DNA of 64,000 nt from Tuwongella immobilis (lineage in GTDB: Bacteria > Planctomycetota > Planctomycetia > Gemmatales > Gemmataceae): NCBI RefSeq assembly GCF_901538355.1, contig NZ_LR593887.1, forward strand, positions 1,774,920-1,838,919, given 5' to 3'. Below, piece after piece: positions 1 to 64,000 of this stretch. The notes below the pieces were generated by a model. It was not told the origin of the DNA, did not search any database, and saw only the letters and a program-made list of their open reading frames with translations. Position numbers and translations under genes: made by a program. Position 1 is the stretch's first letter, and each line of letters begins with the position of its first letter.

Positions 1-2031
1 TTTCAACAGCGGCAGATTCTCTTTCAGAATCTTCGTGGCTCGCAACCGCTGTTCTTCAATCACTTCGCTCACCGTGCGATCGATGTAGGCCAGCAATTCC
101 TGCGACAATTCGCGGCGCTCCCCGGTGCGCGGCGAGCGGAATTGTCGCAGACCGAGTGTGCCCCCGCCCATGCCGAAGATTTCGACATACATGTGGGCCA
201 AATCGGTGGCACGGGCCAAATCGCTGCCCGCCGCCCCGGTGCTGACATCGTCCAACAGCAATGCCTCGGCTTCGCGTCCGGCCAGCAGAACGCATAAGTC
301 GTCGAGAATTTGATTGCGGGTGAGTCCCAATCGACGCGAACCATCGTCTTTGAATCGCACATACGCCGGTGCCCACGAGGTTTCCGAGCGAATCGTGATG
401 CGATCGACGGCTGGGTGATTGGGGCAAAACAGCGCACAAACCGCGTGACCGCCTTCGTGAGTGGCCAGCAATTGTTCTTCGCGGGTCGTCAGGTCGAGCT
501 TTTCCTGATATTCCGAGGTGGCGCGGTCGATGTCGTCCGGCGTGGTCGCATCGGACTTATTTTCGCGCAACCGAATCCGAGCGATCGACCGGCAGAGTGC
601 CTGCAAGTGGTCGCCGGAATACCGCGTGCCCGCCGCCGCACCTTCAACTTGGCCATCCGTATGCTTGACGGCATAATCCAGGGCCGCTTCCGTCATTTGC
701 AGCTTCATGCGTTCGTTGTAGATCTGCAAAATCGCCCGGCGATCATCGTCATCCGGGTACGGAATGTGCATATGAAACTCAAAGCGACCGGGCCGCAGCA
801 ACGCCGGGTCGAGACTTTCGACAAAGTTGGTCGTGCCGACGATGAATACGAGTTCGTCTTTGTGAAAGCCATCCATTTCGGTCAATAATTGGTTGACCAT
901 GGAATGCTCGACGCCGCTGCCGGTGTACGTCCCGCGTGCGGTGGCGAAGGAATCGATTTCGTCGAAGACGATGATCGACGGTGCCGATTGCCGGGCCTTG
1001 TGGAAGATCTGCCGCAGATTGTCTTCCGATTCGCCGACCCATTTCGACTTCAATTCCGGTCCGCTGACAACGGTGATCGCGGCACCAATCGCGGCGGCCA
1101 TTGCCTTGGCGAAGTAGGTTTTGCCGGTCCCCGGCGGTCCCCAAAAAATCATGCCGCGGGGAATGAGTTCTTCCAGCCGAGCGATTTCTTCCTCGGTAGT
1201 GGCGGTGTCGCGGCGAGCCAGCACGTCGAGGATTTCCTGGCGAAGTTGTTTCTTCACCTTGGTGTAACCGCCGATATCCTTTTCCAGGCTAATATCGGGG
1301 ATTTCGAGCGCCCCGGTGAGGGTGGCTTGTCGCAATTGCTGGTAACTGCGCTTGGGATCGGCGGGGTAGTCCTCGCCTTCCAGCGTGGAGAGCAGCTTGC
1401 GGAGCTTCAGCGCGTTCACGCCCGAGACGTACTTGTACAACGCCCAGGGGTTGAATTGTTTGCCGAACTTGCGACTTTCTCGCCGGGTAATCAGATGCCG
1501 CAATCGATTGCGCGAGATGCCGAGAATCGCCGTGCGATGCGTAAACAGATTCTCAATCACCTTGGGCAACGGGAATGACGGGTCTTTGAACCCCAGCCAG
1601 ACCAATTCGGGATTTTCGTATAGCAGGGGGATGACCTCGCGCGCTTCGGCGGTGAGTCCCCCTTGACTGGTGGTGAGCAGGTCGAGGTGCGGCAACACCA
1701 CGACGCGACGTTCGACGGCACCGCGCACCGCTTCCCGCAGTTGCGAAATCATGGTGCCAATCAATCCGGTGGGCATCATTCCGTTGGGCTGTTCGGTCTC
1801 GCGGGGGCGACCGTCCAGGTAGATGCAGCGGATATTATTTTGACGAAGGCGATCGCGCACATTCAGGAACAAAAACGGTGCGAGATCCTTATCGCATTCG
1901 ATTAAGCAGGGCAGACCGCGTTGCAGTTTGGAGGCGACCTCGGCCAGTTCGCGGCTGTAGGCGGCCTCCACGGCTTGTTCGCGTGTCAGGGCTTCGGGAA
2001 GTTCCGACTCGGAGATAAAAATACTGCTCAT
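1..2031 (-). CDS. Soluble FtsH-like AAA+ zinc protease (3' end outside window)
   Basis: An ATP-dependent metalloprotease expected to unfold and degrade protein substrates. 677 codons are present and the C-terminus lies beyond the left edge. Residues 1-240 form an N-terminal region of unknown fold with no membrane segment, unlike canonical FtsH, which starts with two. The AAA domain shows Walker A GPPGTGKT near residue 297, Walker B with FDEID near 355 and a second region of homology ending RPGRFE. The peptidase domain has the zinc motif HEGGH near residue 524. The start is the ATG 105 bases after the preceding gene; its ribosome site is weak. It is the last visible gene of a minus-strand run with rtcA, an activase-like gene and two unknowns. 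Family assignment is strong; the cytosolic location and conflict or quality-control role are inferences. Confidence 0.9.
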   Translation of the reverse strand, partial: MSSIFISESELPEALTREQAVEAAYSRELAEVASKLQRGLPCLIECDKDLAPFLFLNVRDRLRQNNIRCIYLDGRPRETEQPNGMMPTGLIGTMISQLREAVRGAVERRVVVLPHLDLLTTSQGGLTAEAREVIPLLYENPELVWLGFKDPSFPLPKVIENLFTHRTAILGISRNRLRHLITRRESRKFGKQFNPWALYKYVSGVNALKLRKLLSTLEGEDYPADPKRSYQQLRQATLTGALEIPDISLEKDIGGYTKVKKQLRQEILDVLARRDTATTEEEIARLEELIPRGMIFWGPPGTGKTYFAKAMAAAIGAAITVVSGPELKSKWVGESEDNLRQIFHKARQSAPSIIVFDEIDSFATARGTYTGSGVEHSMVNQLLTEMDGFHKDELVFIVGTTNFVESLDPALLRPGRFEFHMHIPYPDDDDRRAILQIYNERMKLQMTEAALDYAVKHTDGQVEGAAAGTRYSGDHLQALCRSIARIRLRENKSDATTPDDIDRATSEYQEKLDLTTREEQLLATHEGGHAVCALFCPNHPAVDRITIRSETSWAPAYVRFKDDGSRRLGLTRNQILDDLCVLLAGREAEALLLDDVSTGAAGSDLARATDLAHMYVEIFGMGGGTLGLRQFRSPRTGERRELSQELLAYIDRTVSEVIEEQRLRATKILKENLPLLK

Positions 2032-2136
2032 GGAAGCTCGGATCTAAGAATGCGAATCCTTCCGCAATCGTTGGGAACGCTCCCGGTGAGAGCGGGCACC
2101 CAACGATGCGGCGTCCTGAAACGCGAGCGATCGGAA

Positions 2137-2706
2137 TTATACTTCGACCTTGATGGTGAGCGATCCGTTTTCGGGATCTTCGGTCATTTCTTTAATCTGA
2201 CCCAATTGCGAGGCTTTTTGCTTGAGTGCCTCGGCGGTCACTTTATTGACCACTTGATTGAGTTCTTGCTGCATGTCCGCGAGTTTCTTTTCCAGGGCTT
2301 CGGTCGCTTGTCCTTGCAGCCGTTGGGTTTGCTGCTCGGCACGACGTTCGAGATCCTGTTTGAGTTCGCGTTGGAGTCGTTCGCGGAGGGAGGCTTCGTT
2401 CGGGCCGACATCGTCGTAGCCGGTCCCTTCGCGGGCACCTTCCAGATCGACTTTTTCCGTTGCCTCGCTGCGAATGCTGACTTCGCCGGTTTCCGGATCA
2501 ATGCTGACGGTGATATCGCCGTCTTTGCGGACCATTTTGCCATCTTGTTCTTCAAAGCCGCGCTCGGCGAGAGCGCCTTTGAGCAACTGGGCCATTTGAT
2601 CGCAGGGCAGAATTTCCAGCATCTCCAGATCCGAGCAGATCTCGTCGGAGGCTTTCAATTCGCGGCTAATCGATTCCCGAACGCGAATCCGGTAGGCACG
2701 ACTCAT
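2137..2706 (-). CDS. Unknown 189-residue protein, predicted coiled coil
   Basis: I do not recognise the family. The protein begins with a short basic segment (SRAYRIRVRES). A central part of roughly residues 35-85 reads like a small alpha/beta domain, and a long Glu/Gln/Lys-rich helix (about 105-165) should form a coiled coil before a beta-like tail. The start is set by a good GGAGG ribosome site 7 bases before the ATG; the reading frame continues upstream but without such support. It lies directly before the FtsH-like protease gene on the same strand, so it may be an adaptor, substrate or assembly partner. From memory, small lineage-specific domains are named 'FtsH ternary system' domains in planctomycetes, and this could be one; I cannot verify that here. 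Confidence 0.8.
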   Translation of the reverse strand: MSRAYRIRVRESISRELKASDEICSDLEMLEILPCDQMAQLLKGALAERGFEEQDGKMVRKDGDITVSIDPETGEVSIRSEATEKVDLEGAREGTGYDDVGPNEASLRERLQRELKQDLERRAEQQTQRLQGQATEALEKKLADMQQELNQVVNKVTAEALKQKASQLGQIKEMTEDPENGSLTIKVEV

Positions 2707-2947
2707 TCCCAATCCTCCGAAAAAAGCGACCGTCGCTACGGGACATTCCGTTCGACGGTGATCGTCTCCCGGTCTGAAATCCGATCCCAGCATCCATTCG
2801 GCCGCAACGGTGTGAAATTGCATCCGTGCATGCGTCCGATCGGCACGATGTTGGGGGTGGGGAACGCTCGACAAGCGAGTTTCCCGGTGACAGCAAGCAG
2901 CGACGACATCCGCGAACGAATGCGACCACGCCAGAATTCGCTCCGCA

Positions 2948-4126
2948 TTACGGGGCAGTGCCCCGATCGGGGGCCGATGCCGAGGGCGGTGTTGGCGGGG
3001 ATGCCGTTGGCGCACGCAACGGATCGAATTGTTGGATGATCCGTTGCCCGCGACGATTCAACACCGATCCGTTGGCCGATTCCCAATCGGACAAGAACAA
3101 TTGCGACGCGGCAAAGCCATCGTCGAAGTACCCCACCAACCGGGCACGTCGTTCCCATTGTTGCAGGTTATCGATTGCCCGCAAGAGACTAAGTGCCGAA
3201 CGCTGCGTGGCGAGTCGATCCACCAGCCGCGCGGGAGCCCGTGTCGAGGTGAGCGCACCGGTCCAGAAAATCGGCGAAATCTCTTCTGCAGACAGCACTT
3301 GCGCTGCCACTTGCAGCAGAAACCGCACCAGATCCGGCCGCTGAGCCGATTCCGCATCTTGGAGCAATCGCTCCAACACCCGCTCCTGCACTTGGCCGGT
3401 GAGCCGCATGTGGTCCCAATCGACAATCTGCCCCTTCTCGCGCTCGATGTGCAGCCAGCGATTCATCCAGTAATGCTGCATCGCCTCCATGACGAGTGCG
3501 GCATCCCCGACCATCCAGTTGGCGAAACTCGGGACCGCCTCGGGGGAGTTGGTCGCAAAATCGTCCGGGAATGCCAGCCAGCAGAGGGCATTCCGACTAA
3601 AGGGGCTGTCGGGTGCCCGCAGCACGGGCATCATTTCCGCATCTTGCCGCATCGCCGCGAAGCCCAGAAACAGCAGCAATTCATCGCCGATGGTCAACCC
3701 GGTATCGGCGGCGGGTTGCCAGAACGCCTTCCCGGCAGCGGGTTTATTCGCCGTCATCCAAATCAGAAACGAGAGCGATTGTTTGGTGAACACCAGTCCG
3801 AGTTTTTCGGGCGGGGTGCGTTCCCACAATCGGCCAAAACTCGGTGCCCCCATCCGCAGAAAGCGATCCCGCCGCCAAGCCCCGGCTTGGGTGAGCCAAC
3901 GAACGATTCCCTTGCGAAGAGAATCTTCGATCAGTCGAATCGACGATCGAGAGAGGCAATTCGGTCGCGGCTGGCTTTGCAGGATCAGTGGGTGTGCCTG
4001 TTCAAACGGGGTGACACCCAGGAAAAACCGCAGAATGCGCAGCAGATTCGCCTCAAAACGCGACACGGTCGGTGGGCCGCCGCTGGTCGGTGGTTCCGAG
4101 GGGTTGTCGATGGCGGTGCTGCTCAT
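2948..4126 (-). CDS. Unknown 392-residue helical protein of the FtsH-like cluster
   Basis: Family not recognised. After a short Pro/Ser-rich N-terminus the protein is mostly helical and rich in Trp, Phe and Leu, with no clear catalytic motif, signal peptide or membrane span. The last 25 residues are Pro/Ala/Ser-rich and look disordered. It starts 24 bases after the stop of the 4Fe-4S gene and precedes the coiled-coil and FtsH-like genes, so co-transcription is likely; a 241-base gap with no gene separates it from the coiled-coil gene. A role as a scaffold or sensor for the protease is possible by context only. A long plus-strand reading frame over this region is a shadow. Confidence 0.78.
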   Translation of the reverse strand: MSSTAIDNPSEPPTSGGPPTVSRFEANLLRILRFFLGVTPFEQAHPLILQSQPRPNCLSRSSIRLIEDSLRKGIVRWLTQAGAWRRDRFLRMGAPSFGRLWERTPPEKLGLVFTKQSLSFLIWMTANKPAAGKAFWQPAADTGLTIGDELLLFLGFAAMRQDAEMMPVLRAPDSPFSRNALCWLAFPDDFATNSPEAVPSFANWMVGDAALVMEAMQHYWMNRWLHIEREKGQIVDWDHMRLTGQVQERVLERLLQDAESAQRPDLVRFLLQVAAQVLSAEEISPIFWTGALTSTRAPARLVDRLATQRSALSLLRAIDNLQQWERRARLVGYFDDGFAASQLFLSDWESANGSVLNRRGQRIIQQFDPLRAPTASPPTPPSASAPDRGTAP

Positions 4127-4150
4127 GATGGCCGTCTTCCTTCTCGACGA

Positions 4151-4819
4151 TCACCCATCCTGCGATTCCGCGGATGGTGGGGTTGTTTTGCGTGCGGGGC
4201 GTCGCCAGCCTTTCCACAATCCTACCGCAGATTGCGCGGGAAAGCCATTGATGGTTATGCCTTCTGGATCGAGTCGAATTTCCAGCGTGTTGCGTTGTTG
4301 CCAGCAGGCATCCTCGGCCCGGTATCGCGGCGTCAGAAAATGAATCCGCTGATTGGTCGAGCCAATCCATCGCCGCGAATCATCCGGCTGATCCCGCAAA
4401 TACGGCCCATCCACGAGGATATCCGTCAGCGAAATCAACTCCAAGACCGCCGGGTCGGCCTTTGCCTGGTGTTCCTCCAGGGTGAAACCGGTGAAAGTCA
4501 TCACGCTCAACCCACGTTCCTGACAGGCTTTGGCGAGCGCCGCTGCTCCGATGGCGTGCGATGTCGGTTCGCCGCCCAGCAGGGTGATCCCTTCGACGGA
4601 GCCGGATTCCCGAGCGGCATCGACTTGCGCGAGCACTTCCGAGAGGTGCATCGGGGTGCCGCCGGAAAATTTCAAAAATTCCGGATTGCAGCAGCCCGGA
4701 CAGCGCAACGGGCACCCCTGGAACCACAGGGCAAAGCGGATGCCCGGTCCTTCGGCTTCGGTGATGGGCACAATCTGAGCGACCGATAGAATCGGATCGC
4801 CGATTGGCAGTTCGATCAT
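4151..4819 (-). CDS. 4Fe-4S radical SAM activase-like protein (NrdG-like)
   Basis: A 222-residue protein of the short radical SAM type. Near its N-terminus is the cluster-binding motif CPLRCPGC (CxxxCxxC), preceded by WFQGC as in NrdG-type activases, and it continues with a LLGGEPT segment typical of the SAM-binding side. This chemistry makes a 5'-deoxyadenosyl radical that usually activates a partner enzyme or modifies a peptide. No ribonucleotide reductase or other glycyl-radical enzyme is nearby; the neighbours are rtcA and the FtsH-like cluster, so the target is unknown. The start used is the ATG with AAGGAGCG eight bases upstream; a longer frame exists but overlaps rtcA and lacks support. 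Confidence 0.85.
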   Translation of the reverse strand: MIELPIGDPILSVAQIVPITEAEGPGIRFALWFQGCPLRCPGCCNPEFLKFSGGTPMHLSEVLAQVDAARESGSVEGITLLGGEPTSHAIGAAALAKACQERGLSVMTFTGFTLEEHQAKADPAVLELISLTDILVDGPYLRDQPDDSRRWIGSTNQRIHFLTPRYRAEDACWQQRNTLEIRLDPEGITINGFPAQSAVGLWKGWRRPARKTTPPSAESQDG

Positions 4820-4856
4820 GCTCGCTCCTTGTGTTGCGATGGGCCGTGATTCCCCA

Positions 4857-5921
4857 TTATAGGCACGCCGGTTGCACTTCGATCCAGCCCGGTTGCCCCT
4901 CTTCGCCATGAATCCGAATTCGGGCATCGACAAATTGTTGAATGGTATCCCGATTCGTCAATGTATGCTGGGTAATTTCCGAAACATGATACGCCGATGG
5001 TGCCGATGCGAGTGCCGCCAGCAGCATCAATTGATCGGCGCTATACGGATCGATCGTGCCGCCGCCATTGCGATGGGCCCGCAGTTCGTCCATGGCGGCA
5101 TCGGCAATCTGTTCCGCTGGCACGCCTCGTTTGCCCAGATGTACAAACCACGCGGGCACTGCCGTGTGCCCAATCGCTGCTTCCGGTTCCCATGCCAGGC
5201 CGACCCAGACACCTGGCCCGTTCGCGAGTTGCTGCCGCTCAAACGTAATCGTATGCCCCTCCGCCGTCATTCGGGCGGTGATGCGTTTGATGATTCGCTC
5301 GGCGATTCCCGCATCGACATCCGCGACTCCAGCAATGCCGCGAATCCGCCCCGAGTTCGGACGCGACTCGCTTGCCGCCGGCACGTTCACGCCCGGCCAA
5401 GTGGTGTTCGGCGTCAGCGTCGCCCGCACCGTCCCCCCACCGCGCGGATAGAATCCGGCCCGCACCAATTCCAGCCGCACATCCAAACCCAAGTGTCGCA
5501 GATGCTCGCACCAGGTGGATTGCAGAAAGAGAAAACTCGGGGCGAAATCGACATGCGTTCCGCCGTGCAAAACCAAGCTGCTCCCCGCCGATTGTCGCCA
5601 GAGCAGCGGGAGGGCAACGGTATGCAGCACCAGCGCAGTGGAGCCTGCCGTGGAAATTCGGAATTCGTAGGTACCCGGTCGAATCGCGCCGGGGCGAAAT
5701 TCCAGCGTGGAGGAATTCAAACTCGCGCCGATCAGCGTGGCTTGGCCCACCTCGGCGGCGGCAAGAACCGATGCCAGATGCTGCGCTTGCAGGCCGGGCT
5801 TGGGGCGGTTGGCGCGAATCTGGATCATCCGAAACGGTTGTCCGGTGATCAGCGACAACGCGAGGCTGCTCCGCAGAATTTGCCCTCCGCCTTCGCCTTG
5901 CGAGCCGTCCAAGTGAATCAT
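4857..5921 (-). CDS. rtcA: RNA 3'-terminal phosphate cyclase
   Basis: Converts RNA 3'-phosphate ends to 2',3'-cyclic phosphates using ATP, in RNA repair or processing. The 354-residue length is normal for RtcA. The N-terminal signature DGSQGEGGGQILR is intact, as are the RAGFYPRGGG segment and the ADQL motif. The histidine that carries AMP in the E. coli enzyme (in CHLLTN) corresponds here to H319 in QHTLTN. In E. coli the gene pairs with rtcB under the RtcR activator; neither is seen here. Instead it heads a minus-strand group with a radical SAM activase and an FtsH-like protease, 37 bases upstream of the former, suggesting it was recruited into that system. Confidence 0.95.
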   Translation of the reverse strand: MIHLDGSQGEGGGQILRSSLALSLITGQPFRMIQIRANRPKPGLQAQHLASVLAAAEVGQATLIGASLNSSTLEFRPGAIRPGTYEFRISTAGSTALVLHTVALPLLWRQSAGSSLVLHGGTHVDFAPSFLFLQSTWCEHLRHLGLDVRLELVRAGFYPRGGGTVRATLTPNTTWPGVNVPAASESRPNSGRIRGIAGVADVDAGIAERIIKRITARMTAEGHTITFERQQLANGPGVWVGLAWEPEAAIGHTAVPAWFVHLGKRGVPAEQIADAAMDELRAHRNGGGTIDPYSADQLMLLAALASAPSAYHVSEITQHTLTNRDTIQQFVDARIRIHGEEGQPGWIEVQPACL

Positions 5922-5984
5922 CCGTCACCACTCCATTCCTGGGGAAACGATCTCGATGCGAATCCGCACCCGCCTCCCGACCGC

Positions 5985-7511
5985 TCACCAGAACCGCCAG
6001 CGAAGAATTTGTCGCAGAATCCATTTCGAGCGTGGGGTGAGTCGCTGTCGATTCGCGGCGTCGGCGATTTTGCGGAAGATTTCCGCCTGTGTGGGATACG
6101 GTAGCACCAAATTGGCGATTCGTCGCAGACCAATTTTCAATTGCATCGCCTGAATGACCGGGGCGATGAGATCACCCGCGTGATTGCCGATGATGGTGGC
6201 CCCGAGAATCCGATCCGTGCCCGCTTGCAACAAGACACGGAGTTTCCCGTTGGGTTCGCCATCCAGCACGGCTCGATCCAATTTGGCGAACGATTCTTCC
6301 AGCACATCCACCGCGATGCGTCGTTCCTGAGCGTCGGCTTGAGTCAGGCCAACGGTGGCAATTTCCGGCTGGGTGTAGGTGACGTGCGGAATCACGCGGG
6401 TGGAGAATTTCTCCCGGCCAAAAAACAGCGCATTGCGAATCACAATCCGTGCCATCGCATCGGCTGCGTGCGTGAATTGAACACCGCCCATGCAATCGCC
6501 TGCCACAAAAATGGCCCGATTCGAGGTGCGTAAATGATCATCCACGGCGATTCCACGTTCCGAATGCACAACACCCGCCGCAGACAGATTCAGCGATTCC
6601 AAATTCGGCGTGCGACCCACGGCGACGAGCAGACAATCCGATTCCAGCGATTCTTCGCCGCTGGCCGTGCGGAGTGTCAATCGTTGCCCGTTGGTGTCGC
6701 CTTCGACGCGCCGCAATTCCGTGCCAAAGCGAATGCGCACGCCGTCGGCTTGCAGCGATTCCGCCAGTTGGGCCGAGATATCCGCATCTTCACGGCGGCA
6801 AAGTTGCTGTGATCGCACCAGAAGCGTGACCTGACTGCCAAATCGGGCGAATGCTTGACCGAGTTCGCAGGCGATCGGGCCACCGCCGAGAATCACCAGC
6901 CGTGGCGGCAGTTGGGTGAGCGAGAAAATCGTCTCGTTGGTGTGATACCCCGAGGTGGCAAGTCCGGGAATCTCCGGCACCGTCGCGCGGGCACCGCTGG
7001 CGATGACTGCCCTACGAAATTTGAGGGAATGGGAACCGACTTGGAGTGTGGATGGCCCTTGGAATTGAGCGTGGCCAAAGAACACATCGACGCCGTATTG
7101 ATCGCGAAATCGGTTGGGGGAGTCGTGTCGGCTCAGTTGGGCACGCAGGGACCGCATCCGGTTCATCACAGCGGCAAAGTCCACCTGCGGTTTCGGCCCC
7201 ACAATGCCCCATTCTGTGCCCCATTCTGGGGAAGCGGTGGTTGAGCCAACACGTCGCGCACTGGCGAGAATCGCTTTCGAGGGGACACAGCCATAATTCA
7301 GGCAGTCGCCACCCATCAACCGCGATTCGATCAATGCGACTTTCGCCCCCAATCCGCCCGCACCGCCGGCACAAACCAGGCCAGCGGTGCCCCCGCCGAT
7401 GACCACCAAATCGTACACCGCCGCAGGAGTCGGCTCCGGCCAATCCGCCGGTCGGACTGAGCGTTGCCATTCCACGTCCGATGAGGCGAGTTCCTGCGGC
7501 TGTTCCAGCAT
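5985..7511 (-). CDS. Pyridine nucleotide-disulfide oxidoreductase, mercuric-reductase-like
   Basis: A 508-residue FAD-dependent enzyme with an N-terminal FAD site (VIGGGTAG, about residues 37-44) and the redox-active disulfide CLNYGC (C70 and C75) followed by VPSK. A second Rossmann motif (LGGGPIACELG) should bind NAD(P)H. The C-terminal dimerisation domain has PYPTQAE where lipoamide dehydrogenase has HPTLSE, so the catalytic His is replaced by Tyr. This is typical of the mercuric-reductase-like branch whose substrate is usually unknown. It lacks the N-terminal heavy-metal domain and the C-terminal Cys pair of true MerA. The C-terminal tail is basic. The substrate cannot be predicted; no mer genes are nearby. 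Confidence 0.9.
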   Translation of the reverse strand: MLEQPQELASSDVEWQRSVRPADWPEPTPAAVYDLVVIGGGTAGLVCAGGAGGLGAKVALIESRLMGGDCLNYGCVPSKAILASARRVGSTTASPEWGTEWGIVGPKPQVDFAAVMNRMRSLRAQLSRHDSPNRFRDQYGVDVFFGHAQFQGPSTLQVGSHSLKFRRAVIASGARATVPEIPGLATSGYHTNETIFSLTQLPPRLVILGGGPIACELGQAFARFGSQVTLLVRSQQLCRREDADISAQLAESLQADGVRIRFGTELRRVEGDTNGQRLTLRTASGEESLESDCLLVAVGRTPNLESLNLSAAGVVHSERGIAVDDHLRTSNRAIFVAGDCMGGVQFTHAADAMARIVIRNALFFGREKFSTRVIPHVTYTQPEIATVGLTQADAQERRIAVDVLEESFAKLDRAVLDGEPNGKLRVLLQAGTDRILGATIIGNHAGDLIAPVIQAMQLKIGLRRIANLVLPYPTQAEIFRKIADAANRQRLTPRSKWILRQILRWRFW

Positions 7512-7552
7512 GTCGAGTCCTTGACCCGGAGAATAACGGGATGCGATGCCAC

Positions 7553-8452
7553 TCAGTTGACCGAGTTAGCATATTCATCCGAATCCTCATAGTCATCATC
7601 GCCCGATTCGTCGGAATTCTGATATTCCGCGCTGTTCGGCAATGCGGCGTCTTGATCCTTCAGACGCTTCACGGTTTCTTCCAGGCTGTTGCCCAGGCAG
7701 CAGACGCTGATGATGACTTCCGCAAGTGCCGCAAATGGCAGCGATTCCGTCAGCAACACCCAGCGTTCCATCTCCACCGGCGACAACTCCGGGAGCTTCG
7801 CCAGGAAGTACGCCCGACGCATCGATTCATCCGGCGTTTCAATTTGCAGAATCCGATCAAATCGCCGAGGCCGAGCGATGATTCGGCGATCCAGCTTTTC
7901 CGGATAGTTGGTGCTGGCCAGGTTGACCGCCTTGTTCACCTGCGTGTTGCCGTCCAGCCACTGCAGCAAGTCGGAATCGCCATGATGCTGGATGATGGCG
8001 TCGATATCCTCGAAGATGCAGACGATGGGCCGTTCTGGTTCCACTTGTCGGAATTTTTCCATACACGCCACGAACGCCCGTGGATACTGGCAGAAGAACG
8101 CCACATGCCCGGATGCGATCACTTTTGAGGTGATCTGATGGATGAGCGACGACTTGCCGCAACCCTGCTTGCCCCAGAAGAGAAAGCCACGCCGATGCAA
8201 GAATCCGTACTTGGCGAAACGCTCACCCAGCGTCCAAAATTGGTCCAATTCGTGGAGAATGCGGTTTGGCAAACTGCCAGGAAAGTCGATGAGTTCATCC
8301 ACCAGCAACGGTTTTTGCATGAAGTATGGTTGCCCATACGGATCCAGAAAACAGGAATACGCCCCCGCCGGCAACGCAGCGGTGGTGGCACCGCAGGGTT
8401 GAAATTTCCCGCCATCCATCACTGCCCACTGACGATTCGTTTCGCAACTCAT
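7553..8452 (-). CDS. Small AAA-family ATPase
   Basis: A 299-residue single-domain ATPase. It shows Walker A GKQGCGKS (residues 94-101), Walker B VCIFEDID (about 143-151), a sensor-1 stretch LASTN, and RPRRFDRI resembling the second region of homology of classic AAA proteins. Before the AAA domain there is a ~90-residue region containing the YFMQKPLL segment. After it comes a short helical lid and a very acidic tail (repeated Asp, Glu and Ser) that may bind basic partners. It stands alone in its strand context. It may be a protein remodeller; the acidic tail and missing N-domain make assignment to a named AAA family unsafe. Confidence 0.85.
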   Translation of the reverse strand: MSCETNRQWAVMDGGKFQPCGATTAALPAGAYSCFLDPYGQPYFMQKPLLVDELIDFPGSLPNRILHELDQFWTLGERFAKYGFLHRRGFLFWGKQGCGKSSLIHQITSKVIASGHVAFFCQYPRAFVACMEKFRQVEPERPIVCIFEDIDAIIQHHGDSDLLQWLDGNTQVNKAVNLASTNYPEKLDRRIIARPRRFDRILQIETPDESMRRAYFLAKLPELSPVEMERWVLLTESLPFAALAEVIISVCCLGNSLEETVKRLKDQDAALPNSAEYQNSDESGDDDYEDSDEYANSVN

Positions 8453-8869
8453 GGTCGTTTTCCTTGACGTAAATGGGGAATCCGCACTACTGAGAGCATC
8501 AATTCGGTCTGAAGGTTCGCACGAGAGTCATGTCAGGACGGGGGAAGTGTACCGAATCCAAACCACCGTTGTCGAACTCGGTTGCCAAACAGATCCCACG
8601 ACAATCCGATGAGCGATTTCCATACCGATTCGAGGATTGCGTGTGGATCATCGATTGTTCACGAAGTGATGCCAAGTCAATTGAGATCAGCGTATATCAG
8701 GCCAAATCAGTTGGAAGCGGATGGAGTCGAGCGGCGTTCGTCGGAGGGGAGTGCGAATGCGGTGGGGAAATGACAATCGCCCAGCGAATGGGAACGGTTC
8801 CATTCGTTGGGCGGTGAGGATGTTGGCTGTTGAGCGGATTGCGGCGCGGATTCGGGGGCGGGGCCGCAA
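8453..8869. other. Intergenic, no gene seen
   Basis: 417 bases between two minus-strand genes. A plus-strand frame of 95 codons exists but has no ribosome site and no protein-like composition. The first ~100 bases presumably hold the promoter of the AAA ATPase gene; no convincing -35/-10 pair or hairpin terminator was recognised. Confidence 0.5.
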
Positions 8870-9871
8870 TCAGGGAGTCAGGCCGAAGCGGGGGAGTTGT
8901 TCCCGCATCGGTTCGAGCTGGGTGACGACATCCGCAGCGGTTTGGAAAGTGGAGCGATGCTCCTGAATTAGCCGCTCCAGCCGAGCGCGACTGCGAGCAA
9001 TGCCAACATACGTTCGCCAGCGGGAGAGTCGGCCCAGCGGCAATCGCGGCTGATCGATGTCAAATTCCCATGGGTGGAAGTAAAGCATGGCGATGCGTGG
9101 TGTGGAATCGGGCTTGGCGTGCATGGTGCGGATGCCGGCACGCATCATCGCCAACGGAAACAGCCGGAAGTACCCACCACCGGCGACCGGCAAATTCTGC
9201 CCGAGTCGTCGCCAGGTGAGCGGCGGCAATTCCAACATCGATCGCGCGATTCCGTGAGCGATGTACGGTGTGCGTGGGGCATCGGGCACGCCGTAGCGAT
9301 CGTGGCGCACGGGGAAAATCGAACTATCGTAGCGATAGCCTTCTTCGGCAAGTAAATCGATTGCCCAAGCGGTGCGGCGGGTGACGCTGAAGGTGGGGGC
9401 ACGGAATCCCCACACCGGCTGGCCGCTGACTTGTTCCAGCACATCCTTACTTTCGCGGATTTCCATGCGAAAGCGGTCCGGGTCGAGCTGGTGAATGTTG
9501 GTGTGGGTGTGACTGTGGCTGCCGATTTCGTGACCGGCGGCGGCGATGTCTTGCACCAAGCGCGGGTGTGATTCGGCGATTTCGCCCACCAGATAGAACG
9601 TGGCGCGGACCGAATAGGCCGCGAGGAGTTCGAGTAAATCGTAGGTGGTGGCTTCCATCCGTCGCGCATATTCCGCCCGGGAGTCGGCCGAGGGCGTGAG
9701 TTTGGCGGCGGCTTCGATGCGATGATGTTCTTCGACATCGAAGCTTAACACGGTCGCCAGCGGGGATTTCGATTGGTGCGCTTCCGATTGGTGCGCTTCC
9801 GATTGGTGCGCTTCCGAGGGAGCCGATGAATCGGTCATCGGCCGAGGCGATTGCAGGACGTCCGTGTCCAT
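8870..9871 (-). CDS. Polysaccharide deacetylase, exopolysaccharide type
   Basis: A NodB-fold carbohydrate deacetylase that removes acetyl groups from surface or extracellular polysaccharide. Metal and catalytic motifs are visible: SFDVEEHH (about residues 43-50) with the catalytic Asp, the metal-binding HSHTHTN and the RAPTFS motif. The C-terminal part resembles the DUF3473 extension found in deacetylases of PEP-CTERM/exosortase loci. The 333-residue length fits. The N-terminus has three copies of Ser-Glu-Ala-His-Gln encoded by a 15-base tandem repeat; the real start could be the internal Met-12, which would still include the repeat. There is no obvious signal peptide. No exosortase or EPS genes are adjacent. 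Confidence 0.88.
   Translation of the reverse strand: MDTDVLQSPRPMTDSSAPSEAHQSEAHQSEAHQSKSPLATVLSFDVEEHHRIEAAAKLTPSADSRAEYARRMEATTYDLLELLAAYSVRATFYLVGEIAESHPRLVQDIAAAGHEIGSHSHTHTNIHQLDPDRFRMEIRESKDVLEQVSGQPVWGFRAPTFSVTRRTAWAIDLLAEEGYRYDSSIFPVRHDRYGVPDAPRTPYIAHGIARSMLELPPLTWRRLGQNLPVAGGGYFRLFPLAMMRAGIRTMHAKPDSTPRIAMLYFHPWEFDIDQPRLPLGRLSRWRTYVGIARSRARLERLIQEHRSTFQTAADVVTQLEPMREQLPRFGLTP
9770..9814. repeat. 15-bp tandem repeat, three copies, in-frame
   Basis: Three perfect copies of cgattggtgcgcttc, each adding Ser-Glu-Ala-His-Gln near the N-terminus of the deacetylase. Since the unit is a multiple of three, slippage would change length without a frameshift. Confidence 0.9.
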
Positions 9872-9883
9872 GATGGCGTTCTC

Positions 9884-11197
9884 TCAGTTCCCCTTCAGGG
9901 TGTTAAACGTCAAGCCGGTCAACAACTTCGGATAGAAGTAGGTCGATTTCGGCGGCATCTTTTCGCGATTGCCGGCGATCAGTTCCACATGCTCCATCCC
10001 GGCGGGCGGCACCAGCACGGCCAGATCGCAGGCACCCGCGGCTTGGGCATCGGTCACTTCTTGCAACAAATGCACATACTTGCAGGTCGGTGAGGCACCG
10101 GCGATGGCTTGCGGCACCAGATGATTCAGCACCAGCACATGCAGCACGCTCACGCCCAGTTCACGCCACGGATCGCTGTGATCGCCAGCGAGTTGGTTCA
10201 TGCTGTCGCCGTTGCGGAGCTTCGCCAGTTGCCAGACGCCATCGGAGGTGGTCCCGAACCCGAGCAGCGTTTGCCCGCCGTCCATTTCCATCCGTTCCCA
10301 GGTCGCTTTGGCAGCATCCGCACCCACGCCGATGGTTTCCACATCGAATTCCGGTGCCAGGATGGTCTTGACTTGTTCCGAAGTCAAGCCCGACAGCCCG
10401 GAAACGAGTCGGTGTGTCGGCAGAATGATCAATCCCGGATCACTCATGCTCACCAGCATCATCATCACGAAATTCGCCGATGCGTCTGGCGTGGTGACTT
10501 CGCCGGCGGCTTTGCGTTCTTCGAGGTACTTTAGGCTGGTTTCGTAGCGGTGGTGCCCATCGGCAATGAACACTGGCTTTTCCGCAAACAGAACGCTCAC
10601 TTCCCGAATCGCGGTTTCATCGGTGATGGTCCAAATTCGGCTGACCACGCCCAGATGATCCACCGCTTGAACCGGCAGATTCCGGTGCAGATGCGGTTCC
10701 AGAATGGCGAATACGGCGTTGGTTTCGTCCGGGTAGAGGCCGAACACCGGCGACAGATTCATGGCCGTGGCGCGGTACAAATTCAGCCGATCCGCCTTCG
10801 GGCCGGACATGGTTTCTTCGTGCGGGAAGATGCGGCCGGTGCCAAACGGTTCCAGCCGAACGCGGCCAATGAATCCGCGGCGATGATAGGTTTTGCCTTC
10901 GACCACGAATTCTTGTTCGTAGACGTACAACGCCCGCACGGAATCTTGGACGAGTGCTCCTTCGCGCTCCCACTCCCGAATCGTGCTGGCGGCGCGGGTG
11001 TAGCGGTTATTGTGCTCGGTGTCGCCCGGTTGCTCTTGGGTCAATTCGACGCGGATCGAATTGAATGGGCTACGGTCGTACAATTGCTGTTGCAAGGCGG
11101 CGTCGATCACATCATACGGTGGCGCCACCACATCCGAGAGCATGCCGACCCGACCCAGGTCGTAACGAACCGCACGGAAGGCATGAATCTCAGCCAT
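9884..11197 (-). CDS. DUF1015 family protein
   Basis: A 437-residue cytosolic protein of the DUF1015 family (HTH-like SerB-associated group), whose biochemical role is not settled. Recognisable family features are the N-terminal PFRAVRYD-like stretch (here AFRAVRYD), VVAPPYDV soon after, the HEETMSGPKADR motif and the FIADGHHRYET motif further on. The start used is the ATG giving MAEIHAFRA; it has a GAGGA-type ribosome site, and the longer frame (upstream Met) adds unlikely Cys-rich residues. It ends 12 bases before the deacetylase start on the same strand, so the two may be co-transcribed. Confidence 0.88.
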   Translation of the reverse strand: MAEIHAFRAVRYDLGRVGMLSDVVAPPYDVIDAALQQQLYDRSPFNSIRVELTQEQPGDTEHNNRYTRAASTIREWEREGALVQDSVRALYVYEQEFVVEGKTYHRRGFIGRVRLEPFGTGRIFPHEETMSGPKADRLNLYRATAMNLSPVFGLYPDETNAVFAILEPHLHRNLPVQAVDHLGVVSRIWTITDETAIREVSVLFAEKPVFIADGHHRYETSLKYLEERKAAGEVTTPDASANFVMMMLVSMSDPGLIILPTHRLVSGLSGLTSEQVKTILAPEFDVETIGVGADAAKATWERMEMDGGQTLLGFGTTSDGVWQLAKLRNGDSMNQLAGDHSDPWRELGVSVLHVLVLNHLVPQAIAGASPTCKYVHLLQEVTDAQAAGACDLAVLVPPAGMEHVELIAGNREKMPPKSTYFYPKLLTGLTFNTLKGN

Positions 11198-11323
11198 GAT
11201 GATCCTCGTCAGACAGCGTTGGCAACAAAAAGTCAGTTCGCTCACGGGTTGAGCGGCTTCCCAATGGCGGCTATCCTATCAGAAGTGATACCGCTGGAAA
11301 GATCCCCAGGGAACCGAGTGGTG

Positions 11324-12046
11324 ATGCAGCCAAGTGAAATTCAGCAAATTCTCTCCGACCGACTCGCCCGAGTGGAGGCGACCATCGCCGGGGCGTGCGC
11401 CAAAGCTCGACGCTCCCGAGATGAGGTGCGGTTGATCGCCGTCACCAAGACTGTCTCCGCCGCGGTCACGGCCATGCTCCCGAGGCTGGGGGTAGTGGAT
11501 CTGGCGGAGAATCGGCCGCAAACCCTTTGGGGGAAAGTGGATGCGGTGCCGAATGTTCGCTGGCACTTCATCGGCCATCTGCAGCGAAACAAAATCGATC
11601 GCACGTTGCCGCTGATGCATTGGCTGCATTCGGTGGACAGCGTGCGCTTGCTGGAAGCCCTCCAATCCGAGTGCGTGAAGCAGAATCGGCATCTGTCGAT
11701 TTTCATCGAAGTGAACGCCAGCCGCGAGGAACAAAAGCAGGGCTTTGCCCACGAAGATTGTGCCGCCCTCGGGCCGGTGCTGGCACGGTGCGACCGACTT
11801 TCCATCCTGGGATTGATGGGAATGGCCGCGTATTCCGACGATCCGGAGAACTCCCGACCGACATTCGCCGCCATGTTCGCCCTGCGGGAACGACTCCGCC
11901 AGGAATGGGGCTTGCCCTTGCCAGAATTATCGCTCGGAATGTCCAACGATTATGTCGTTGCCATCGAAGAAGGGGCCACCTGCGTGCGCTTGGGCACGAC
12001 CCTCTTTGAAGGATTAGACGGCGAACTTCCCGGAGTCGGGGGATGA
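11324..12046 (+). CDS. YggS-family PLP homeostasis protein
   Basis: A 240-residue pyridoxal 5'-phosphate-binding protein of the YggS/PROSC family, which handles free PLP and affects amino-acid metabolism. Features include IAVTKTV, where K42 should form the Schiff base with PLP, the GENRPQ-like segment (here AENRPQ), WHFIGHLQRNK and the C-terminal GMSNDY plus VRLGTTLFEG motifs. The start is taken as ATG 11324; a GTG three bases upstream is equally possible. It overlaps the following DUF167 gene by four bases (ATGA), so the two are translationally coupled, an arrangement common in bacteria. Confidence 0.93.
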   Translation: MQPSEIQQILSDRLARVEATIAGACAKARRSRDEVRLIAVTKTVSAAVTAMLPRLGVVDLAENRPQTLWGKVDAVPNVRWHFIGHLQRNKIDRTLPLMHWLHSVDSVRLLEALQSECVKQNRHLSIFIEVNASREEQKQGFAHEDCAALGPVLARCDRLSILGLMGMAAYSDDPENSRPTFAAMFALRERLRQEWGLPLPELSLGMSNDYVVAIEEGATCVRLGTTLFEGLDGELPGVGG

Positions 12047-12351
12047 TTACCGCCACACCGCATGCGTCTGGGGCGATTCTGCCGGTTCGAGCGCAGCCCG
12101 GAGCCCGCAAGAACGCCGTGCTCGGCGAGCATTCCGGCATGCTGAAAGTGGCCGTCACCGCGCCACCGGAAGACGGCCGCGCCAACGCTGCCTTGCAGGA
12201 GCTACTCGCCGAGTGGCTGGGCGTCAAACGCTCGCAGGTGGAACTCTTCCAAGGCGCAACCAATCGCCAGAAAGCGTTCCTGATCCACGGCACCTCCGCA
12301 AGCGCATTAACCGAACAAATCGCACGCAAGCTGGCACCTCCCGACGCGTAA
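12043..12351 (+). CDS. DUF167 / YggU family protein
   Basis: A 102-residue protein of the YggU family, function unknown but often next to yggS. Family motifs are VRAQPGARKNAV near the N-terminus and VTAPPEDGRANAAL in the middle, followed by GVKRSQVEL. The start codon overlaps the yggS stop. Downstream, a short G+C stem and a run of T residues at about 12396-12423 may end transcription, though the T run also belongs to an element shared with another locus. Confidence 0.9.
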   Translation: MITATPHASGAILPVRAQPGARKNAVLGEHSGMLKVAVTAPPEDGRANAALQELLAEWLGVKRSQVELFQGATNRQKAFLIHGTSASALTEQIARKLAPPDA

Positions 12352-12415
12352 ACCCGCCAATCTCCGCCGCAATCACCGCAATCAATCGTATCCAGGCGAA
12401 AAAACCGCCGCGTGA

Positions 12416-12497
12416 GTTTTTTTGATTTCGTCGTTTCCAATTGCGAATATGATGATCGGCTCAACGAATCTTCTTTGGGGAATCGTTGGGATTGGTC
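12416..12497 (+). promoter_or_regulatory. Shared ~80-bp upstream element, copy 1
   Basis: This stretch is almost identical to 34621-34700 in reverse orientation, differing only in the length of a T run and one base over about 78. In both places it ends 35-40 bases before the start of a kinase/FGE gene, pointing the same way relative to the gene. It contains a possible -10 hexamer TATGAT at 12448-12453 and a TTGATT at 12422-12427 (20-base spacing, longer than ideal). A frame starting TTG reads through both copies, but in this copy it leaves the kinase frame, so nucleotide rather than protein function is more likely. Probable promoter and 5' leader. Confidence 0.6.
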
Positions 12498-12536
12498 CCA
12501 GGTCGCTCCGCATTGGCTTCACGAAGGATCGGCAGC

Positions 12537-15500
12537 ATGTCTACCGTCAAAGAGCGGTTCTTTGGTTTGATCCGCAAGTGCGGCGGGGCGACGAAGGTCG
12601 TCACCAACGCGGTGTTGTCGTTTGTGCCGGGTGGCGCGGCGATGTTGCCGATGGTCAATGCCGCGATTGACTCGGCGCAATTGATCGCCCAAGGCGATTG
12701 GGAAGAGCAACTGCTGCAGTTGGCCAAGCGCAATGCGGGCGAGGCGGAGCGGCTGTCGCGGCTGCTGGCGGCATTGACCACCGATTTGCAGCCGTTGTGC
12801 GATGCGGCGTTGGATGCGGTCGCCAGCGGGGTGCGGGTCGAATCGGCGGTGCAGGAGTTGCTCAGCCGCGATGCGGCGTTGCAAGGCCAGGTCCAACAAC
12901 TGGGCGAACGCATCGAGGCAAAGTTGGACGCCACCTATGCCGAGGTGCGCGATTTGCATGCCAAGCTGGATCGCCTGATCGACGAACGGAACGTCAGCAC
13001 CTCAGCCACCGCGCCGTTGGTGGTCTCGGTGAGCAACGATGCCGAGCGCGAGTTTCTGCGACAAGCGCGAGAGCGTTACCGGGCGCAACCTGCGGGAGTG
13101 GTATCCGGCGAGCAGTGGGCGACGCTGGGCGATGGGCTGGCGGCGGCGGGGGAATTCGCGGCGGCCGTGGAGTGTCAGACGCTGGCGGCGAATGCCCCGG
13201 CAACGACGGCGGATGAGCGGGCAGAGGCGCACTTCAAGGCATATCGGGCGGCATGCGAGTTGCGGCGCTGGGAAGTCGCACTCACGGAATTGCAGGCGGC
13301 ATGCGCGTTGCGGCCAGCGGAATATCGGCCGTTCGACCTGAAGCGATACGAGGTGCTGGCCATTCTGGGCGCGGGCGGGTTCGGCACCGTATTCCACTGC
13401 CGGGATCGCTACAAGAAGGACAAGCGGGGGCAGTCTCTGGAGTATGCGATCAAGACGCTGCACACGGCGGACCTGGATCGGGATATTGAGAGCGTGTTCG
13501 ATGAGGCGCACACGCTGGGAGTGCTGGAGCATCCGAATATCGTGCGAGGGTTGGATCAGAATTTCGCGGATTCGGATCGCCAGCAGCGGCCGTACCTGGT
13601 GCTGGAATACTTCGCCGGTCCGACGCTGGAGGCCCACCTGGCGGGGACCGGCGTGCTGCCGTTGGAAGACTGGCTCAGCGTGGCGGAGCAGATCGCGGCA
13701 GCGGTGCAGGCGGCGCATGCCGAAGGCGTGTGGCACCGCGACCTGAAGCCGGGCAACGTGCTGGTGCGTCGTGAGGGGAGCGCGTGGCAGGTAAAGGTGA
13801 TCGACTTCGGGCTGGCGGTGAAGGTGCCGGTGGCGCGGCAAGTCAGCCAGGAAGTGCAAGCCCAGGCATCGACGACTCGTGCGGTGAGTTTCACGGGGAC
13901 GCTGGAATACGCGGCCCCGGAGCAGCGCGGCAAGCTGCCGGGCGTGAAGGTTGGTCCGTACACGGATGTGTTCGCGTTCGGCAAGACGTGCATGTGGTCG
14001 CTATTGGGGACGTTGGAACCACGCGGCTGGCACTGGAAGAAGCTGCCCGAGGAACGGCGCGATGGGGTGCAGGAGTTCATCGAACGCTGCGCTGCGGAAG
14101 AACTGAGCGAACGGCTGCCGAACTTCGACGCGGTGCTGACGCAATTAGCCGCATTGCGAGGCGAGTCGAAGCCGACTGGACCATCCGCCGAAGAGTTGCA
14201 ACGCGAAGCCGCCGCCCAGATCGAAACCCAGCGGCGGGAACGCGAAGCGGCCGAGACCCGCGAACGGGAGCGATTGGAACAAGCACGCCAGGAAGCCGAA
14301 CGCCAACGCTTGCAGCAAGAGGCAGAGGCGTCCGAGCGGCAAAAGCGGGAAGCCGCCGAGGCCCTCGAACGGGATCGATTGGAACAAGCACGCAGGGAAG
14401 CCGAACGCCAACGCTTGCAGCAAGAGGCAGAGGCGTCCGAGCGGCAGAAGCGGAAACAGGCCAAGCGTGAGGCGACGGAACGCGTGAGGGGGGCGGCGGA
14501 GGCAAAGCAGAAAGCCGAGAAAGCGGCGAATGGACTAACGATCGGCGATGTATGGACTAACAGCGTAGGCATGTCGTTCGCGTACATTCCAGCAGGCGAG
14601 TTCCTGATGGGGTCGCCTGTTGGTGTGGGGAAGAGGGGCGAACGACCACAACACCAAGTGCGGATCAGTCAGCCGTTCTGGCTGGGTGTCACACCCGTTA
14701 CACGCGGTCAGTTCGCGATGTTCGTCAGCGAGACTGGCTACCGCACTGCAGCAGAAACTGGCAAAGGAGGAAATGGTTACATCGGTGACAGTTGGATGAT
14801 GGACGCTTCGATCACGTGGAGGTCGCCTTGGTTCACACAGACCGATGAACACCCAGTTGTCGTGGTCAATTATCAAGATGCTCAAAGATTTGTTCAGTGG
14901 TTGAACACGAAGGGCGATGCGGAATACGCACTCCCAACGGAAGCACAATGGGAATATGCTTGCCGCGCGGGCACAACGACTCGTTACTTCTTCGGCGACG
15001 ATGAGCAGCGGCTTGGCGAGTTCGCATGGTTCGATGGCAACTCGGGCAAACAGACCCATCCAGTCGGCGAGAAAGCCGTTAACCCATGGGGCCTGAATGA
15101 CATCCTGGGCAACGTCTGGGAATGGTGCGAGGACTGGTTTGGTCCTTACATCTCCGCTACCGCGACGGACCCTAAGGGGGTTAGCAGTGGATCCAACCGC
15201 GTGATCCGTGGTGGGTCGTGGCTCAACCTCGCCGTCCGCTGCCGGTCCAGCTACCGGAACAGCCACTCCGCATCGCGCCAGGGCAGCAACCTGGGATTTC
15301 GCGTTGCCATGCAGGTTCGTCTTGACGACGCGGAGCGTTTACCTCGCCAGACCGAAGAATTGCAGACAAAAGCTGAAAATCAATCATCGCCCGGCAAATT
15401 GGTCAGTCCTTGGTCCGAGATCGAATCGGAATTCCACGACTACCTTGCATCCAGTAAGGCCGGTAACGGAACGAAGGGGTGGTTGAATCGAAACGTCACT

Positions 15501-16673
15501 CGCGTTCCGATTTGGCAACAAGCAGCGGAAGAAGGCTGCGTTCCCGCGATGGTTCTGTACGGCGATTGCTGTGATGAGGGGGTAGGAACCCCCAAGCACG
15601 GCGAACACGCATTCCGGTGGTACCGTAAGGCGGCCGAGACAGGGAATTCTTTGGCCATGTCCGGGATCGGCTGGTTGTACCATAGGGGCCACGGAGTGCC
15701 GCAAGACTATGGCGAGGCAATGCGGTGGTTACGAAATGCTGCCGATGCAAGTGAATCTTTGGCTATGATACTCATCGGTTGGCTCTACCAGAATGGCCAG
15801 GGCGTGCCGCAAGATTACACCGAGGCGATGCATTGGTTCCGGAAAGCAGCCGACGCTGGGAATGCTTTAGCAATGCGTAACATCGGCGTACTTCACTATA
15901 ATGGCCAAGGCTTGCCGCAAGATTACACCGAGGCGATGCATTGGTTCCGGAAAGCAGCCGACGCTGGGAATGCTGATGCCATGAACTGGATGGGATGGCT
16001 GTATCAGAAAAGCGAGGGCGTGCCGCAGGACTATGGTGAGGCGATGTATTGGTTCCGCAAGGCGGCAGACGCAGGGGTCGCAAACGCCATGAACAATATC
16101 GGCATGCTATTTCAATACGGCCAAGGTGTGCCGCAGGACTATGAAGAGGCGATGAGTTGGTTTCGCAGAGCGGCTGAAGCCGGAGCTGCAATCGCCATAA
16201 ACAATATCGGTTTTCTGTACCAAACTGGCGGAGGCGTGCTGCAGGACTATAGCGAAGCGATGCGATGGTTTCGCAAGTCGGCCGACGCCGGTAATGCTCT
16301 AGCAATGAACAATATCGGCATGTTGTACAATAATGGTCATGGGGTCCCGAAGGACTATGGTGAAGCGATGCGATGGTTTCGCAAGTCAGCTGACGCCGGT
16401 AATGCTCTAGCAATGAGGAATATCGGCTTGATGTATCGGGATGGTGAGGGAGTGCGTAAGGACTACTGCGAGGCGATGGGGTGGTATCGCAGGTCAGCCG
16501 ACGCTGGGGATGCCTCCGCAATGGACTATATCGGCGAGTTGTACCAATTTGGGCTGGGTGTCGCTCGGGATCTCAAAACCGCGATCGAGTGGTACGAGCG
16601 TGCAATCGCGGCTGGCTGTAACTTAGCGGAAGAGTCCCTCGTGCGAGCGCGGGCAGAGTTGAAGAAACGATGA
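12537..16673 (+). CDS. Ser/Thr kinase - coiled coil - FGE-fold - Sel1 repeat protein
   Basis: A 1378-residue predicted cytosolic signalling protein. N-terminal ~265 residues are helical. The kinase domain (about 268-545) has the glycine loop GAGGFGTVF, lysine in YAIK, catalytic HRDLKPGN near 399 and IDFG near 421, so it should be active. A Glu/Arg/Gln-rich coiled coil (about 550-660) follows, then an FGE-sulfatase/C-type-lectin-fold domain (about 668-926) containing a hypervariable segment, then ten 36-residue Sel1 repeats (about 1000-1368) for protein binding. The start has AAGGA nine bases upstream. FGE similarity to the kinase at 31858-34584 is high while kinase and N-terminal parts differ, indicating a mosaic origin. 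A Sel1 tail after a variable FGE domain is unusual. Likely a sensor kinase with a changeable ligand face; ligand and target unknown. Confidence 0.92.
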   Translation: MSTVKERFFGLIRKCGGATKVVTNAVLSFVPGGAAMLPMVNAAIDSAQLIAQGDWEEQLLQLAKRNAGEAERLSRLLAALTTDLQPLCDAALDAVASGVRVESAVQELLSRDAALQGQVQQLGERIEAKLDATYAEVRDLHAKLDRLIDERNVSTSATAPLVVSVSNDAEREFLRQARERYRAQPAGVVSGEQWATLGDGLAAAGEFAAAVECQTLAANAPATTADERAEAHFKAYRAACELRRWEVALTELQAACALRPAEYRPFDLKRYEVLAILGAGGFGTVFHCRDRYKKDKRGQSLEYAIKTLHTADLDRDIESVFDEAHTLGVLEHPNIVRGLDQNFADSDRQQRPYLVLEYFAGPTLEAHLAGTGVLPLEDWLSVAEQIAAAVQAAHAEGVWHRDLKPGNVLVRREGSAWQVKVIDFGLAVKVPVARQVSQEVQAQASTTRAVSFTGTLEYAAPEQRGKLPGVKVGPYTDVFAFGKTCMWSLLGTLEPRGWHWKKLPEERRDGVQEFIERCAAEELSERLPNFDAVLTQLAALRGESKPTGPSAEELQREAAAQIETQRREREAAETRERERLEQARQEAERQRLQQEAEASERQKREAAEALERDRLEQARREAERQRLQQEAEASERQKRKQAKREATERVRGAAEAKQKAEKAANGLTIGDVWTNSVGMSFAYIPAGEFLMGSPVGVGKRGERPQHQVRISQPFWLGVTPVTRGQFAMFVSETGYRTAAETGKGGNGYIGDSWMMDASITWRSPWFTQTDEHPVVVVNYQDAQRFVQWLNTKGDAEYALPTEAQWEYACRAGTTTRYFFGDDEQRLGEFAWFDGNSGKQTHPVGEKAVNPWGLNDILGNVWEWCEDWFGPYISATATDPKGVSSGSNRVIRGGSWLNLAVRCRSSYRNSHSASRQGSNLGFRVAMQVRLDDAERLPRQTEELQTKAENQSSPGKLVSPWSEIESEFHDYLASSKAGNGTKGWLNRNVTRVPIWQQAAEEGCVPAMVLYGDCCDEGVGTPKHGEHAFRWYRKAAETGNSLAMSGIGWLYHRGHGVPQDYGEAMRWLRNAADASESLAMILIGWLYQNGQGVPQDYTEAMHWFRKAADAGNALAMRNIGVLHYNGQGLPQDYTEAMHWFRKAADAGNADAMNWMGWLYQKSEGVPQDYGEAMYWFRKAADAGVANAMNNIGMLFQYGQGVPQDYEEAMSWFRRAAEAGAAIAINNIGFLYQTGGGVLQDYSEAMRWFRKSADAGNALAMNNIGMLYNNGHGVPKDYGEAMRWFRKSADAGNALAMRNIGLMYRDGEGVRKDYCEAMGWYRRSADAGDASAMDYIGELYQFGLGVARDLKTAIEWYERAIAAGCNLAEESLVRARAELKKR
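15222..15290 (+). other. Hypervariable segment of FGE domain, DGR variable-region-like
   Basis: 23 codons between the conserved GGSW and the conserved GFRVAMQVRLD of the FGE domain. Aligned without gaps to 31915-31983, 18 codons differ; I count 27 base differences, 12 at codon position 1, 13 at position 2 and 2 at position 3, with most variable codons of the form NNC. The ~30 bases downstream are nearly identical between the two genes. This placement and pattern match variable regions rewritten by diversity-generating retroelements, where template adenines in AAC codons are mutated. No template repeat was seen in the window. Confidence 0.65.
15805..15974 (+). repeat. Exact 62-bp direct repeat within Sel1 repeats
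   Basis: Bases 15805-15866 and 15913-15974 are identical over 62 bases and lie 108 bases (exactly one 36-residue Sel1 unit) apart. Other Sel1 units are more diverged, so one unit was probably duplicated or homogenised recently. Confidence 0.85.
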
Positions 16674-16760
16674 GGCGGATGCTGATCGGATGAAGTCGCT
16701 GTGACGGTGCGCTCTGCAGAACGCATCTGTTGTTGCTGGCTTGCAGGCTTGTCCAGCGTG

Positions 16761-16835
16761 GCAATCAGTCCGGAAGGCAAGCAGATCGTCACAGGGAGCG
16801 GCGACAAGACCGCTCGAATCTGGCGGGTGGAGTGA
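16761..16835 (+). pseudogene. Remnant of a WD40 gene (last blade only)
   Basis: Reads in frame as a C-terminal WD40 blade: ISPEGKQIVTGSGDKTARIW then RVE and a TGA stop. It closely matches, in protein and DNA, the end of the WD40 gene at 30515-31696 (SPDGKRIVTGSDDKTARIW, RVE, stop). No start codon or upstream blades are present; the match fades about 12 bases upstream. It lies 87 bases after the kinase/Sel1 gene on the same strand, so an ancestral WD40 gene or kinase-WD40 fusion was probably replaced, leaving the tail. Confidence 0.75.
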
Positions 16836-17230
16836 CGGCGTGTGTGTGGATGTGATTGCGTGGGTGGCTCGGGGGACCGAAGAGTCGGGATCTCGGGCCA
16901 TCGGTGGTTTTGGGGCTTCGATTCGCGGAGTGGGAATCTTCGGAAGGTGGAACGGTTCTGCGGTGGAATCAGTCGCCGATGCCGATGTGGATTCTTGGCA
17001 TCCGAATCGATCGCCGCGTGTGCTTTTTTTGATTGCGTTGTGTCGGCCGTGCGACGTTGTTCATGCGATGGGCCGTTGGGCTCGCCTGGTGACAGGGACG
17101 AGCGACAACGGCCCGCATGGTCCGACCCCACACCGCATGGATCCGCGAATTTCGCAAGATGAAACGGGGTGGCAGAGTCCCCCGCCATCCCGTCCCAGAT
17201 TGATGGGGGGATCGCGGGGGAATGGGTGGG
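16836..17230. other. Intergenic between convergent genes, no gene seen
   Basis: 395 bases separating the kinase locus from the convergent PVC cytochrome gene. Plus-strand frames here are shadows. A GC-rich imperfect inverted repeat near 17164-17195 (ggggtggc / gccatccc) could fold, but there is no T run, so a terminator call is not supported. Confidence 0.5.
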
Positions 17231-20200
17231 TTACTTCAGTCGGGACAGGTATTCGATGAGGTCGAGGAACTCGGCAGGTGACATGGCTCCGGCTTGGCCT
17301 TCGGGCATGCTCGACTGCTTGAGTTGCGTTCGTTCATCGATATCGTCGACTTTGATGGTCTTCTTGTCCTTGCCGTCGAAGATCACGACTTCTTTCGGGG
17401 TTTCGCTCACGACGAGGCCGGTGATGGTTTTGCCATCCAGCGTATCAATCCGGGTGGATTGGTACTTTTGATCGACTTCGGCGTTGGGGTCGATGATCGA
17501 TTCGACGAGCTTGTACTTCGTCAATCGGGTGGCGACCTTATCGAGGTTCGGCCCGTATTCTTGCCCTTCGCCGTTGCCGACGCGGTGACAAGCGGTGCAG
17601 TTGCGGACGAAGACGGCTCGCCCATTGTTGGGGTTGCCGGTCATGCTCGACAATGCGGTCATGGCCTTGTTGCGTTGCTCGATGGTCTTTTCTTCTTGGC
17701 TGAGCAGCAGCACGATATGCGGCAGCGCGGCACCACCGGCTTTGTTGGCGGCCAACAGTTCGCCCAGGAGTTTCTTGGCTTCGGGGTTGTCGGCGGTCAG
17801 TTTGCCGGTGAGATATCCGGTTCGCCACAGATTTTCATGGCCCGAAAGGGACACTTCGAGTGTGTAGCGGGCCCAGTAATCGAGCGGCTTTTTCGCCGTT
17901 GCGACCAATCCGGCGACGGCTTCGGGAGTGGCGAAGAAGCTCAGGCCACGCATCGCTTCGGTCCGCACCCGCGGATGATCGTCTTCGGCCATCTTGATGA
18001 GCATCGCTTGCGCGTTGGGGACCAACTCACGCTCATCGGATAGCACGTGCGTCGCGGCGGCACGGGCTTGCGGCGTCTTGGCGGCGAGAACTTTTTGCAG
18101 CAGTTCATCGCTGACGGCGTGGAACGATTGTTGCAGCCACAACGCTTCGCACAGCAGGCGGTCGTAGACTGGATCGCTGGGATTCAGGCTGGCGACCCAC
18201 TTTTGCAAGTCGGCGAGCAGTTCCTTGGCCGGGCGATCGCGCAGTTCGCGGCGAGCACGATAGCGGGTGCGCCATTCGTATTCGCGGAATTGTTCGAATA
18301 GTTCGGCATTCGATTTGCCAAATTGCGTCACCGGCTTGACCAACGGCTTATCCGTCGCCACGAGGCGATAGATGCGGCCACGGGTGTGATCGCGGTTGGG
18401 GTCGCGTTGCGAATACTGCATGTGACCGATGAGCGCGTTGGCCCAATCGCCGAACCACAGGGCACCATCCGGCCCGATTTGCGGATCTGCCGGGCGGAAG
18501 TGCTTGTCGGTGGAGCGGATGAGATCATCGGGCTTGCCGTCGCTGAGCTTCAGCCGTTTGCCCGCGAAACCGGCCCCATCTTCTTGAATGTCGATTCGCG
18601 GCATGCCGTTCATGTTGATGACACAGGCATAGGTGAAATGCTTTTGGATCGAATCGGGCAGCGCTCGACTGACCAGCCATTCGCACCCCAGAGCCGGACG
18701 CATGCCTTCGTTATTGAAGACGGTGTTCATCCCCTTGCGGCCCGAAATCATCGCTCCGGACAGCGGCGTATCCCAGTGGTGGTTCGACGTGGTGCCGTCG
18801 CCGACGATCCCTTGGCCCCATTCATCGAACACATAGCACCAGGAGTTGTATTGGCCCGGCAGCAGGAAATGACGAATCTTCAGCGTTCGCGGATCGAACA
18901 CATACGCGCCACCGGCGGTGTTGCGGTGCGGTCCCCACGGCGTTTCCAGGGTGGTGCTGGTGGCAATCCCTTCGAGCATGTGCAGCAGACCGCCGTTGCT
19001 CCACTCGAATGCGCCGCAGGTGTGGTGGGTGTCGTCGGTCGCCCAACCATCGAGCAGATGCACGACCAAATCGGCCTTATCATCACCGTTGGTGTCTTTG
19101 AGGAACAGCAGCCGCGGTTGATCGACAACGAGAACGCCACCATTCCAGAATTCAAAACCGGTGGGGCAGTGGAGTTGATCGTAAAAGACGGTCGATTTAT
19201 CGGCTTTGCCGTCGCCGTTGGTGTCTTCGAGGATGACCAATTTATCATTGGCCTTGGGCATTCCCGGTTGCCATTGCGGATAGCTGGGCATGCAGGAGAC
19301 CCACAGTCGCCCCTTGCCATCGAAGTTGAGTTGAACCGGCTTGGCCAACTCGGGGAACTTCGTTTCATCGGCGAACAATTCGATTTTCGTGCCCGGCGGG
19401 GTGGTGCAGGATTCGATCAATTGTTGCGGCGTGAGATAGCGTAATTCGGGGGCTTCGGAGTATTTCTGCCGGGGGTCGCCGAAGCGAGTTTGCGGCGTGA
19501 ACAGTTCGCCGGTTTCGCTGTCGTCGGGCTTGGCCGCTACTTGCTTGCCTTGGGCCAAATCCCACACATAGCGATCTCGCACGGCGGCCATGTTGCGAAT
19601 CTTCAGATATTCGCCGGGGAAGGTTTCCGTATCCCAGGTGCGACGGCCACCGTATACGTACCAGCCGTTGACCATGCGATAATCTTGCAGGTGAACCCAC
19701 GACTTGTCATTGATGGCGGCTCGCAGCCGCTCGAATCGGGAATCCGGCTCGTATCGGGTGGCGGAACCAAACAGCGCACCTTCCAGCGCGCTGCCGATCA
19801 GAGCATCGCCCTTTTCGTTGGCATGGCAACCGTTGATGGTGAATTGCAGGCCAGGCTCTTGATTGAAGGCCGCGAGCGTGGGCGTGTACAGATCGACAAA
19901 CGCGAGCTTGCGCTTGTCCGCAACCGCTTTCACCGCATCGGCATACAGCTTCAGATTGGCGTTTTCTTTGGCACCACCGGGCAGCATCGAATCGCCCGCG
20001 TTTTCAAAGGCGAGTGGCGAGACCAGCACAAATCGCGGCTTCGACTTGGCATCATCGCGGGGGTATTTGTTGGTGAATTCGTCGAGGAATCGCTCGTAGT
20101 CGCCTTTGAATTTTTCGACGCCTTCGGGGCCAGCGAACGACTCGTTCCAGCCAAAGAAACAGAGGAACGTATCCGGATTGAATGCGTACAGCGGATCGTC

Positions 20201-20584
20201 CAATCGGGTGTAGTCGTTGGATCGTTGGCGAATGGCGACTTCGTCGGCGGGGCGGCCAAAGTTGCGGATCACCAATTCCAGCTTGGCAAACCGCATCTGC
20301 ACCAGCGTCTCAAAGTGACCGAACAGATTCATTCGCTCGGCGGTCGAGTTGCCCACCAGGGCAATCCGCTCATGCGGAATGAATTGCAGCGGGAGTTCGC
20401 TCGGCGGCAGGGCCGGTCGTTGTGGGCGTGGGCCAACTTTCAGCAGTTGCTCGGCGGTACCGGAGAGCTTTTTGCCTTTTTGTTGGGCCACGATTTCCGG
20501 CAGAGAAGTGGAAGCGAGCCAGCCAACGCAAACGACCAACAGGCCAAGCGATGGAAGCCACCAAGGTGAGCGGAAACAGCGCAT
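17231..20584 (-). CDS. PVC-type secreted SGNH / HEAT / cytochrome c fusion protein
   Basis: A 1117-residue exported protein of the large PVC-superphylum group often called membrane-bound dehydrogenase or heme-binding protein. The start chosen gives a signal peptide (MRCFRSPWW followed by a hydrophobic stretch); an upstream start adds 18 residues. Order: an SGNH-hydrolase-like domain (VGNSTAER motif near 75 and WNE, about 70-330), a propeller-like dehydrogenase domain with repeated DTNGDGKAD motifs (about 400-750), HEAT-like repeats (about 790-960) and a C-terminal cytochrome c with CTACH near residue 995. It probably works in the periplasm in oxidation of sugars or other carbon compounds. Substrate unknown. 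No operon partners are visible. Confidence 0.9.
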   Translation of the reverse strand: MRCFRSPWWLPSLGLLVVCVGWLASTSLPEIVAQQKGKKLSGTAEQLLKVGPRPQRPALPPSELPLQFIPHERIALVGNSTAERMNLFGHFETLVQMRFAKLELVIRNFGRPADEVAIRQRSNDYTRLDDPLYAFNPDTFLCFFGWNESFAGPEGVEKFKGDYERFLDEFTNKYPRDDAKSKPRFVLVSPLAFENAGDSMLPGGAKENANLKLYADAVKAVADKRKLAFVDLYTPTLAAFNQEPGLQFTINGCHANEKGDALIGSALEGALFGSATRYEPDSRFERLRAAINDKSWVHLQDYRMVNGWYVYGGRRTWDTETFPGEYLKIRNMAAVRDRYVWDLAQGKQVAAKPDDSETGELFTPQTRFGDPRQKYSEAPELRYLTPQQLIESCTTPPGTKIELFADETKFPELAKPVQLNFDGKGRLWVSCMPSYPQWQPGMPKANDKLVILEDTNGDGKADKSTVFYDQLHCPTGFEFWNGGVLVVDQPRLLFLKDTNGDDKADLVVHLLDGWATDDTHHTCGAFEWSNGGLLHMLEGIATSTTLETPWGPHRNTAGGAYVFDPRTLKIRHFLLPGQYNSWCYVFDEWGQGIVGDGTTSNHHWDTPLSGAMISGRKGMNTVFNNEGMRPALGCEWLVSRALPDSIQKHFTYACVINMNGMPRIDIQEDGAGFAGKRLKLSDGKPDDLIRSTDKHFRPADPQIGPDGALWFGDWANALIGHMQYSQRDPNRDHTRGRIYRLVATDKPLVKPVTQFGKSNAELFEQFREYEWRTRYRARRELRDRPAKELLADLQKWVASLNPSDPVYDRLLCEALWLQQSFHAVSDELLQKVLAAKTPQARAAATHVLSDERELVPNAQAMLIKMAEDDHPRVRTEAMRGLSFFATPEAVAGLVATAKKPLDYWARYTLEVSLSGHENLWRTGYLTGKLTADNPEAKKLLGELLAANKAGGAALPHIVLLLSQEEKTIEQRNKAMTALSSMTGNPNNGRAVFVRNCTACHRVGNGEGQEYGPNLDKVATRLTKYKLVESIIDPNAEVDQKYQSTRIDTLDGKTITGLVVSETPKEVVIFDGKDKKTIKVDDIDERTQLKQSSMPEGQAGAMSPAEFLDLIEYLSRLK

Positions 20585-20790
20585 AAGTCGTCTCGAAAAA
20601 ACACGGAGAGAAAACCTTCCGAACTCTTTGGACATCAATTCTGTCTGGGAGTTCCGAGATTCGCGGAAACTAGCTGGGTACCAGTATCCGCGTCAATCGT
20701 GTGGTTGTCTATCAGAAACCGAAGAAACTTCGCTGATCGCAACCACCGATTGCCCCGTGAATTGTCGACGATTTTGCAAGCGCCGCGGAC

Positions 20791-22047
20791 TTATTCGAAG
20801 GCGATGGAACCCATTGCGCCGCTGAGGAACAAGATCACCGATAGACCGACCAAGAACCATCCGCCCAGTCCGATTGTCGGCTGCACCAAAACGGCGTTGC
20901 TGCCTTCGGGTGGGTGTGCGACGGTGGGAATCCAGGAGTTCCACATCGGTGCGTTCGGATCGATCGGCAGCAGCGTGGCACGGCTGCGAAACAGCAAGTA
21001 GCCGCTCGTCGCCAGCATGCCCACACCACCCGCGCACATCAGCCACAGTCGGGTGAAATCGGCATTCTCGCCTTCTGGGACGATCAGTTTCAGTTTGCCC
21101 AGCATCAGCAGTACGGCAATGGAATTATTCCCAAAGTGCAGGAAAATCGGAATCCACATCGAGCGGGACCACCAGAGTGTCAGATGCAGTGCCACGCCCA
21201 TGCATCCGGTGATGAGCACTTGCAGCGGCAAACCGTGCATCATGCCGAAGAAAATCGACGTGATGACAATCCCGGAAACCAAGCCAAAGCGGGTGATCAA
21301 GCCGCGAGCCAAGAATCCGCGACAGAAGAACTCTTCGCCCAAGCCCGGCCCGAGTCCGATCACCAACACCGCGAACAGCACCGACCAACTCTGGAATGCC
21401 TGCTTCAGCATCAGTTCCGCGGAATTCTCTTCGACCGGATCGGCTTTCATCCCCGCCATGAGCGCTTCGCCGATCAGATTCGACGTGATGATGAAGCCGG
21501 GTAGCAGCACGACTGCAAGCACGGCATGCTGAAAACTCGATCGCCGCAGGGCAATTTCGCGCGTCCATTCTCGACCAATCGAAACGCGCAACAGCACAAT
21601 GCTAAACAACACCGTGGCCAATTCGGCAATGCCCATGCCGAAGCCGATTGCAGCCAAGATGTTCGGCGCTTCCGCCGGTGCTTTGGTGAATACTTCGACC
21701 TCAGCTTCGAGGATTTTCAGCCGATTTTCTCCGGGAATCAACGAGACTGCGTATCCGAGATAGCCAACAAATCCGACCATGAATCCGATGCAGAGAATCA
21801 GCAAAAACAGCAGACACCAGCCGAACGAGGCGAAGATTCCGCGACCGGGAGTCGAGCGGGCTCGCACGCGCAAGCTCGGTCCCAGCAACGGGTTCGGTTC
21901 GGAACTGCGGACGGGCAATTCACCGGGTGGCACCTGGCGGACCATCGGCGGGAGATCGTTCGGCTGCGGCAGAGCATCCGACGATTGCGGGAGATGATCG
22001 AAAGCAGGCTCGGAATTCGGGGTCGGCTTCGGCTCATCATCACGCAT
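20791..22047 (-). CDS. CPBP family intramembrane metalloprotease
   Basis: A 418-residue membrane protein of the CPBP/CAAX protease (Abi) family. The N-terminal ~100 residues are Pro-rich and probably cytosolic; about eight hydrophobic segments follow. The three family motifs are present: GEEFFCRG (EExxxR) near residue 234, FFGMMH (FxxxH) and HFGNN (HxxxN). The start is the ATG with GAGGA seven bases upstream; the upstream frame would begin with TTG. It lies 27 bases after the stop of a multi-span membrane protein gene on the same strand and is the last gene of a cell-envelope group. Substrate unknown. Confidence 0.88.
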   Translation of the reverse strand: MRDDEPKPTPNSEPAFDHLPQSSDALPQPNDLPPMVRQVPPGELPVRSSEPNPLLGPSLRVRARSTPGRGIFASFGWCLLFLLILCIGFMVGFVGYLGYAVSLIPGENRLKILEAEVEVFTKAPAEAPNILAAIGFGMGIAELATVLFSIVLLRVSIGREWTREIALRRSSFQHAVLAVVLLPGFIITSNLIGEALMAGMKADPVEENSAELMLKQAFQSWSVLFAVLVIGLGPGLGEEFFCRGFLARGLITRFGLVSGIVITSIFFGMMHGLPLQVLITGCMGVALHLTLWWSRSMWIPIFLHFGNNSIAVLLMLGKLKLIVPEGENADFTRLWLMCAGGVGMLATSGYLLFRSRATLLPIDPNAPMWNSWIPTVAHPPEGSNAVLVQPTIGLGGWFLVGLSVILFLSGAMGSIAFE

Positions 22048-22074
22048 CGGAGCATCCTCATTCGCAGGCAATCG

Positions 22075-23625
22075 TTAATACCGCAGCCAGTAATAATACT
22101 CACACAACTGATACAGCCATGGGTGTCGCCAAGGATTGATCAGTGGATAGAAGACGGTGAACGCCGAGATTCCCAACAGGGCCAACACGGTGCGCTCCCG
22201 CCAGCGAATCCCCGCCCAGCGATCGAGCACGGGGAGCATGAGCACCAACCAAATGGGCGTCAGCCAAAACAGCCAGCGCGGTCCCGCCGTCCATCCGCCA
22301 TAATTATTCGTCTTGGCGATGTAAAATCCAATCACCACCACGGAAACCATCAGCATGAGCCCGCCGATGGTCGTCAACCAATCGCCGCGAAATCGCTCGA
22401 CGATCGCCTGGCGGAATGCACCTGCCATTCCCAGCACACTCAGCAGCCAAATCGGGGTCAGGCTGAACATGCCATGATGCCCGACCAGCAAGTGGAAGGC
22501 GTACCGCCACTTGGGTTCATCGGCGGCATCGATTCCGCGCGCACCGGCCACCCGGAGTTTCAGCCAGTGACTCCCCGGATATTCGTACCATTCGCTACCA
22601 AACTTGGCATACGCGGGGATGAGTTCGCCGGTGGCTACCACCATGCTCACAGCCAGCGCCAACATGGGCAAAAATGCGCCGAATGCGAATGCGGCCACGC
22701 AGCGACGCTCTCGCAACGCCAGCAACACGCCCAAGCCAACCACCAGCGACAACGCCGGGAGTTCGAGCGTGAATAATCCCCCCGCCGCGAGTCCCGCCAG
22801 AAGCGCGGAGCGTCGGCTGAGTGATTCCCCCGCTGGAGTGAGGAGAATCGGTGCGACGGCCGCCAATGCCAGCACCATGCCGAGACTGTGATTGTTCAGC
22901 GTGTTGCTAAACGGAATCAGATACATGCCAAAGCACGCGACCGCGAACGCCACAAGTTGCGTCCAGGGCTGCTGGCTCCAGCGCAAAATCAGCCGACGCA
23001 TCAGCACCAAGAAGCCCCACATCGGCAGCAGATTGGTCACGAGCAAAATCGTCACCACCACCGGCCAGCGATCATGGACAATCGATAATCCGACTGTCTG
23101 CTTCAGGAACCAATATTGGCCCGCGACGATGAGCGTGAGCAGCGGCGGTTTGCTGGAGTAAAAGTGCTGCGTTTCGGGATTCAGAATGCGATCGACCGAG
23201 GCGTAGTCATCTTCGAAGATGATCCCCTCATCCCGATAGCCGCTTGGCTTGCTGGCGTCGGGGATGCGCTGCCCGATGGAGAATCGCCCCTCATCCACAA
23301 GCGCCCGCACCGTTGCCCAACGGGAACGATCGTTTGAACTGAACATCGGCGACGGTTCGGGGCGGAGTTTGGGCCAACTGCGTGGCGGTGGGTCGGGGTC
23401 ATTCTGGCGGTAGCCATCCGGGCGATCGCTGCGGAACAGGCTTGGCTCGTAGATGCGCTCGGCTCCGACGATGCGAGCCGCACACACCGCCAAGCTCAGT
23501 AGCATCAGCATCGCAAAGACGGTGCGCACCAAGCCATTGCCGGAACTCCCGTCACCCGAATGAGTTCCGGAGCTGGCATTCAGACCCGCAGGCACCGCAG
23601 CAGTCGAATCAGAGTCGGGCATCAT
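22075..23625 (-). CDS. Multi-span membrane protein, glycosyltransferase-like
   Basis: A 516-residue integral membrane protein with about eleven hydrophobic segments. The first cytosolic stretch leads to a long loop containing RSDRPDGY, GRFSIG and EDDYASVD, which resembles the lumenal loop of GT-C / ArnT-like transferases acting on lipid-linked sugars. I cannot point to a confirmed DxD catalytic pair in that loop, so the assignment is tentative. The start (two adjacent Met codons, 23622-23625) overlaps the end of the GT2 gene by about 17 bases, showing co-translation with it. Confidence 0.78.
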   Translation of the reverse strand: MMPDSDSTAAVPAGLNASSGTHSGDGSSGNGLVRTVFAMLMLLSLAVCAARIVGAERIYEPSLFRSDRPDGYRQNDPDPPPRSWPKLRPEPSPMFSSNDRSRWATVRALVDEGRFSIGQRIPDASKPSGYRDEGIIFEDDYASVDRILNPETQHFYSSKPPLLTLIVAGQYWFLKQTVGLSIVHDRWPVVVTILLVTNLLPMWGFLVLMRRLILRWSQQPWTQLVAFAVACFGMYLIPFSNTLNNHSLGMVLALAAVAPILLTPAGESLSRRSALLAGLAAGGLFTLELPALSLVVGLGVLLALRERRCVAAFAFGAFLPMLALAVSMVVATGELIPAYAKFGSEWYEYPGSHWLKLRVAGARGIDAADEPKWRYAFHLLVGHHGMFSLTPIWLLSVLGMAGAFRQAIVERFRGDWLTTIGGLMLMVSVVVIGFYIAKTNNYGGWTAGPRWLFWLTPIWLVLMLPVLDRWAGIRWRERTVLALLGISAFTVFYPLINPWRHPWLYQLCEYYYWLRY

Positions 23626-24643
23626 GGGCAACCGGGCGACTGGGAAGAGAATCCAGAGTTTCGGCAATGCTAAAGCTGTCTTCGTCTTTCGATTGTGTGA
23701 CGACAAGCATCTCGGCGATCAATCCAAAGAGGAACAGTTGTGCCCCAAACAGCAGTGCCGTCAGGGAATACGACAGCAGCGGACGGTTGTGCAATGGTTC
23801 AATTGCCGCATCCGGCTGGAACCATCGGATCACCCACGTGATGGCCAGATAGGTCATCCCCAGCAATCCCAGCGCGAACGACCCCAGCCCAAGAGATCCG
23901 AGCATGTGCTGCGGGCGACGGCCAAAGCTGGTGATGAAGCTGACCGTCAACAGATCCAGGAATCCTTTGATGAATCGCCGCACACCATACTTGGAGTGGC
24001 CGTATTTGCGGGCGCGATGGTTGATGACCATTTCTCCCACGCGGTAGCCCTTGGCGGCGGCCAGCACGGGAATGAAGCGATGCAGTTCCCCGTACAGTCG
24101 CACTTCCTTCAGCACTTCGGCACGATAGCATTTCATGCCACAATTGTGGTCATGCAGTTTCACGCCGGTCAAGGTGCTAATCATGCCATTAAACACACGA
24201 CTGGGAAAGACTTTATGCCACGGGTCGTGCCGGACTTTCTTCCAGCCGCTGATGACATCGTAGCCTTCGTTGAGTAATTCCAAAAATCGAGGAATTTCGT
24301 GCGGATCGTCCTGGAGGTCGGCGTCCAGCGTCAGCGCTACCTCGCCGCGGACCATGCGGAAGCCGGCTTGCAGGGCGGCGGCTTTGCCGAAGTTGCGCCG
24401 GAAGCGGATGGCGCGAATTTCCGGTTGCTCCGCGGCCAGCTTTTGAATCGCCGACCAGGAACCATCCCGACTGCCATCATCGACGAAGATGACTTCGAAG
24501 GGGCGTTGCAGTTGGGTCATCACCTCGCGGATTTCGCCCACCAGAATGTGCAAACTTTCGACTTCGTTGTAGACCGGCACCACCAGCGAGACCATCCCGG
24601 TCGATGCCAGGGCCGACGATTGCGAATCCGCGACGGTATTCAT
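23609..24643 (-). CDS. GT2 glycosyltransferase, polyprenyl-phosphate sugar synthase type
   Basis: A 344-residue family 2 glycosyltransferase like dolichyl-phosphate mannose synthase or ArnC. The catalytic half has VPVYNEVESL, FVDDGSRDGSW and LDADLQDDP, with the metal-binding DAD, and RNFGKAAALQ. Two C-terminal hydrophobic hairpins should anchor it in the membrane. It probably transfers a sugar from a nucleotide donor to undecaprenyl phosphate for use by a membrane transferase such as its downstream neighbour. It overlaps the flippase-like gene upstream by four bases (ATGA) and the membrane-protein gene downstream by 17, so the three genes are one operon. Confidence 0.92.
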   Translation of the reverse strand: MNTVADSQSSALASTGMVSLVVPVYNEVESLHILVGEIREVMTQLQRPFEVIFVDDGSRDGSWSAIQKLAAEQPEIRAIRFRRNFGKAAALQAGFRMVRGEVALTLDADLQDDPHEIPRFLELLNEGYDVISGWKKVRHDPWHKVFPSRVFNGMISTLTGVKLHDHNCGMKCYRAEVLKEVRLYGELHRFIPVLAAAKGYRVGEMVINHRARKYGHSKYGVRRFIKGFLDLLTVSFITSFGRRPQHMLGSLGLGSFALGLLGMTYLAITWVIRWFQPDAAIEPLHNRPLLSYSLTALLFGAQLFLFGLIAEMLVVTQSKDEDSFSIAETLDSLPSRPVAHDARL

Positions 24644-25641
24644 GAACGTCCCTCTTGCACAGGGTCGGCAGCGGCGGTTGTTCCCGAATCCTTCGGCACC
24701 GGCACCCACCACACCAGCAGCCCCATGGCCACAAATTCCGCGAAAGTCCAGAGCAGTCGCAACACCAAGGTCACCACCACTGCTAAGCCACTCGGCTCGC
24801 CGGTCATCCAATAGAGTGCCAATTCGGCGGCCAACAATCGTTGCAGGAAAAATTCCCGCACGCCGACTCCGCCCGGAGCCACCAGCACCACAAAGCCCAT
24901 GACATAGGCAATCGCGTTGATGCCCGTGGAGCGCAGCCAAGCATCGCGACTGAACTCCGGCGACTCGGGCAGAATCCCCACCATCGTCAGCCACAGGCTA
25001 AGCCCCAGCATCGCCCAGCCGAGCGACGTTTGCAGGATTCCGCGCAGCATCAGCGAGAACGGCAACGGCGGCATCTGATTGCCGGGATTGAACTTGCGAT
25101 TCAAGCGGCGAGCCAGCCGATGCAGCAACACAAACCCCAATGGCATGCACGCCAATGGAATCAGCATCCATTGCCGATTCTGAATCGTGTCCCCGACGCC
25201 CGGCACCCAGGCGAGCAGCAGCCCGCCGACCATCGCTCCGCCGGCCATGCTTGTCAGAGTTTCGTATAATCCCGTCAGTACCAGCATCGAGCGACTCGGT
25301 GCCAAGTGTCGCAACATGGCCACCCGCAGGACAATTACCCAGGCTTTGCCGGGCACATATTTCCCCAACTGGCTAACGAAATATGCCCGAACCCCCACAG
25401 CCCACGGGACTTGCGCTCCCTGGTTATGCAGCAACTGCACCCAAAACGTCGCCCATAGGGTATGTGTCAGCACATACAGCAGCCCCGCCAGGATGAGCGG
25501 AATCGGCCGGATGGTCAACGGCTGTTCCCACAATTCCGGGCGGCGCAACAGCGACCAGAATTGCCAGCCGACTCCCAAAACAATGAGAATCGGCAGCACC
25601 ACTTTGAGAATTTTCCAGACAATTTGCAGCTTCTTTTGCAT
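24640..25641 (-). CDS. Lysylphosphatidylglycerol synthase-like transmembrane protein (UPF0104)
   Basis: A 333-residue membrane protein with about eight hydrophobic segments, of the flippase-like UPF0104/AglD-type family related to the membrane half of MprF. Family clues are SQLGKYVPGKAWV early and APGGVGVREFFL near the C-terminus. Such proteins sit in lipid-sugar and envelope loci and may move or handle lipid-linked intermediates. It lacks the C-terminal aminoacyl transferase domain of MprF. It is the first gene of the three-gene operon with the GT2 enzyme. The start is the ATG at the edge of a 126-base divergent promoter region shared with the S1-domain gene. Confidence 0.88.
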   Translation of the reverse strand: MQKKLQIVWKILKVVLPILIVLGVGWQFWSLLRRPELWEQPLTIRPIPLILAGLLYVLTHTLWATFWVQLLHNQGAQVPWAVGVRAYFVSQLGKYVPGKAWVIVLRVAMLRHLAPSRSMLVLTGLYETLTSMAGGAMVGGLLLAWVPGVGDTIQNRQWMLIPLACMPLGFVLLHRLARRLNRKFNPGNQMPPLPFSLMLRGILQTSLGWAMLGLSLWLTMVGILPESPEFSRDAWLRSTGINAIAYVMGFVVLVAPGGVGVREFFLQRLLAAELALYWMTGEPSGLAVVVTLVLRLLWTFAEFVAMGLLVWWVPVPKDSGTTAAADPVQEGRS

Positions 25642-25767
25642 GGGGCAGATTGTATGGGCGAAACTTGTCAGAGTCGTGCAGGAAATTTTGAAAGCATCGC
25701 ATATAATCAGCCGTATGCTCTGGCCCGGCGGAGGAACCGGCAGGGGCCAATCCGAAGGAAGACTGTT

Positions 25768-27396
25768 ATGAGTAGCGACGAACCGACCTCCAATCCCAAG
25801 CCCACTCCCCCGCCCGCGATGGAACATCGCCCCGCGCCGCGACCGAATCGGCCGGGTGGTCCCCCGCGTGGCCCGTCTCATCCGCGACCGGGAATGCGGC
25901 CCGATGGCTCGGTGGGTGCGCCGCAACGCAGCGCGCAAGGGGCACCCGCTGGACGCAATCCCGCCGCTGGCGCCAAGCCCGGCGAAATCGGCGGCGATGA
26001 TCCGCTCTTTGGCGATGCACCGGTCACCCCGGAAAATTTTGATGCATCCCAAGTGCGATTCCGCCGCGAGAAACCCGCCACCGAGGGCGGCAAACCACCC
26101 GCACTCGACCAACAGCAACTCCCCACCTCGCAATTGCGACTGCGCGACCTCGACCAAGCGATTGAGGCCGAACTGGAAGCCGCACTTGCGGGCGTCAGCT
26201 CGGATTCGCTGTTTGCCGAACCCGCCGATGGCAAGAACACCCGTAAAGATGCGGCCACCAACAAGGTCGATCGCACTCGCGGACGAGTCGTCAGCGTTCA
26301 CCAGGGCGATATCTTCATCGAAGTTCCCGGCAGTCGCTCGCAAGGTGTCATGAGCGTTATGCAATTCGATGTCGCTCCGAAAGTCGGCGATATTGTCGAA
26401 TTCGATGTCGAACGCTTTGATTCCGCCAACGGCCTGCTGATTCTCACCCGCAAGGGGGCGGCGGCCGTCGATGTCGATTGGTCATCCGTCAGCATTGGCA
26501 CCATCGTCGAAGCCCGAGTCACCGCCGTGAACAAGGGCGGGCTGTCCGTGGAAGTCAACGGCCTGCGTGGCTTCTTGCCCATCAGCCAGATCGACATGTA
26601 CCGCGTCGAAAATGCGGAAATGTACGTCAACGAACGCCTCAAGTGCATGGTCACGGAAGTCTCGCCAGAAGATCGCAATCTGGTGGTCAGCCGACGGGCA
26701 CTGCTCGAGAAGGAACGCGAAAACCTCCGCGAAACCTTCTGGGCGCAAGTGCAAGTGGGCCAAATCCGCGAAGGGATCGTTCGTTCGGTCAAGCCGTTCG
26801 GCGCATTCGTCGATTTGGGCGGTGCAGATGGGATGATTCCGGCTGGCGAACTGTCGTGGGGCAAAGTCAACGATCCCTCCGATGTCGTCTCGATTGGCCA
26901 AAAAGTGCAGGTCAAGATTGTGCGGATCGATCTCGACGGCCGCAAAATCGGTCTGAGTCTGCGGGCACTGGTGGCCAGCCCCTGGGATTCACTCCGTGAC
27001 CGCGTGCGACCGGGGCTGCAAATCACCGGCACCGTCACGCGATTGATGGATTTCGGCGCATTCGTCGAAGTCGAACCAGGAATCGAAGGGTTGATCCACA
27101 TTGGCGAGTTGGGCCGTCAGCGCGTGCGACGGGTCAACGATGTTGTCAAGATTGGCCAGGAAGTCACCGTGCAGGTGCTGAATGTCGATCTGGATGCCCG
27201 CCGGATCAGTCTGTCGCTGAAAGCGGTGGAAGAAGCGAAGGCCAAAGCGGAAGAATCCGCCAACGCCGCCTCGCGTCCGCAACCCGAGCCGGAGCCAGAA
27301 GTTCCGGTCAAGCCGCGTGTCAAGCCAGCGAATCTGAAGGGTGGGACGGGCAGCAGCGGGCCGCTGTTCCCGAATCTGCCGTCCAGCAATTCGTAA
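25768..27396 (+). CDS. Four-S1-domain RNA-binding protein, ribosomal S1-like
   Basis: A 542-residue cytosolic protein. The first ~170 residues are rich in Pro, Gly and Arg and probably disordered. Four S1 (OB-fold) domains follow, starting near residues 171, 243, 330 and 416; domains 3 and 4 show the best signatures (KPFGAFVDLG and MDFGAFVEVE). The C-terminal tail is Pro/Glu-rich. It may act as ribosomal protein S1 or as a regulator of mRNA binding; canonical S1 has six domains, and whether a second S1 exists cannot be told. The ATG has AAGGA eight bases upstream. A strong hairpin terminator follows at 27419. Confidence 0.9.
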   Translation: MSSDEPTSNPKPTPPPAMEHRPAPRPNRPGGPPRGPSHPRPGMRPDGSVGAPQRSAQGAPAGRNPAAGAKPGEIGGDDPLFGDAPVTPENFDASQVRFRREKPATEGGKPPALDQQQLPTSQLRLRDLDQAIEAELEAALAGVSSDSLFAEPADGKNTRKDAATNKVDRTRGRVVSVHQGDIFIEVPGSRSQGVMSVMQFDVAPKVGDIVEFDVERFDSANGLLILTRKGAAAVDVDWSSVSIGTIVEARVTAVNKGGLSVEVNGLRGFLPISQIDMYRVENAEMYVNERLKCMVTEVSPEDRNLVVSRRALLEKERENLRETFWAQVQVGQIREGIVRSVKPFGAFVDLGGADGMIPAGELSWGKVNDPSDVVSIGQKVQVKIVRIDLDGRKIGLSLRALVASPWDSLRDRVRPGLQITGTVTRLMDFGAFVEVEPGIEGLIHIGELGRQRVRRVNDVVKIGQEVTVQVLNVDLDARRISLSLKAVEEAKAKAEESANAASRPQPEPEPEVPVKPRVKPANLKGGTGSSGPLFPNLPSSNS

Positions 27397-27418
27397 GCCA
27401 ACCCTCGAAGCTCCGCAT

Positions 27419-27470
27419 CCCCGTCAGAGTCCGTCGCCTCGCAAGGCGCGGCCATTCTGACGGGGTTTTT
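27419..27470 (+). terminator. Rho-independent terminator after the S1-domain gene
   Basis: A perfect 10-base stem (CCCCGTCAGA 27419-27428 with TCTGACGGGG 27456-27465) followed by five T residues. The 27-base loop contains a second small hairpin (CGCCT / AGGCG). It is 22 bases after the stop codon. Confidence 0.88.
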
Positions 27471-27514
27471 CGCCCGTGTTCCCTCCCTGCATTCCGCATC
27501 AAGGAAACCGCACC

Positions 27515-28555
27515 ATGGAATTTCGACAACTGGGCCGATCCGGATTCAAAGTCCCCGTTCTCAGCCTGGGGACCGGCACATTCGGCGGTGGCAGCGAATT
27601 TTTCAAAGCCTGGGGCACCACCGACAACGATGCCGCCACCAAACTGGTGGATATCTGCTTGGACGCTGGTCTGAATATGTTCGACTCCGCCGACATTTAC
27701 TCCGGGGGACTGGCCGAAGAAGTCCTCGGCCACGCCATCAAGGGGCGACGCGACAAGGTCATTATCTCCACCAAGACGACGTTCCGATTCGGGACCGGCC
27801 CCAACGATGTCGGTTCCAGCCGATTTCGGCTGATTCAGGCGTGCGAAGGCAGTCTCAAGCGGCTCGGCACCGACTATATCGACCTCTATCAGATGCACGG
27901 CTTCGATGCCATGACTCCGGTGGAAGAGACGCTGCACGCGCTGGACGACTTGGTGCGAGCGGGCAAGATTCGCTACATCGGCTGCTCGAACTTCTCCGGG
28001 TGGCACCTGATGAAGTCGCTGGCCGTCTCGGATCGGTATGGCTTGTCCCGCTATGTGGCGCACCAAGCCTATTATTCGTTAGTCGGCCGGGATTACGAAT
28101 GGGAACTGATGCCGTTGGGATTGGATCAAGGCGTGGGTGCGGTGGTCTGGAGTCCGCTGGGTTGGGGCCGACTGACTGGGAAGATTCGCCGCGGTCAGCC
28201 GCTGCCGGCAGGGAGCCGACTGAATAGCGAAATCGTGGTCAAAGCGGGGCCACAAATCCCGGACGAATATTTGTACAACGTGGTGGATGCGCTCGACGCC
28301 ATCGCCCAGGAAACGGGCAAGACCGTTCCGCAAATTGCGTTGAATTGGTTGTTGCAACGGCCGACGGTCTCCAACATCATCGTGGGGGCACGCGATGAGG
28401 CGCAGTTGCGGGATAATCTCGGGGCCATCGGTTGGAATCTGACGCCGGAGCAAGTCGCTCGGCTGGAAGATGCCAGCAAGGTTGTGCCGGCGTACCCGTA
28501 TTGGCATCAACGCGGATTTTCCGAGCGCAATCCCTTCCCGGTGCGCGTCTCGTAA
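27515..28555 (+). CDS. Aldo/keto reductase
   Basis: A 346-residue NADPH-dependent oxidoreductase with the AKR barrel. Catalytic elements are visible: Asp and Tyr in FDSADIYSGG (about residue 54 onward), Lys in ISTKTTF and His in YQMHGFD. C-terminal NWLLQRPTVSNIIVGA followed by QLRDNLGA binds the cofactor. It is closest in style to the YajO / Tas / Kv-beta-like group. The start gives MEFRQLGRSG, the usual AKR opening. The esterase gene begins 24 bases downstream on the same strand, so they may share a message. The carbonyl substrate is unknown. Confidence 0.93.
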   Translation: MEFRQLGRSGFKVPVLSLGTGTFGGGSEFFKAWGTTDNDAATKLVDICLDAGLNMFDSADIYSGGLAEEVLGHAIKGRRDKVIISTKTTFRFGTGPNDVGSSRFRLIQACEGSLKRLGTDYIDLYQMHGFDAMTPVEETLHALDDLVRAGKIRYIGCSNFSGWHLMKSLAVSDRYGLSRYVAHQAYYSLVGRDYEWELMPLGLDQGVGAVVWSPLGWGRLTGKIRRGQPLPAGSRLNSEIVVKAGPQIPDEYLYNVVDALDAIAQETGKTVPQIALNWLLQRPTVSNIIVGARDEAQLRDNLGAIGWNLTPEQVARLEDASKVVPAYPYWHQRGFSERNPFPVRVS

Positions 28556-28579
28556 GCCAGCAATCCCGGAGTTCTCGCC

Positions 28580-29800
28580 ATGTTCCAACGCCTTTGCCTC
28601 GTTTCGCTGGTCGGACTCGGCAGCCTTGCGCTGCCCAGTTTCGCCCAGCCGACCCCGACTGCGGCACCCGCCGCACCCGCGAAAACCGTTCCCGCGACTT
28701 GGGACGTTGCCGCGCTGCAATCGGCCACCATCACCCCCGAATGGGGCGAAACCAAGGGATTGGCCCGCGAAGTCTACTATGCCGGCGAGCCGTTCCGCGG
28801 CAAACCGACACGAATCTTCGCCTACTACGCCAAACCCGAGGGCAAAGGCCCATTCCCGGCCATGGTGTTGGTGCATGGCGGCGGCGGAACCGCATTCCAA
28901 GCCTGGGCGGAACATTGGGCCAAACGCGGCTACTGCGCCATCGCCATGGATCTCGCCGGGAAAGGCCCCAAAGGCCGACTCCCCGACGGCGGTCCCGATC
29001 AAGACGATGGCGGCAAATTCGGCGCATTCACCGAATCCAACTATCGGGACATGTGGAGCTACCATGCCGTGGCGGCGGCGATTCGCGCTCACACGCTGAT
29101 TCGCAGCTTCCCCGAAGTCGACCGCGACCGCATCGGCCTGACCGGGATCAGTTGGGGCGGATATCTGACCTGCATCATCTCCGGCGTCGATCATCGCTTC
29201 CAAGCGGCGGTGCCGGTGTATGGCTGCGGGTTCTTGCAAGACAACAGCGTCTGGAAGCCCAACCGCTTCGACAAAATGTCGCCCGAGCAGCGTGACCTGT
29301 GGATTCGCTACTTCGAGCCATCGCAATACCTCGGCTCGGTGAAATGCCCGATTCTATTCCTCAATGGAACGAACGATTTCGCGTACCCGATGGATAGTTA
29401 CCAGAAATCGTACAATCTGGTGCAATCGCCGCGCACGATTTCCGTGCGAGTTCGGCTGCCACACGGGCACATCTGGACCTTCCCAGAGGTGGATACGTTC
29501 ATCGATAGTCACCTGAAATCGGGCAAGCCGGTGGCGTCGGTCGGGCCGTTGATGCGGATGGGGGATCAGGCCACTGCGAAGGTGAATTCGGCGGTGCCGC
29601 TCCAAAAAGCGATGCTGCATTTCGCCGAGGCAACTGGCCCTTGGCAGACCCGCAAGTGGAGTTCGATGCCCGCAATGCTCGACAAGGGAACCATTTCCGC
29701 GACCATCCCCACCGATCGGCCCCTGGTGGTCTATCTCTCGGTGATCGACGAGCGCGGCGTGGAGATTAGCAGCAATCACGAGGTGATCGCCAAGCCGTAA
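28580..29800 (+). CDS. Secreted alpha/beta hydrolase, acetylxylan esterase-like
   Basis: A 406-residue protein with a signal peptide (MFQRLCLVSLVGLGSLALP, cleavage near SFA-Q). The alpha/beta hydrolase core has HGGGGTAF for the oxyanion region, nucleophile Ser in GISWGG near residue 191, Asp in LNGTNDFAYP and His in PHGHIW. This order fits the prolyl-oligopeptidase / acetyl-xylan esterase-like hydrolases common in planctomycetes. A C-terminal ~100-residue beta-rich extension follows. Probably cleaves esters on polysaccharides in the periplasm; the exact substrate is not shown. A minus-strand membrane gene converges from the right. Confidence 0.88.
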   Translation: MFQRLCLVSLVGLGSLALPSFAQPTPTAAPAAPAKTVPATWDVAALQSATITPEWGETKGLAREVYYAGEPFRGKPTRIFAYYAKPEGKGPFPAMVLVHGGGGTAFQAWAEHWAKRGYCAIAMDLAGKGPKGRLPDGGPDQDDGGKFGAFTESNYRDMWSYHAVAAAIRAHTLIRSFPEVDRDRIGLTGISWGGYLTCIISGVDHRFQAAVPVYGCGFLQDNSVWKPNRFDKMSPEQRDLWIRYFEPSQYLGSVKCPILFLNGTNDFAYPMDSYQKSYNLVQSPRTISVRVRLPHGHIWTFPEVDTFIDSHLKSGKPVASVGPLMRMGDQATAKVNSAVPLQKAMLHFAEATGPWQTRKWSSMPAMLDKGTISATIPTDRPLVVYLSVIDERGVEISSNHEVIAKP

Positions 29801-29889
29801 CCCGAACGGGGAACGGTCGTTCGGCGCATCCGATCGCGGCGCACTGGGCCAGCAATGGGCAACCCGTGCGCTGCGTGCATTCGATCCGA

Positions 29890-30297
29890 TTACCCTAGCA
29901 TCAGCCAGCGTTTCAGCGGAATATCGAACCGCCACACGATCACGAGCATGAGCACGGGCACCAGCATCTGCATGATGGCCACGGAGAATCCATCGATAAA
30001 TTCGTCCATCCCCAGCGAGAAATTGAGCCACTGCCCGGCAATCGGCAGCGCGATGAAGCCCAACACCGCGACGGTGCTGATGGTTTTGGGGAAGAATCCC
30101 AGCACGGGGAGATAGATCAACGGAACGATCAACGTCATTCCCGCCGCCGCGAACAGCGTCCGCCAGATCAATTCTTTTCGATCCAACCCGCGAAACCCCG
30201 CCCGGCCCAAATGAAGCCGAAACGCCCCATAGACGAGCCCGATATTCACCAGCCAAACGATCAGCAACGCCACCATCCAGATCAAATAACGCGTCAT
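29890..30297 (-). CDS. Small four-span membrane protein of unknown function
   Basis: 135 residues with four predicted membrane segments (starting MTRYLIWMVALLIVW, then near residues 45, 70 and 105) and a positively charged connecting loop. I do not recognise the family. The start is the ATG giving this hydrophobic N-terminus; the longer frame upstream would add Gly/Ser/Arg-rich residues without support. It converges with the esterase gene; the 89 bases between their stop codons contain an inverted repeat (cgaacg / cgttcg near 29803-29823) without a T run. Confidence 0.72.
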   Translation of the reverse strand: MTRYLIWMVALLIVWLVNIGLVYGAFRLHLGRAGFRGLDRKELIWRTLFAAAGMTLIVPLIYLPVLGFFPKTISTVAVLGFIALPIAGQWLNFSLGMDEFIDGFSVAIMQMLVPVLMLVIVWRFDIPLKRWLMLG

Positions 30298-30514
30298 CCC
30301 CAAATCCCTTTCGCCAGAAGCGGACCGCCGCAGGCACAAGCGCCGCTCCACGCTAGTCGCACTCGGGACAATGAGCAAGTGAATTTGTCCGACTTCCCCC
30401 CGAAACCAACGCAGAATTCCAACAGCCGGAATCCCCCCACCCCTGGCAACGCTGATTTCCCCCCGCCAAAAATCACACCCCGAGAACGTCGCATCCCCAA
30501 TCCAACCCCGCCAC

Positions 30515-31696
30515 TCACTCCACCCGCCAGATTCGCGCAGTCTTGTCATCGCTCCCCGTGACGATCCGCTTCCCATCCGGGCTCAATATGATGCTATTCA
30601 CCGATTTCGTGTGCCCAGTGAGGGTTCGGATTTCCCGGCCCGTGTCGGTGTCCCAGACCTTCGCGGTGCTGTCCCAACTGCCGGTGAGGATCCGCTTGCC
30701 GTCCGGGCTGATCACCACGCTCCCCACCACGCCCGTGTGCACGAGTACGAGGGTTCGGATTTCCTGGCCCGTGTCAGCGTCCCACACCTTCGCGGTCTTA
30801 TCGACACTGACGGTGACGATCCGCTTGCCATCTGGGCTGTATGTAACCCGATTGACGGTATACACGACAATTCGACGCCCGGAGTGGGTTCGGATTTCCT
30901 GGCCCGTTTCAATGTCCCACACTCTCGCGGTGCTGTCGTAGCTGCCGGTGACGACCCGCCTGCCATCTGGGCTGAATGCCACACTCAGCACAGCACTCGT
31001 GTGCCCAGTGAGGGTTTGGATTTCCTGGCCCGTGACGGCGTCCCATACCTTTACAGCCGTGTCAGAGCTGTCAGTGACGATCCGCTTGCTGTCAGGGCTG
31101 AATGCCACACACATGACGCATTCCCAGTCCGTGTGTGCGGTGAGGGTTCGAATTTCCCGGCCTGTGTCCGCGTCCCAAATCTTCGACGTGCCGTCAGAGC
31201 TGCTTGTGACGATCCGCCTGCCATCTGGGCTATAGATCACGCGATCCACATCGTTCGTGTGTCCGGTGAGAGCGAACAGTTCCCGGCCTGTGTCGGCGTC
31301 CCACACCTTCGCGGTGTAGTCGAAGCTGCTTGTGACGATCCACCTGCCATCTGGGCTGATTGCCACGCTCAGCACAGCGTCTGCGTGCCCAATGAGAGTG
31401 TGGAGTTCCCGGCCTGTGTCGGCGTCCCAGATCTTCGCGGTTCTGTCACTGCTCCCCGTCACGATCCGCTTACCATCCGGGCTAAATGTCACGCTCCTCA
31501 CCCTCTTCGTGTGCCCGGTGAGCACGGAAAGCTCGCCGTTGGCGAGGGCTGTCTTCGCCTGCAAGCGGACTTCGGCGGCGCGCTCCGCTTGGCCTTGCTC
31601 TTCCAGCCAGTCGGCCCACACCAGACGTTCTTCGTGATACGCCGGCTCCGGAAAGTCATCGTCCACACTCACGAATCCGCCTCCTCGAACCGCCAC
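30515..31696 (-). CDS. TIGR02996-like domain + eight WD40 repeats
   Basis: 393 residues starting with GTG. Residues 15-50 (YHEERLVWADWLEEQGQ and a following Arg/Leu helix) match the planctomycete repeat-companion domain TIGR02996, usually found before repeat domains. Eight WD40 repeats follow, each with FSPDGKRIVTGS-, KIWD- and GH-type signatures, forming one beta-propeller, likely a protein-binding platform. The repeats are very alike, so recent internal duplication is likely. The GTG start sits directly beside the TGA of a small upstream frame encoding another WD40 tail. The gene follows the kinase/FGE gene on the same strand, suggesting a functional link. Confidence 0.9.
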   Translation of the reverse strand: MAVRGGGFVSVDDDFPEPAYHEERLVWADWLEEQGQAERAAEVRLQAKTALANGELSVLTGHTKRVRSVTFSPDGKRIVTGSSDRTAKIWDADTGRELHTLIGHADAVLSVAISPDGRWIVTSSFDYTAKVWDADTGRELFALTGHTNDVDRVIYSPDGRRIVTSSSDGTSKIWDADTGREIRTLTAHTDWECVMCVAFSPDSKRIVTDSSDTAVKVWDAVTGQEIQTLTGHTSAVLSVAFSPDGRRVVTGSYDSTARVWDIETGQEIRTHSGRRIVVYTVNRVTYSPDGKRIVTVSVDKTAKVWDADTGQEIRTLVLVHTGVVGSVVISPDGKRILTGSWDSTAKVWDTDTGREIRTLTGHTKSVNSIILSPDGKRIVTGSDDKTARIWRVE

Positions 31697-31846
31697 TCAC
31701 TCGATCTGCCAGATTCGCGCTGTCTCGTCATTGCTGCTTTCGATCACAAGCGACCGATCGCCACCGAACGCGAGCCATCCGGTGCATTCGCATCTGCGAC
31801 CCGTACCGGACGGCTTGCGATAGTTGCCTGTATGATTGCTAGACAT
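31697..31846 (-). pseudogene. Remnant or mini-ORF encoding one WD40 tail
   Basis: A 49-codon frame (ATG at 31846) whose second half reads GWLAFGGDRSLVIESSNDE then TARIWQIE and stop, the end of a WD40 propeller. Only this final blade is present, and it differs from the end of the next gene, so it is not a simple duplicate. It starts 11 bases after the kinase stop and its TGA abuts the GTG of the WD40 gene. Translational coupling is possible, but the fragment cannot fold as a propeller. Best read as the leftover end of an older WD40 module. Confidence 0.6.
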
Positions 31847-31857
31847 TATGCTCGTCT

Positions 31858-34584
31858 TCACTCTTTCTTGCTCGACTTGTCCAGACGAACCTGCATGGCA
31901 ACGCGAAAACCAAGGCCGTTGTTCCGGACCGCCGGGCCGAAGTTGTACCGGCAACCGGACCGGCAGAGGCCGGCGGAGTAGTACCACGAGCCGCCACGGT
32001 ACACGCGGCCGGCGCCACTGCTAGCACCCTTGGGGTCCGTGGTAGCACCCGCTGCGTAAGGACCATACCAGTCCTCGCACCATTCAAAAACATTGCCAAG
32101 AATGTCACGCAGCCCCCATGGGTTCGGCGCTTTTTCGCCCACCGGGTGCGTCTGATTGCCCGAGTTGCCATCAAACCATGCATACTCGCCGAGCCGACTC
32201 TCATCGTCGCCGAAAAAGTATTGGGTCGTCGTGCCCGCGCGACACGCATATTCCCACTGCGCTTCCGTCGGCAGACTGTATTCCCCATCCTCCTTTGTAT
32301 TCAACCATTGCACATATCTTTTTGCGTCGTTCCAACTGACCACTGTCACGGGGTGTCCATCCGTTTGTGCGAATCCCGGAGACCGCCATGTGATCGAAGG
32401 ATCCTTCAACCAACTGCCACCAATGGTACCGTATCCGCCACCGCTTGTTTCTGATTCGGTGCGGTAACCCGTTTCGCTCACGAACTTGGCAAATTGACCA
32501 AATGTGACCGGCGTCACGCCCAACCAAAACGGCTGACTGATCCGCACCCGATGCTGTGGTCGTTCGCGGTCGAAGCCCACACCATTGGGCGAACCCATCA
32601 GGAACTCGCCCGATGGAATGAATGCGAACGACATCCCCACGCTGTTCGTCCACACATCCTTAACCTTTGAACCATCTGGAGGCCCTTTGACAGTCGTGAT
32701 CGGCGATTCGTTGACAATCGGCGATTGATCGACAGTGGGTGACTCCTTGATCACCGATGGGAAGGGTGGATTCATCACGAAGGCGATGAATCCGAGAATG
32801 CTCAACCCTACGATCAGTCTCAGCTTGCCGATGGAGGCTGTCGTTCCGCTTTCCGGGCCGATTGGTTGTTGCTCTCGACGGAATTGCTCTTGGCGTTGTC
32901 GTTCAAGTTCTTCTTCCTGGCGTTGACGCTCGATCGCTTGACGCCGGGCTTCCGCTTCGGCACGGGATCGGGCTTCGGCGTCCCGTTGGAGGGCCGACTG
33001 GCGTTCTCGTTCCTGGCGAGCGATTTCCTCTCGGGTCGATGTCAGCAATCGTCGCATCTCGGCAACGTCGGCGGGGCGTTTACTCGGATTCGGGGAAAGG
33101 GCTGCATCGAACGCCGGGACGAAAATCGGGTGAATCAGCGAGGATTCGTAGCGGTAGTACACCCGATCCGCGATGGGCTGGTCGTAGCGCAGAGCGTAGA
33201 AGATCGTCGCGGCGAGCATGAATAGGTCCGAACGCACGTCTGCCTGGCCGATGCTGTGCAGTTCCGGCGGGGCGAAGAACGACGATTTGCCGATCGCCTG
33301 CGTGTGCCCAGGCACGTCGATCAGCCCGGCGATGCCGAAATCGATCAGCACCGGCGTGCTGTCGGGCCGGATCATGACATTCTGCGGCTTGATGTCGCGG
33401 TGAATCAGCCCCTGAGCGTGGGCCGCCTCCAGGCCGTCGAGCAGCCCCATCAGCCACGTCATCGCCTTGTCCGGTGTCGGCTTGCCGGATTGGGACAGGT
33501 GCTGTTCCAGGTTCACACCGTCGATGAGCGGCATCACGAAGTAATGGCACTGGAACGCGGTGCAGAAGCCGTTGCGTTCGACACGCACCACATTGGCATG
33601 ATTGACGCGGAGCAGTTTCCACACCTCGTCGGTGAAGGCATCCACGAACGCTCGCTCGCGGACCAACTCCGGTCGCATCACCTTGAGTGCCTTGGGGGTG
33701 TCGTTGCGGCTGGCACGGAAGACGAGCCCCCAGCCGCCGCCACCGATGCGCGCGTCGAGCCGCCAGCCATCGAGGGTGTCGCCAACCGTCGGCATCCGCT
33801 GGAGCGGCGATGGACGATCGCTCGGCGAACGTTGCGCCGGTGTATTCTGACCCGTGACGGCCAAAGTCGCTGCCGATGCCAGAGCGGCGAGCTGGGCATC
33901 CTGCGGACGAAGTCGCTTCGCCCGCTTCAACTGGGTATCGAACGCACTGGGATTCTCGTGCTGGGCCACCGCCAGGGCGACCGCCACCGCAGTGGAGCCG
34001 GTCTGCGCATCCGCCAGTTCCCGCAGAATTGGCTCGGACTCCACAAACCGCCCCGCTGCCTGAAGTTGTTTCGCCTGCTGGAAACTAAGGATATTGTCGA
34101 TTTTCCGCTGTAACTCGATCTGCAACGACTGCTGCTCCTTGGCGAACGCCTCCAGACTGGCGTATTGTGCATCCAACCGTTGCACATCCACATCAAGCTG
34201 ATCGACACGCCCTTCGAGCATCGCAAATCGCTGCCCGAACGAATCGAACGCTCCTTGCAGCTCGGGCGATTTCAACACCGCCCGGGCGATCTCATCGCTG
34301 GAGTCGTGCCCCTGGGTTTCGAGCTGTTCCATGCGCTGCAGCAAATCCGAGCAACGGGATCCCAGCAGTGCGAACAACTCATCCAGAGCGTCCATGCGAG
34401 CGGTAGACAGATTCAGCATCTGACGAATCTGCTCGCGTTCCTTCTGCTCGAGATTGCGCAGGTGGATTTCTCGGATATCCCAAATCACCTCGACAGCGGG
34501 CCGAGCAGCGGGACAAAGTGCCTCAATGGCCTTGATGACAACGGGAATCGAATAGCGCATCAGCGTTTGCAGCGTCGACCACAT
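31858..34584 (-). CDS. Ser/Thr kinase - coiled coil - transmembrane - FGE-fold protein
   Basis: 908 residues. The helical N-terminus (about 1-260) includes a coiled coil. The kinase domain (about 270-530) has GGGGWGLVF, the lysine in ALKVM, HRDIKPQN near 395 and IDFG, so it looks active. An Arg/Glu/Gln-rich helix leads to one membrane segment near residues 588-609 and then an FGE-sulfatase/C-type-lectin-fold domain (about 641-900), presumably on the other side of the membrane, ending with a hypervariable segment and GFRVAMQVRLD. This is the layout of a receptor kinase with a variable extracytoplasmic ligand domain. The start is the ATG with GAGGA about nine bases upstream; a TTG 37 codons earlier lies in the shared element. 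Paralogue of the 12537-16673 gene, but with a membrane span and no Sel1 repeats. Confidence 0.92.
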   Translation of the reverse strand: MWSTLQTLMRYSIPVVIKAIEALCPAARPAVEVIWDIREIHLRNLEQKEREQIRQMLNLSTARMDALDELFALLGSRCSDLLQRMEQLETQGHDSSDEIARAVLKSPELQGAFDSFGQRFAMLEGRVDQLDVDVQRLDAQYASLEAFAKEQQSLQIELQRKIDNILSFQQAKQLQAAGRFVESEPILRELADAQTGSTAVAVALAVAQHENPSAFDTQLKRAKRLRPQDAQLAALASAATLAVTGQNTPAQRSPSDRPSPLQRMPTVGDTLDGWRLDARIGGGGWGLVFRASRNDTPKALKVMRPELVRERAFVDAFTDEVWKLLRVNHANVVRVERNGFCTAFQCHYFVMPLIDGVNLEQHLSQSGKPTPDKAMTWLMGLLDGLEAAHAQGLIHRDIKPQNVMIRPDSTPVLIDFGIAGLIDVPGHTQAIGKSSFFAPPELHSIGQADVRSDLFMLAATIFYALRYDQPIADRVYYRYESSLIHPIFVPAFDAALSPNPSKRPADVAEMRRLLTSTREEIARQERERQSALQRDAEARSRAEAEARRQAIERQRQEEELERQRQEQFRREQQPIGPESGTTASIGKLRLIVGLSILGFIAFVMNPPFPSVIKESPTVDQSPIVNESPITTVKGPPDGSKVKDVWTNSVGMSFAFIPSGEFLMGSPNGVGFDRERPQHRVRISQPFWLGVTPVTFGQFAKFVSETGYRTESETSGGGYGTIGGSWLKDPSITWRSPGFAQTDGHPVTVVSWNDAKRYVQWLNTKEDGEYSLPTEAQWEYACRAGTTTQYFFGDDESRLGEYAWFDGNSGNQTHPVGEKAPNPWGLRDILGNVFEWCEDWYGPYAAGATTDPKGASSGAGRVYRGGSWYYSAGLCRSGCRYNFGPAVRNNGLGFRVAMQVRLDKSSKKE
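31915..31983 (-). other. Hypervariable segment of FGE domain, DGR variable-region-like
   Basis: The same 23-codon window as 15222-15290, near the C-terminus of the kinase (about residues 868-890). Here the codons are strongly NNC-type (TAC, TAC, TCC, GGC, CTC, TAC, AAC, TTC, GGC, AAC, AAC, GGC). Conserved GGSW precedes it and GFRVAMQVRLD follows, as in known DGR target proteins with a C-type-lectin fold. Proximity to the C-terminus is the usual DGR position. Confidence 0.68.
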
Positions 34585-34620
34585 GCGAGGGCTTCCTCGA
34601 GTCAAGCGGATCCAACCAAG

Positions 34621-34700
34621 GCCAATCCCAACGATTCCCCAAAGAAGATTCGTTGAGCCGATCATCATATTCGCAATTCGAAACGACGAAATCAAAAAAC
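34621..34700 (-). promoter_or_regulatory. Shared ~80-bp upstream element, copy 2
   Basis: Reverse-complement copy of 12416-12497, ending 36 bases before the ATG of the second kinase/FGE gene. The possible -10 TATGAT is conserved. Sequence outside the element diverges at once on both sides, so the element moved or was kept as a unit with the kinase cassette. Confidence 0.6.
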
Positions 34701-34805
34701 GCTCTCAGTGATCGTTTTGCTTGTTGGCAATCGAATGAGGAGACAGGTGCAGAGATTGGCAGGTTCAGCCGTTGGGAGTTGCCAGTTGGCGTGTGATTGG
34801 CTTCG

Positions 34806-35006
34806 TCACGCGCTCGCTGATGGATGCGATCGCGGTCTTTCTGTCGCGTGGATTTCAAGGTCCGTGATGCAGCGTTGCAGTTCGGATTCAACCCAAGGGG
34901 ATGGTGACTTTTCGCGAATGGTAGCAAGCGATTTTCGGAGTGGTTCGATTCGATTTTGGTCTCCAATTCGTTCAATCGCAGCAATGCACGCGATGCAAAT
35001 GGTTCG
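34806..35006 (-). pseudogene. HEAT-repeat-like coding remnant
   Basis: A 67-codon open stretch without a start codon, immediately after and in the same frame as the stop of the pseudo-receiver gene. It reads like a C-terminal HEAT-type helical hairpin (IAAIERIGDQNRIEPLRKS, then a Trp/Glu/Leu helix) before its own TGA. Either a leftover of a repeat-protein gene or a former extension of the upstream protein cut off by a stop. The rest of the 34701-35006 gap shows no gene. Confidence 0.4.
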
Positions 35007-35441
35007 TCACTCCGTCAGTTGCGGGAGTGAACCAAGGATCAGCGGGATGAGGGAGTCTGGGGAGAATGGCGGGAACAGGACGGTGTGAGCGCCGAGGTCG
35101 TAGGCAAGGGCGGTGAGGTGGTTTCGGGAGTCGGCATCGAGTTTCACATCGTTGACCACGATGATCGGCACATGCGGGGCGGATTGGGCGGCGGCGGCGA
35201 GCAGGCTCATTTCGTCGATCAGTTTGCGTTCGAGCTTCAGGATCAGCACCGTGTGGCGTTCTTGCTGAAGCAGCGCGAGGCAGGCGGGGCGTTGACGGGG
35301 TTCGCGTACCAGCCAGTGGTGATCGCGGGCGATCGGTTCGCACATCTGGGCGAGGGAGACGCTGCGGTCGTGCGTGATTTGCTCCAGTTGTTGGCTGAAC
35401 GAACCGGGGTTTTCGTAGATCACCAGAAGCGGGGCACGCAT
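35007..35441 (-). CDS. Degenerate receiver-like (pseudo-receiver) protein
   Basis: 144 residues with the alternating strand/helix pattern of a response-regulator receiver domain: LLVIYEN (strand 1), TVLILKLERK (strand 3), VPIIVVNDV (strand 4) and HTVLFPPFSP (strand 5). The acidic pair of strand 1, the phosphorylatable Asp after strand 3 and the Lys of strand 5 are all missing, so it cannot be phosphorylated in the usual way. It starts three bases after the stop of the sigma-54-activator-like gene, so both are made together and the protein may bind that partner. Alternative: an unrelated Rossmann-like fold. Confidence 0.72.
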   Translation of the reverse strand: MRAPLLVIYENPGSFSQQLEQITHDRSVSLAQMCEPIARDHHWLVREPRQRPACLALLQQERHTVLILKLERKLIDEMSLLAAAAQSAPHVPIIVVNDVKLDADSRNHLTALAYDLGAHTVLFPPFSPDSLIPLILGSLPQLTE

Positions 35442-35444
35442 GGA

Positions 35445-36830
35445 TTAGTCCTCGATTTTCAGGGCGTCGATGCGGCGGAGGAGTCGGGTGCGCCAGATGC
35501 CCAGCATCTCGGCGGCGGCCGCGCGGTTGCCGTTGGTCTTTTTCAGCGCAAGAATAATCATGCGCCGTTCGACTTGTTCGAGAATCGGATCGAGGGCCAG
35601 AAAGGGTTGGCTGGTGTTGCTGACGGTGCGTGGGGGGATGCGGGCGAAGCGTAACACTTCGAGGATGCCGCGAGGGAGTAGGCTGGCGTCGAGTTTCCCG
35701 TCCGACTTTTGGCCAGGGTCGTTGGCGGCTCGGACGGCGTGCGTGAGTGCCTCGCGCAGTTCGCGGAGGTTTCCGGGCCAGGAATACGCTTTCAGAATCT
35801 CGTTGAATTCTTGGCTGATCGACGGAATCGGCGTATCCGATGTTTGCTGGATCGCTTCGAGCATGCTGCGGACGATGCGGGGGAGTTCATCGATCCGGCT
35901 GCGAAGCGGCGGAACGGAAATTTCTAACACCGCGAATCGGGCAGCGAATTCGGGGAGAATTCCGCCAGACTGAACGGCCAGGTCGGCGGATTGACCGCTG
36001 GCGAGAATCAATCGCGGTGCGGAAGCAGGCGCATCGTCGGCCCAATCGAGAATGGCGTGTTGCACATCCGCACTCAGATGTTCGGGCGAATCGATGAGTA
36101 AGCAGCCGAGGTGCGGATTATTCAGCAGGCCGCCCAACCCCAACAGCATGCTGGCGACGAGGTGGTTGGGCAGGGTGGCGGGGCGGATTCGGGCGAAGGT
36201 GCCTTCGCGGGTCACGCCTTGATGGTGGATGATGCGTGCGGTGGTGGATTTGCCGCTTCCCGGTTCGCCGATGAGCCAGATGGGGGTGCGTGTCTGCATG
36301 CCCAATCGCACTTGAGCGAGCAACCGCTGCATCGCAACTCCCTCCCCACGAAGGAGATCCATCGAAAATTGCTGGGCGGTTTGCAATCGCAGGGCCATCA
36401 ATGCCTCGGAGAATGCACGCGGTTTGCCGCTGGCGGTGGGGATCGGTGGCGGCGCGATGACCTGCACGCGGCCGAGGATTCCGAGGAGGCCGTCATTGCC
36501 TGACAGTGGGACGAAGGTGATTTCCCACCACGGGGGGCCCACTCGCGCATTGGGCAGGGCGCGTCGCACGATTTCGACTCGCCCCTGGACCACTTCCGGC
36601 GGGACACGCAGCGCATGGCCGAGTGGTTCGTTGGTGCGACGGCCAGAACAATTGATGCCGAGAAGTTGTTCGCTCGCTTGGCCGAGCATGCGTTCCATGG
36701 CGGCGTTGACGAATCGGAGTCGGCGTTTGCGGTTGAGCAAGAAAAAAGGCTCGCTTGCCTGTTGGAGCCAAGCGGCCCAACGGGATGGCGAGCCAGACGG
36801 AAATCCACTGGGTGGTGACTGCTCGGCCAT
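35445..36830 (-). CDS. Divergent sigma-54-activator-like regulator (PAS - AAA+ - Fis HTH)
   Basis: 461 residues. A PAS-like N-terminus (FFLLNRKRRLRFVNAAMER) is followed by an AAA+ domain with Walker A GEPGSGKST near residue 184-192 and WPGNLREL, then a Fis-type helix-turn-helix (about 420-458, NRAAAAEMLGI). Compared with normal bacterial enhancer-binding proteins two key features are missing: the GAFTGA loop that contacts sigma-54 is absent (LLGLGGLL in its place), and the Walker B LFLDE is LLIDS, without the catalytic Glu. It is therefore unlikely to remodel sigma-54 holoenzyme and may be a DNA-binding regulator that only senses nucleotide. Forms an operon with the pseudo-receiver. Confidence 0.85.
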   Translation of the reverse strand: MAEQSPPSGFPSGSPSRWAAWLQQASEPFFLLNRKRRLRFVNAAMERMLGQASEQLLGINCSGRRTNEPLGHALRVPPEVVQGRVEIVRRALPNARVGPPWWEITFVPLSGNDGLLGILGRVQVIAPPPIPTASGKPRAFSEALMALRLQTAQQFSMDLLRGEGVAMQRLLAQVRLGMQTRTPIWLIGEPGSGKSTTARIIHHQGVTREGTFARIRPATLPNHLVASMLLGLGGLLNNPHLGCLLIDSPEHLSADVQHAILDWADDAPASAPRLILASGQSADLAVQSGGILPEFAARFAVLEISVPPLRSRIDELPRIVRSMLEAIQQTSDTPIPSISQEFNEILKAYSWPGNLRELREALTHAVRAANDPGQKSDGKLDASLLPRGILEVLRFARIPPRTVSNTSQPFLALDPILEQVERRMIILALKKTNGNRAAAAEMLGIWRTRLLRRIDALKIED

Positions 36831-36858
36831 TCGACCGAACCTCTTTGGTCAGGGATGG

Positions 36859-37035
36859 TTAGACCAGCGTGGACAGTAAGAATAGCACCAGTGCAATGCT
36901 GCCCAGGAACATGACAATGTTGCGGCCCCATTGGTACGCATCTTTGAGAATCAGATCCCATTCATCATGTCGGGTGGCGGCGTAAACCAAGCTCACCAAG
37001 ACGATGATGACCGGCAAATCCCAGTAGATGCTCAT
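36859..37035 (-). CDS. Small two-span membrane protein (58 residues)
   Basis: Encodes MSIYWDLPVIIVLVSLVYAA, a charged middle with HDEWDLILKDAYQWG, and a second hydrophobic segment to the end. The ATG overlaps the stop of the TM2-like gene by four bases (ATGA), good evidence that it is real and co-translated. Two membrane segments with a short cytoplasmic loop are predicted. Function unknown; perhaps a partner of the upstream membrane protein. Confidence 0.75.
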   Translation of the reverse strand: MSIYWDLPVIIVLVSLVYAATRHDEWDLILKDAYQWGRNIVMFLGSIALVLFLLSTLV

Positions 37036-37751
37036 GCCTGCTCCTTGATCGTCGGAGTGGAATCGGGCGCGGCGGTGGTTTTGCGAGCCGTTCCGGGGCG
37101 AACCGCAGGCCCAGCGCAGGCATCGTAGATGACCAAGATGTTCAGCACGCCAGCAATCACCGTGTAGACCCAGCCGAGATCCCAGCGTTTGTTCGCATCC
37201 CGTTGCATGTTATTGATTTCGGTCTGACGCGGTGCCCGTTGGAAAGTTCCCAACGTGGGATGGGCATCGGCATTGTCGTCATATTCATAGTATTGATAGA
37301 TCGCTGGCCACGCGGCGATGCCAATCCAAAACTGCCCCAAGAAATGCGGGCGATTGTACACATCCGTCATCAAGCGATCGAGATTGCTACCGGCTTTGTT
37401 CGGAGCCACCGTATCCGGAATGTACACGTTGGCCCATTGGCCGAGCGCTTGGCCGTAGAAGAACAACGTCCAAAGGCATCCGAAGAACAGAAGTCCTTTG
37501 CTCACTCGGCCTTGCGCAATTTGGCCAAGTCCGGGAATCAGGTAACTCAACAGGCCAGCCACTGGATCGAAGACCGGAGCGGTCGCCGTGGCGGGAGTGC
37601 TGCCCGGTGTTGTCGATAGGACCGGGGGCGTTGACGAGGCGGCCTCCACGTGAGTGGCAATCGCCTGGGAGAGCGTGTCGTTGGGAACGCTCGGCGGGGG
37701 TGGTGGCCCCATGGGTGAGGGAGACATGCTCAACGGGCTTCCTTGGATCAT
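37032..37751 (-). CDS. TM2-like membrane protein (DUF6677-like)
   Basis: 239 residues: a Pro/Ser/Thr-rich N-terminus of about 65 residues, then FDPVAGLLSYLIPGLGQIAQGRVSKGLLFF, here seen as a TM2-style hairpin with the PGLGQ turn, then another hydrophobic segment and a long loop containing HFLGQFWIG, and a last segment near residue 200. It probably sits in the inner membrane; planctomycete genomes carry families of this kind with no assigned job. The start could also be a Met ten codons further on or an upstream TTG. The following 58-residue gene is translationally coupled. Confidence 0.78.
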   Translation of the reverse strand: MIQGSPLSMSPSPMGPPPPPSVPNDTLSQAIATHVEAASSTPPVLSTTPGSTPATATAPVFDPVAGLLSYLIPGLGQIAQGRVSKGLLFFGCLWTLFFYGQALGQWANVYIPDTVAPNKAGSNLDRLMTDVYNRPHFLGQFWIGIAAWPAIYQYYEYDDNADAHPTLGTFQRAPRQTEINNMQRDANKRWDLGWVYTVIAGVLNILVIYDACAGPAVRPGTARKTTAAPDSTPTIKEQA

Positions 37752-37826
37752 CGGCGACAACGTCCCTCTTGTGCCCGAGCGTGTGACTCGGACACAAGAT
37801 CATCCGCACCATTCTATCAATTCCGG

Positions 37827-39425
37827 TCAGGGAGTCCAATCGATCCCGAACCACTCGGCGGCTCCGAAGCCGATTGAACCAAGAATCATCAGAATCCCAC
37901 TCCATCCCAGCAGCGACTTGCCCGCAGGGGAGGTGATGAGTCGGCCCGGGGGGCCCATCAGGTTCAGCGTGCCTTCCAGCACCCAGTTGGTGGCTGCCAT
38001 CGGCCACAGAATGACGGGGATGCGATCGTGAGCCGTTGCCGTCGCCACGCCTGCGGTTGCCGGGGTGGGGATGACGCTGCTCACCGGTTCGGGAATCGGT
38101 GTCGGTGTCGGAACGGCTTGACTCATCGGCAGTTGCGCACCTTCGCGCGGCGGCTGGAGCTGTTCCACCGGCGGCAATTGCGAGACCGGCGGTTTCGCGG
38201 CCCCCGCAGAAGGTCCGCCAAAGGTGTAGCTTTGCGGTGGCTCGTTTGCCGACATCGGTGGCGGCAGTTGATCCAATCGCGGCGGCGGCGGTGGGTCCGA
38301 CAGCGACGATTCAAAGCGAATCAGCTTCGATTCCGAAGGAAGATCATCGTGCAGCGGTTGGAGCTTGACCGGGCCACGCGATTCCCGTTTCGGCGGACCA
38401 CCGGGAAAACTGACCGTGCCGGGCAGCGCTTGATCGGCCGTCCACGCGGCGAAAATCGTCTGCGGGCGTGCCGGTTGCGTTTCGCCTGGCGGAAGTTCGA
38501 CCTTCCACGATGAATCGAAGACCGACGGTTGTGCGGCAGCTTGACCGGGCAAAATCGGAGCGTTGCTGACCGGCGGTTGCAGCGGCATCGACGGCATCGT
38601 TGGCGCAGGTGCCGATGCTGTCGGCGTTTGTGGCATTTGTGGGGCTTGCGCCACGGGCGGACGATACTCGGCCATCGGCGGCTGAGCCGGCGGTTGCGGC
38701 ATCATCATCGGCGATGCCGGTGCGAGCGCGTAGGGAGTCGCTGGTTGCGGTGCATATTGCGGGGCTGCGGGCGGCGTTGGGGCGGCCACCGGCGTTGGGG
38801 CGGCCACCGGCGTTGGGGCGGAATAGGCGGCCGGTTGGGCCGCGGGCGATGGCGGATAGCCCGGCGTCGGCACGCTGTGCGCAAACGGATTCTGGACCAG
38901 TGGTTGCGACATCGGAGCCGCGGGCATCACCGGCGCGGCGGGTGGCTGTGGCGCGGGTGCTTGGGGATATAAATACGGCGATGGAGCCGGTACATCCGGG
39001 GTCGAAGGCGCGGACGCCATCGGCGGAATCGGGTTGAAGCTCGAACCAAGCATTGGCGATGCGGGTGGAGTCGTTCCATATGCCGGAACGGCTTGCGGTT
39101 GCGATGCCGGGTAGCTGGGTGCGGCAGCGGGTGGGGTGGTTGTCCCCAAGGCCGATGGCGGCAGTTTGGCGAATGCGGACGAGGGGGTGCCGAAGCCGCT
39201 TGCGGGCAACGGCGGTGTCGGGGATGCCAGCGGGGAGGCGGGTAAGGCCGATGTCAGCGGCGATTGCGGAGCGGGGGGCGTCGAAGCCGATGTCAGCGGC
39301 GGCATCGACGGAAGTCCTTGCTCCAGTTGAGATAACGGAAGCGAGAGCATGCGTTGCAGCAGTTGATCCAATTCGTCGAGCTGCTGTCGGGTCGAACTCA
39401 TCGAGCCGTTGGGTGCCATCGACAT
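37827..39425 (-). CDS. Proline/alanine-rich protein with C-terminal membrane anchor
   Basis: 532 residues. A short N-terminal helix (STRQQLDELDQLLQRML) precedes ~380 residues dominated by Pro, Ala, Ser and Gln, surely disordered, containing an in-frame 18-base repeat. The last ~70 residues hold two hydrophobic segments (VILWPMAATNWVLEG and LLGWSGILMILGSIGFGAA), which anchor it. Architecture resembles planctomycete envelope-linker proteins, but no family is recognised. The low-complexity part makes start and homology calls weak. It is divergent from rsmE, with 98 bases between the two starts. Confidence 0.72.
   Translation of the reverse strand: MSMAPNGSMSSTRQQLDELDQLLQRMLSLPLSQLEQGLPSMPPLTSASTPPAPQSPLTSALPASPLASPTPPLPASGFGTPSSAFAKLPPSALGTTTPPAAAPSYPASQPQAVPAYGTTPPASPMLGSSFNPIPPMASAPSTPDVPAPSPYLYPQAPAPQPPAAPVMPAAPMSQPLVQNPFAHSVPTPGYPPSPAAQPAAYSAPTPVAAPTPVAAPTPPAAPQYAPQPATPYALAPASPMMMPQPPAQPPMAEYRPPVAQAPQMPQTPTASAPAPTMPSMPLQPPVSNAPILPGQAAAQPSVFDSSWKVELPPGETQPARPQTIFAAWTADQALPGTVSFPGGPPKRESRGPVKLQPLHDDLPSESKLIRFESSLSDPPPPPRLDQLPPPMSANEPPQSYTFGGPSAGAAKPPVSQLPPVEQLQPPREGAQLPMSQAVPTPTPIPEPVSSVIPTPATAGVATATAHDRIPVILWPMAATNWVLEGTLNLMGPPGRLITSPAGKSLLGWSGILMILGSIGFGAAEWFGIDWTP
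38773..38821. repeat. 18-bp in-frame repeat, 2.7 copies
   Basis: Two full copies and 13 bases of a third of ggcgttggggcggccacc. On the coding (minus) strand it gives repeated Pro-Val-Ala-Ala-Pro-Thr in the disordered part of the Pro-rich protein. Confidence 0.85.
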
Positions 39426-39523
39426 GACTCGGTTCCCTCCGTGGAATCACAACTGCGGATCAGCATCGCATTCGGCCTTCCTGTCCGTAGCGATCGGGTG
39501 CTAGTTTTGCTACTCTACCATAC

Positions 39524-40246
39524 ATGGCCGATCGATTTTATACCAACTCGCCGTTGCAGCTTGGAGATTTTCAACTGCTCGGCCCCGAAGCCCATCACCT
39601 GGCTGCCGTTTGTCGGCATCAGGTGGGCGACCTCGTGTCGCTGTTCAACGGCGATGGTGCGGAATACCATGCCACGATTCTTGGTGTCAGCAAAAAATCG
39701 GTCTCGTTGGTGATTGACGCCATCGAGACCCCGTTGCGAGAGGTCCGGCGTCCCGTCTGGGTTGCGGCTCCGTTGCCCAAGGGGGACCGCGCGGATTTTC
39801 TCATCGAAAAGCTGACGGAGCAAGGGGTTACGGATTTTGTCCCCCTGCGGACGGCGCGAAGCATCGTTGAGCCACGCGAACAGAAATTGGATCGCTTACG
39901 CCGTCACTCGATTGAAGCATGCAAACAATGTGGCCGCAATCGTCTCATGACGATTCATGAATTGACCGATTGGGCCACGTTCGTGCGACTTTCGAGCTTG
40001 CCCGACTTGCGAATGATCGCGCATCCGTATGGCGATCGATTGATGCAGCTTGCGGAAGTCTCGGAAATCGAATGGTTGTCTGGGGCCGTGATTGCGTTGG
40101 GGCCGGAGGGGGGATTTACCGAACCCGAAGCCACAGAAGCACTTGCAGCGCAATGGCGGGGCGTCTCGTTGGGGCCGCGGATTCAACGAATCGAAACCGC
40201 GGCGTTGACGGTGGCAGCGTGGTTGACCCAATTGGCGGATCAATAA
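39524..40246 (+). CDS. rsmE: 16S rRNA m3U1498 methyltransferase
   Basis: A 240-residue SPOUT methyltransferase that adds the N3-methyl group to U1498 of 16S rRNA using SAM. Motifs include HHLAAVCRHQVGD near the N-terminus, the central EKLTEQGVTDFVPLRTARS, EACKQCGRNR, and the C-terminal knot motifs ALGPEGGFTEPE and SLGPRIQRIETA. Length and motif order are normal. Its last seven bases overlap the end of a convergent kinase gene. Confidence 0.95.
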   Translation: MADRFYTNSPLQLGDFQLLGPEAHHLAAVCRHQVGDLVSLFNGDGAEYHATILGVSKKSVSLVIDAIETPLREVRRPVWVAAPLPKGDRADFLIEKLTEQGVTDFVPLRTARSIVEPREQKLDRLRRHSIEACKQCGRNRLMTIHELTDWATFVRLSSLPDLRMIAHPYGDRLMQLAEVSEIEWLSGAVIALGPEGGFTEPEATEALAAQWRGVSLGPRIQRIETAALTVAAWLTQLADQ

Positions 40247-41133
40247 TCCTGACGATCCAGCGATTTGATGGCATCCCGGAACGCCGCCGCACTGGCGAAG
40301 CGTTCCCGTGGATCACGAGCAATCGCCTTCAGCAAAATCTCGCACAAATCATCGTCGAGGTCTTCACGCATATCCTTTGGGCTTCGCGGCGGGGTGTTGA
40401 GGTGCCGTCGCAGCGTCTCTTCCGATGATGCCGAGCGTTCCCACGGGAGTTGCCCGGTGAAGATTTCGTAGGCAGTGACGCCCAGCGCGAAGATATCGAC
40501 ACGCAGGTCGGTGGTCATCCGCTTGATGACTTCCGGGGCGAGGTAATCGGCGGTGCCGGTGCGGTTGCCCGGTCGGCAAAATTCTTTCGTATTGGGAATG
40601 GTCAGACCGAAGTCGATCAGTTTGACGACGCCGTCATTCGTGACCATGATGTTGCGCGGGCAGAGGTCGCGGTGCATCAGGCGTTCGTTGTGCAGATACT
40701 CCAGCGCATCGGCAAGCTGGATCAGGTAGTCGATGCGCTTGCCGTTGAGGTTCGCGGATCGCGTTTCGATCAGGTAGTTCATCCCCAGACCATCGATCCA
40801 TTCGAGAATCAGATACGGCTCGCCATCGGTGGTCAGGCCGTGCTCAAAGGTTTGGACGATATTGCGATGCCGCAGTCCCATGCAAATCTCGCCTTCGCTG
40901 GGCTTGACGAGATTTTGCTGCTTGAATCGATCCTCGAATCGCTGAGTCTTGACCTTGTCCAACACTTTCAGACAGACATTTCGCCCGAGGGTTTTATCGT
41001 AGGCTTGGAACACCTTGGACATGCTGCCTTGTCCGGTGCGTCCGAGCAAGTTAAAGCGTTTGTTGACATCGACTTTGGGGAGCTTGCTTCCGCCGCTGCC
41101 GAAGATGCCCATGATGCGATCAAATAGACCCAC
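40240..41133 (-). CDS. Ser/Thr protein kinase with unusual catalytic loop
   Basis: 297 residues, nearly all kinase domain, starting from GTG with GGAG nine bases upstream. The glycine loop is degenerate (GRTGQGSMSKVF); VCLKVLDK holds the ATP-binding Lys, IDFG the metal Asp, and YLAPEVI and DIFALGVTAYE the C-lobe. The catalytic loop reads MHRDLCPRN: Asp and Asn are kept, but the usual Lys is Cys and the Arg-Asn end is tyrosine-kinase-like. Activity is likely but may be altered. No membrane segment or sensor domain; a short N-terminal amphipathic stretch (GLFDRIMGIFG) could touch membranes. It stands alone between rsmE (convergent) and accD. Confidence 0.9.
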   Translation of the reverse strand: MGLFDRIMGIFGSGGSKLPKVDVNKRFNLLGRTGQGSMSKVFQAYDKTLGRNVCLKVLDKVKTQRFEDRFKQQNLVKPSEGEICMGLRHRNIVQTFEHGLTTDGEPYLILEWIDGLGMNYLIETRSANLNGKRIDYLIQLADALEYLHNERLMHRDLCPRNIMVTNDGVVKLIDFGLTIPNTKEFCRPGNRTGTADYLAPEVIKRMTTDLRVDIFALGVTAYEIFTGQLPWERSASSEETLRRHLNTPPRSPKDMREDLDDDLCEILLKAIARDPRERFASAAAFRDAIKSLDRQDY

Positions 41134-41196
41134 GTTGCCATCTCCGAGTATTGCCTGTCAGCCAACGGACCCATCAGGCACATCGCCGCGTTGGGG

Positions 41197-42015
41197 TCAT
41201 TGTTCGCAGTAGTCGATCAGTTGTGCCACGATCGTGCGAAGTTCGGGACGAGGGACAATCCGATCGACAAAACCGTGTTTGAGCAGGAATTCGCTGGTCT
41301 GGAATCCTTCGGGGAGTTCCAGTCGCACGGTGTTCCAAATGGTGCGTTTGCCTGCAAAACCAATCAGGGCACCAGGTTCGGCCAGGGTGATATCGCCTTG
41401 CAGGGCGAAACTCGCCGCCACGCCGCCCATGGTGGGGTTGGTGAGCACGGCAATGTAGAGTCCGCCTGCTTGGTCGTACTTGCCCAGTGCGCAGGAAATC
41501 TTCGCCATTTGCATCAGCGACAGAATGCCTTCTTGCATCCGGGCACCGCCGCCGGAGCCGCTGACGATGATGAGCGGTAATTTCATGCGGGTGGCTTCTT
41601 CAATGGCGCGGGTGAGTTTTTCGCCCACCACCGACCCCATGGAACCGGCCATAAACGCGAAATCGGTAATGCCCAGCACCACCGGCCGACCACGAATGAA
41701 TCCCTTGCCGACCACCGCGGCGTCATTCATTCCGGTCTTGGCTTGTTCTTCTTCCAAGCGTTGGGAATACGGGATGCGGTCGACGAATTCGAGTGGATCG
41801 CAGGATTTGAGATCCGGGAACCATTCCTCGAAACTATCGGCATCCAACAGTTGTCGAATGCGTTCGCGTGCCGGGACATAGAAATGATAGGCGCATTCCG
41901 GGCAGACATTGAGCTTCGCTTCGGCTTCTTTGCGAAAAATCGTTGCCTTGCACTGCGGACACTGAATCCACAGCCCCTCGGGCACGCCTCGTTTGGGTCG
42001 GTTGATCATATTCAT
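41197..42015 (-). CDS. accD: Acetyl-CoA carboxylase carboxyltransferase subunit beta
   Basis: Transfers the carboxyl group from carboxybiotin to acetyl-CoA for fatty-acid synthesis, with AccA. The 272-residue protein has the N-terminal zinc ribbon (C19, C22, C38 and C41), [12 protein letters not shown] for acyl-CoA binding, and [20 protein letters not shown]. The start chosen ([10 protein letters not shown]) has AAGGA seven bases upstream and matches the E. coli opening; upstream Met codons would add 14-48 residues. It stands alone here, and accA is not in the window. Confidence 0.94.
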
Positions 42016-42203
42016 CCCACGATCCTTCGGCAGAGCATGCAACTTTGCCGATGCCATTCCCTCTGCAAGTCTCTTGTCCACCATGGTTACAGGTTTGATC
42101 GTCCGGGGCAAGAGGGGAAACCTCGGGAGAAACGACATCGACCCGCCGATGGCCAGCATCGACGGGTCGGAAAGAAGAATCCGCAGGCAGAATTGGCGAA
42201 AAA

Positions 42204-43064
42204 TTACTTCTGATTCTTCACCAGCGTGCTGCCATCTTTGCGAGGAGCCACGAACGAGGCGAGTTGGGTTTCACCCGAGCGAACCGTGACCTTGCGGGAT
42301 TCGCTGACGACTTCGCCATTCTTTTCGTAGACAACCTTCACTTGATAGTAGTAGCTTTCGCCGGGGACCAATTCCGGGGTGTGGAATTGGCGGCGGCTGC
42401 CGGTCGATTTCATGCGAACGCCATCAATGTGGAGTTCCGCGTTTTCCGGCAGTTCCAGCACCAGGTGACCCGCGTTGGGCGAAATCCCTTGCGAGGACTT
42501 CATCGGGGCCGGAGCCGGGGCGACCGGGGAATCCATCTTCGGGGCTTCCTTCGGCTGAGCGGGAACCGATTCCACACCCGTGGCCGGGGCCGGATTGCTG
42601 ACGATCGGCGGCAGACCCGAGTAGGAATAGCTGCCGTAGACGTTGCTCACCCCGTAGGTGCCGAACGGAACCGCGTAACCGCTGCATCCGTTGCAGGCCG
42701 TGTAGCCGCAGCACGACGTGGTGTAACCACAGCACGAGCTTCCGCCGCCGCAGCAGGACGAATATCCACAGCACGAATGATAGTGCGAGGTGCAACCGTG
42801 GAAGATGCGATGCAGGAACGGATGCTTGACATAGGCGACGCCACCGCAGCAGCCGCCACAGCAGCTGTTGAACAGTGTGTAGCTGGTGTTGTAGCTATAC
42901 CCGCAGCACGAGGTGTAGCCGCAGCACGAGGAATAGCCACAGCACGAGGAATAGCCACAGCAAGCGTAGGCAGTGGCATGATGCTTAGCAAAGAAGCGGC
43001 CACCGAACGCAGGGGCTTCCGCACCACCGGTCGTCATGGCAGCCATCAGAACGATACTATACAC
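42204..43064 (-). CDS. Cys-Cys-Gly-Tyr-rich protein with TIGR03000 domain
   Basis: 286 residues starting from GTG ([14 protein letters not shown]) with AGGAG seven bases upstream; ATG-initiated longer frames lack a ribosome site. The first ~150 residues contain many CCGYSSCCG-type units rich in Cys, Gly, Tyr and Ser. The C-terminal ~75 residues ([16 protein letters not shown] to [12 protein letters not shown]) match the planctomycete-specific TIGR03000 domain. The hydrophobic N-terminus could be a signal, and the Cys units could bind metal or form disulfides in the envelope. Function is unknown; such proteins occur in multiple copies in Gemmata relatives. Confidence 0.88.
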
Positions 43065-43369
43065 GCGCAGACTCCTGGGTGTGTTTCCATGATGCACATC
43101 TCCGTCTGTGTTGATCGTAAGTCAGGCAGGAGCGGGTGTCAATTCAACTCGACTGGGTAATTCAGGTAAAATAGCGAGGATTCAACTGGGAATCATGGAG
43201 TTTAGCGATTGTGCGGGGTTGCGCTCGATTCGCGGAGCGATGCGGACCGCGCGGCAGGGGACCAAAATGCCGGTTGCCCCGACTCGCTCGCCGAAGCGAT
43301 GAATCGAGGCAACTGCGCTGTCCACGGGACCGACGATTCCACTGGGGGAATCAGGGCAAATCCGGCGAC
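43065..43369. other. Intergenic, no gene seen
   Basis: 305 bases between the metH stop and the start of the TIGR03000 gene, both on the minus strand. It should contain the promoter of the Cys-rich gene, but no clear motif was recognised. Confidence 0.45.
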
Positions 43370-46300
43370 TTATTCATACATCGTATCATCGCCGCCTTGT
43401 TTGACGTTGAAATACTTCGCCTTCGGATGGTGCGTGACAATCGCGGTGGTCGATTGTTCTGGCTCCAGCAGGTACGATTCGGTCAGGTGCAGTCCGATGC
43501 GTTCCGGCTGAATCAACTGGAAGAGCTGGACCTGATCCGCGAGATTCGGGCACGCGGGATAGCCGAACGCATACCGACAGCCTCGATAATGCTTCTTGAA
43601 CAGCTTCTGAATCTGCGTGGAATCGTCCGCCCCGATGCCCCATTGCTGACGCAAATAGCGATGGAACCATTCCGCCAGCGCTTCCGCCGCCTCGACGCCC
43701 AAACCGTGCAGGAACAGATAGTCCTGATATTTCTTATCTTCGTACAGTTGTGCCGTCCGCTTGCTGACCTCTTCGCCCATGGTGACAGCGAACAGGCTGA
43801 CGACATCCGTGGGTTGGCCATCAACCAACGGCTCGAAATAGTCGGCCAGGCAGAGATAGTCGCCGTGATCCTGCCGCGGGAAGTGGAAGCGGGTCTTTTC
43901 CGTGCGTCGGTCTTCCTCGAAGACGATGAGATCGTTGCCGTCGCTGCCGCAGGGGAAGAATCCGTACACGGCCTTGGGCTGAAGGACGTTTTCATCGAGG
44001 CAGTATTGTTTGAGCCGATTCAACGCCGGAATCGCCACTTCCTGCATTTGTCGCTCGTATTCGCGTGGATCGACGCCACCCTTGCGGAACTGCCACTGCG
44101 TGCTAAACAGTGTGCGTTCGTTGAGATATTGCAGCACATCGCGGACATCGATATCCGTCAGAACTTTGCTGCCAAAAAACGGCGCGGGCGGCAAATTCGG
44201 GGCACGCTCCAGCGTCGGCGAGCGGCGGATATTGGCCATCGCCTGGTGGATCGCATCATGCGCGGGGCAGCATCCCGGCGCGTGATCGTGGCTGCCATTG
44301 CCATTGCCATTGCCATTGACGGCAGGATCGCCAGGCAACACTGTCAGCGAGCCATCTCCCGGCCCGGCATTTTGATACACGGGCTGATTGGCGCGTTCGA
44401 CCAAGCCGCGCAGTGCCGAGGAGCCCAAGCGATTCAGTTGGGCCTTGGCCTTCTTCTGTTCGATGAGTTTGTCCATGATCCGCAGGCCATCGAAGGCATC
44501 TTCGCCGTAGAAGAGTTTGCCCCGATACAACCGCGTCAGATCTTCTTCGACGTAGCGGCGGGTGAGGGCCGCTCCACCGAGAATCACCGGCGGCGTCAGG
44601 CCGCGCTCGTTCAACGTCATCAAATCTTCTTTCATGATGACCGTCGATTTCACCAGCAGGCCGCTCATGCCGATGGCGTCGGCTTGATTCTCCTGGAAGG
44701 CGGTAATCATGTTTTCCACGGGCTGCTTGATGCCGATGTTGTAGACCTTGTAGCCGTTGTTCGTGAGAATGATGTCCACCAGGTTTTTGCCAATGTCGTG
44801 CACATCGCCTTTCACCGTGGCCAGGACGATTTTGCCCTTTTCTTCGCCTTCGACCTTTTCCATGAATGGCTCAAGGGCGGCAACGGCGGCTTTCATCACC
44901 TCGGCGGATTGCAGCACGAACGGCAGTTGCATCTTGCCCGACCCGAACAGTTCACCCACCACCTTCATGCCGTCCAGCAGAATGTTGTTGATGATGTCGA
45001 TAGGCGTGTAAGTCTCGCGGGCCAACTCCAAGTCGGCGAAGAGGCTATCGCGGCGGCCTTGGATAATCGCTTGTCGCAGGCGTTCTTCCACGGAGTCGCC
45101 CAGGGATGCGCCTTTGGTCTTGCCACCCTCGGCTTTGCGATCCGCGTAATGCTCGATGAGTTCCTGCAGCGGGTCGCCTTGATCGTACTCGGCGAAGATG
45201 AGTCGGCGGGCGAGTTCGACGCCTTTTTCGTCGATCGACGCCAAGGGCACAATCTTCGACGCATGCAAAATTGCCGAATCCAGGCCGTATTGCACGCAGT
45301 AATGCAGAAACACCGAGTTGACCACCTGCCGCGTATACGGGCTGAGGCCGAAGCTGACATTGGACAGACCCACGGTGGTGAGTGCGCCGGGGCAGCGTTC
45401 CTTGATGAGGCGGATGCCTTCGATGGTTTCCAATCCGTTGCGGCGTTCTTCGATTTGTCCCGTGGAGACCGGCAGCACCAGCGGATCGAACAGCAGATCA
45501 TGCGCGGGGATGCCGAATTCTTGCGTGCAAATGTCGTAGATGCGCTTGGCGACTTCGGCCTTGTGTTCGGCGGTTCGGGCCATGCCCCGATGCTCGTCGA
45601 TGCAACCGCACACGAGCGCCGCCCCGTATTTGCGGGCGAGTCCGGCGACTTTGTCCAGTTTGTGACGACCTTCTTCCAGGTTGGTGGAATTCAGAATCGC
45701 TTTGCCGGAAATCAGCTTCAGTGCTTCTTCCATGACCGGCACTTCGGTTGAATCGACCATGATCGGCAAGCGAATGACTTCGTTGTAGCGCTTGATGACT
45801 TCGCGCATGTCTCGAATTTCATCGCGGCCCACAAACGCCGTGCAGACATCCAGCACGTGAACGCCTTCGCGCTCTTGTTCTTGGGCCATTTGCACCAAGC
45901 CGTTCATATCTTGGGCTTCGAGCAACTGCTTGAACTTCCGCGATCCGTTTGTGTTGGTCCGCTCGCCGATCAGCATCGGTCGGGGATCTTGCATCAGATT
46001 CACGGAGCCGAACAGACTGGAGACGGCAGGCTCCCATTTTCCGGCACGGGGCGCGGGTTTCTTGCCGAAGATGCGATCGCAGACGGCTTTGAGGTGAGTC
46101 GGTTTGGTGCCGCAGCAGCCGCCGATCACGTTGACGCCGAATTCGTCCACGAATCGCTCATGCCATTGGGCCAATTCTTCCGGGCCAAGCGGGAAGTGCG
46201 TCTTGCCGTTGAGGTTTTCCGGCAAACCCGCGTTGGGCAGCACCGAAATTTTCTTGCTGCAATACTGGCTGAGATAGCGAACATGGCTGAGCATCAAGTC

Positions 46301-47002
46301 CGGGCCAGTGGCGCAATTCAGGCCAATCACGTCGATTTCGGGGAAGGCTTCCAGCGTCGAGAGTGCGCCGGCAATGTCGGTGCCCGGCAGCATGGTGCCG
46401 GTGCGCTCGATGGTCACTTGCACCATCAACGGCACTTTCACGCCCATTTCCTTCATCACATCAATGGCGGTGATGACAACGCACTTGGCTTGCAGAATAT
46501 CGAAGCAGGTTTCGATGAGCAGCGCATCGACCCCCGCTTCGATCATGGCCCGAATTTGCGGCCGATACGATGCAGACATCTCATCGAAGTGCATGTAGAT
46601 GGATTCATTGAGCAGCGACGGCATTTTGGTGCCCGGCCCAATGGAGCCAACGACAAATCGCGGTCGGCTGGGGGTGGAGTATTGGTTGGCGGCATCGCGA
46701 GCAATTTCAACCCCGCGACGATTCACCTCCGTAACTCGGTCTTCCCAACCGAATTCCGCCAGCACATGGCGACTGCCGTTGAAGGTATTGGTTTCTACGG
46801 CATCGCAGCCAGCTTCAAAGTACGCCTTGTGAATGGCAGAAATCCATTCCGGGCGTGAAAAATTCATCGCATCGGAAAGATTGACGAGTTTTTCACCGCC
46901 CCAGTCAGCCGCAACGGGATCGTTTGCATGGATGCTGGTGCCCATGCCGCCGTCGAGAATGAAGACGCGTTCTTGCAAAATATCGAGAAATCGAGCGGGC
47001 AT
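43370..47002 (-). CDS. metH: Cobalamin-dependent methionine synthase
   Basis: A 1210-residue enzyme that moves a methyl group from methyltetrahydrofolate to homocysteine via B12. All four modules are present: homocysteine-binding (about 1-320, with GGCCGT near 297 supplying zinc Cys), pterin-binding (about 345-640, starting at GERTNTNGSRKF), B12-binding with cap (about 650-880, DVHDIG near 730 carrying the axial His) and the C-terminal SAM-binding reactivation domain (about 930-1210, with RFHFPRQ). A short linker rich in Asn, Gly and His lies near residue 860-900. The start used is the ATG with CAGGAG nine bases upstream; a TTG ten codons earlier is possible. Upstream lies a structured region with a terminator hairpin facing the gene. 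Confidence 0.97.
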   Translation of the reverse strand: MPARFLDILQERVFILDGGMGTSIHANDPVAADWGGEKLVNLSDAMNFSRPEWISAIHKAYFEAGCDAVETNTFNGSRHVLAEFGWEDRVTEVNRRGVEIARDAANQYSTPSRPRFVVGSIGPGTKMPSLLNESIYMHFDEMSASYRPQIRAMIEAGVDALLIETCFDILQAKCVVITAIDVMKEMGVKVPLMVQVTIERTGTMLPGTDIAGALSTLEAFPEIDVIGLNCATGPDLMLSHVRYLSQYCSKKISVLPNAGLPENLNGKTHFPLGPEELAQWHERFVDEFGVNVIGGCCGTKPTHLKAVCDRIFGKKPAPRAGKWEPAVSSLFGSVNLMQDPRPMLIGERTNTNGSRKFKQLLEAQDMNGLVQMAQEQEREGVHVLDVCTAFVGRDEIRDMREVIKRYNEVIRLPIMVDSTEVPVMEEALKLISGKAILNSTNLEEGRHKLDKVAGLARKYGAALVCGCIDEHRGMARTAEHKAEVAKRIYDICTQEFGIPAHDLLFDPLVLPVSTGQIEERRNGLETIEGIRLIKERCPGALTTVGLSNVSFGLSPYTRQVVNSVFLHYCVQYGLDSAILHASKIVPLASIDEKGVELARRLIFAEYDQGDPLQELIEHYADRKAEGGKTKGASLGDSVEERLRQAIIQGRRDSLFADLELARETYTPIDIINNILLDGMKVVGELFGSGKMQLPFVLQSAEVMKAAVAALEPFMEKVEGEEKGKIVLATVKGDVHDIGKNLVDIILTNNGYKVYNIGIKQPVENMITAFQENQADAIGMSGLLVKSTVIMKEDLMTLNERGLTPPVILGGAALTRRYVEEDLTRLYRGKLFYGEDAFDGLRIMDKLIEQKKAKAQLNRLGSSALRGLVERANQPVYQNAGPGDGSLTVLPGDPAVNGNGNGNGSHDHAPGCCPAHDAIHQAMANIRRSPTLERAPNLPPAPFFGSKVLTDIDVRDVLQYLNERTLFSTQWQFRKGGVDPREYERQMQEVAIPALNRLKQYCLDENVLQPKAVYGFFPCGSDGNDLIVFEEDRRTEKTRFHFPRQDHGDYLCLADYFEPLVDGQPTDVVSLFAVTMGEEVSKRTAQLYEDKKYQDYLFLHGLGVEAAEALAEWFHRYLRQQWGIGADDSTQIQKLFKKHYRGCRYAFGYPACPNLADQVQLFQLIQPERIGLHLTESYLLEPEQSTTAIVTHHPKAKYFNVKQGGDDTMYE

Positions 47003-47133
47003 GGCGGCATGCTCCTGAGCAGGCGTGGGCAATCAACCGGGTACACGTCCATTTTAGGGAATGGCCGCGAAAAGCAACACCAGACGTGGAGCTTTGACCG
47101 GGGGAAGTGGATGCGGGTTCACCCCAAGAAATG

Positions 47134-47174
47134 AAAAAAAAGTCGGCCGGGTACCATCCATGGCCCGGCCGACT
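47134..47174 (-). terminator. Rho-independent terminator upstream of metH
   Basis: On the minus strand, an 11-base perfect stem (AGTCGGCCGGG with CCCGGCCGACT, plus-strand positions 47141-47151 and 47164-47174) is followed by a run of eight T residues. It lies about 130 bases before metH in the same direction, so it either ends a short upstream RNA or works as an attenuator in the metH leader. Confidence 0.8.
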
Positions 47175-47333
47175 TCACAAACGCCGCAGCGATCCTTGCC
47201 ACGGCCCATTGAGATTCCACGCTGGCCGACCAAGTGTATAGAAGCGCCAATACACTTTAGTCTTTACCGCTCCACAGCATCCAATGCCGCAGGCGGACCA
47301 TCCATGGCCCTGAGCAGGGCCAGTCGTGGAATC
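47134..47333 (-). ncRNA. Candidate structured RNA or metH leader element
   Basis: A ~200-base minus-strand region that folds strongly by eye and ends in the terminator at 47134-47174. A 15-base-pair stem with one bulge is formed by plus-strand arms 47213-47227 and 47318-47333. Inside are a perfect 8-base hairpin (47232-47239 with 47250-47257) and a GGCCCTG/CAGGGCC hairpin that competes with the long stem. A 14-base direct repeat (accatccatggccc) occurs at 47153-47166 and 47297-47310. It matches no riboswitch class I know (cobalamin, SAM or SAH cores not found). A possible metH promoter (TTGCTT and TAAAAT, 15-base spacing) lies downstream, which favours an independent small RNA. Confidence 0.4.
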
Positions 47334-48030
47334 AGCAGATGGCTCGATTCCTGGGCTCAATCCGAGCGCAGGAGTGTTTCGTTGGTCATCCCCGATTGAA
47401 CTTCGGTACGTGTGGGATGAATCGTGATTTTGCTGAAGGATGCCCGCTTTTGAATCATCCGAGGACGAATCATAACGTCTTGCCTGCGAGAGGGTTGCAT
47501 CCTTACTGGTCTCCCCGTGGTGTTGATAACCGCGTTGGATTCGATGGCCCTAAGTTACCGTCTCCTGAGATGATGTCAATTCGATTTTTCCCACTGGCGA
47601 TGCTTCAGAATCCGGTCGAATTGTGCGGATAGTAGCGATTTTGTCGGTAAGTCGTGATTCGGCAACGCTTTGGAGTGAGGCGTTATTTTTCGATTTCTCC
47701 TCAGTATTTCGTTAAATTTCTGATTCTTCGGAGCGAATTCCTGTCTCGGCACTTGGGATTGTCTCGATTTTTGAGTTCGAATTCCGTTCCCAATCGTGGG
47801 GGTGGGCACGATTTTTCCCCTGAAATCGTCCATTTCTCGACCGGAACAATGGTTCTGTTCTTGCGGTGATTCGCTGCCGAATGGTTGTTGACTCTGTGAT
47901 ATGCACGCTTTTCTGCTGCATTCCGCTGTCTGCTCCATTGCCAGTTTCGGCAAGTGGCCTAACCATGACTGGGTACCCCATTCCCGAATCCATCCGCGAG
48001 AGCATCGGCTTTCGAGAAAGTAGGAGTCTC
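47334..48030. other. Long intergenic region, no gene seen
   Basis: About 700 bases of lower G+C content than its surroundings. No frame here looks coding. An 8-base inverted repeat (47436-47443 with 47497-47504) could close a hairpin containing a smaller one. The last part before 48031 should hold the promoter of the small membrane protein. Confidence 0.5.
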
Positions 48031-48429
48031 ATGGCAAAAATCGCACTGCTGGCCGGGTTGCTGCTCATTGGCATTGGCTGCGCCAGTTATTTTGGCACCG
48101 GAACCGAGAGCAAGACCGCGTTGATCCCCGCCGGGTTCGGTGCCGGGCTGACCGTCTGTGGCTTGATCTCGCTGGCCAAGCCGAGCCTGAACAAGCATGT
48201 GATGCACGCCGCCGCCATGATCGGCCTGCTGGGCACGATCGGCGGATTGGTGCCGACGATTCGCCAAGTGGTGAAGACGGGATCGGTCGATTTCACCAGC
48301 CCGCCGTTTCTGGCGGGGGCCGGGTTGACCGTGGTGAGTGCGGGATTCGTGTTCCTGTGCGTGCGCTCGTTTATCGCTGCCCGCAAGGCCCGCGAAGCCG
48401 CCGAGGGGAAAACCACCCCGACGGCTTGA
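48031..48429 (+). CDS. Small four-span membrane protein
   Basis: 132 residues with four hydrophobic segments (starting MAKIALLAGLLLIGIG, then near 35, 60 and 95) and a basic C-terminal tail. The start is set by TAGGAG seven bases before ATG; upstream codons in the frame have no support. Family not recognised; it resembles small planctomycete inner-membrane proteins of unknown role. It converges with the prenyltransferase-like gene. Confidence 0.75.
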   Translation: MAKIALLAGLLLIGIGCASYFGTGTESKTALIPAGFGAGLTVCGLISLAKPSLNKHVMHAAAMIGLLGTIGGLVPTIRQVVKTGSVDFTSPPFLAGAGLTVVSAGFVFLCVRSFIAARKAREAAEGKTTPTA

Positions 48430-48462
48430 TGCCCGCGACATGAAGTGATGGTTGGATTCCGG

Positions 48463-48482
48463 CGGCGGGAGCAATCCTGCCG
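48463..48482. terminator. Possible hairpin terminator between convergent genes
   Basis: An 8-base stem (CGGCGGGA with TCCTGCCG, one G-T pair) capped by a GCAA tetraloop, in the 54-base gap between stop codons. T runs are poor on both sides, so termination is plausible but not certain. Confidence 0.4.
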
Positions 48483-48483
48483 C

Positions 48484-49401
48484 TTACTTTCTCGCCGCAA
48501 TCGCCTCTTTCAGCCACTTCTCGACGATTCCGACATAATAGACGCCGCTGAGATTCGATGGGGTGTTCGGTTGCACGCCGTAGCCACCATCGGCATTGCG
48601 ACAACGGGCCATGAATTCCCGCAATTTCGCCATATCCTCGGGAATTTGCCCATATCGATCGAATGCCCGCATGACCCGATACGTCGAGGCCATTTCGGAC
48701 GGCTGATCGACGATGCCAAATCCGCCATCGGCCCGCTGTCCGGCTTGCAGCACGGCCGTGAACCCCGCGATGCGCTCCGGTTTTTGGTAGACTTCGCCCA
48801 CGCGGGCCAACGCCACCAGCGTGCCGCCCAGCGTGCGCGCATCACGCAGCCAGCCATCCGCCGTTTCCACCTTCGGCATCAGTCGAATCCACGCCGCGCG
48901 GGTCTTGCCGAGAATCTCGCGGGGATCGCCCAGCATTTCAATTCCCGCCACGGCAATGCGCACTTCTTCAAAATTGCTGACATTCTCGGCCAGATACCGC
49001 ACCGCGCTGGCCTGATATTTCGAGACATCCATCTTCAATTCCACCACGGTCGTCAGCGCAATAGCCGTGACTGGGATGGCCGGTTTGCCGCCAGGCACAT
49101 CGGCGAACCCACCGGATTTCGCATCGAAGCAGGAATCGACGAATTTCGCCAACTCCGGCGTCGCGTCAATCGGTTTGCCCCAGTATTTCGATGCACGCAA
49201 TCCCAACGAGGTGGCCATGAGTGTCGCTTTTCCCGATTTGGCGAGTTCGGGCGTCATGGCGAAGGTGCCGTTGTTCAGTCGGCAACTCTGAATGTACGCC
49301 AATGTCGCGGCGGATTCCGCTTCCGGGATGGCGGCAATCGCCCGATTCAACAGTCCAAACGGAGCCAATACGATCACAAGAATCAGCATCATTCTGTACA
49401 T
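48484..49401 (-). CDS. Exported prenyltransferase/squalene-oxidase-repeat protein
   Basis: 305 residues with an N-terminal signal peptide (MYRMMLILVIVLAPFGLL, then AIA). The rest is built from alpha-alpha repeats of the terpenoid-cyclase/prenyltransferase toroid type, shown by repeated QSCR-NNGTFA, AKSGGFADVPGG, ADGGFGIVDQ and NADGGYGVQP motifs. No DDxD or catalytic DCTAE is visible, so it is not a cyclase; such proteins are usually assumed to bind peptides or lipids. It lies just downstream of the mogA gene on the same strand (24-base gap). Function unknown. Confidence 0.85.
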   Translation of the reverse strand: MYRMMLILVIVLAPFGLLNRAIAAIPEAESAATLAYIQSCRLNNGTFAMTPELAKSGKATLMATSLGLRASKYWGKPIDATPELAKFVDSCFDAKSGGFADVPGGKPAIPVTAIALTTVVELKMDVSKYQASAVRYLAENVSNFEEVRIAVAGIEMLGDPREILGKTRAAWIRLMPKVETADGWLRDARTLGGTLVALARVGEVYQKPERIAGFTAVLQAGQRADGGFGIVDQPSEMASTYRVMRAFDRYGQIPEDMAKLREFMARCRNADGGYGVQPNTPSNLSGVYYVGIVEKWLKEAIAARK

Positions 49402-49425
49402 GCGGCATTCCTTCAGAAATAAGAT

Positions 49426-49974
49426 TTATGCAGATTTTGGACGAAATGCTTTGACGATGGATTCGTTCGTTGTCAGATACGGTCCTTCTAACAGGTCGAT
49501 GCAGTACGGAATTGCAGGGAAAACCGCCATCAGGCAATCTCGAATTGCACTCGGCTTCCCCGGCAAATTGACGATCAGACTGCGACCCCGCGTGCCGGCA
49601 ATTTGCCGAGAGAGAATCGCCGTGGGAACAATTTTCAGCGAAACCGCGCGCATTTGCTCGCCAAATCCATCGAGAATCCGCTCGCAGACCGCCGCCGTCG
49701 CTTCCGGGGTGACATCGCGCAGGGCTGGCCCGGTCCCGCCGGTGGTCACAACCAAGCAACACTGCTCGGTATCGCACAATTCCCGCAGCGTGGATTCGAT
49801 CACCGGCTGTTCATCCGGGATGATGCGCGGCACCGATTCCCAGCTGCACGTGAGGATTTCTTGCAGGAATTCGCGGATGGCGGGGCCGCCTTTGTCTTCG
49901 TACACGCCTTGGCTGGCGCGATCCGAGACGGTGACGATTCCAATGCGGATCGGGAGCGGGTTCGAGGCAGACAT
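49426..49974 (-). CDS. mogA: Molybdopterin adenylyltransferase MogA-like
   Basis: A 182-residue enzyme of the MogA/MoaB fold that adenylates molybdopterin before molybdenum insertion. Seen motifs: GIVTVSDRASQGVYEDKGGP near the start, VTTGGTGPALRDVTPEAT in the middle, and LPGKPSAIRDCL near the end. The ATG has AAGGA eight bases upstream; a TTG two codons before is less likely. No other molybdenum cofactor genes are adjacent, though a divergent alcohol dehydrogenase starts 125 bases away. Confidence 0.92.
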   Translation of the reverse strand: MSASNPLPIRIGIVTVSDRASQGVYEDKGGPAIREFLQEILTCSWESVPRIIPDEQPVIESTLRELCDTEQCCLVVTTGGTGPALRDVTPEATAAVCERILDGFGEQMRAVSLKIVPTAILSRQIAGTRGRSLIVNLPGKPSAIRDCLMAVFPAIPYCIDLLEGPYLTTNESIVKAFRPKSA

Positions 49975-50099
49975 GCGCAAAATCCTTGGCCAGAGCAGGG
50001 GGCGACCGATGAAAACTCGGATGCTGCCGATTATAGTAAACCCAACTCCCTGGGTGCATGGGGCATCGGGATGGCATTCGGCACGATGGCGGTTCGATC

Positions 50100-51305
50100 A
50101 TGCGTGAAACGTGGTATTTCGCTTCTGCGGGGCATTTTCTGTTCGGTCGTCACGCGATTCGTCAGCTCGGCGAGCAGGCCCAACGCTTGAGCGCCAAGCG
50201 CGTGTTCATCATGACCGACAAAATTCTCGCCAAAGTGGGCATTCTGGAACAGACGCTCGAGCCGCTTCGCCAGGCCGGAATGACCGTCGAAGTCTTTGAT
50301 GAGGGCGAAGCCGAACCATCGATCGAAATGGTCGCTCGCGCCATCGCCGCCGCCAAATCATTTGGGCCGGATACGATCATCGGCCTGGGTGGTGGCAGCA
50401 ACATGGACGCCGCCAAATACATCGCCACGTTCCTGGTGTACGATCGCCCGCTGCTGGATCTCATTGGCGATGACAAGGTGCCCGGCCCGGTGCTGCCGTT
50501 GATCTGCATTCCCACGACCGCTGGCACCGGCAGCGAAGTCTCGCAAGCCGCCGTCTGCACCGATACCGCCCGCGCCATGAAAGTCAGCATGCTCTCGCCG
50601 TGGCTGCGACCCAAGCTGGCGCTGGTCGATCCGCTGCTCACGGTCACTTGCCCGGCGCAAGTTTCGGCGGATTCCGGGATTGATGCGCTCACCCATGCCA
50701 TTGAAGCGTATACCGCGGTAGACAATGCCGTATTTCCGCTTCCGCCCGGCGAAAAGACGGTCTATCAGGGCAAGACGCCGTTTGGGGACATGATGGCCGA
50801 ACATGCGATTCGGCTGGTCGGCAAGCATCTGCGCAATGCGGTCCGGGATGGCTCCAATCTCGAAGCGCGTGATGGCATGGCGCTGGCGGCCACCTATGGC
50901 GGATTGGCGTTCTCGAATGTCGGTGTCGCGCTCGTGCATGCGATGGAGTATCCGGTCGGTGGCGCAACCCACTGTTCGCACGGGGCCGGCAACGGACTCT
51001 TGTTGCCGTTCGTCATGCAATACAACCTGCCGGGCCGGGAACGCGAAATGGCCAACATTGCCGAATGGCTAGGCGAGGATGTCTCCGGGTTGTCGCTGGA
51101 GGCCGCCGCCCAGCGAGCAATCGTCGCCGTGGAGAAGCTCAAAGCCGATATCGGCATCCCCACCCGACTGCGGGAACTCGGTGTGCAACCCGAACAACTG
51201 CAAGGCTTTGCGGAAAAGACTTTTGCCGTCAAACGGCTGATGCGCGTCAATCCGCGATTCCCCACCTTGGACGATATTCTGGGCATCTTCCAAGCGGCCC
51301 TGTAA
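50100..51305 (+). CDS. Iron-containing alcohol dehydrogenase
   Basis: A 401-residue group III metal-dependent dehydrogenase. NAD-binding features are the GLGGGSNMDAAK motif (near residue 100) and IPTTAGTGSEVS. Metal ligands are expected at the Asp of DSGIDALTHAIEAY, the His in that segment, and the downstream HAMEYPVGGATHCSHG. The start gives MRETWYFASAGHFLFG, matching the N-terminus of this family; the ATG overlaps the end of a promoter region shared with mogA. Which alcohol or aldehyde is used is not evident. It stands alone. Confidence 0.93.
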   Translation: MRETWYFASAGHFLFGRHAIRQLGEQAQRLSAKRVFIMTDKILAKVGILEQTLEPLRQAGMTVEVFDEGEAEPSIEMVARAIAAAKSFGPDTIIGLGGGSNMDAAKYIATFLVYDRPLLDLIGDDKVPGPVLPLICIPTTAGTGSEVSQAAVCTDTARAMKVSMLSPWLRPKLALVDPLLTVTCPAQVSADSGIDALTHAIEAYTAVDNAVFPLPPGEKTVYQGKTPFGDMMAEHAIRLVGKHLRNAVRDGSNLEARDGMALAATYGGLAFSNVGVALVHAMEYPVGGATHCSHGAGNGLLLPFVMQYNLPGREREMANIAEWLGEDVSGLSLEAAAQRAIVAVEKLKADIGIPTRLRELGVQPEQLQGFAEKTFAVKRLMRVNPRFPTLDDILGIFQAAL

Positions 51306-51453
51306 CGATTGTCCCGGTTGTCGCCGCCGGGAATCGGACGGAGTGGACTCACTTTGTGAACCTTTTCACAAATTCCGTGTCCTCTCTGTCTAAGAATGTC
51401 GATAGACTTGCAGTGGCCCAGCGAACCAGCGGGGAAATCCCCGGAGGAACCAG

Positions 51454-52827
51454 ATGGCGGACGCGATTCATCGGGTGGTGATTATCGGCGGCGGATTCGG
51501 CGGATTGAACGCAGCCCAGGCATTGCGGCGCGAACGCGTCGATGTCACGCTCATCGATCGACGCAATTTTCACTTGTTTCAGCCGTTGTTGTATCAGGTC
51601 GCAACTGGGGCACTCTCGCCCGCCAACATTGCCTCGCCGCTGCGTTCCGTCTTGAAGAATCAGCCCAATACGCGGGTCATGCTTGGGGATGTCACTGGGT
51701 TTGATATTTCAGGCAAGGAAGTGGTTCTCGCCGATGGCACACGGGTGGGGTACGATTCGCTGATTGTCGCGGCAGGGGCCGGGCATTCGTATTTCGCCCA
51801 TCCCGAATGGGAAGCCCACGCGCCGGGGTTGAAGACGATCGAAGATGCGACGGCGATTCGGCGTCGAGTGTTGCAAGCGTTTGAAGATGCCGAACTGCAC
51901 GATGATCCGCAAGTTCGTGCAAAGCTGCTCAATTTCGTCATCGTTGGCGCGGGACCGACCGGCGTGGAAATGGCCGGTGCCATCTCCGAATTGGCCCATC
52001 ACACGCTTCGCAAGGATTTCCGGTCGATCGATCCCGCCACCGCCCGCATCGTGCTGTTGGAACACGCTCCCCGCGTGCTGATGCCGTTCCACCCCAACCT
52101 GTCTGAACGGGCCCGCCGCGAATTGCAGCATATGGGCGTCGAGGTTGTCACCGGGGCGATGGTCACCGACATTCAAGCGGAAGCCGTGACCTATCAACGC
52201 GACGGTCAGACGGTGGTGATTCCCACGCGCACGGTCGTCTGGGCCGCCGGTGTGAAGGCGTCGCCGTTGGGGAAAATGCTCGCCGATGCCACCGGGGCGA
52301 ATCTCGATCGCGCGGGCCGCATCGAAGTGGAGCCGGATCTCACGCTGCCAGGCCACCGCGATCTTTACGTCATCGGCGATATGGCGCTGGGACGCTATCC
52401 CGATGGCAAAACGCAACTGCCCGGCGTGGCACCCGTCGCCATGCAGCAGGGGAAATATGCCGCCAAAGCGATTGTCCGCCGATTGAGAAATTCTCCGGTC
52501 GAACCGTTCCGATATTGGGACAAAGGCAGCATGGCGACCATTGGCCGAGCTGCCGCAGTCGCCGATTTGTACTTCGTTCGATTCGGTGGGTATCTGGCGT
52601 GGCTGGCCTGGTTGTTTATCCATCTGATGTACATTGTGGCGTTCCAAAATCGCCTATTGGTGTTGTTCCAATGGTTCGGGAACTATCTGACCCGCAATCG
52701 GGCCGCGCGACTGATCACCGAAGTGGCGAGCGACGACAATCCGCAGGCCGGAACGACCCCCAACCGCGAGATGACCACCCAGGTCGCACCACCGACACGG
52801 GCCGCAGTCACGGCGACGCCTTCGTAA
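51454..52827 (+). CDS. ndh: Type II NADH dehydrogenase (NDH-2)
   Basis: A 457-residue FAD enzyme that passes electrons from NADH to quinone at the membrane without pumping protons. The FAD-binding VVIIGGGFGGLNAA starts near residue 9, the second nucleotide site VIVGAGPTGVEMAG near residue 167, and VIGDMALG near 308. The C-terminal segment (YLAWLAWLFIHLMYIVAF) is the amphipathic membrane-binding helix pair known from Ndh. The ATG has GGAGG seven bases upstream. No redox partner is adjacent. Symbol given by family similarity. Confidence 0.92.
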   Translation: MADAIHRVVIIGGGFGGLNAAQALRRERVDVTLIDRRNFHLFQPLLYQVATGALSPANIASPLRSVLKNQPNTRVMLGDVTGFDISGKEVVLADGTRVGYDSLIVAAGAGHSYFAHPEWEAHAPGLKTIEDATAIRRRVLQAFEDAELHDDPQVRAKLLNFVIVGAGPTGVEMAGAISELAHHTLRKDFRSIDPATARIVLLEHAPRVLMPFHPNLSERARRELQHMGVEVVTGAMVTDIQAEAVTYQRDGQTVVIPTRTVVWAAGVKASPLGKMLADATGANLDRAGRIEVEPDLTLPGHRDLYVIGDMALGRYPDGKTQLPGVAPVAMQQGKYAAKAIVRRLRNSPVEPFRYWDKGSMATIGRAAAVADLYFVRFGGYLAWLAWLFIHLMYIVAFQNRLLVLFQWFGNYLTRNRAARLITEVASDDNPQAGTTPNREMTTQVAPPTRAAVTATPS

Positions 52828-52955
52828 CCGGCACCCGTCACGACCGAATTGCGGATTCTCCACAACTTCATCACCCGATGCTTGATTGGGAGACCGCATT
52901 CGGGGTAGCCTAATGCGAGATCAACAGACAACGCGGATTGTGCGAAGGGGAGGCC

Positions 52956-53330
52956 ATGAGCACCAAGCCAACCGATGAGTCAGAAGCCTTTCAAGTGCGG
53001 CGTGTGGGTGACATTGGCATTGTCACCCCGCTGGGCGATTTTGAGGAGATTCCACCCAATCTTCTCGAGCCCGCCACTTCGATGATTATGGGATCGTTGA
53101 ACGATGTCACCCATGTGGTGTTCAACGTGGCCAATATGCGCTACTTGCCTTCCGATTTCCTGGCACTACTCATCAAGTGCCAAAAGCGCGTTCGAGGCCG
53201 CGGCGGCGAATTGGCGCTCTGCCACGTCACCCCCGTGCATCGAGAATTATTGCGATTGACCAACCTGGACACCCTGTGGGCGTTATACGATACCCTGGAC
53301 GAGGCCATTTCGGCCTTGGACGGGGATTGA
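52956..53330 (+). CDS. STAS-domain anti-sigma factor antagonist
   Basis: A 124-residue STAS protein. The fold is seen as GDIGIVTPLGDF, VTHVVFNVANMRYLPSDFLALL and GELALCHVTP. In SpoIIAA-type antagonists the phosphorylated Ser sits in the DSSG segment; here the same place reads YLPSDFL, so a Ser is kept but the context differs. It may regulate an anti-sigma factor kinase or part of a stressosome-like system; no partner gene is nearby. Ribosome site GGAGG precedes the ATG; an upstream in-frame ATG (six codons) is less likely. LOG gene follows after 31 bases. Confidence 0.85.
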   Translation: MSTKPTDESEAFQVRRVGDIGIVTPLGDFEEIPPNLLEPATSMIMGSLNDVTHVVFNVANMRYLPSDFLALLIKCQKRVRGRGGELALCHVTPVHRELLRLTNLDTLWALYDTLDEAISALDGD

Positions 53331-53361
53331 TCCACCCACCTATGATCGGGAGCTGTGACCC

Positions 53362-54411
53362 ATGAAACCGCATCCAGCCGGCGATGAGAAGAACCCCATT
53401 CTGGACCCCGAGCCAGAATCGGCGAATGCCCCGCTGGATCCGCACGCTCCCGATGATATTTCCGACCTTGTCGCCGAAATGCACCAGATTGTCGACAAAT
53501 TGGTGCGTGATCACGCCTCGCGCGGCGATGTCAAATTACTCCGGACCGCACTGGCCGAGTTACGCTACAGTTTCAAGGTGTTTGCCGGGCTAAAATCCGA
53601 GCGAAAAGTCTCGATTTTCGGTTCCGCCCGAACCCGCCCCGAAGCCGTCAGCTACCAACAAGCCCTCGAATTCGGCCGCAAAATCAGCGAGCAAAACTAC
53701 CTCGTCATCACCGGAGCCGCCAGCGGCATCATGGAAGCGGGCCACCGCGGAGCCGGGCGAGACAACAGCATTGGCTTGAATATCATGCTGCCGTTCGAGC
53801 AACGCTCCAACGACATCATCCACGGCGACCCCAAGCTGATGCACCTGAAATACTTCTTCACTCGAAAATTATTATTCATGAAAGAGTCCGACGCCGTCGT
53901 CCTCTTTCCCGGCGGATTCGGGACGCACGACGAAGGCTTTGAAGTGCTGACGCTCGTGCAGACGGGAAAAAGTCAGCTCGTGCCGATCGTCCTCGTCGAG
54001 GAACCCGGCGGCTCCTATTGGCAGCGCTGGCGTGATCTCGTCGAAGACGAAATGCTCACCGATGGCATGATTTCGCCCATGGATAAGGCGCTCTACAAAA
54101 TCACCGAATCGGTCGATGAGGCGGTCGAAGAAGTCACCAATTTCTACCGTGTCTATCACAGCATGCGCTACATCCGCAAGGACTTAGTGCTTCGCTTGCA
54201 ACGCCCAATCAGCGATGCGACGCTCGAACGCATCCGCCGCGAATTTCAAGACATTGTCGCCGGCGGCACCTTCGAACTCGTCCCCGCTCACCCCAGCGAA
54301 GCCAACGAACCCGCCCTGCGTGACCTGCCTCGGCTGCGGTTCCGGTTCGATCGGCATGCCCACGGCCGCCTACGCATGCTCATCGATGTGCTCAACCAAG
54401 ATGGCCGCTGA
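53362..54411 (+). CDS. LOG family protein (possible lysine decarboxylase fold)
   Basis: A 349-residue protein with a LOG-type Rossmann core (about 90-260). The signature PGGFGTHDE lies near residue 182, with GSARTRPEA and TGAASGIMEAGHRG before it. The N-terminal ~80 residues contain a helical part after a disordered start; the C-terminal ~85 residues are an extra helical part. The core family cleaves nucleotide monophosphates to free bases, as in cytokinin activation, but longer two-domain members are not characterised. Same strand as the STAS gene, 31 bases after it. Confidence 0.9.
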   Translation: MKPHPAGDEKNPILDPEPESANAPLDPHAPDDISDLVAEMHQIVDKLVRDHASRGDVKLLRTALAELRYSFKVFAGLKSERKVSIFGSARTRPEAVSYQQALEFGRKISEQNYLVITGAASGIMEAGHRGAGRDNSIGLNIMLPFEQRSNDIIHGDPKLMHLKYFFTRKLLFMKESDAVVLFPGGFGTHDEGFEVLTLVQTGKSQLVPIVLVEEPGGSYWQRWRDLVEDEMLTDGMISPMDKALYKITESVDEAVEEVTNFYRVYHSMRYIRKDLVLRLQRPISDATLERIRREFQDIVAGGTFELVPAHPSEANEPALRDLPRLRFRFDRHAHGRLRMLIDVLNQDGR

Positions 54412-54618
54412 CCCTTCTGCCCACGATTCGATCGCCGATCGGAAATTACCCGCCGGATTCGCTCGCTCGCAACCCGCGACCGCGAGCGGACTTCCGGCGT
54501 GTGTCCATTCCTGATCACCCACGATTTTTCGTCTTCCAGTGGTGAAATCTTGACTACTACCCATGCGATCGAGTAAAGTAATTGAAACGATTGTGCGGGA
54601 GAGGTGAAGGAACATCAC
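54412..54618. promoter_or_regulatory. Gap before the JAMM-E2-E1 operon, likely promoter region
   Basis: 207 bases of non-coding sequence between the LOG gene and the JAMM peptidase gene. The inverted pair gatcggaaa / cgatcg around 54425-54445 is weak. I could not identify a confident -35/-10 pair, but transcription of the operon must begin here or within the LOG gene. Confidence 0.3.
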
Positions 54619-55680
54619 GTGGCAGGTTCCGGGAATCGCTGGCCAAATATTCGGGCATGGATGGATGCCATCGTGCGCGGTTGGCACCGACTTCGTTCCA
54701 ACGAGCGAAATCGGCCGCTTCCGCCGGAGCCAATGCTCACCTCAGCGGACTCCGCGCCGGCTCCACCTGCCGAGATCGCGCCCGCTTCTGCCGATGCCAA
54801 AGGCGATTCCCGTCCGAAATCGTCTGAACTTCGGCGGTTAACCCGGGTGGAACTCACGTTCCAAGTCGTTGATTTGCTGTTTCGCGAGTATCAATCGCAT
54901 CGGGAAAGTCGTCGCGGCAACGAGGAACTTGGCTGGCTGCTGCTCGGCGAGCGCGGCGAGGATTGGGCGCGGGTCACCGCAACACTCCCCGCCGGTGAGT
55001 ACCGCGAGGCCAGTGCCGTGCATATTCGCATGAACGCAGATGGGCAGGTGCTGGGGCATCGGATTCTGTCCCAATCGGTCCCGAATCTGACGCTCCTGGG
55101 CATCGCACACACCCATCCCGGCAGTTTGCGGGTGCCCAGCGGCGGTGACTATGCTGGGGATTCCGTTTGGGTGCGTCGGCTGGTTGGTCAAGAAGGAATT
55201 TTCGCCATCGGCACCGCAGATGGGAAATCCGATCCGCGACCAGACGAATTCCCAGATGGGGATGCCGAACGACCGGGCGATGCCGACATTCGCTGGCACT
55301 GGTACAAATTGGCTCACGGCGATGCCCACTATTCGGATCTCCCCATCACGATTGTCGATGGGAATGATGCCGCCGCGCATCTCCGACCCGTTTGGCCCAT
55401 TATCGAACGCTATGCCGTCCGTTTGGATCGGCTCGCTCGGCAACTATCCCGAGTGCGATTTGAAATTCCCGAAATCGATGAATCTTCGGAGCAGACGCCG
55501 CTTTTGAAAGTGGAGGTCACACTCCCGGAGCGAAATTCGTATCTTTGGGTCGTGATGGATGGCCAAAACATCCAATATTTTTGGGTCCGAGATGGGAAGA
55601 TTCTGCAGCCCAATCTCGAAGAACCCGCCCCCGATTGTGGGGTGTACCGTATGCTCGCGGAACTGGCGAACCGACCCTGA
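54619..55680 (+). CDS. JAMM/JAB (MPN) isopeptidase-like protein
   Basis: 353 residues, first gene of the operon. The N-terminal ~70 residues are Pro/Ala-rich. The JAMM domain (about 75-235) has a complete zinc signature: E102 in EELGWLLLG, then HTHP with H164 and H166, S174 and D177 (HxH-x7-SxxD). It should therefore be an active metallo-isopeptidase that removes or matures a ubiquitin-like modifier. A C-terminal ~110-residue beta-rich domain of unknown type follows. The start (GTG with AAGGA eight bases upstream) is preferred; another GTG lies five codons earlier. With the E2- and E1-like genes downstream it fits a deconjugating role, as BilD or Cap3 in other systems. Confidence 0.88.
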   Translation: MAGSGNRWPNIRAWMDAIVRGWHRLRSNERNRPLPPEPMLTSADSAPAPPAEIAPASADAKGDSRPKSSELRRLTRVELTFQVVDLLFREYQSHRESRRGNEELGWLLLGERGEDWARVTATLPAGEYREASAVHIRMNADGQVLGHRILSQSVPNLTLLGIAHTHPGSLRVPSGGDYAGDSVWVRRLVGQEGIFAIGTADGKSDPRPDEFPDGDAERPGDADIRWHWYKLAHGDAHYSDLPITIVDGNDAAAHLRPVWPIIERYAVRLDRLARQLSRVRFEIPEIDESSEQTPLLKVEVTLPERNSYLWVVMDGQNIQYFWVRDGKILQPNLEEPAPDCGVYRMLAELANRP

Positions 55681-55743
55681 ACCGCGATCATCGTTTGCGT
55701 GTCGAGATTAGGACTCCCACACGGAATTTTCGGAGAAACCGTC

Positions 55744-55926
55744 ATGGATTTTCGACCCCTCAACGATACCGAACGGGAACGACTGATGACCGCACTGCGC
55801 GGCAATGCCGAAAAGGGCCAAGCCGTTCTCGTCGATCCCAAGGACACCAGCTTCGCTGGCACCAGCGATGAAGTCCCCGAAGATGACGTCATCAACGCCA
55901 TCCGCTCCGTTCCCAGCCACTACTGA
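55744..55926 (+). CDS. Unknown 60-residue protein of the JAMM-E2-E1 operon
   Basis: A small acidic protein with GGAG eight bases before its ATG, between the JAMM and E2 genes. It begins MDFRPLNDTERERLMTALRG and ends SVPSHY. I do not see a beta-grasp pattern or the terminal Gly-Gly of a ubiquitin-like modifier; the sequence looks mostly helical at the N-terminus and loop-rich later. It could be an atypical modifier, a substrate, or an adaptor for the E2. A 117-base gap without a ribosome site for other frames separates it from the E2 gene. Confidence 0.7.
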   Translation: MDFRPLNDTERERLMTALRGNAEKGQAVLVDPKDTSFAGTSDEVPEDDVINAIRSVPSHY

Positions 55927-56043
55927 TCCGTCGGCGAATCGCTGTCGGAAGGCTTGCATCGCTCTGGTCAATGTTTCGATCGCCGAATCATTGACCAGAT
56001 GCGGTCCATTCATCGATTGATTGGCACCCCGCGAGGACTCCCC

Positions 56044-56472
56044 ATGTCGTTGCTGACCAGCGAAGAGGGCAAGCGACGATTGCTGACCGTCGAACTCCCG
56101 GCAATCGAACGCTATAACGAAGGCCGTGATGAATCGTTCCGAATCGTGTTGGCGAAGCAACGCGACGGTAGCCTTGCGCTCCGCTATCGGCTCAAGCCGG
56201 CCCACAATGTCTACGAGTTGGAGACGATTCTCCCCGCGACCTATCCGAGTACACCACCGGAGACCCGGGTGGTCAGCAAACTCAAGCCCTGTCCGCATCT
56301 CCTTTCGCAGCAACGACTTTGCCTTTGGAAGCAAGGTTCCACACGGGCCGCCAGTCGCTGGGATGCGTCAAAATTCACCAGCGTGTTTGCCGTTCAAGCG
56401 GCCTGGCGATGGTTAGCGTGCTACGAAGTGTGGTACAGTAGCGGAACTTGGCCCTTGCCCGAAGCGATTTGA
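56044..56472 (+). CDS. E2-like ubiquitin-conjugating enzyme
   Basis: 142 residues with the UBC fold of bacterial E2-like proteins. Seen features: an N-terminal helix (EEGKRRLLTVELPAIERYNE), the strand series, YPSTPPETR (equivalent to the YPxxPP of E2s) and CPHLLSQQRLCLW, in which C93 corresponds to the thioester Cys and the PH pair to the HPN motif. A C-terminal helix with Trp-rich AWRWL follows. The Cys83/H85/C93 arrangement resembles the E2 of bacterial conjugation and CBASS systems. The start has GAGG eight bases upstream; an upstream ATG 30 codons earlier has weak support. The E1-like gene begins 26 bases downstream. Confidence 0.85.
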   Translation: MSLLTSEEGKRRLLTVELPAIERYNEGRDESFRIVLAKQRDGSLALRYRLKPAHNVYELETILPATYPSTPPETRVVSKLKPCPHLLSQQRLCLWKQGSTRAASRWDASKFTSVFAVQAAWRWLACYEVWYSSGTWPLPEAI

Positions 56473-56498
56473 ACTTCCCCTATGTTGAGATTCGCATC

Positions 56499-57320
56499 AT
56501 GGCGCATTTGTTTCAGGTTGGGGCCGGTTCGGGCGGCATGGTCGTTCTCGATTTGCTCTGCCGCGATCCGCGGATCACCACCATCACGCTCGTCGAACCT
56601 GACATCTACAAACCGCACAATGCGGCCCGACATTATTTTCCCGCTTCCGCTGCGGGGCAGTTGAAGGTCGATCTCGTCACCCCCTGGATTCGCGATCGAC
56701 GGCCAGATATTCATCTGCAGATTCTGCCAACCGATTTGCTCGATCCGCAACATCAAGCCACCTATCAAGATGCGATCGCAGCGTGTGATTTGGGCATCTG
56801 TGCGGTCGATGTCGAACCCGCGAAATATCGCTTCGATGCGCTGTTCCGACAAGCCGGGAAGCCCTGGACGATGGGCGAGGTGCTTTCGGGTGGCATCGGC
56901 GGGTGGGTGCATCGCTTTTCGCCGGGCCAAGCCTGCTACGGCTGTGTGGCGAGCCACCTGCAACGCAACGTGCGTGAAGATGCCAGCCCGCCGCCGGATT
57001 ATTCCAATCCCGATGCCGTGATTGCGGAAACCACGATCCCTGCAAGTGTTGCGTCGATTCACTCCATCGCCAGCTTGCACGCCAATGTCTCATCGCAATT
57101 GCTTCCGGATGGCGGTGATGCAGGTGATGATTGGACCAGTATTTTGTTGACGCTCCAATCGGTTCCGAATGTCTTTCGGGAAGCCTATCGGACCTATCGA
57201 TTTTCGATTGCTCGTCGAGCCGATTGTTTGATTTGCGGTGAGTCGCAAACCAATACGCTGTCGGGAGATGCGCTTGATTCGGCATTGGATGCCGCGCTCA
57301 ATCGATTGGGGGCGGACTAA
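56499..57320 (+). CDS. E1-like (ThiF/MoeB family) adenylyltransferase
   Basis: 273 residues. The ATP-binding Rossmann start is VGAGSGGM (G8-G13), followed by LVEPDIYKPHNAARH, with the Asp, Asn and Arg typical of E1/ThiF enzymes. A treble-clef-type zinc pair is present: C146 and C149 (CYGC) with C243 and C246 (CLICG). It should activate the C-terminus of a small protein as an acyl-adenylate. It is a minimal E1 without an added rhodanese or UFD domain; the E1 thioester Cys is not obvious. The reading frame extends upstream into the E2 gene but the ATG used opens the Rossmann fold. It is separated by three bases from the following gene. Confidence 0.88.
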   Translation: MAHLFQVGAGSGGMVVLDLLCRDPRITTITLVEPDIYKPHNAARHYFPASAAGQLKVDLVTPWIRDRRPDIHLQILPTDLLDPQHQATYQDAIAACDLGICAVDVEPAKYRFDALFRQAGKPWTMGEVLSGGIGGWVHRFSPGQACYGCVASHLQRNVREDASPPPDYSNPDAVIAETTIPASVASIHSIASLHANVSSQLLPDGGDAGDDWTSILLTLQSVPNVFREAYRTYRFSIARRADCLICGESQTNTLSGDALDSALDAALNRLGAD

Positions 57321-57323
57321 TCC

Positions 57324-58505
57324 ATGGCATACGATCCGAACGAGTCGAGGAGTGTCCCTCGTGACCCCTTCCATCGCAGTTATGAGAAGGGTGGTTTGAT
57401 TCTGCAGAATTCGCAAATTCCCTGGAATGCCGAGGCGGTCCAGATTGAGACGCTGCTGAATTTGCCAGCGAATGCGCGAAATCGCAGCGATTATCGGTTG
57501 GAATTTCCCGGATTCGAGCCAATTGTCGCGGAGAGTCTCACCGCTCAACCGAACGGAAATTTCCATCGGTTGAACTTTCGGATTCCGTTTTGTCCGCCCC
57601 GATCGTTGGTGGGGCAGATGTGCTGGGGCGAAATGACGCTCGCACCCGTGTCATTAGATATCCTCACCGAGGCGGAGTGTGCCCGTGGGGTGTCGCTGGC
57701 GTTGCCGACGATTTATGTGCAACTCGGCAATCGTGTCGTTGCAGCGCAAACGGTTGTGGCATCGCAACTTCGGCAACTTTCGGTCGCGGCCGTATTGCGA
57801 TCGTCATTCGTGCAATTGGCGGCTCTCGGCGAATCGTCGCTGGCCGTGGAGCTGGTCAATCAAGTGGGTGAGGTGGCGGAGCGTGTGCCGGTGACCTTGT
57901 CGGCTTCGCAGCGGCGGACCCGCGAAGCCCTGATTCACGCGATTTTTCGCCGCAAGCCGTCCGGAACCGGGGATTGGCAAGTGCGGTGGGTGCTCGGCGA
58001 GCGCATTCTCGATTCGCTGCGGCTGCAAACAGTGACTCGCACCACGTTCGAGCGATCGTTGCGCGTGAGCGATACCCGATTTGTGTTGTGCAACGGGGAC
58101 GACGTTCGATTGGAGCGTGAGGTGCAAAATCGCACCGCCCAGCGAATCGGCCCATGCTTTGTGGTTAGTTCCGAACTCGCTGGAGTGGCAGGATTTGCGA
58201 CGCTGCGCGTTCAGGCACAGGTCCATGGAACGCATCAGCCGCCGGTGATGGATTCCAGCGAACTGCTCATCACCGATGGCCGCACCGTGTTTGCACCTGG
58301 CACCTGCGATGCGGCGGATTTTGCTCAGATTCTCGCGTTTGAATTGGTGTTGGGGCGACGAGTGGTCGGAACCTTGCCGGTCTCGCCGTTCCGTGAGGCG
58401 CGTTTCAACTCCGAAGGCGGCTTCACGGCCCCGCCGAATTTCCGGTGGAATGCCACGGCTCAGTCGGCCTTGGACGAGCGACTGAACCGATTGCTTGATA
58501 ATTAG
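57324..58505 (+). CDS. Unknown 393-residue beta-rich protein of the JAMM-E2-E1 operon
   Basis: Family not recognised. Its ATG follows the E1 stop by three bases, so it belongs to the operon. The sequence has a regular alternation of hydrophobic strands (for example LRLQTVTRTTFERSLRVSD, RFVLCNGDDVRLE) that suggests several Ig-like or beta-grasp-like domains. There is no signal peptide, membrane segment, nucleotide motif or terminal Gly-Gly. It could be the substrate, a binding protein for the modifier, or a protein holding an embedded ubiquitin-like domain. Confidence 0.75.
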   Translation: MAYDPNESRSVPRDPFHRSYEKGGLILQNSQIPWNAEAVQIETLLNLPANARNRSDYRLEFPGFEPIVAESLTAQPNGNFHRLNFRIPFCPPRSLVGQMCWGEMTLAPVSLDILTEAECARGVSLALPTIYVQLGNRVVAAQTVVASQLRQLSVAAVLRSSFVQLAALGESSLAVELVNQVGEVAERVPVTLSASQRRTREALIHAIFRRKPSGTGDWQVRWVLGERILDSLRLQTVTRTTFERSLRVSDTRFVLCNGDDVRLEREVQNRTAQRIGPCFVVSSELAGVAGFATLRVQAQVHGTHQPPVMDSSELLITDGRTVFAPGTCDAADFAQILAFELVLGRRVVGTLPVSPFREARFNSEGGFTAPPNFRWNATAQSALDERLNRLLDN

Positions 58506-58518
58506 GGGATGCGGGCAA

Positions 58519-59244
58519 TTATCGCCGGAACGGATCGTCGCTAAACGACCGCGGTCCATTCAGTTGCTGATAAATCATGTAGTTTTGGTAGCCCAACAGC
58601 CCGAACATCACCCCCGTGAACAGGGGATCGACCGGAATCCAATTGAGCTGATTGGCAAAGAAGCAATACATCACCACAATGCCGCAAGTCACCATGGAGA
58701 CTTGGGTTGCGAGTCGTAACCCGGTGTATTCCGACCGTGAGACGGCATTGCGCACCACTTGCCCACCATCCAATGGGAAAACTGGCAGCAGGTTGAGAAT
58801 ATTCCAATACAGATTGACTTGGTAAAGAAAGACGTATGCGAACACCGTCATTCGGCTGGTTTCCGCCCAATGGAACAAGGCGTCTGAACCGACAACGATT
58901 CCGAAGAGCGACAAGCCGGCGAACGGCCCAGCCAACGATATGAGAATGCGCTCCATTCGGGTGCGACCACCCGTGCCGGAGATGGCGACTCCGCCGAATC
59001 CGGTCAGGACGATCCGTGGAATGCCACCGAAGCGGCGCATCATGAAGGCGTGGCCAAGTTCATGCACCAGGACCGAGACAAACGCCACAAGTACAAATAG
59101 CAAAAGGACTTCGAATCCAAATTGGAGCGACCGTCCACCGAGCATGGCCATGATGAGCCAGAACCATGGATTGACGCGGATGGGAAATCCGAACATCCGC
59201 CATTCGAGGTCATATGGGGTTCGGCTGGGTTCGAGTGAGATCAC
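58519..59244 (-). CDS. Site-2-type (M50) intramembrane metalloprotease
   Basis: 241 residues with about six hydrophobic segments. The zinc motif HELGH lies near residue 60-64 (VLVHELGHAFMMRRFGG), and the third ligand in LDGGQVV near 156. This is the SREBP-S2P/SpoIVFB-like peptidase family, without PDZ or CBS domains. The start taken is a GTG (SLEPSRTPYD) with AAGGA eight bases upstream; earlier in-frame ATG codons at 59262 and 59274 are also possible. Converges with the JAMM operon end and diverges from argS. Substrate, perhaps an anti-sigma factor, unknown. Confidence 0.87.
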   Translation of the reverse strand: MISLEPSRTPYDLEWRMFGFPIRVNPWFWLIMAMLGGRSLQFGFEVLLLFVLVAFVSVLVHELGHAFMMRRFGGIPRIVLTGFGGVAISGTGGRTRMERILISLAGPFAGLSLFGIVVGSDALFHWAETSRMTVFAYVFLYQVNLYWNILNLLPVFPLDGGQVVRNAVSRSEYTGLRLATQVSMVTCGIVVMYCFFANQLNWIPVDPLFTGVMFGLLGYQNYMIYQQLNGPRSFSDDPFRR

Positions 59245-59410
59245 GTCGGATTTCCTTATCATGCAGAGGCTCATCCGAGTGCGATTGCGTCGTGCCCATC
59301 GGATTTGCCGAGAAGTCGGTTGGCTTGGTAGACGAACCTGGAGGAATTGTACAATATCCATGGATGAGCGGGTATGACTGGTGAGCCGATCGAAGTGATT
59401 TGAGGCGAGT

Positions 59411-61216
59411 ATGACGCTGTTGCAGCAGATCCGAGCTGTTTGGGACCCATTCTTGGACGATGAGATGGTCCGAATGATTCGTCCGAGTAGTGATCCAAAA
59501 TATGGTGACTATCAGGCGAATTTTGCTATGTCGATGGCCAAGCAGCTTGGCAAGGCACCGCGTGATCTTGCCTCCGAGTTGGTGATCAAAGTCCCAACTG
59601 GCCCTGAGCTGATGTTCGAGAAACTCGAAGTGGCGGGTGGTGGCTTCATCAATATGACGTTGTCTGCGTCATTCCTTCAATCGGCTTTGCGGGCGATGTC
59701 GGCCGATGCCCAACTGGGAATCTCCCCGCCGGAAAAGCCGCTGACTGTGGTGATCGATTATTCCGGGCCGAATGTTGCGAAACCCTTGCATGTTGGGCAC
59801 TTACGTTCAACGATTATCGGCGAAGCCTTGTCGCGGATCTATCGATTTTTGGGGCATACCGTCATCGGGGATAACCACCTGGGCGACTGGGGGACCCAGT
59901 TTGGGATTCTCTTATACGGATACAAGCATTTTCTGGATGCCGAAGCGTATCAAGCCGATCCGGTCCGCGAGTTGGCCCGGCTGTATGTCCATGTCCGCTC
60001 GTTGTTTGTGAAAAAAGACGAGGATTCCGAGGATGATGGTCCCGTGGCCGATCCGGTTGCGGAGGCGTGCCGATTCGAGACGGCGAAACTGCACGAGGGC
60101 GATCCGGAAAATCGCGCGTTGTGGCAACAATTTATGCCACATTGTTTGAAGGAAATCCACGACATCTATGAACGGCTCGATGTCCATTTTGATACCGAGC
60201 ATGGCGAGAGCTACTATCAGCCGCAACTGGCGTCTGTTGTTGAGGATATGCTCGCCAAGGGGATTGCGAAGGAGAGCCAAGGGGCGGTGGTCATCCCCAA
60301 TGCGAAAGGGGTGATTCCACAGTCGGACGAGGAGCGGAAAACCGAGGAGCCGCCCGCGCTGGTGCGAAAACGCGATGGGGCGTTCACGTATACCACCACC
60401 GACTTGGCGACCATCCGCTATCGTGCAGACAATTATCAGCCCGATCGGTTGTTATATGTAGTCGACTTTCGCCAGGAGTTACATTTCCGCACCTTGTTCG
60501 CGCAGGCGGCCCGATGGGGGTACGGCCATATCGATATGCGCCACTTGAAGTTCGGTTCCGTCCTGGGAAAAGACGGGAAGCCGATTTCAACGCGAAAAGG
60601 AGGTGGCTTTGAATTGGGCGACCTTCTGGATGAGGCCGTGCGGATGGGGGCTTCTAAGTACGCTCAGACTCGCAAGGAACGGTTGGAACGTGGAGAGGAT
60701 GTCCCTGAAATGTCGCCCGAGCAACAGCGCGACATTGCCGAGGTGGTGGGTGTGGGGGCAGTCAAATATGCGGACCTGAGTTCGAATCGAGAATCGAACT
60801 ATGTCTTCGATTTTGATAAAATGCTCGCAACCGAAGGCAACACATCGACTTACATGCAATATGCGTATGTGCGATGTCGGGGGATTTTCCGCAAGGGGGG
60901 AATCGATGCGGATGCGCTGCGCGCCAGTCAACCGACGATGATCATCGGCACGGCCGCGGAAAAGGCGTTGGCGCTGCAGCTGCTGCGGTTTGGCGATGCC
61001 CTTCAAGCGGCGGCTAGCGGTGCGGTGCCGCATCTGATTTCCGCATATCTGTGGGATCTGGCAAAGTCGTATAGCACGTTCTTTGTCAACTGCCCGGTGC
61101 TGAAAGCGGAAACCGAAGAATTGCGGGATAGTCGCTTGATTCTTTGTGATCTCACCGCACGGGTGATTCAAAAGAGTCTGCATCTTCTCGGAATTCGCAC
61201 CGTCGAAATGATGTAA
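59411..61216 (+). CDS. argS: Arginyl-tRNA synthetase
   Basis: A 601-residue class I synthetase that charges tRNA-Arg. HIGH appears as HVGHLRS near residue 126-129 (NVAKPLHVGHLRSTIIGEAL), preceded by the N-terminal Add1-type tRNA-binding domain. GDWGTQFGILLYG and VLGKDGKPISTRKGGG (in place of KMSK) are typical of bacterial ArgS. The C-terminal helical domain with NTSTYMQYAYVR ends the protein. The start has GAGG close to the ATG. A perfect 13-base hairpin follows at 61251. Confidence 0.97.
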   Translation: MTLLQQIRAVWDPFLDDEMVRMIRPSSDPKYGDYQANFAMSMAKQLGKAPRDLASELVIKVPTGPELMFEKLEVAGGGFINMTLSASFLQSALRAMSADAQLGISPPEKPLTVVIDYSGPNVAKPLHVGHLRSTIIGEALSRIYRFLGHTVIGDNHLGDWGTQFGILLYGYKHFLDAEAYQADPVRELARLYVHVRSLFVKKDEDSEDDGPVADPVAEACRFETAKLHEGDPENRALWQQFMPHCLKEIHDIYERLDVHFDTEHGESYYQPQLASVVEDMLAKGIAKESQGAVVIPNAKGVIPQSDEERKTEEPPALVRKRDGAFTYTTTDLATIRYRADNYQPDRLLYVVDFRQELHFRTLFAQAARWGYGHIDMRHLKFGSVLGKDGKPISTRKGGGFELGDLLDEAVRMGASKYAQTRKERLERGEDVPEMSPEQQRDIAEVVGVGAVKYADLSSNRESNYVFDFDKMLATEGNTSTYMQYAYVRCRGIFRKGGIDADALRASQPTMIIGTAAEKALALQLLRFGDALQAAASGAVPHLISAYLWDLAKSYSTFFVNCPVLKAETEELRDSRLILCDLTARVIQKSLHLLGIRTVEMM

Positions 61217-61250
61217 CCACAGATTTGGGAAGTGGTTGCGATCGATGATG

Positions 61251-61297
61251 CTCGCCGGATTATTGCTGTCGATGGCGATAATCCGGCGAGTTCGTTT
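61251..61297 (+). terminator. Hairpin terminator between argS and the beta-helix gene
   Basis: Perfect 13-base arms (61251-61263 and 61278-61290) in the gap between convergent genes, followed on the plus strand by TTCGTTT. The T run is short, but stem stability and position support a terminator, possibly in both directions. Confidence 0.75.
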
Positions 61298-61299
61298 GG

Positions 61300-62652
61300 T
61301 TAGTCGATCGTGAGATTGCTCTCGGCCAACCCGCTACCTTTGGGCAGAAGGGGCGAGTCTGACTGAGATTTCGACAGGAAATTGTGCGTTAGCATGATTT
61401 GTTGGCACTTCTGCACATCGATTGCGGTCACAAATTCGGGATCATCTGGCTTTCGTTGGATCGTCGATTGGCTGATGCCGACTCGTTCGCATTCGATGAG
61501 TTGGATGCCACGAACACGGGCATTCAGCACTTGTAACCCTTGAATCTGCAACTGCTTGCAGCGAATAAATTGCAAGCTGGCATCCACGGCGATGGTCGGT
61601 GGAAGCGTATGTTGGACAATTGTTCCGCTGATGGACACATTTCGACAATCGACGAATCGCAGTCGGTCAGTCGAGTTGCCTTTGTACTCTGGGTTGTGGT
61701 CGATCGTGTTGCCGCTGATGACGAGATGCTCGCACTGTTTGGCATCAATCGCGGATTCGTAACCGGAGTAAATGCAATTGCCAGAAATGGTTACGCCGCG
61801 TGAGGCGGTCATTTCAATGGCAGTCGTTTGGCTGCCGATCAGATTACCGGTGATTGCCAGCAGACCCACGGCATTCGGATCGCTGGCACCGACGCCAATC
61901 AATCGGATATTCGCTCCGCCTTTGCTACCTTGAGCTTGAATGGTATTGCCGACAATGGTGCCTTCGCGAATCGTCCCCTGGCTGGCGTCGAAGCGAATAT
62001 CGGTCGATTCGGGGGCATCGAAATCGTGGTTGTATTCGATGTCATTGCCGACAATCTGGATATTGCGAATTTCGCTCTGCGAAATCGAAATCCCGCCGCG
62101 TTTGCAATAACTGATGTGGTTACCCGTGATATTGATCTGATGCAGATTGAGACGATCGAGAAAAATTCCGATTCCCGAATTGTCATAAATGTGGCAGGCG
62201 GTAATTAGCACATTTCGATTGCGTTGCACTAAGTGAATGCCATGTCGGCATTTGCGGATTAAGACACCGTGCAACGTCGGCTGCATCACGCCTTCGAGTC
62301 GGATGCCATCGGCTTGGGCATGGTGGCCGAGAATCTCAAAATCCCGCAGAAGCGGCATTCGTTCAGATTGCCAAACGGGTTCGAGAACGCTTTTGGGAAG
62401 GGCGGATCCGCCGTGTGTGCCGATGAGGTGGAAGCAGGGGCCGGCGGCGTGGTGGTGCAGGGTGGCTGCGGATTCCCCGACGATGGCCAATCGTCCGAAC
62501 TGCTTGAGGGGAATGAGGATCGGGCGGGTGATGCGATAATTCCCGCGGGGGATTTGAACGAGTCCGTCGCCACGTTCGATCGCGTGTTGGAATGCCGCGG
62601 TATCGTCGGCGAGTCCGTCGCCTTTTGCGCCGAATTCACGAACGCTGGCCAT
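61300..62652 (-). CDS. Right-handed parallel beta-helix (pectate-lyase-like) protein
   Basis: 450 residues. The N-terminus has FGAKGDGLADDTAAFQHAIE and IPRGNYRITRPI, which open the pectate-lyase superfamily domain, and the rest consists of repeated NNxI/GNxI coils (INITGNHISYC, IQIVGNDIEYN, LAITGNLIGS, VTISGNCIYSG and so on), about ten turns. No clear catalytic Asp triad is visible; this resembles the non-enzymatic or glycan-binding group. No signal peptide is seen from the chosen start, which has GGAG about ten bases upstream; a longer frame is less supported. Adjacent to argS, transcribed toward it. Confidence 0.85.
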   Translation of the reverse strand: MASVREFGAKGDGLADDTAAFQHAIERGDGLVQIPRGNYRITRPILIPLKQFGRLAIVGESAATLHHHAAGPCFHLIGTHGGSALPKSVLEPVWQSERMPLLRDFEILGHHAQADGIRLEGVMQPTLHGVLIRKCRHGIHLVQRNRNVLITACHIYDNSGIGIFLDRLNLHQINITGNHISYCKRGGISISQSEIRNIQIVGNDIEYNHDFDAPESTDIRFDASQGTIREGTIVGNTIQAQGSKGGANIRLIGVGASDPNAVGLLAITGNLIGSQTTAIEMTASRGVTISGNCIYSGYESAIDAKQCEHLVISGNTIDHNPEYKGNSTDRLRFVDCRNVSISGTIVQHTLPPTIAVDASLQFIRCKQLQIQGLQVLNARVRGIQLIECERVGISQSTIQRKPDDPEFVTAIDVQKCQQIMLTHNFLSKSQSDSPLLPKGSGLAESNLTID

Positions 62653-62776
62653 GACTGGGAACTCCGAACAGGAGGGCAGAGAAGCGAAGAAACCATTTGC
62701 CCCTTCGAACGGAAGTCGAAGGGACAAATGGGGTTATGGATCAACACGAAGGCAGCTTCGTGGGATCGATCGACAA

Positions 62777-63313
62777 TTAGCGACGGCCGCGCTGGCAGGA
62801 CGGGCAGTAGCTGTTGAACAGTTGGCTCGGGTAGGTCATGGCCGGGGTTTGAGCCGGAGCGGCAGCGGCGGGCGCTTCATGGCCAGGATTGGATTCCGTG
62901 GCCGTGTAGACATAATCCGCAGCCGCATACTTGACGAGCCGAGCTTCGAACGCGGAGACAATCAGGTCACCTTCGTGGCGGAAGGCTTGGAAATCGCCGC
63001 TGCGTTCGGAGACAACGATTCCGCCGGTGCTGGGCATGCGGAACATCGGCAGCAGGGCTTTGCCTGCCGGGGTGTCCACATTAACGACCAGACAGACGTA
63101 ATCGCTTGCCAGGGTTTCATAGACGTTGGCGGAGAAGGCTGCGCCGAGCTTGACCTGCTCGACACCCACCGTCGGTGTGAAGAACACAGCGAGCGGCTTG
63201 TGCTGCTCACGGGCCATCGCCTGAGCGGTTGCGAAATCGCTCTGCCAGGAAATGGTCGGAGTCGCCGAGGGGGAAAGCATGCTCACCAGCACCAACGTCA
63301 ACGAAGTCGTCAT
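62777..63313 (-). CDS. Exported thioredoxin-like-fold protein
   Basis: 178 residues. A signal-like start (MTTSLTLVLVSMLSPSA) is followed by a thioredoxin-type core (DFATAQAMAREQHKPLAVFF, then VNVDTPAGKALLPMFRMPS). No CxxC is present at the usual active site; a single CxxC (CPSC) lies in the last 10 residues after a Pro/Ala linker. Probably a periplasmic protein of unknown substrate. The start has GAGG eight bases upstream and is better placed than the ATG eight codons earlier. It lies 124 bases upstream of the beta-helix gene on the same strand. Confidence 0.8.
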   Translation of the reverse strand: MTTSLTLVLVSMLSPSATPTISWQSDFATAQAMAREQHKPLAVFFTPTVGVEQVKLGAAFSANVYETLASDYVCLVVNVDTPAGKALLPMFRMPSTGGIVVSERSGDFQAFRHEGDLIVSAFEARLVKYAAADYVYTATESNPGHEAPAAAAPAQTPAMTYPSQLFNSYCPSCQRGRR

Positions 63314-63641
63314 CAAATCGTCCTCTCCTAGGTGCAAATCTCAGGTAGTCCATCACCCGTTTGAGGGGGAGATGTCACCCGAACCAGTTGCGGGTTCAGG
63401 TTGGGTCAGTTTGTAAAGGGTGGCTGTTTGGTCTGTCAAGCAGAAAACTCGGGTCAAAAAACGTCCAATTTTCCCATCTCGTGTAGTTGACGCCACTTGC
63501 GCGATTTGAAAGTTCGACATTTTTGGCCGGGATTGCTCGCAAAAAATCGCCGAAAATTACCGAATTCGACGCTTGCGGACGCTTGTCCAGCGGCTTACCC
63601 TGGGCTTCGCTTCTCCCGATTCGCGTGCGGAGGATGGTGGT
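63314..63641. other. Divergent intergenic region, no gene seen
   Basis: 328 bases between the thioredoxin-like gene and the permease gene, divergent. It must contain promoters for both but no clear -35/-10 pair or repeat was recognised. The minus-strand frame across 63396-63953 is a shadow of the permease start. Confidence 0.5.
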
Positions 63642-64000
63642 ATGCGCTGGCTGGTAAGGGGTGACTGGGATGGATTTTTCGGATTGGCGTTGGATAATTT
63701 GGTCCAATTGCTGCTCATCGTTTCGCTGTGTCAATTCGTGCTGGGGTTCTCTCCCGAATTGATCTATGGGCGAATTCTTCCGGGCGCAGCAATATCGCTG
63801 ATTGTCGGAAATTTCTTCTATGGGTGGCAAGCCCGGCGATTGGCACAGCAGACCGGTCGGACCGATGTTTGTGCGTTGCCGTATGGAATCAATACCGTTT
63901 CGCTGCTCGCTCATGTCTTCCTGGTGATGCTTCCCGCCAAGTCCGTGGCGCAAAATCTCGGCATGGACCCTGCTCAGCAGGCGACATTCGCCTGGCAGAT
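63642..64000 (+). CDS. Permease-like membrane protein, N-terminal part
   Basis: 119 codons before the window ends. The protein begins MRWLVRGDWDGFFGLALDNL, then strongly hydrophobic stretches and the segment RRLAQQTGRTDVCALPYG, similar to the N-terminus of NCS2 (xanthine/uracil-like) permeases, where a conserved ALPYG lies before the third segment. A GGAGG ribosome site stands eight bases before the ATG. Substrate not predictable from this part. Confidence 0.75.
   Translation, partial: MRWLVRGDWDGFFGLALDNLVQLLLIVSLCQFVLGFSPELIYGRILPGAAISLIVGNFFYGWQARRLAQQTGRTDVCALPYGINTVSLLAHVFLVMLPAKSVAQNLGMDPAQQATFAWQ

Follow-up and report, generated by a model that had tools for sequence, protein, structure and literature searches.

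The five-gene cassette and its products

The window analyzed here, a stretch of 64,000 nucleotides from Tuwongella immobilis, contains five open reading frames that lie on the plus strand between positions 54661 and 58505 and encode a JAMM protein, a 60-residue protein (p60), an E2-like enzyme, an E1-like enzyme and a beta-rich protein, in that order (Table 1). The coordinates bear out the initial annotation of five genes in one direction, separated by gaps of 63, 117, 26 and 3 bases. Alternative GTG start codons for the JAMM gene are found at 54604 and 54619. Matches to PADLOC models within the operon are to JAB, E2 and E1-E2 (1.2e-16). Neither p60 nor the beta protein matched a Pfam family, in agreement with the earlier remark that the beta-rich partner resembled nothing familiar. 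Between p60 orthologues, identity at codon positions 1, 2 and 3 is 73, 84 and 44%, respectively, with a median dN/dS of 0.21, and the cassette is conserved among relatives while the flanking genes mostly are not. These observations indicate that the genes are not chance open reading frames.

Table 1. Genes of the cassette, in window coordinates
Product	Position	Strand	Basis
JAMM/JAB isopeptidase-like protein, 339 residues from the ATG	54661..55680	+	Pfam Prok-JAB, 1.5e-7
p60, 60-residue protein ending SVPSHY, candidate modifier	55744..55926	+	adjacency to E2, co-occurrence, conservation
E2-like conjugating enzyme, Cys93 (RLCLW), His85	56044..56472	+	PADLOC E2, 8.6e-9
E1-like ThiF-family adenylating enzyme, 273 residues, GAGSGG	56499..57320	+	Pfam ThiF, 4e-11
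Beta protein, 393 residues, three Ig-like domains	57324..58505	+	predicted model, pLDDT 91

The motif residues first noted in the three enzymes are present and are conserved in orthologues. Cys93 and His85 of the E2 are invariant in 67 sequences, two distant outgroups included. A eukaryotic derivation of this E2 is not supported, its match to Pfam UQ_con having an E-value of 0.2 as against 8.6e-9 for the bacterial E2 model of PADLOC. E2s in this phylum are reportedly the subject of one paper, to judge from its title, and may include the E2 of the window. The JAMM catalytic residues E88, H150, H152, S160 and D163, numbered from the ATG, correspond to E102, H164, H166, S174 and D177 of the earlier numbering, and the metal site, E...HxHx7SxxD, is invariant in 31 orthologues. 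In the E1, GAGSGG is nearly invariant (GxGSGG and neighboring motif residues are conserved), indicating that the ATP site has been kept, and the zinc CxxC cysteines C146, C149, C243 and C246 are invariant. The protein had been described as a minimal E1, which fits its length and its two CxxC pairs; to that description we add that no cysteine of the E1 besides these four is universally conserved. Its profile matches UBA5 (2e-9), MccB (1e-7, along most of the profile) and MoeB (3.5e-7).

The predicted model of the beta protein comprises three Ig-like beta-sandwich domains, a conserved EGGF...W stretch and a C-terminal helix, and its matches are to Ig-, macroglobulin- and filamin-like proteins. 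A beta-grasp ubiquitin-like (Ubl) domain hidden in this protein was considered; the model shows the Ig-like domains instead. In relatives the beta gene and the end of the E1 gene usually overlap. This E1-coupled partner may serve as scaffold, target adaptor or acceptor.

Distribution of the cassette in Gemmatales

Distribution was scored in 61 Gemmatales genomes, and adjacency of p60 and E2 in 64 further loci. The genes for p60, E2, E1 and the beta protein co-occur strictly, all four being found in the same 46 of the 61 genomes; a 47th contains a fragment of the beta gene only. The JAMM protein is an accessory component, present in 28 of the 46 system-bearing genomes and in none of the other 15. 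The cassette is single-copy wherever the system occurs, which is in approximately three quarters of the sampled Gemmatales, and its inheritance within the order is apparently vertical. A plasmid collection searched with p60 and E2 yielded no match, and in the window the cassette is flanked by housekeeping genes.

These results bear on the proposal, made at first sight of the sequence, that the operon might serve in defense. A CBASS- or Bil-like phage-defense system, in which the Ig-like protein or p60 would be sensor or effector, is consistent with the finding that the E1, E2 and JAB proteins are closest to models from defense databases. Furthermore, a CBASS-type locus in the same genome encodes a related E2, and a distant operon (L139) containing E1, E2, JAMM and a 60-residue open reading frame lies beside an HNH/NTPase-like gene. 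However, the order-wide, single-copy and seemingly vertical distribution argues against dedicated defense, as do the negative plasmid search, the housekeeping flanks and a cassette that includes no CD-NTase, nuclease, phospholipase or TIR gene. We therefore consider a defense function very unlikely. Rather than phage defense, the pathway is apparently part of the ordinary cell equipment of Gemmatales.

p60 is inseparable from E2

In the survey of E2 neighborhoods, p60 was encoded directly upstream of E2 in all 64 loci, even where the E1, beta or JAMM genes are located elsewhere. Residues M1, D2, R4, R11, R19, T35, F37, V49, A52, S55, V56, P57, H59 and Y60 are invariant. The C-terminus consists of the invariant motif SVPxHY, in which x is cysteine in most relatives, with or without a short tail behind it, whereas the E1 and beta proteins have variable ends; the N-terminus, MDFRPL, is conserved as strongly as the C-terminus. 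Lysines are not conserved in p60, and it is therefore unlike a lysine acceptor.

The AlphaFold2 model of p60 (pLDDT 84, pTM 0.50) contains a helix at residues 8-23, strands at 27-30 and 37-41, a second helix at 46-55 and a short C-terminal tail. The predicted fold is thus helix-hairpin-helix and not beta-grasp. No PDB entry matched the model with a Z-score of 5 or more, which does not prove a new fold. A Pfam search with 60 p60 members gave nothing above chance, and a sequence search of the PDB returned chance-level matches only.

As initially observed, no protein of the window ends in Gly-Gly. p60 terminates in tyrosine rather than glycine in the window and in about 80% of relatives, and glycine-containing tails occur in relatives only. 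In divergent Gemmatales clades the protein ends in HYAG, HYAGI, HYAGV, HYG, HYGR or HYKL. This tail is variable in sequence and has been lost or changed more than once, suggesting that the terminal residue is free to vary unless JAMM trims the protein to HY. All tailed species that could be checked have JAMM. Since tails cluster on the tree, we do not use this association as independent evidence.

The search for a modifier

The p60 family extends beyond Gemmatales. A planctomycete outside the order (G136, locus L137) has the gene order JAMM, p60 homologue, E2, E1 and beta-like gene. Its p60 homologue aligns over the full length (hhalign E 2.3e-6; none of 2000 shuffles scored as well) and ends in HYAGR. 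In a second distant planctomycete (G187, locus L138), a 74-residue protein ending in RHGG is encoded 4 bases before E2; its similarity to p60 is weak (hhalign E 0.021), its pairwise comparison with the G136 protein gives p 0.001, and it is probably a p60 homologue. For the 60-residue protein of L139, which occupies the same slot and ends in IEG, homology was not demonstrable. Similarity to p60 of a domain fused to E2 in two CRISPR-linked loci (L140 and L141) did not exceed that of shuffled sequences.

Other sources of a modifier were also considered. A Ubl domain hidden in the JAMM protein could not be the required modifier, since JAMM is absent from 18 of the 46 system genomes. No YukD-type Ubl was found in the 61 Gemmatales genomes. 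ThiS-family proteins are encoded in all 61, with or without the system, and hence do not track it.

The operon had been described as lacking a recognisable modifier, a view that we revise. Given that p60 was never seen apart from E2 and that distant members of its family terminate in HYAGR and, probably, RHGG, it is now a strong candidate, and the best one. Alternatively, p60 could be an obligate non-covalent partner of E2, acting as cofactor, regulator or E3-like adaptor, with the true modifier being an unlinked or unrecognised protein. The adjacency of p60 is stricter to E2 than to E1, its two termini are conserved to the same extent and most members have no C-terminal glycine, all of which agree with a non-covalent role; the ubiquitous ThiS-family beta-grasp proteins could in principle be used. 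The AGR and probable GG ends of the distant homologues, the absence of YukD-type Ubls and the failure of ThiS-family proteins to follow the system speak against this role, which we regard as rather unlikely.

Comparison with known systems

MccB, the E1-like enzyme of microcin C7, shares the E1-like fold, and its profile was matched along most of its length; its system makes an antibiotic and has neither E2 nor JAMM. MccB is a precedent for E1-like adenylation of the C-terminus of a peptide that is not ubiquitin-like. In the same manner as MccB acts on MccA, the E1 and E2 might modify the C-terminus of p60 on the way to a cofactor or signal made from this precursor peptide, and no protein would be tagged. 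The profile match, the short invariant SVPxHY motif and the housekeeping-like distribution fit such a role. p60, however, is conserved over its whole length and predicted to fold, the cassette contains no other tailoring enzyme and, to our knowledge, peptide-precursor pathways are not expected to have a conserved E2 cysteine or a JAMM protein, making a precursor role improbable. Pup and UBact are, like the candidate modifier, small bacterial protein tags of non-beta-grasp type. They are ligated by a PafA-type enzyme rather than by a ThiF-type E1 and an E2, and p60 matches no family.

The gene set also differs from those of Bil and CBASS, as first proposed. The four-part logic of BilABCD (modifier, E2, JAMM and E1) is the same, but BilA carries a pair of ubiquitin-like domains and BilD a catalytic Cys domain of ~80 residues (PMC11354881). 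Here there is no double-Ubl BilA, no beta-grasp protein was recognised in the cassette, p60 is predicted not to be one, the E1 has no Cys domain, and an Ig-like partner is added. Operon type 6d comprises a small Ubl with a conserved C-terminal glycine, JAB, E1, E2 and a helical protein (Iyer et al. 2006; PMC1779556), and likewise combines JAB, E1 and E2 with a neighboring small protein and one further protein. However, its small protein is predicted to be beta-grasp, its E2 has no classical histidine and operons of this type are patchily distributed; the paper describing them mentions neither planctomycetes nor Gemmata (PMC1779556). CBASS type II (Cap2/Cap3) uses related E1, E2 and JAB families and a modifier that is not beta-grasp and is conjugated by its C-terminus (PMC10097602), as is proposed for p60. 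In contrast to CBASS, E1 and E2 are separate genes here and not a Cap2 fusion, the operon encodes neither a CD-NTase nor an effector, the candidate modifier has 60 residues and, in most species, no terminal Gly or Ala, and the distribution is that of an order-wide core system.

A proposed p60 conjugation pathway

We favor, by a modest degree, the interpretation that the cassette specifies a Gemmatales pathway of ubiquitin-type conjugation in which p60, a protein of non-ubiquitin fold, is the modifier. We infer p60 as the transferred group, as well as which way transfer runs, all covalent bonds, the role of the Ig-like protein and the biological purpose. In this pathway the E1 would use ATP to adenylate the C-terminal carboxylate of p60, and Cys93 of the E2 would receive p60, probably straight from the adenylate since no transfer cysteine is conserved in the E1. 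In the next step, the Ig-like protein would act as scaffold or target adaptor while the E2 links p60 to a nucleophile of a cellular target. JAMM, where present, would remove p60 and perhaps trim the short tails found at the p60 C-terminus in some species. More tentatively, and with less confidence than in p60 as modifier, this may be a core, non-defense pathway in which p60 is attached through its C-terminal tyrosine by way of an E1 that has no transfer cysteine and passes the adenylate to E2.

The missing C-terminal glycine of the window p60 is a real difficulty for the modifier interpretation. The cGAS of CBASS shows that related enzymes can use a modifier that is not beta-grasp, but it was no longer conjugated when Ser, Val, Arg or Trp took the place of its C-terminal glycine (PMC10097602), which counts against a p60 ending in tyrosine.

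If the proposal is correct, ubiquitin-type E1/E2/JAMM chemistry can dispense with the beta-grasp fold even when the tag is a small dedicated protein, and a conjugation pathway belongs to the routine cell biology of an entire order of planctomycetes, which are bacteria of unusual cell architecture. It would also raise the question of how the terminal glycine could be lost from a system of this kind. The compact set of p60, E2, E1, Ig-like protein and optional JAMM makes the proposal testable in cultured species; among these, the loci sampled from Zavarzinella formosa (L101) and Limnoglobus roseus (L091) contain p60, E2 and JAMM.

A conserved p60-E2-E1-beta core in Gemmatales

The initial annotation placed five genes for a ubiquitin-like conjugation system in the window, and we recovered all five open reading frames at those positions, in one direction and separated by 63, 117, 26 and 3 bases. 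The JAMM metal site is intact, as had been claimed, and is invariant in orthologues; the earlier residue numbers are 14 higher because an upstream GTG start was used. The proposed E2 cysteine is borne out as well, since Cys93, like His85, is retained in every one of 67 sequences. Pfam matches were found to Prok-JAB (1.5e-7) and ThiF (4e-11), and PADLOC matches to JAB, E2 (8.6e-9) and E1-E2 (1.2e-16). The 393-residue beta-rich protein (beta) has no match in Pfam or PADLOC, in agreement with the earlier description, nor does the 60-residue protein (p60).

Among 43 other Gemmatales genomes, 31 encode a protein 58-71% identical to the operon E2, and a match is absent from 15 sampled genomes belonging to other orders of the class. 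When one genome was scanned for each of 84,980 species, 64 loci emerged, nearly all with planctomycete titles; the few that read Bacteroidales or Kuenenia probably reflect mistakes in binning or naming. In all 64, p60 is the gene immediately upstream of E2, and E1, beta and JAMM usually also adjoin this pair. The flanking genes mostly differ between loci, with an M50-like peptidase gene (11 loci) and a few others recurring, and thus the cassette is the conserved unit. Matches to p60, E2, beta and strong matches to E1 coincide in the same 46 of 61 Gemmatales genomes, with one further genome bearing only a beta fragment. JAMM accompanies them in 28 of these 46 and occurs in none of the remaining 15; the genus g16 lacks it altogether. 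Thus, the core comprises p60, E2, E1 and beta, and JAMM is accessory. The reading frames of E1 and beta usually share a stretch of 4-44 bases. JAMM was apparently lost more than once, and the in-frame stops in two JAMM frames may reflect misjudged starts or ends, sequencing error or decay.

Conjugation loci and JAMM variants (L, sampled loci; G, genomes)
Feature	Position	Content
Cassette in the window, + strand	54661-58505	JAMM, p60, E2, E1, beta
L117, separate CBASS-type locus, same genome	5268-7858 (C1, about 614,270-616,860)	CD-NTase, E2-like and patatin phospholipase genes
L140	5804-8350	N-terminally extended E2 gene and JAB-E1 fusion gene directly after cas2; reverse-transcriptase-like gene
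L141	2115-4643	N-terminally extended E2 gene and JAB-E1 fusion gene directly after cas2; RAMP-like gene
L139	5539-11452	60-residue ORF ending YYIEG, E2, second E2-like protein, E1, JAMM
L101, Zavarzinella formosa	6709-7713	JAMM frame as called, internal in-frame stop
G038	C145:12563-13486	JAMM frame as called, internal in-frame stop
g16 genomes; L085, L088, L092-L094, L098, L100, L103, L105, L107		JAMM gone; p60, E2, E1, Ig-like protein remain

p60 as a candidate modifier

Patterns of substitution indicate that p60 is a real gene, because identities at codon positions 1, 2 and 3 are 73, 84 and 44% and the median dN/dS is 0.21. Its invariant residues include M1, D2, R4, R11, R19, T35, F37, V49, A52, S55, V56, P57, H59 and Y60. 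The C-terminus is exactly HY in 53 of 65 sequences, and the remaining 12 extend past it by A, G, GR, AG, AGI, AGV, KL or AVVSGQ. In an E1+E2 tree, which was built by a quick method and has long outgroup branches and some open forks, the window falls within a large group of 48, and most of the tailed members belong to other clades. The AlphaFold2 model of p60 (pLDDT 84, pTM 0.50) consists of a helix, a beta hairpin, a helix and a short tail, rather than a beta-grasp fold; comparison with the PDB returned no chain with Z of at least 5.

Searching 392 planctomycete genomes with E1 and E2 profiles revealed adjacent E1/E2 pairs outside Gemmatales in a few. One such outgroup, G136 (L137), has the order JAMM, 65-residue protein, E2, E1, 474-residue protein. 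The 65-residue protein is the best p60-profile match among 965 ORFs, but with E 0.24; none of 2000 shuffles scored as well, and profile comparison aligned it with p60 over the whole length (E 2.3e-6). Its C-terminus, HYAGR, agrees with the HYAG/HYAGI of two Gemmatales loci (L108, L114). In the second outgroup, G187 (L138), a 74-residue protein ending RHGG precedes E2 by 4 bases, resembling the G136 protein (pairwise p 0.001) and, weakly, p60 (E 0.021).

The likeliest reading is that p60 is a tag predicted to be placed on a target by E1 and E2: E1 would adenylate p60, which would move to Cys93 of E2 and be ligated to the target, with optional removal by JAMM. The E1 matches profiles of UBA5 (2e-9), MccB (1e-7) and MoeB (3.5e-7). 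The four zinc-site cysteines are the only ones invariant in the orthologues and the two outgroups alike, and Cys101, which lies next to the nucleotide motif, is shared by 55 of 57 and is not conserved in either outgroup; we therefore infer that the adenylate is passed straight from E1 to E2. The main doubt about conjugation is the C-terminal Tyr of p60: cGAS whose terminal Gly was mutated to Ser, Val, Arg or Trp was no longer conjugated in CBASS (PMC10097602). Either E1 accepts Tyr, or p60 in the window's clade has become a non-covalent partner of E2. The latter would account for the Tyr, yet we consider it rather unlikely, since the main clue comes from distant relatives: a Gly in or close to the last position of p60 homologues is the pattern expected of a modifier. 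Related CBASS enzymes can conjugate a protein that is not a beta-grasp, and thus a system of the kind proposed for p60 is already known. No description of the p60-E2-E1-beta-JAMM gene set was found in the literature searched, most subscription papers lying outside its reach.

The Ig-like protein

The 393-residue protein is predicted (pLDDT 91) to fold into three domains, each a beta-sandwich, and a helix at its C-terminus, ahead of which an EGGF...W stretch is conserved. Structurally it comes closest to chains of tandem Ig-like domains (macroglobulins, complement, filamin; Z about 9, large rmsd), a resemblance in arrangement that says nothing of function. It may serve as scaffold, target adaptor or acceptor. 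The 474-residue protein of G136, weakly similar to it (E 0.014), is termed beta-like mainly by its position after E1.

Biological role and other conjugation loci

The cassette is single-copy and order-wide in Gemmatales, is flanked by housekeeping genes in the window, and gave no matches in a plasmid search. A mobile defence system is consequently a poor fit, and the earlier suggestion of a role in defence was not upheld. Models of bacterial defence E2s fit the operon E2 better than eukaryotic UBC does (Pfam, PADLOC), and this E2 is paralogous to the E2 of the CD-NTase/patatin locus in the same genome (about 33% identity). The E2/JAB-E1 pair of L140 and L141 is linked to CRISPR loci. The L139 operon adjoins a 953-residue gene that has an HNH-like start and an NTPase-like region, and it seems to be a distinct conjugation operon of a defence-like type.
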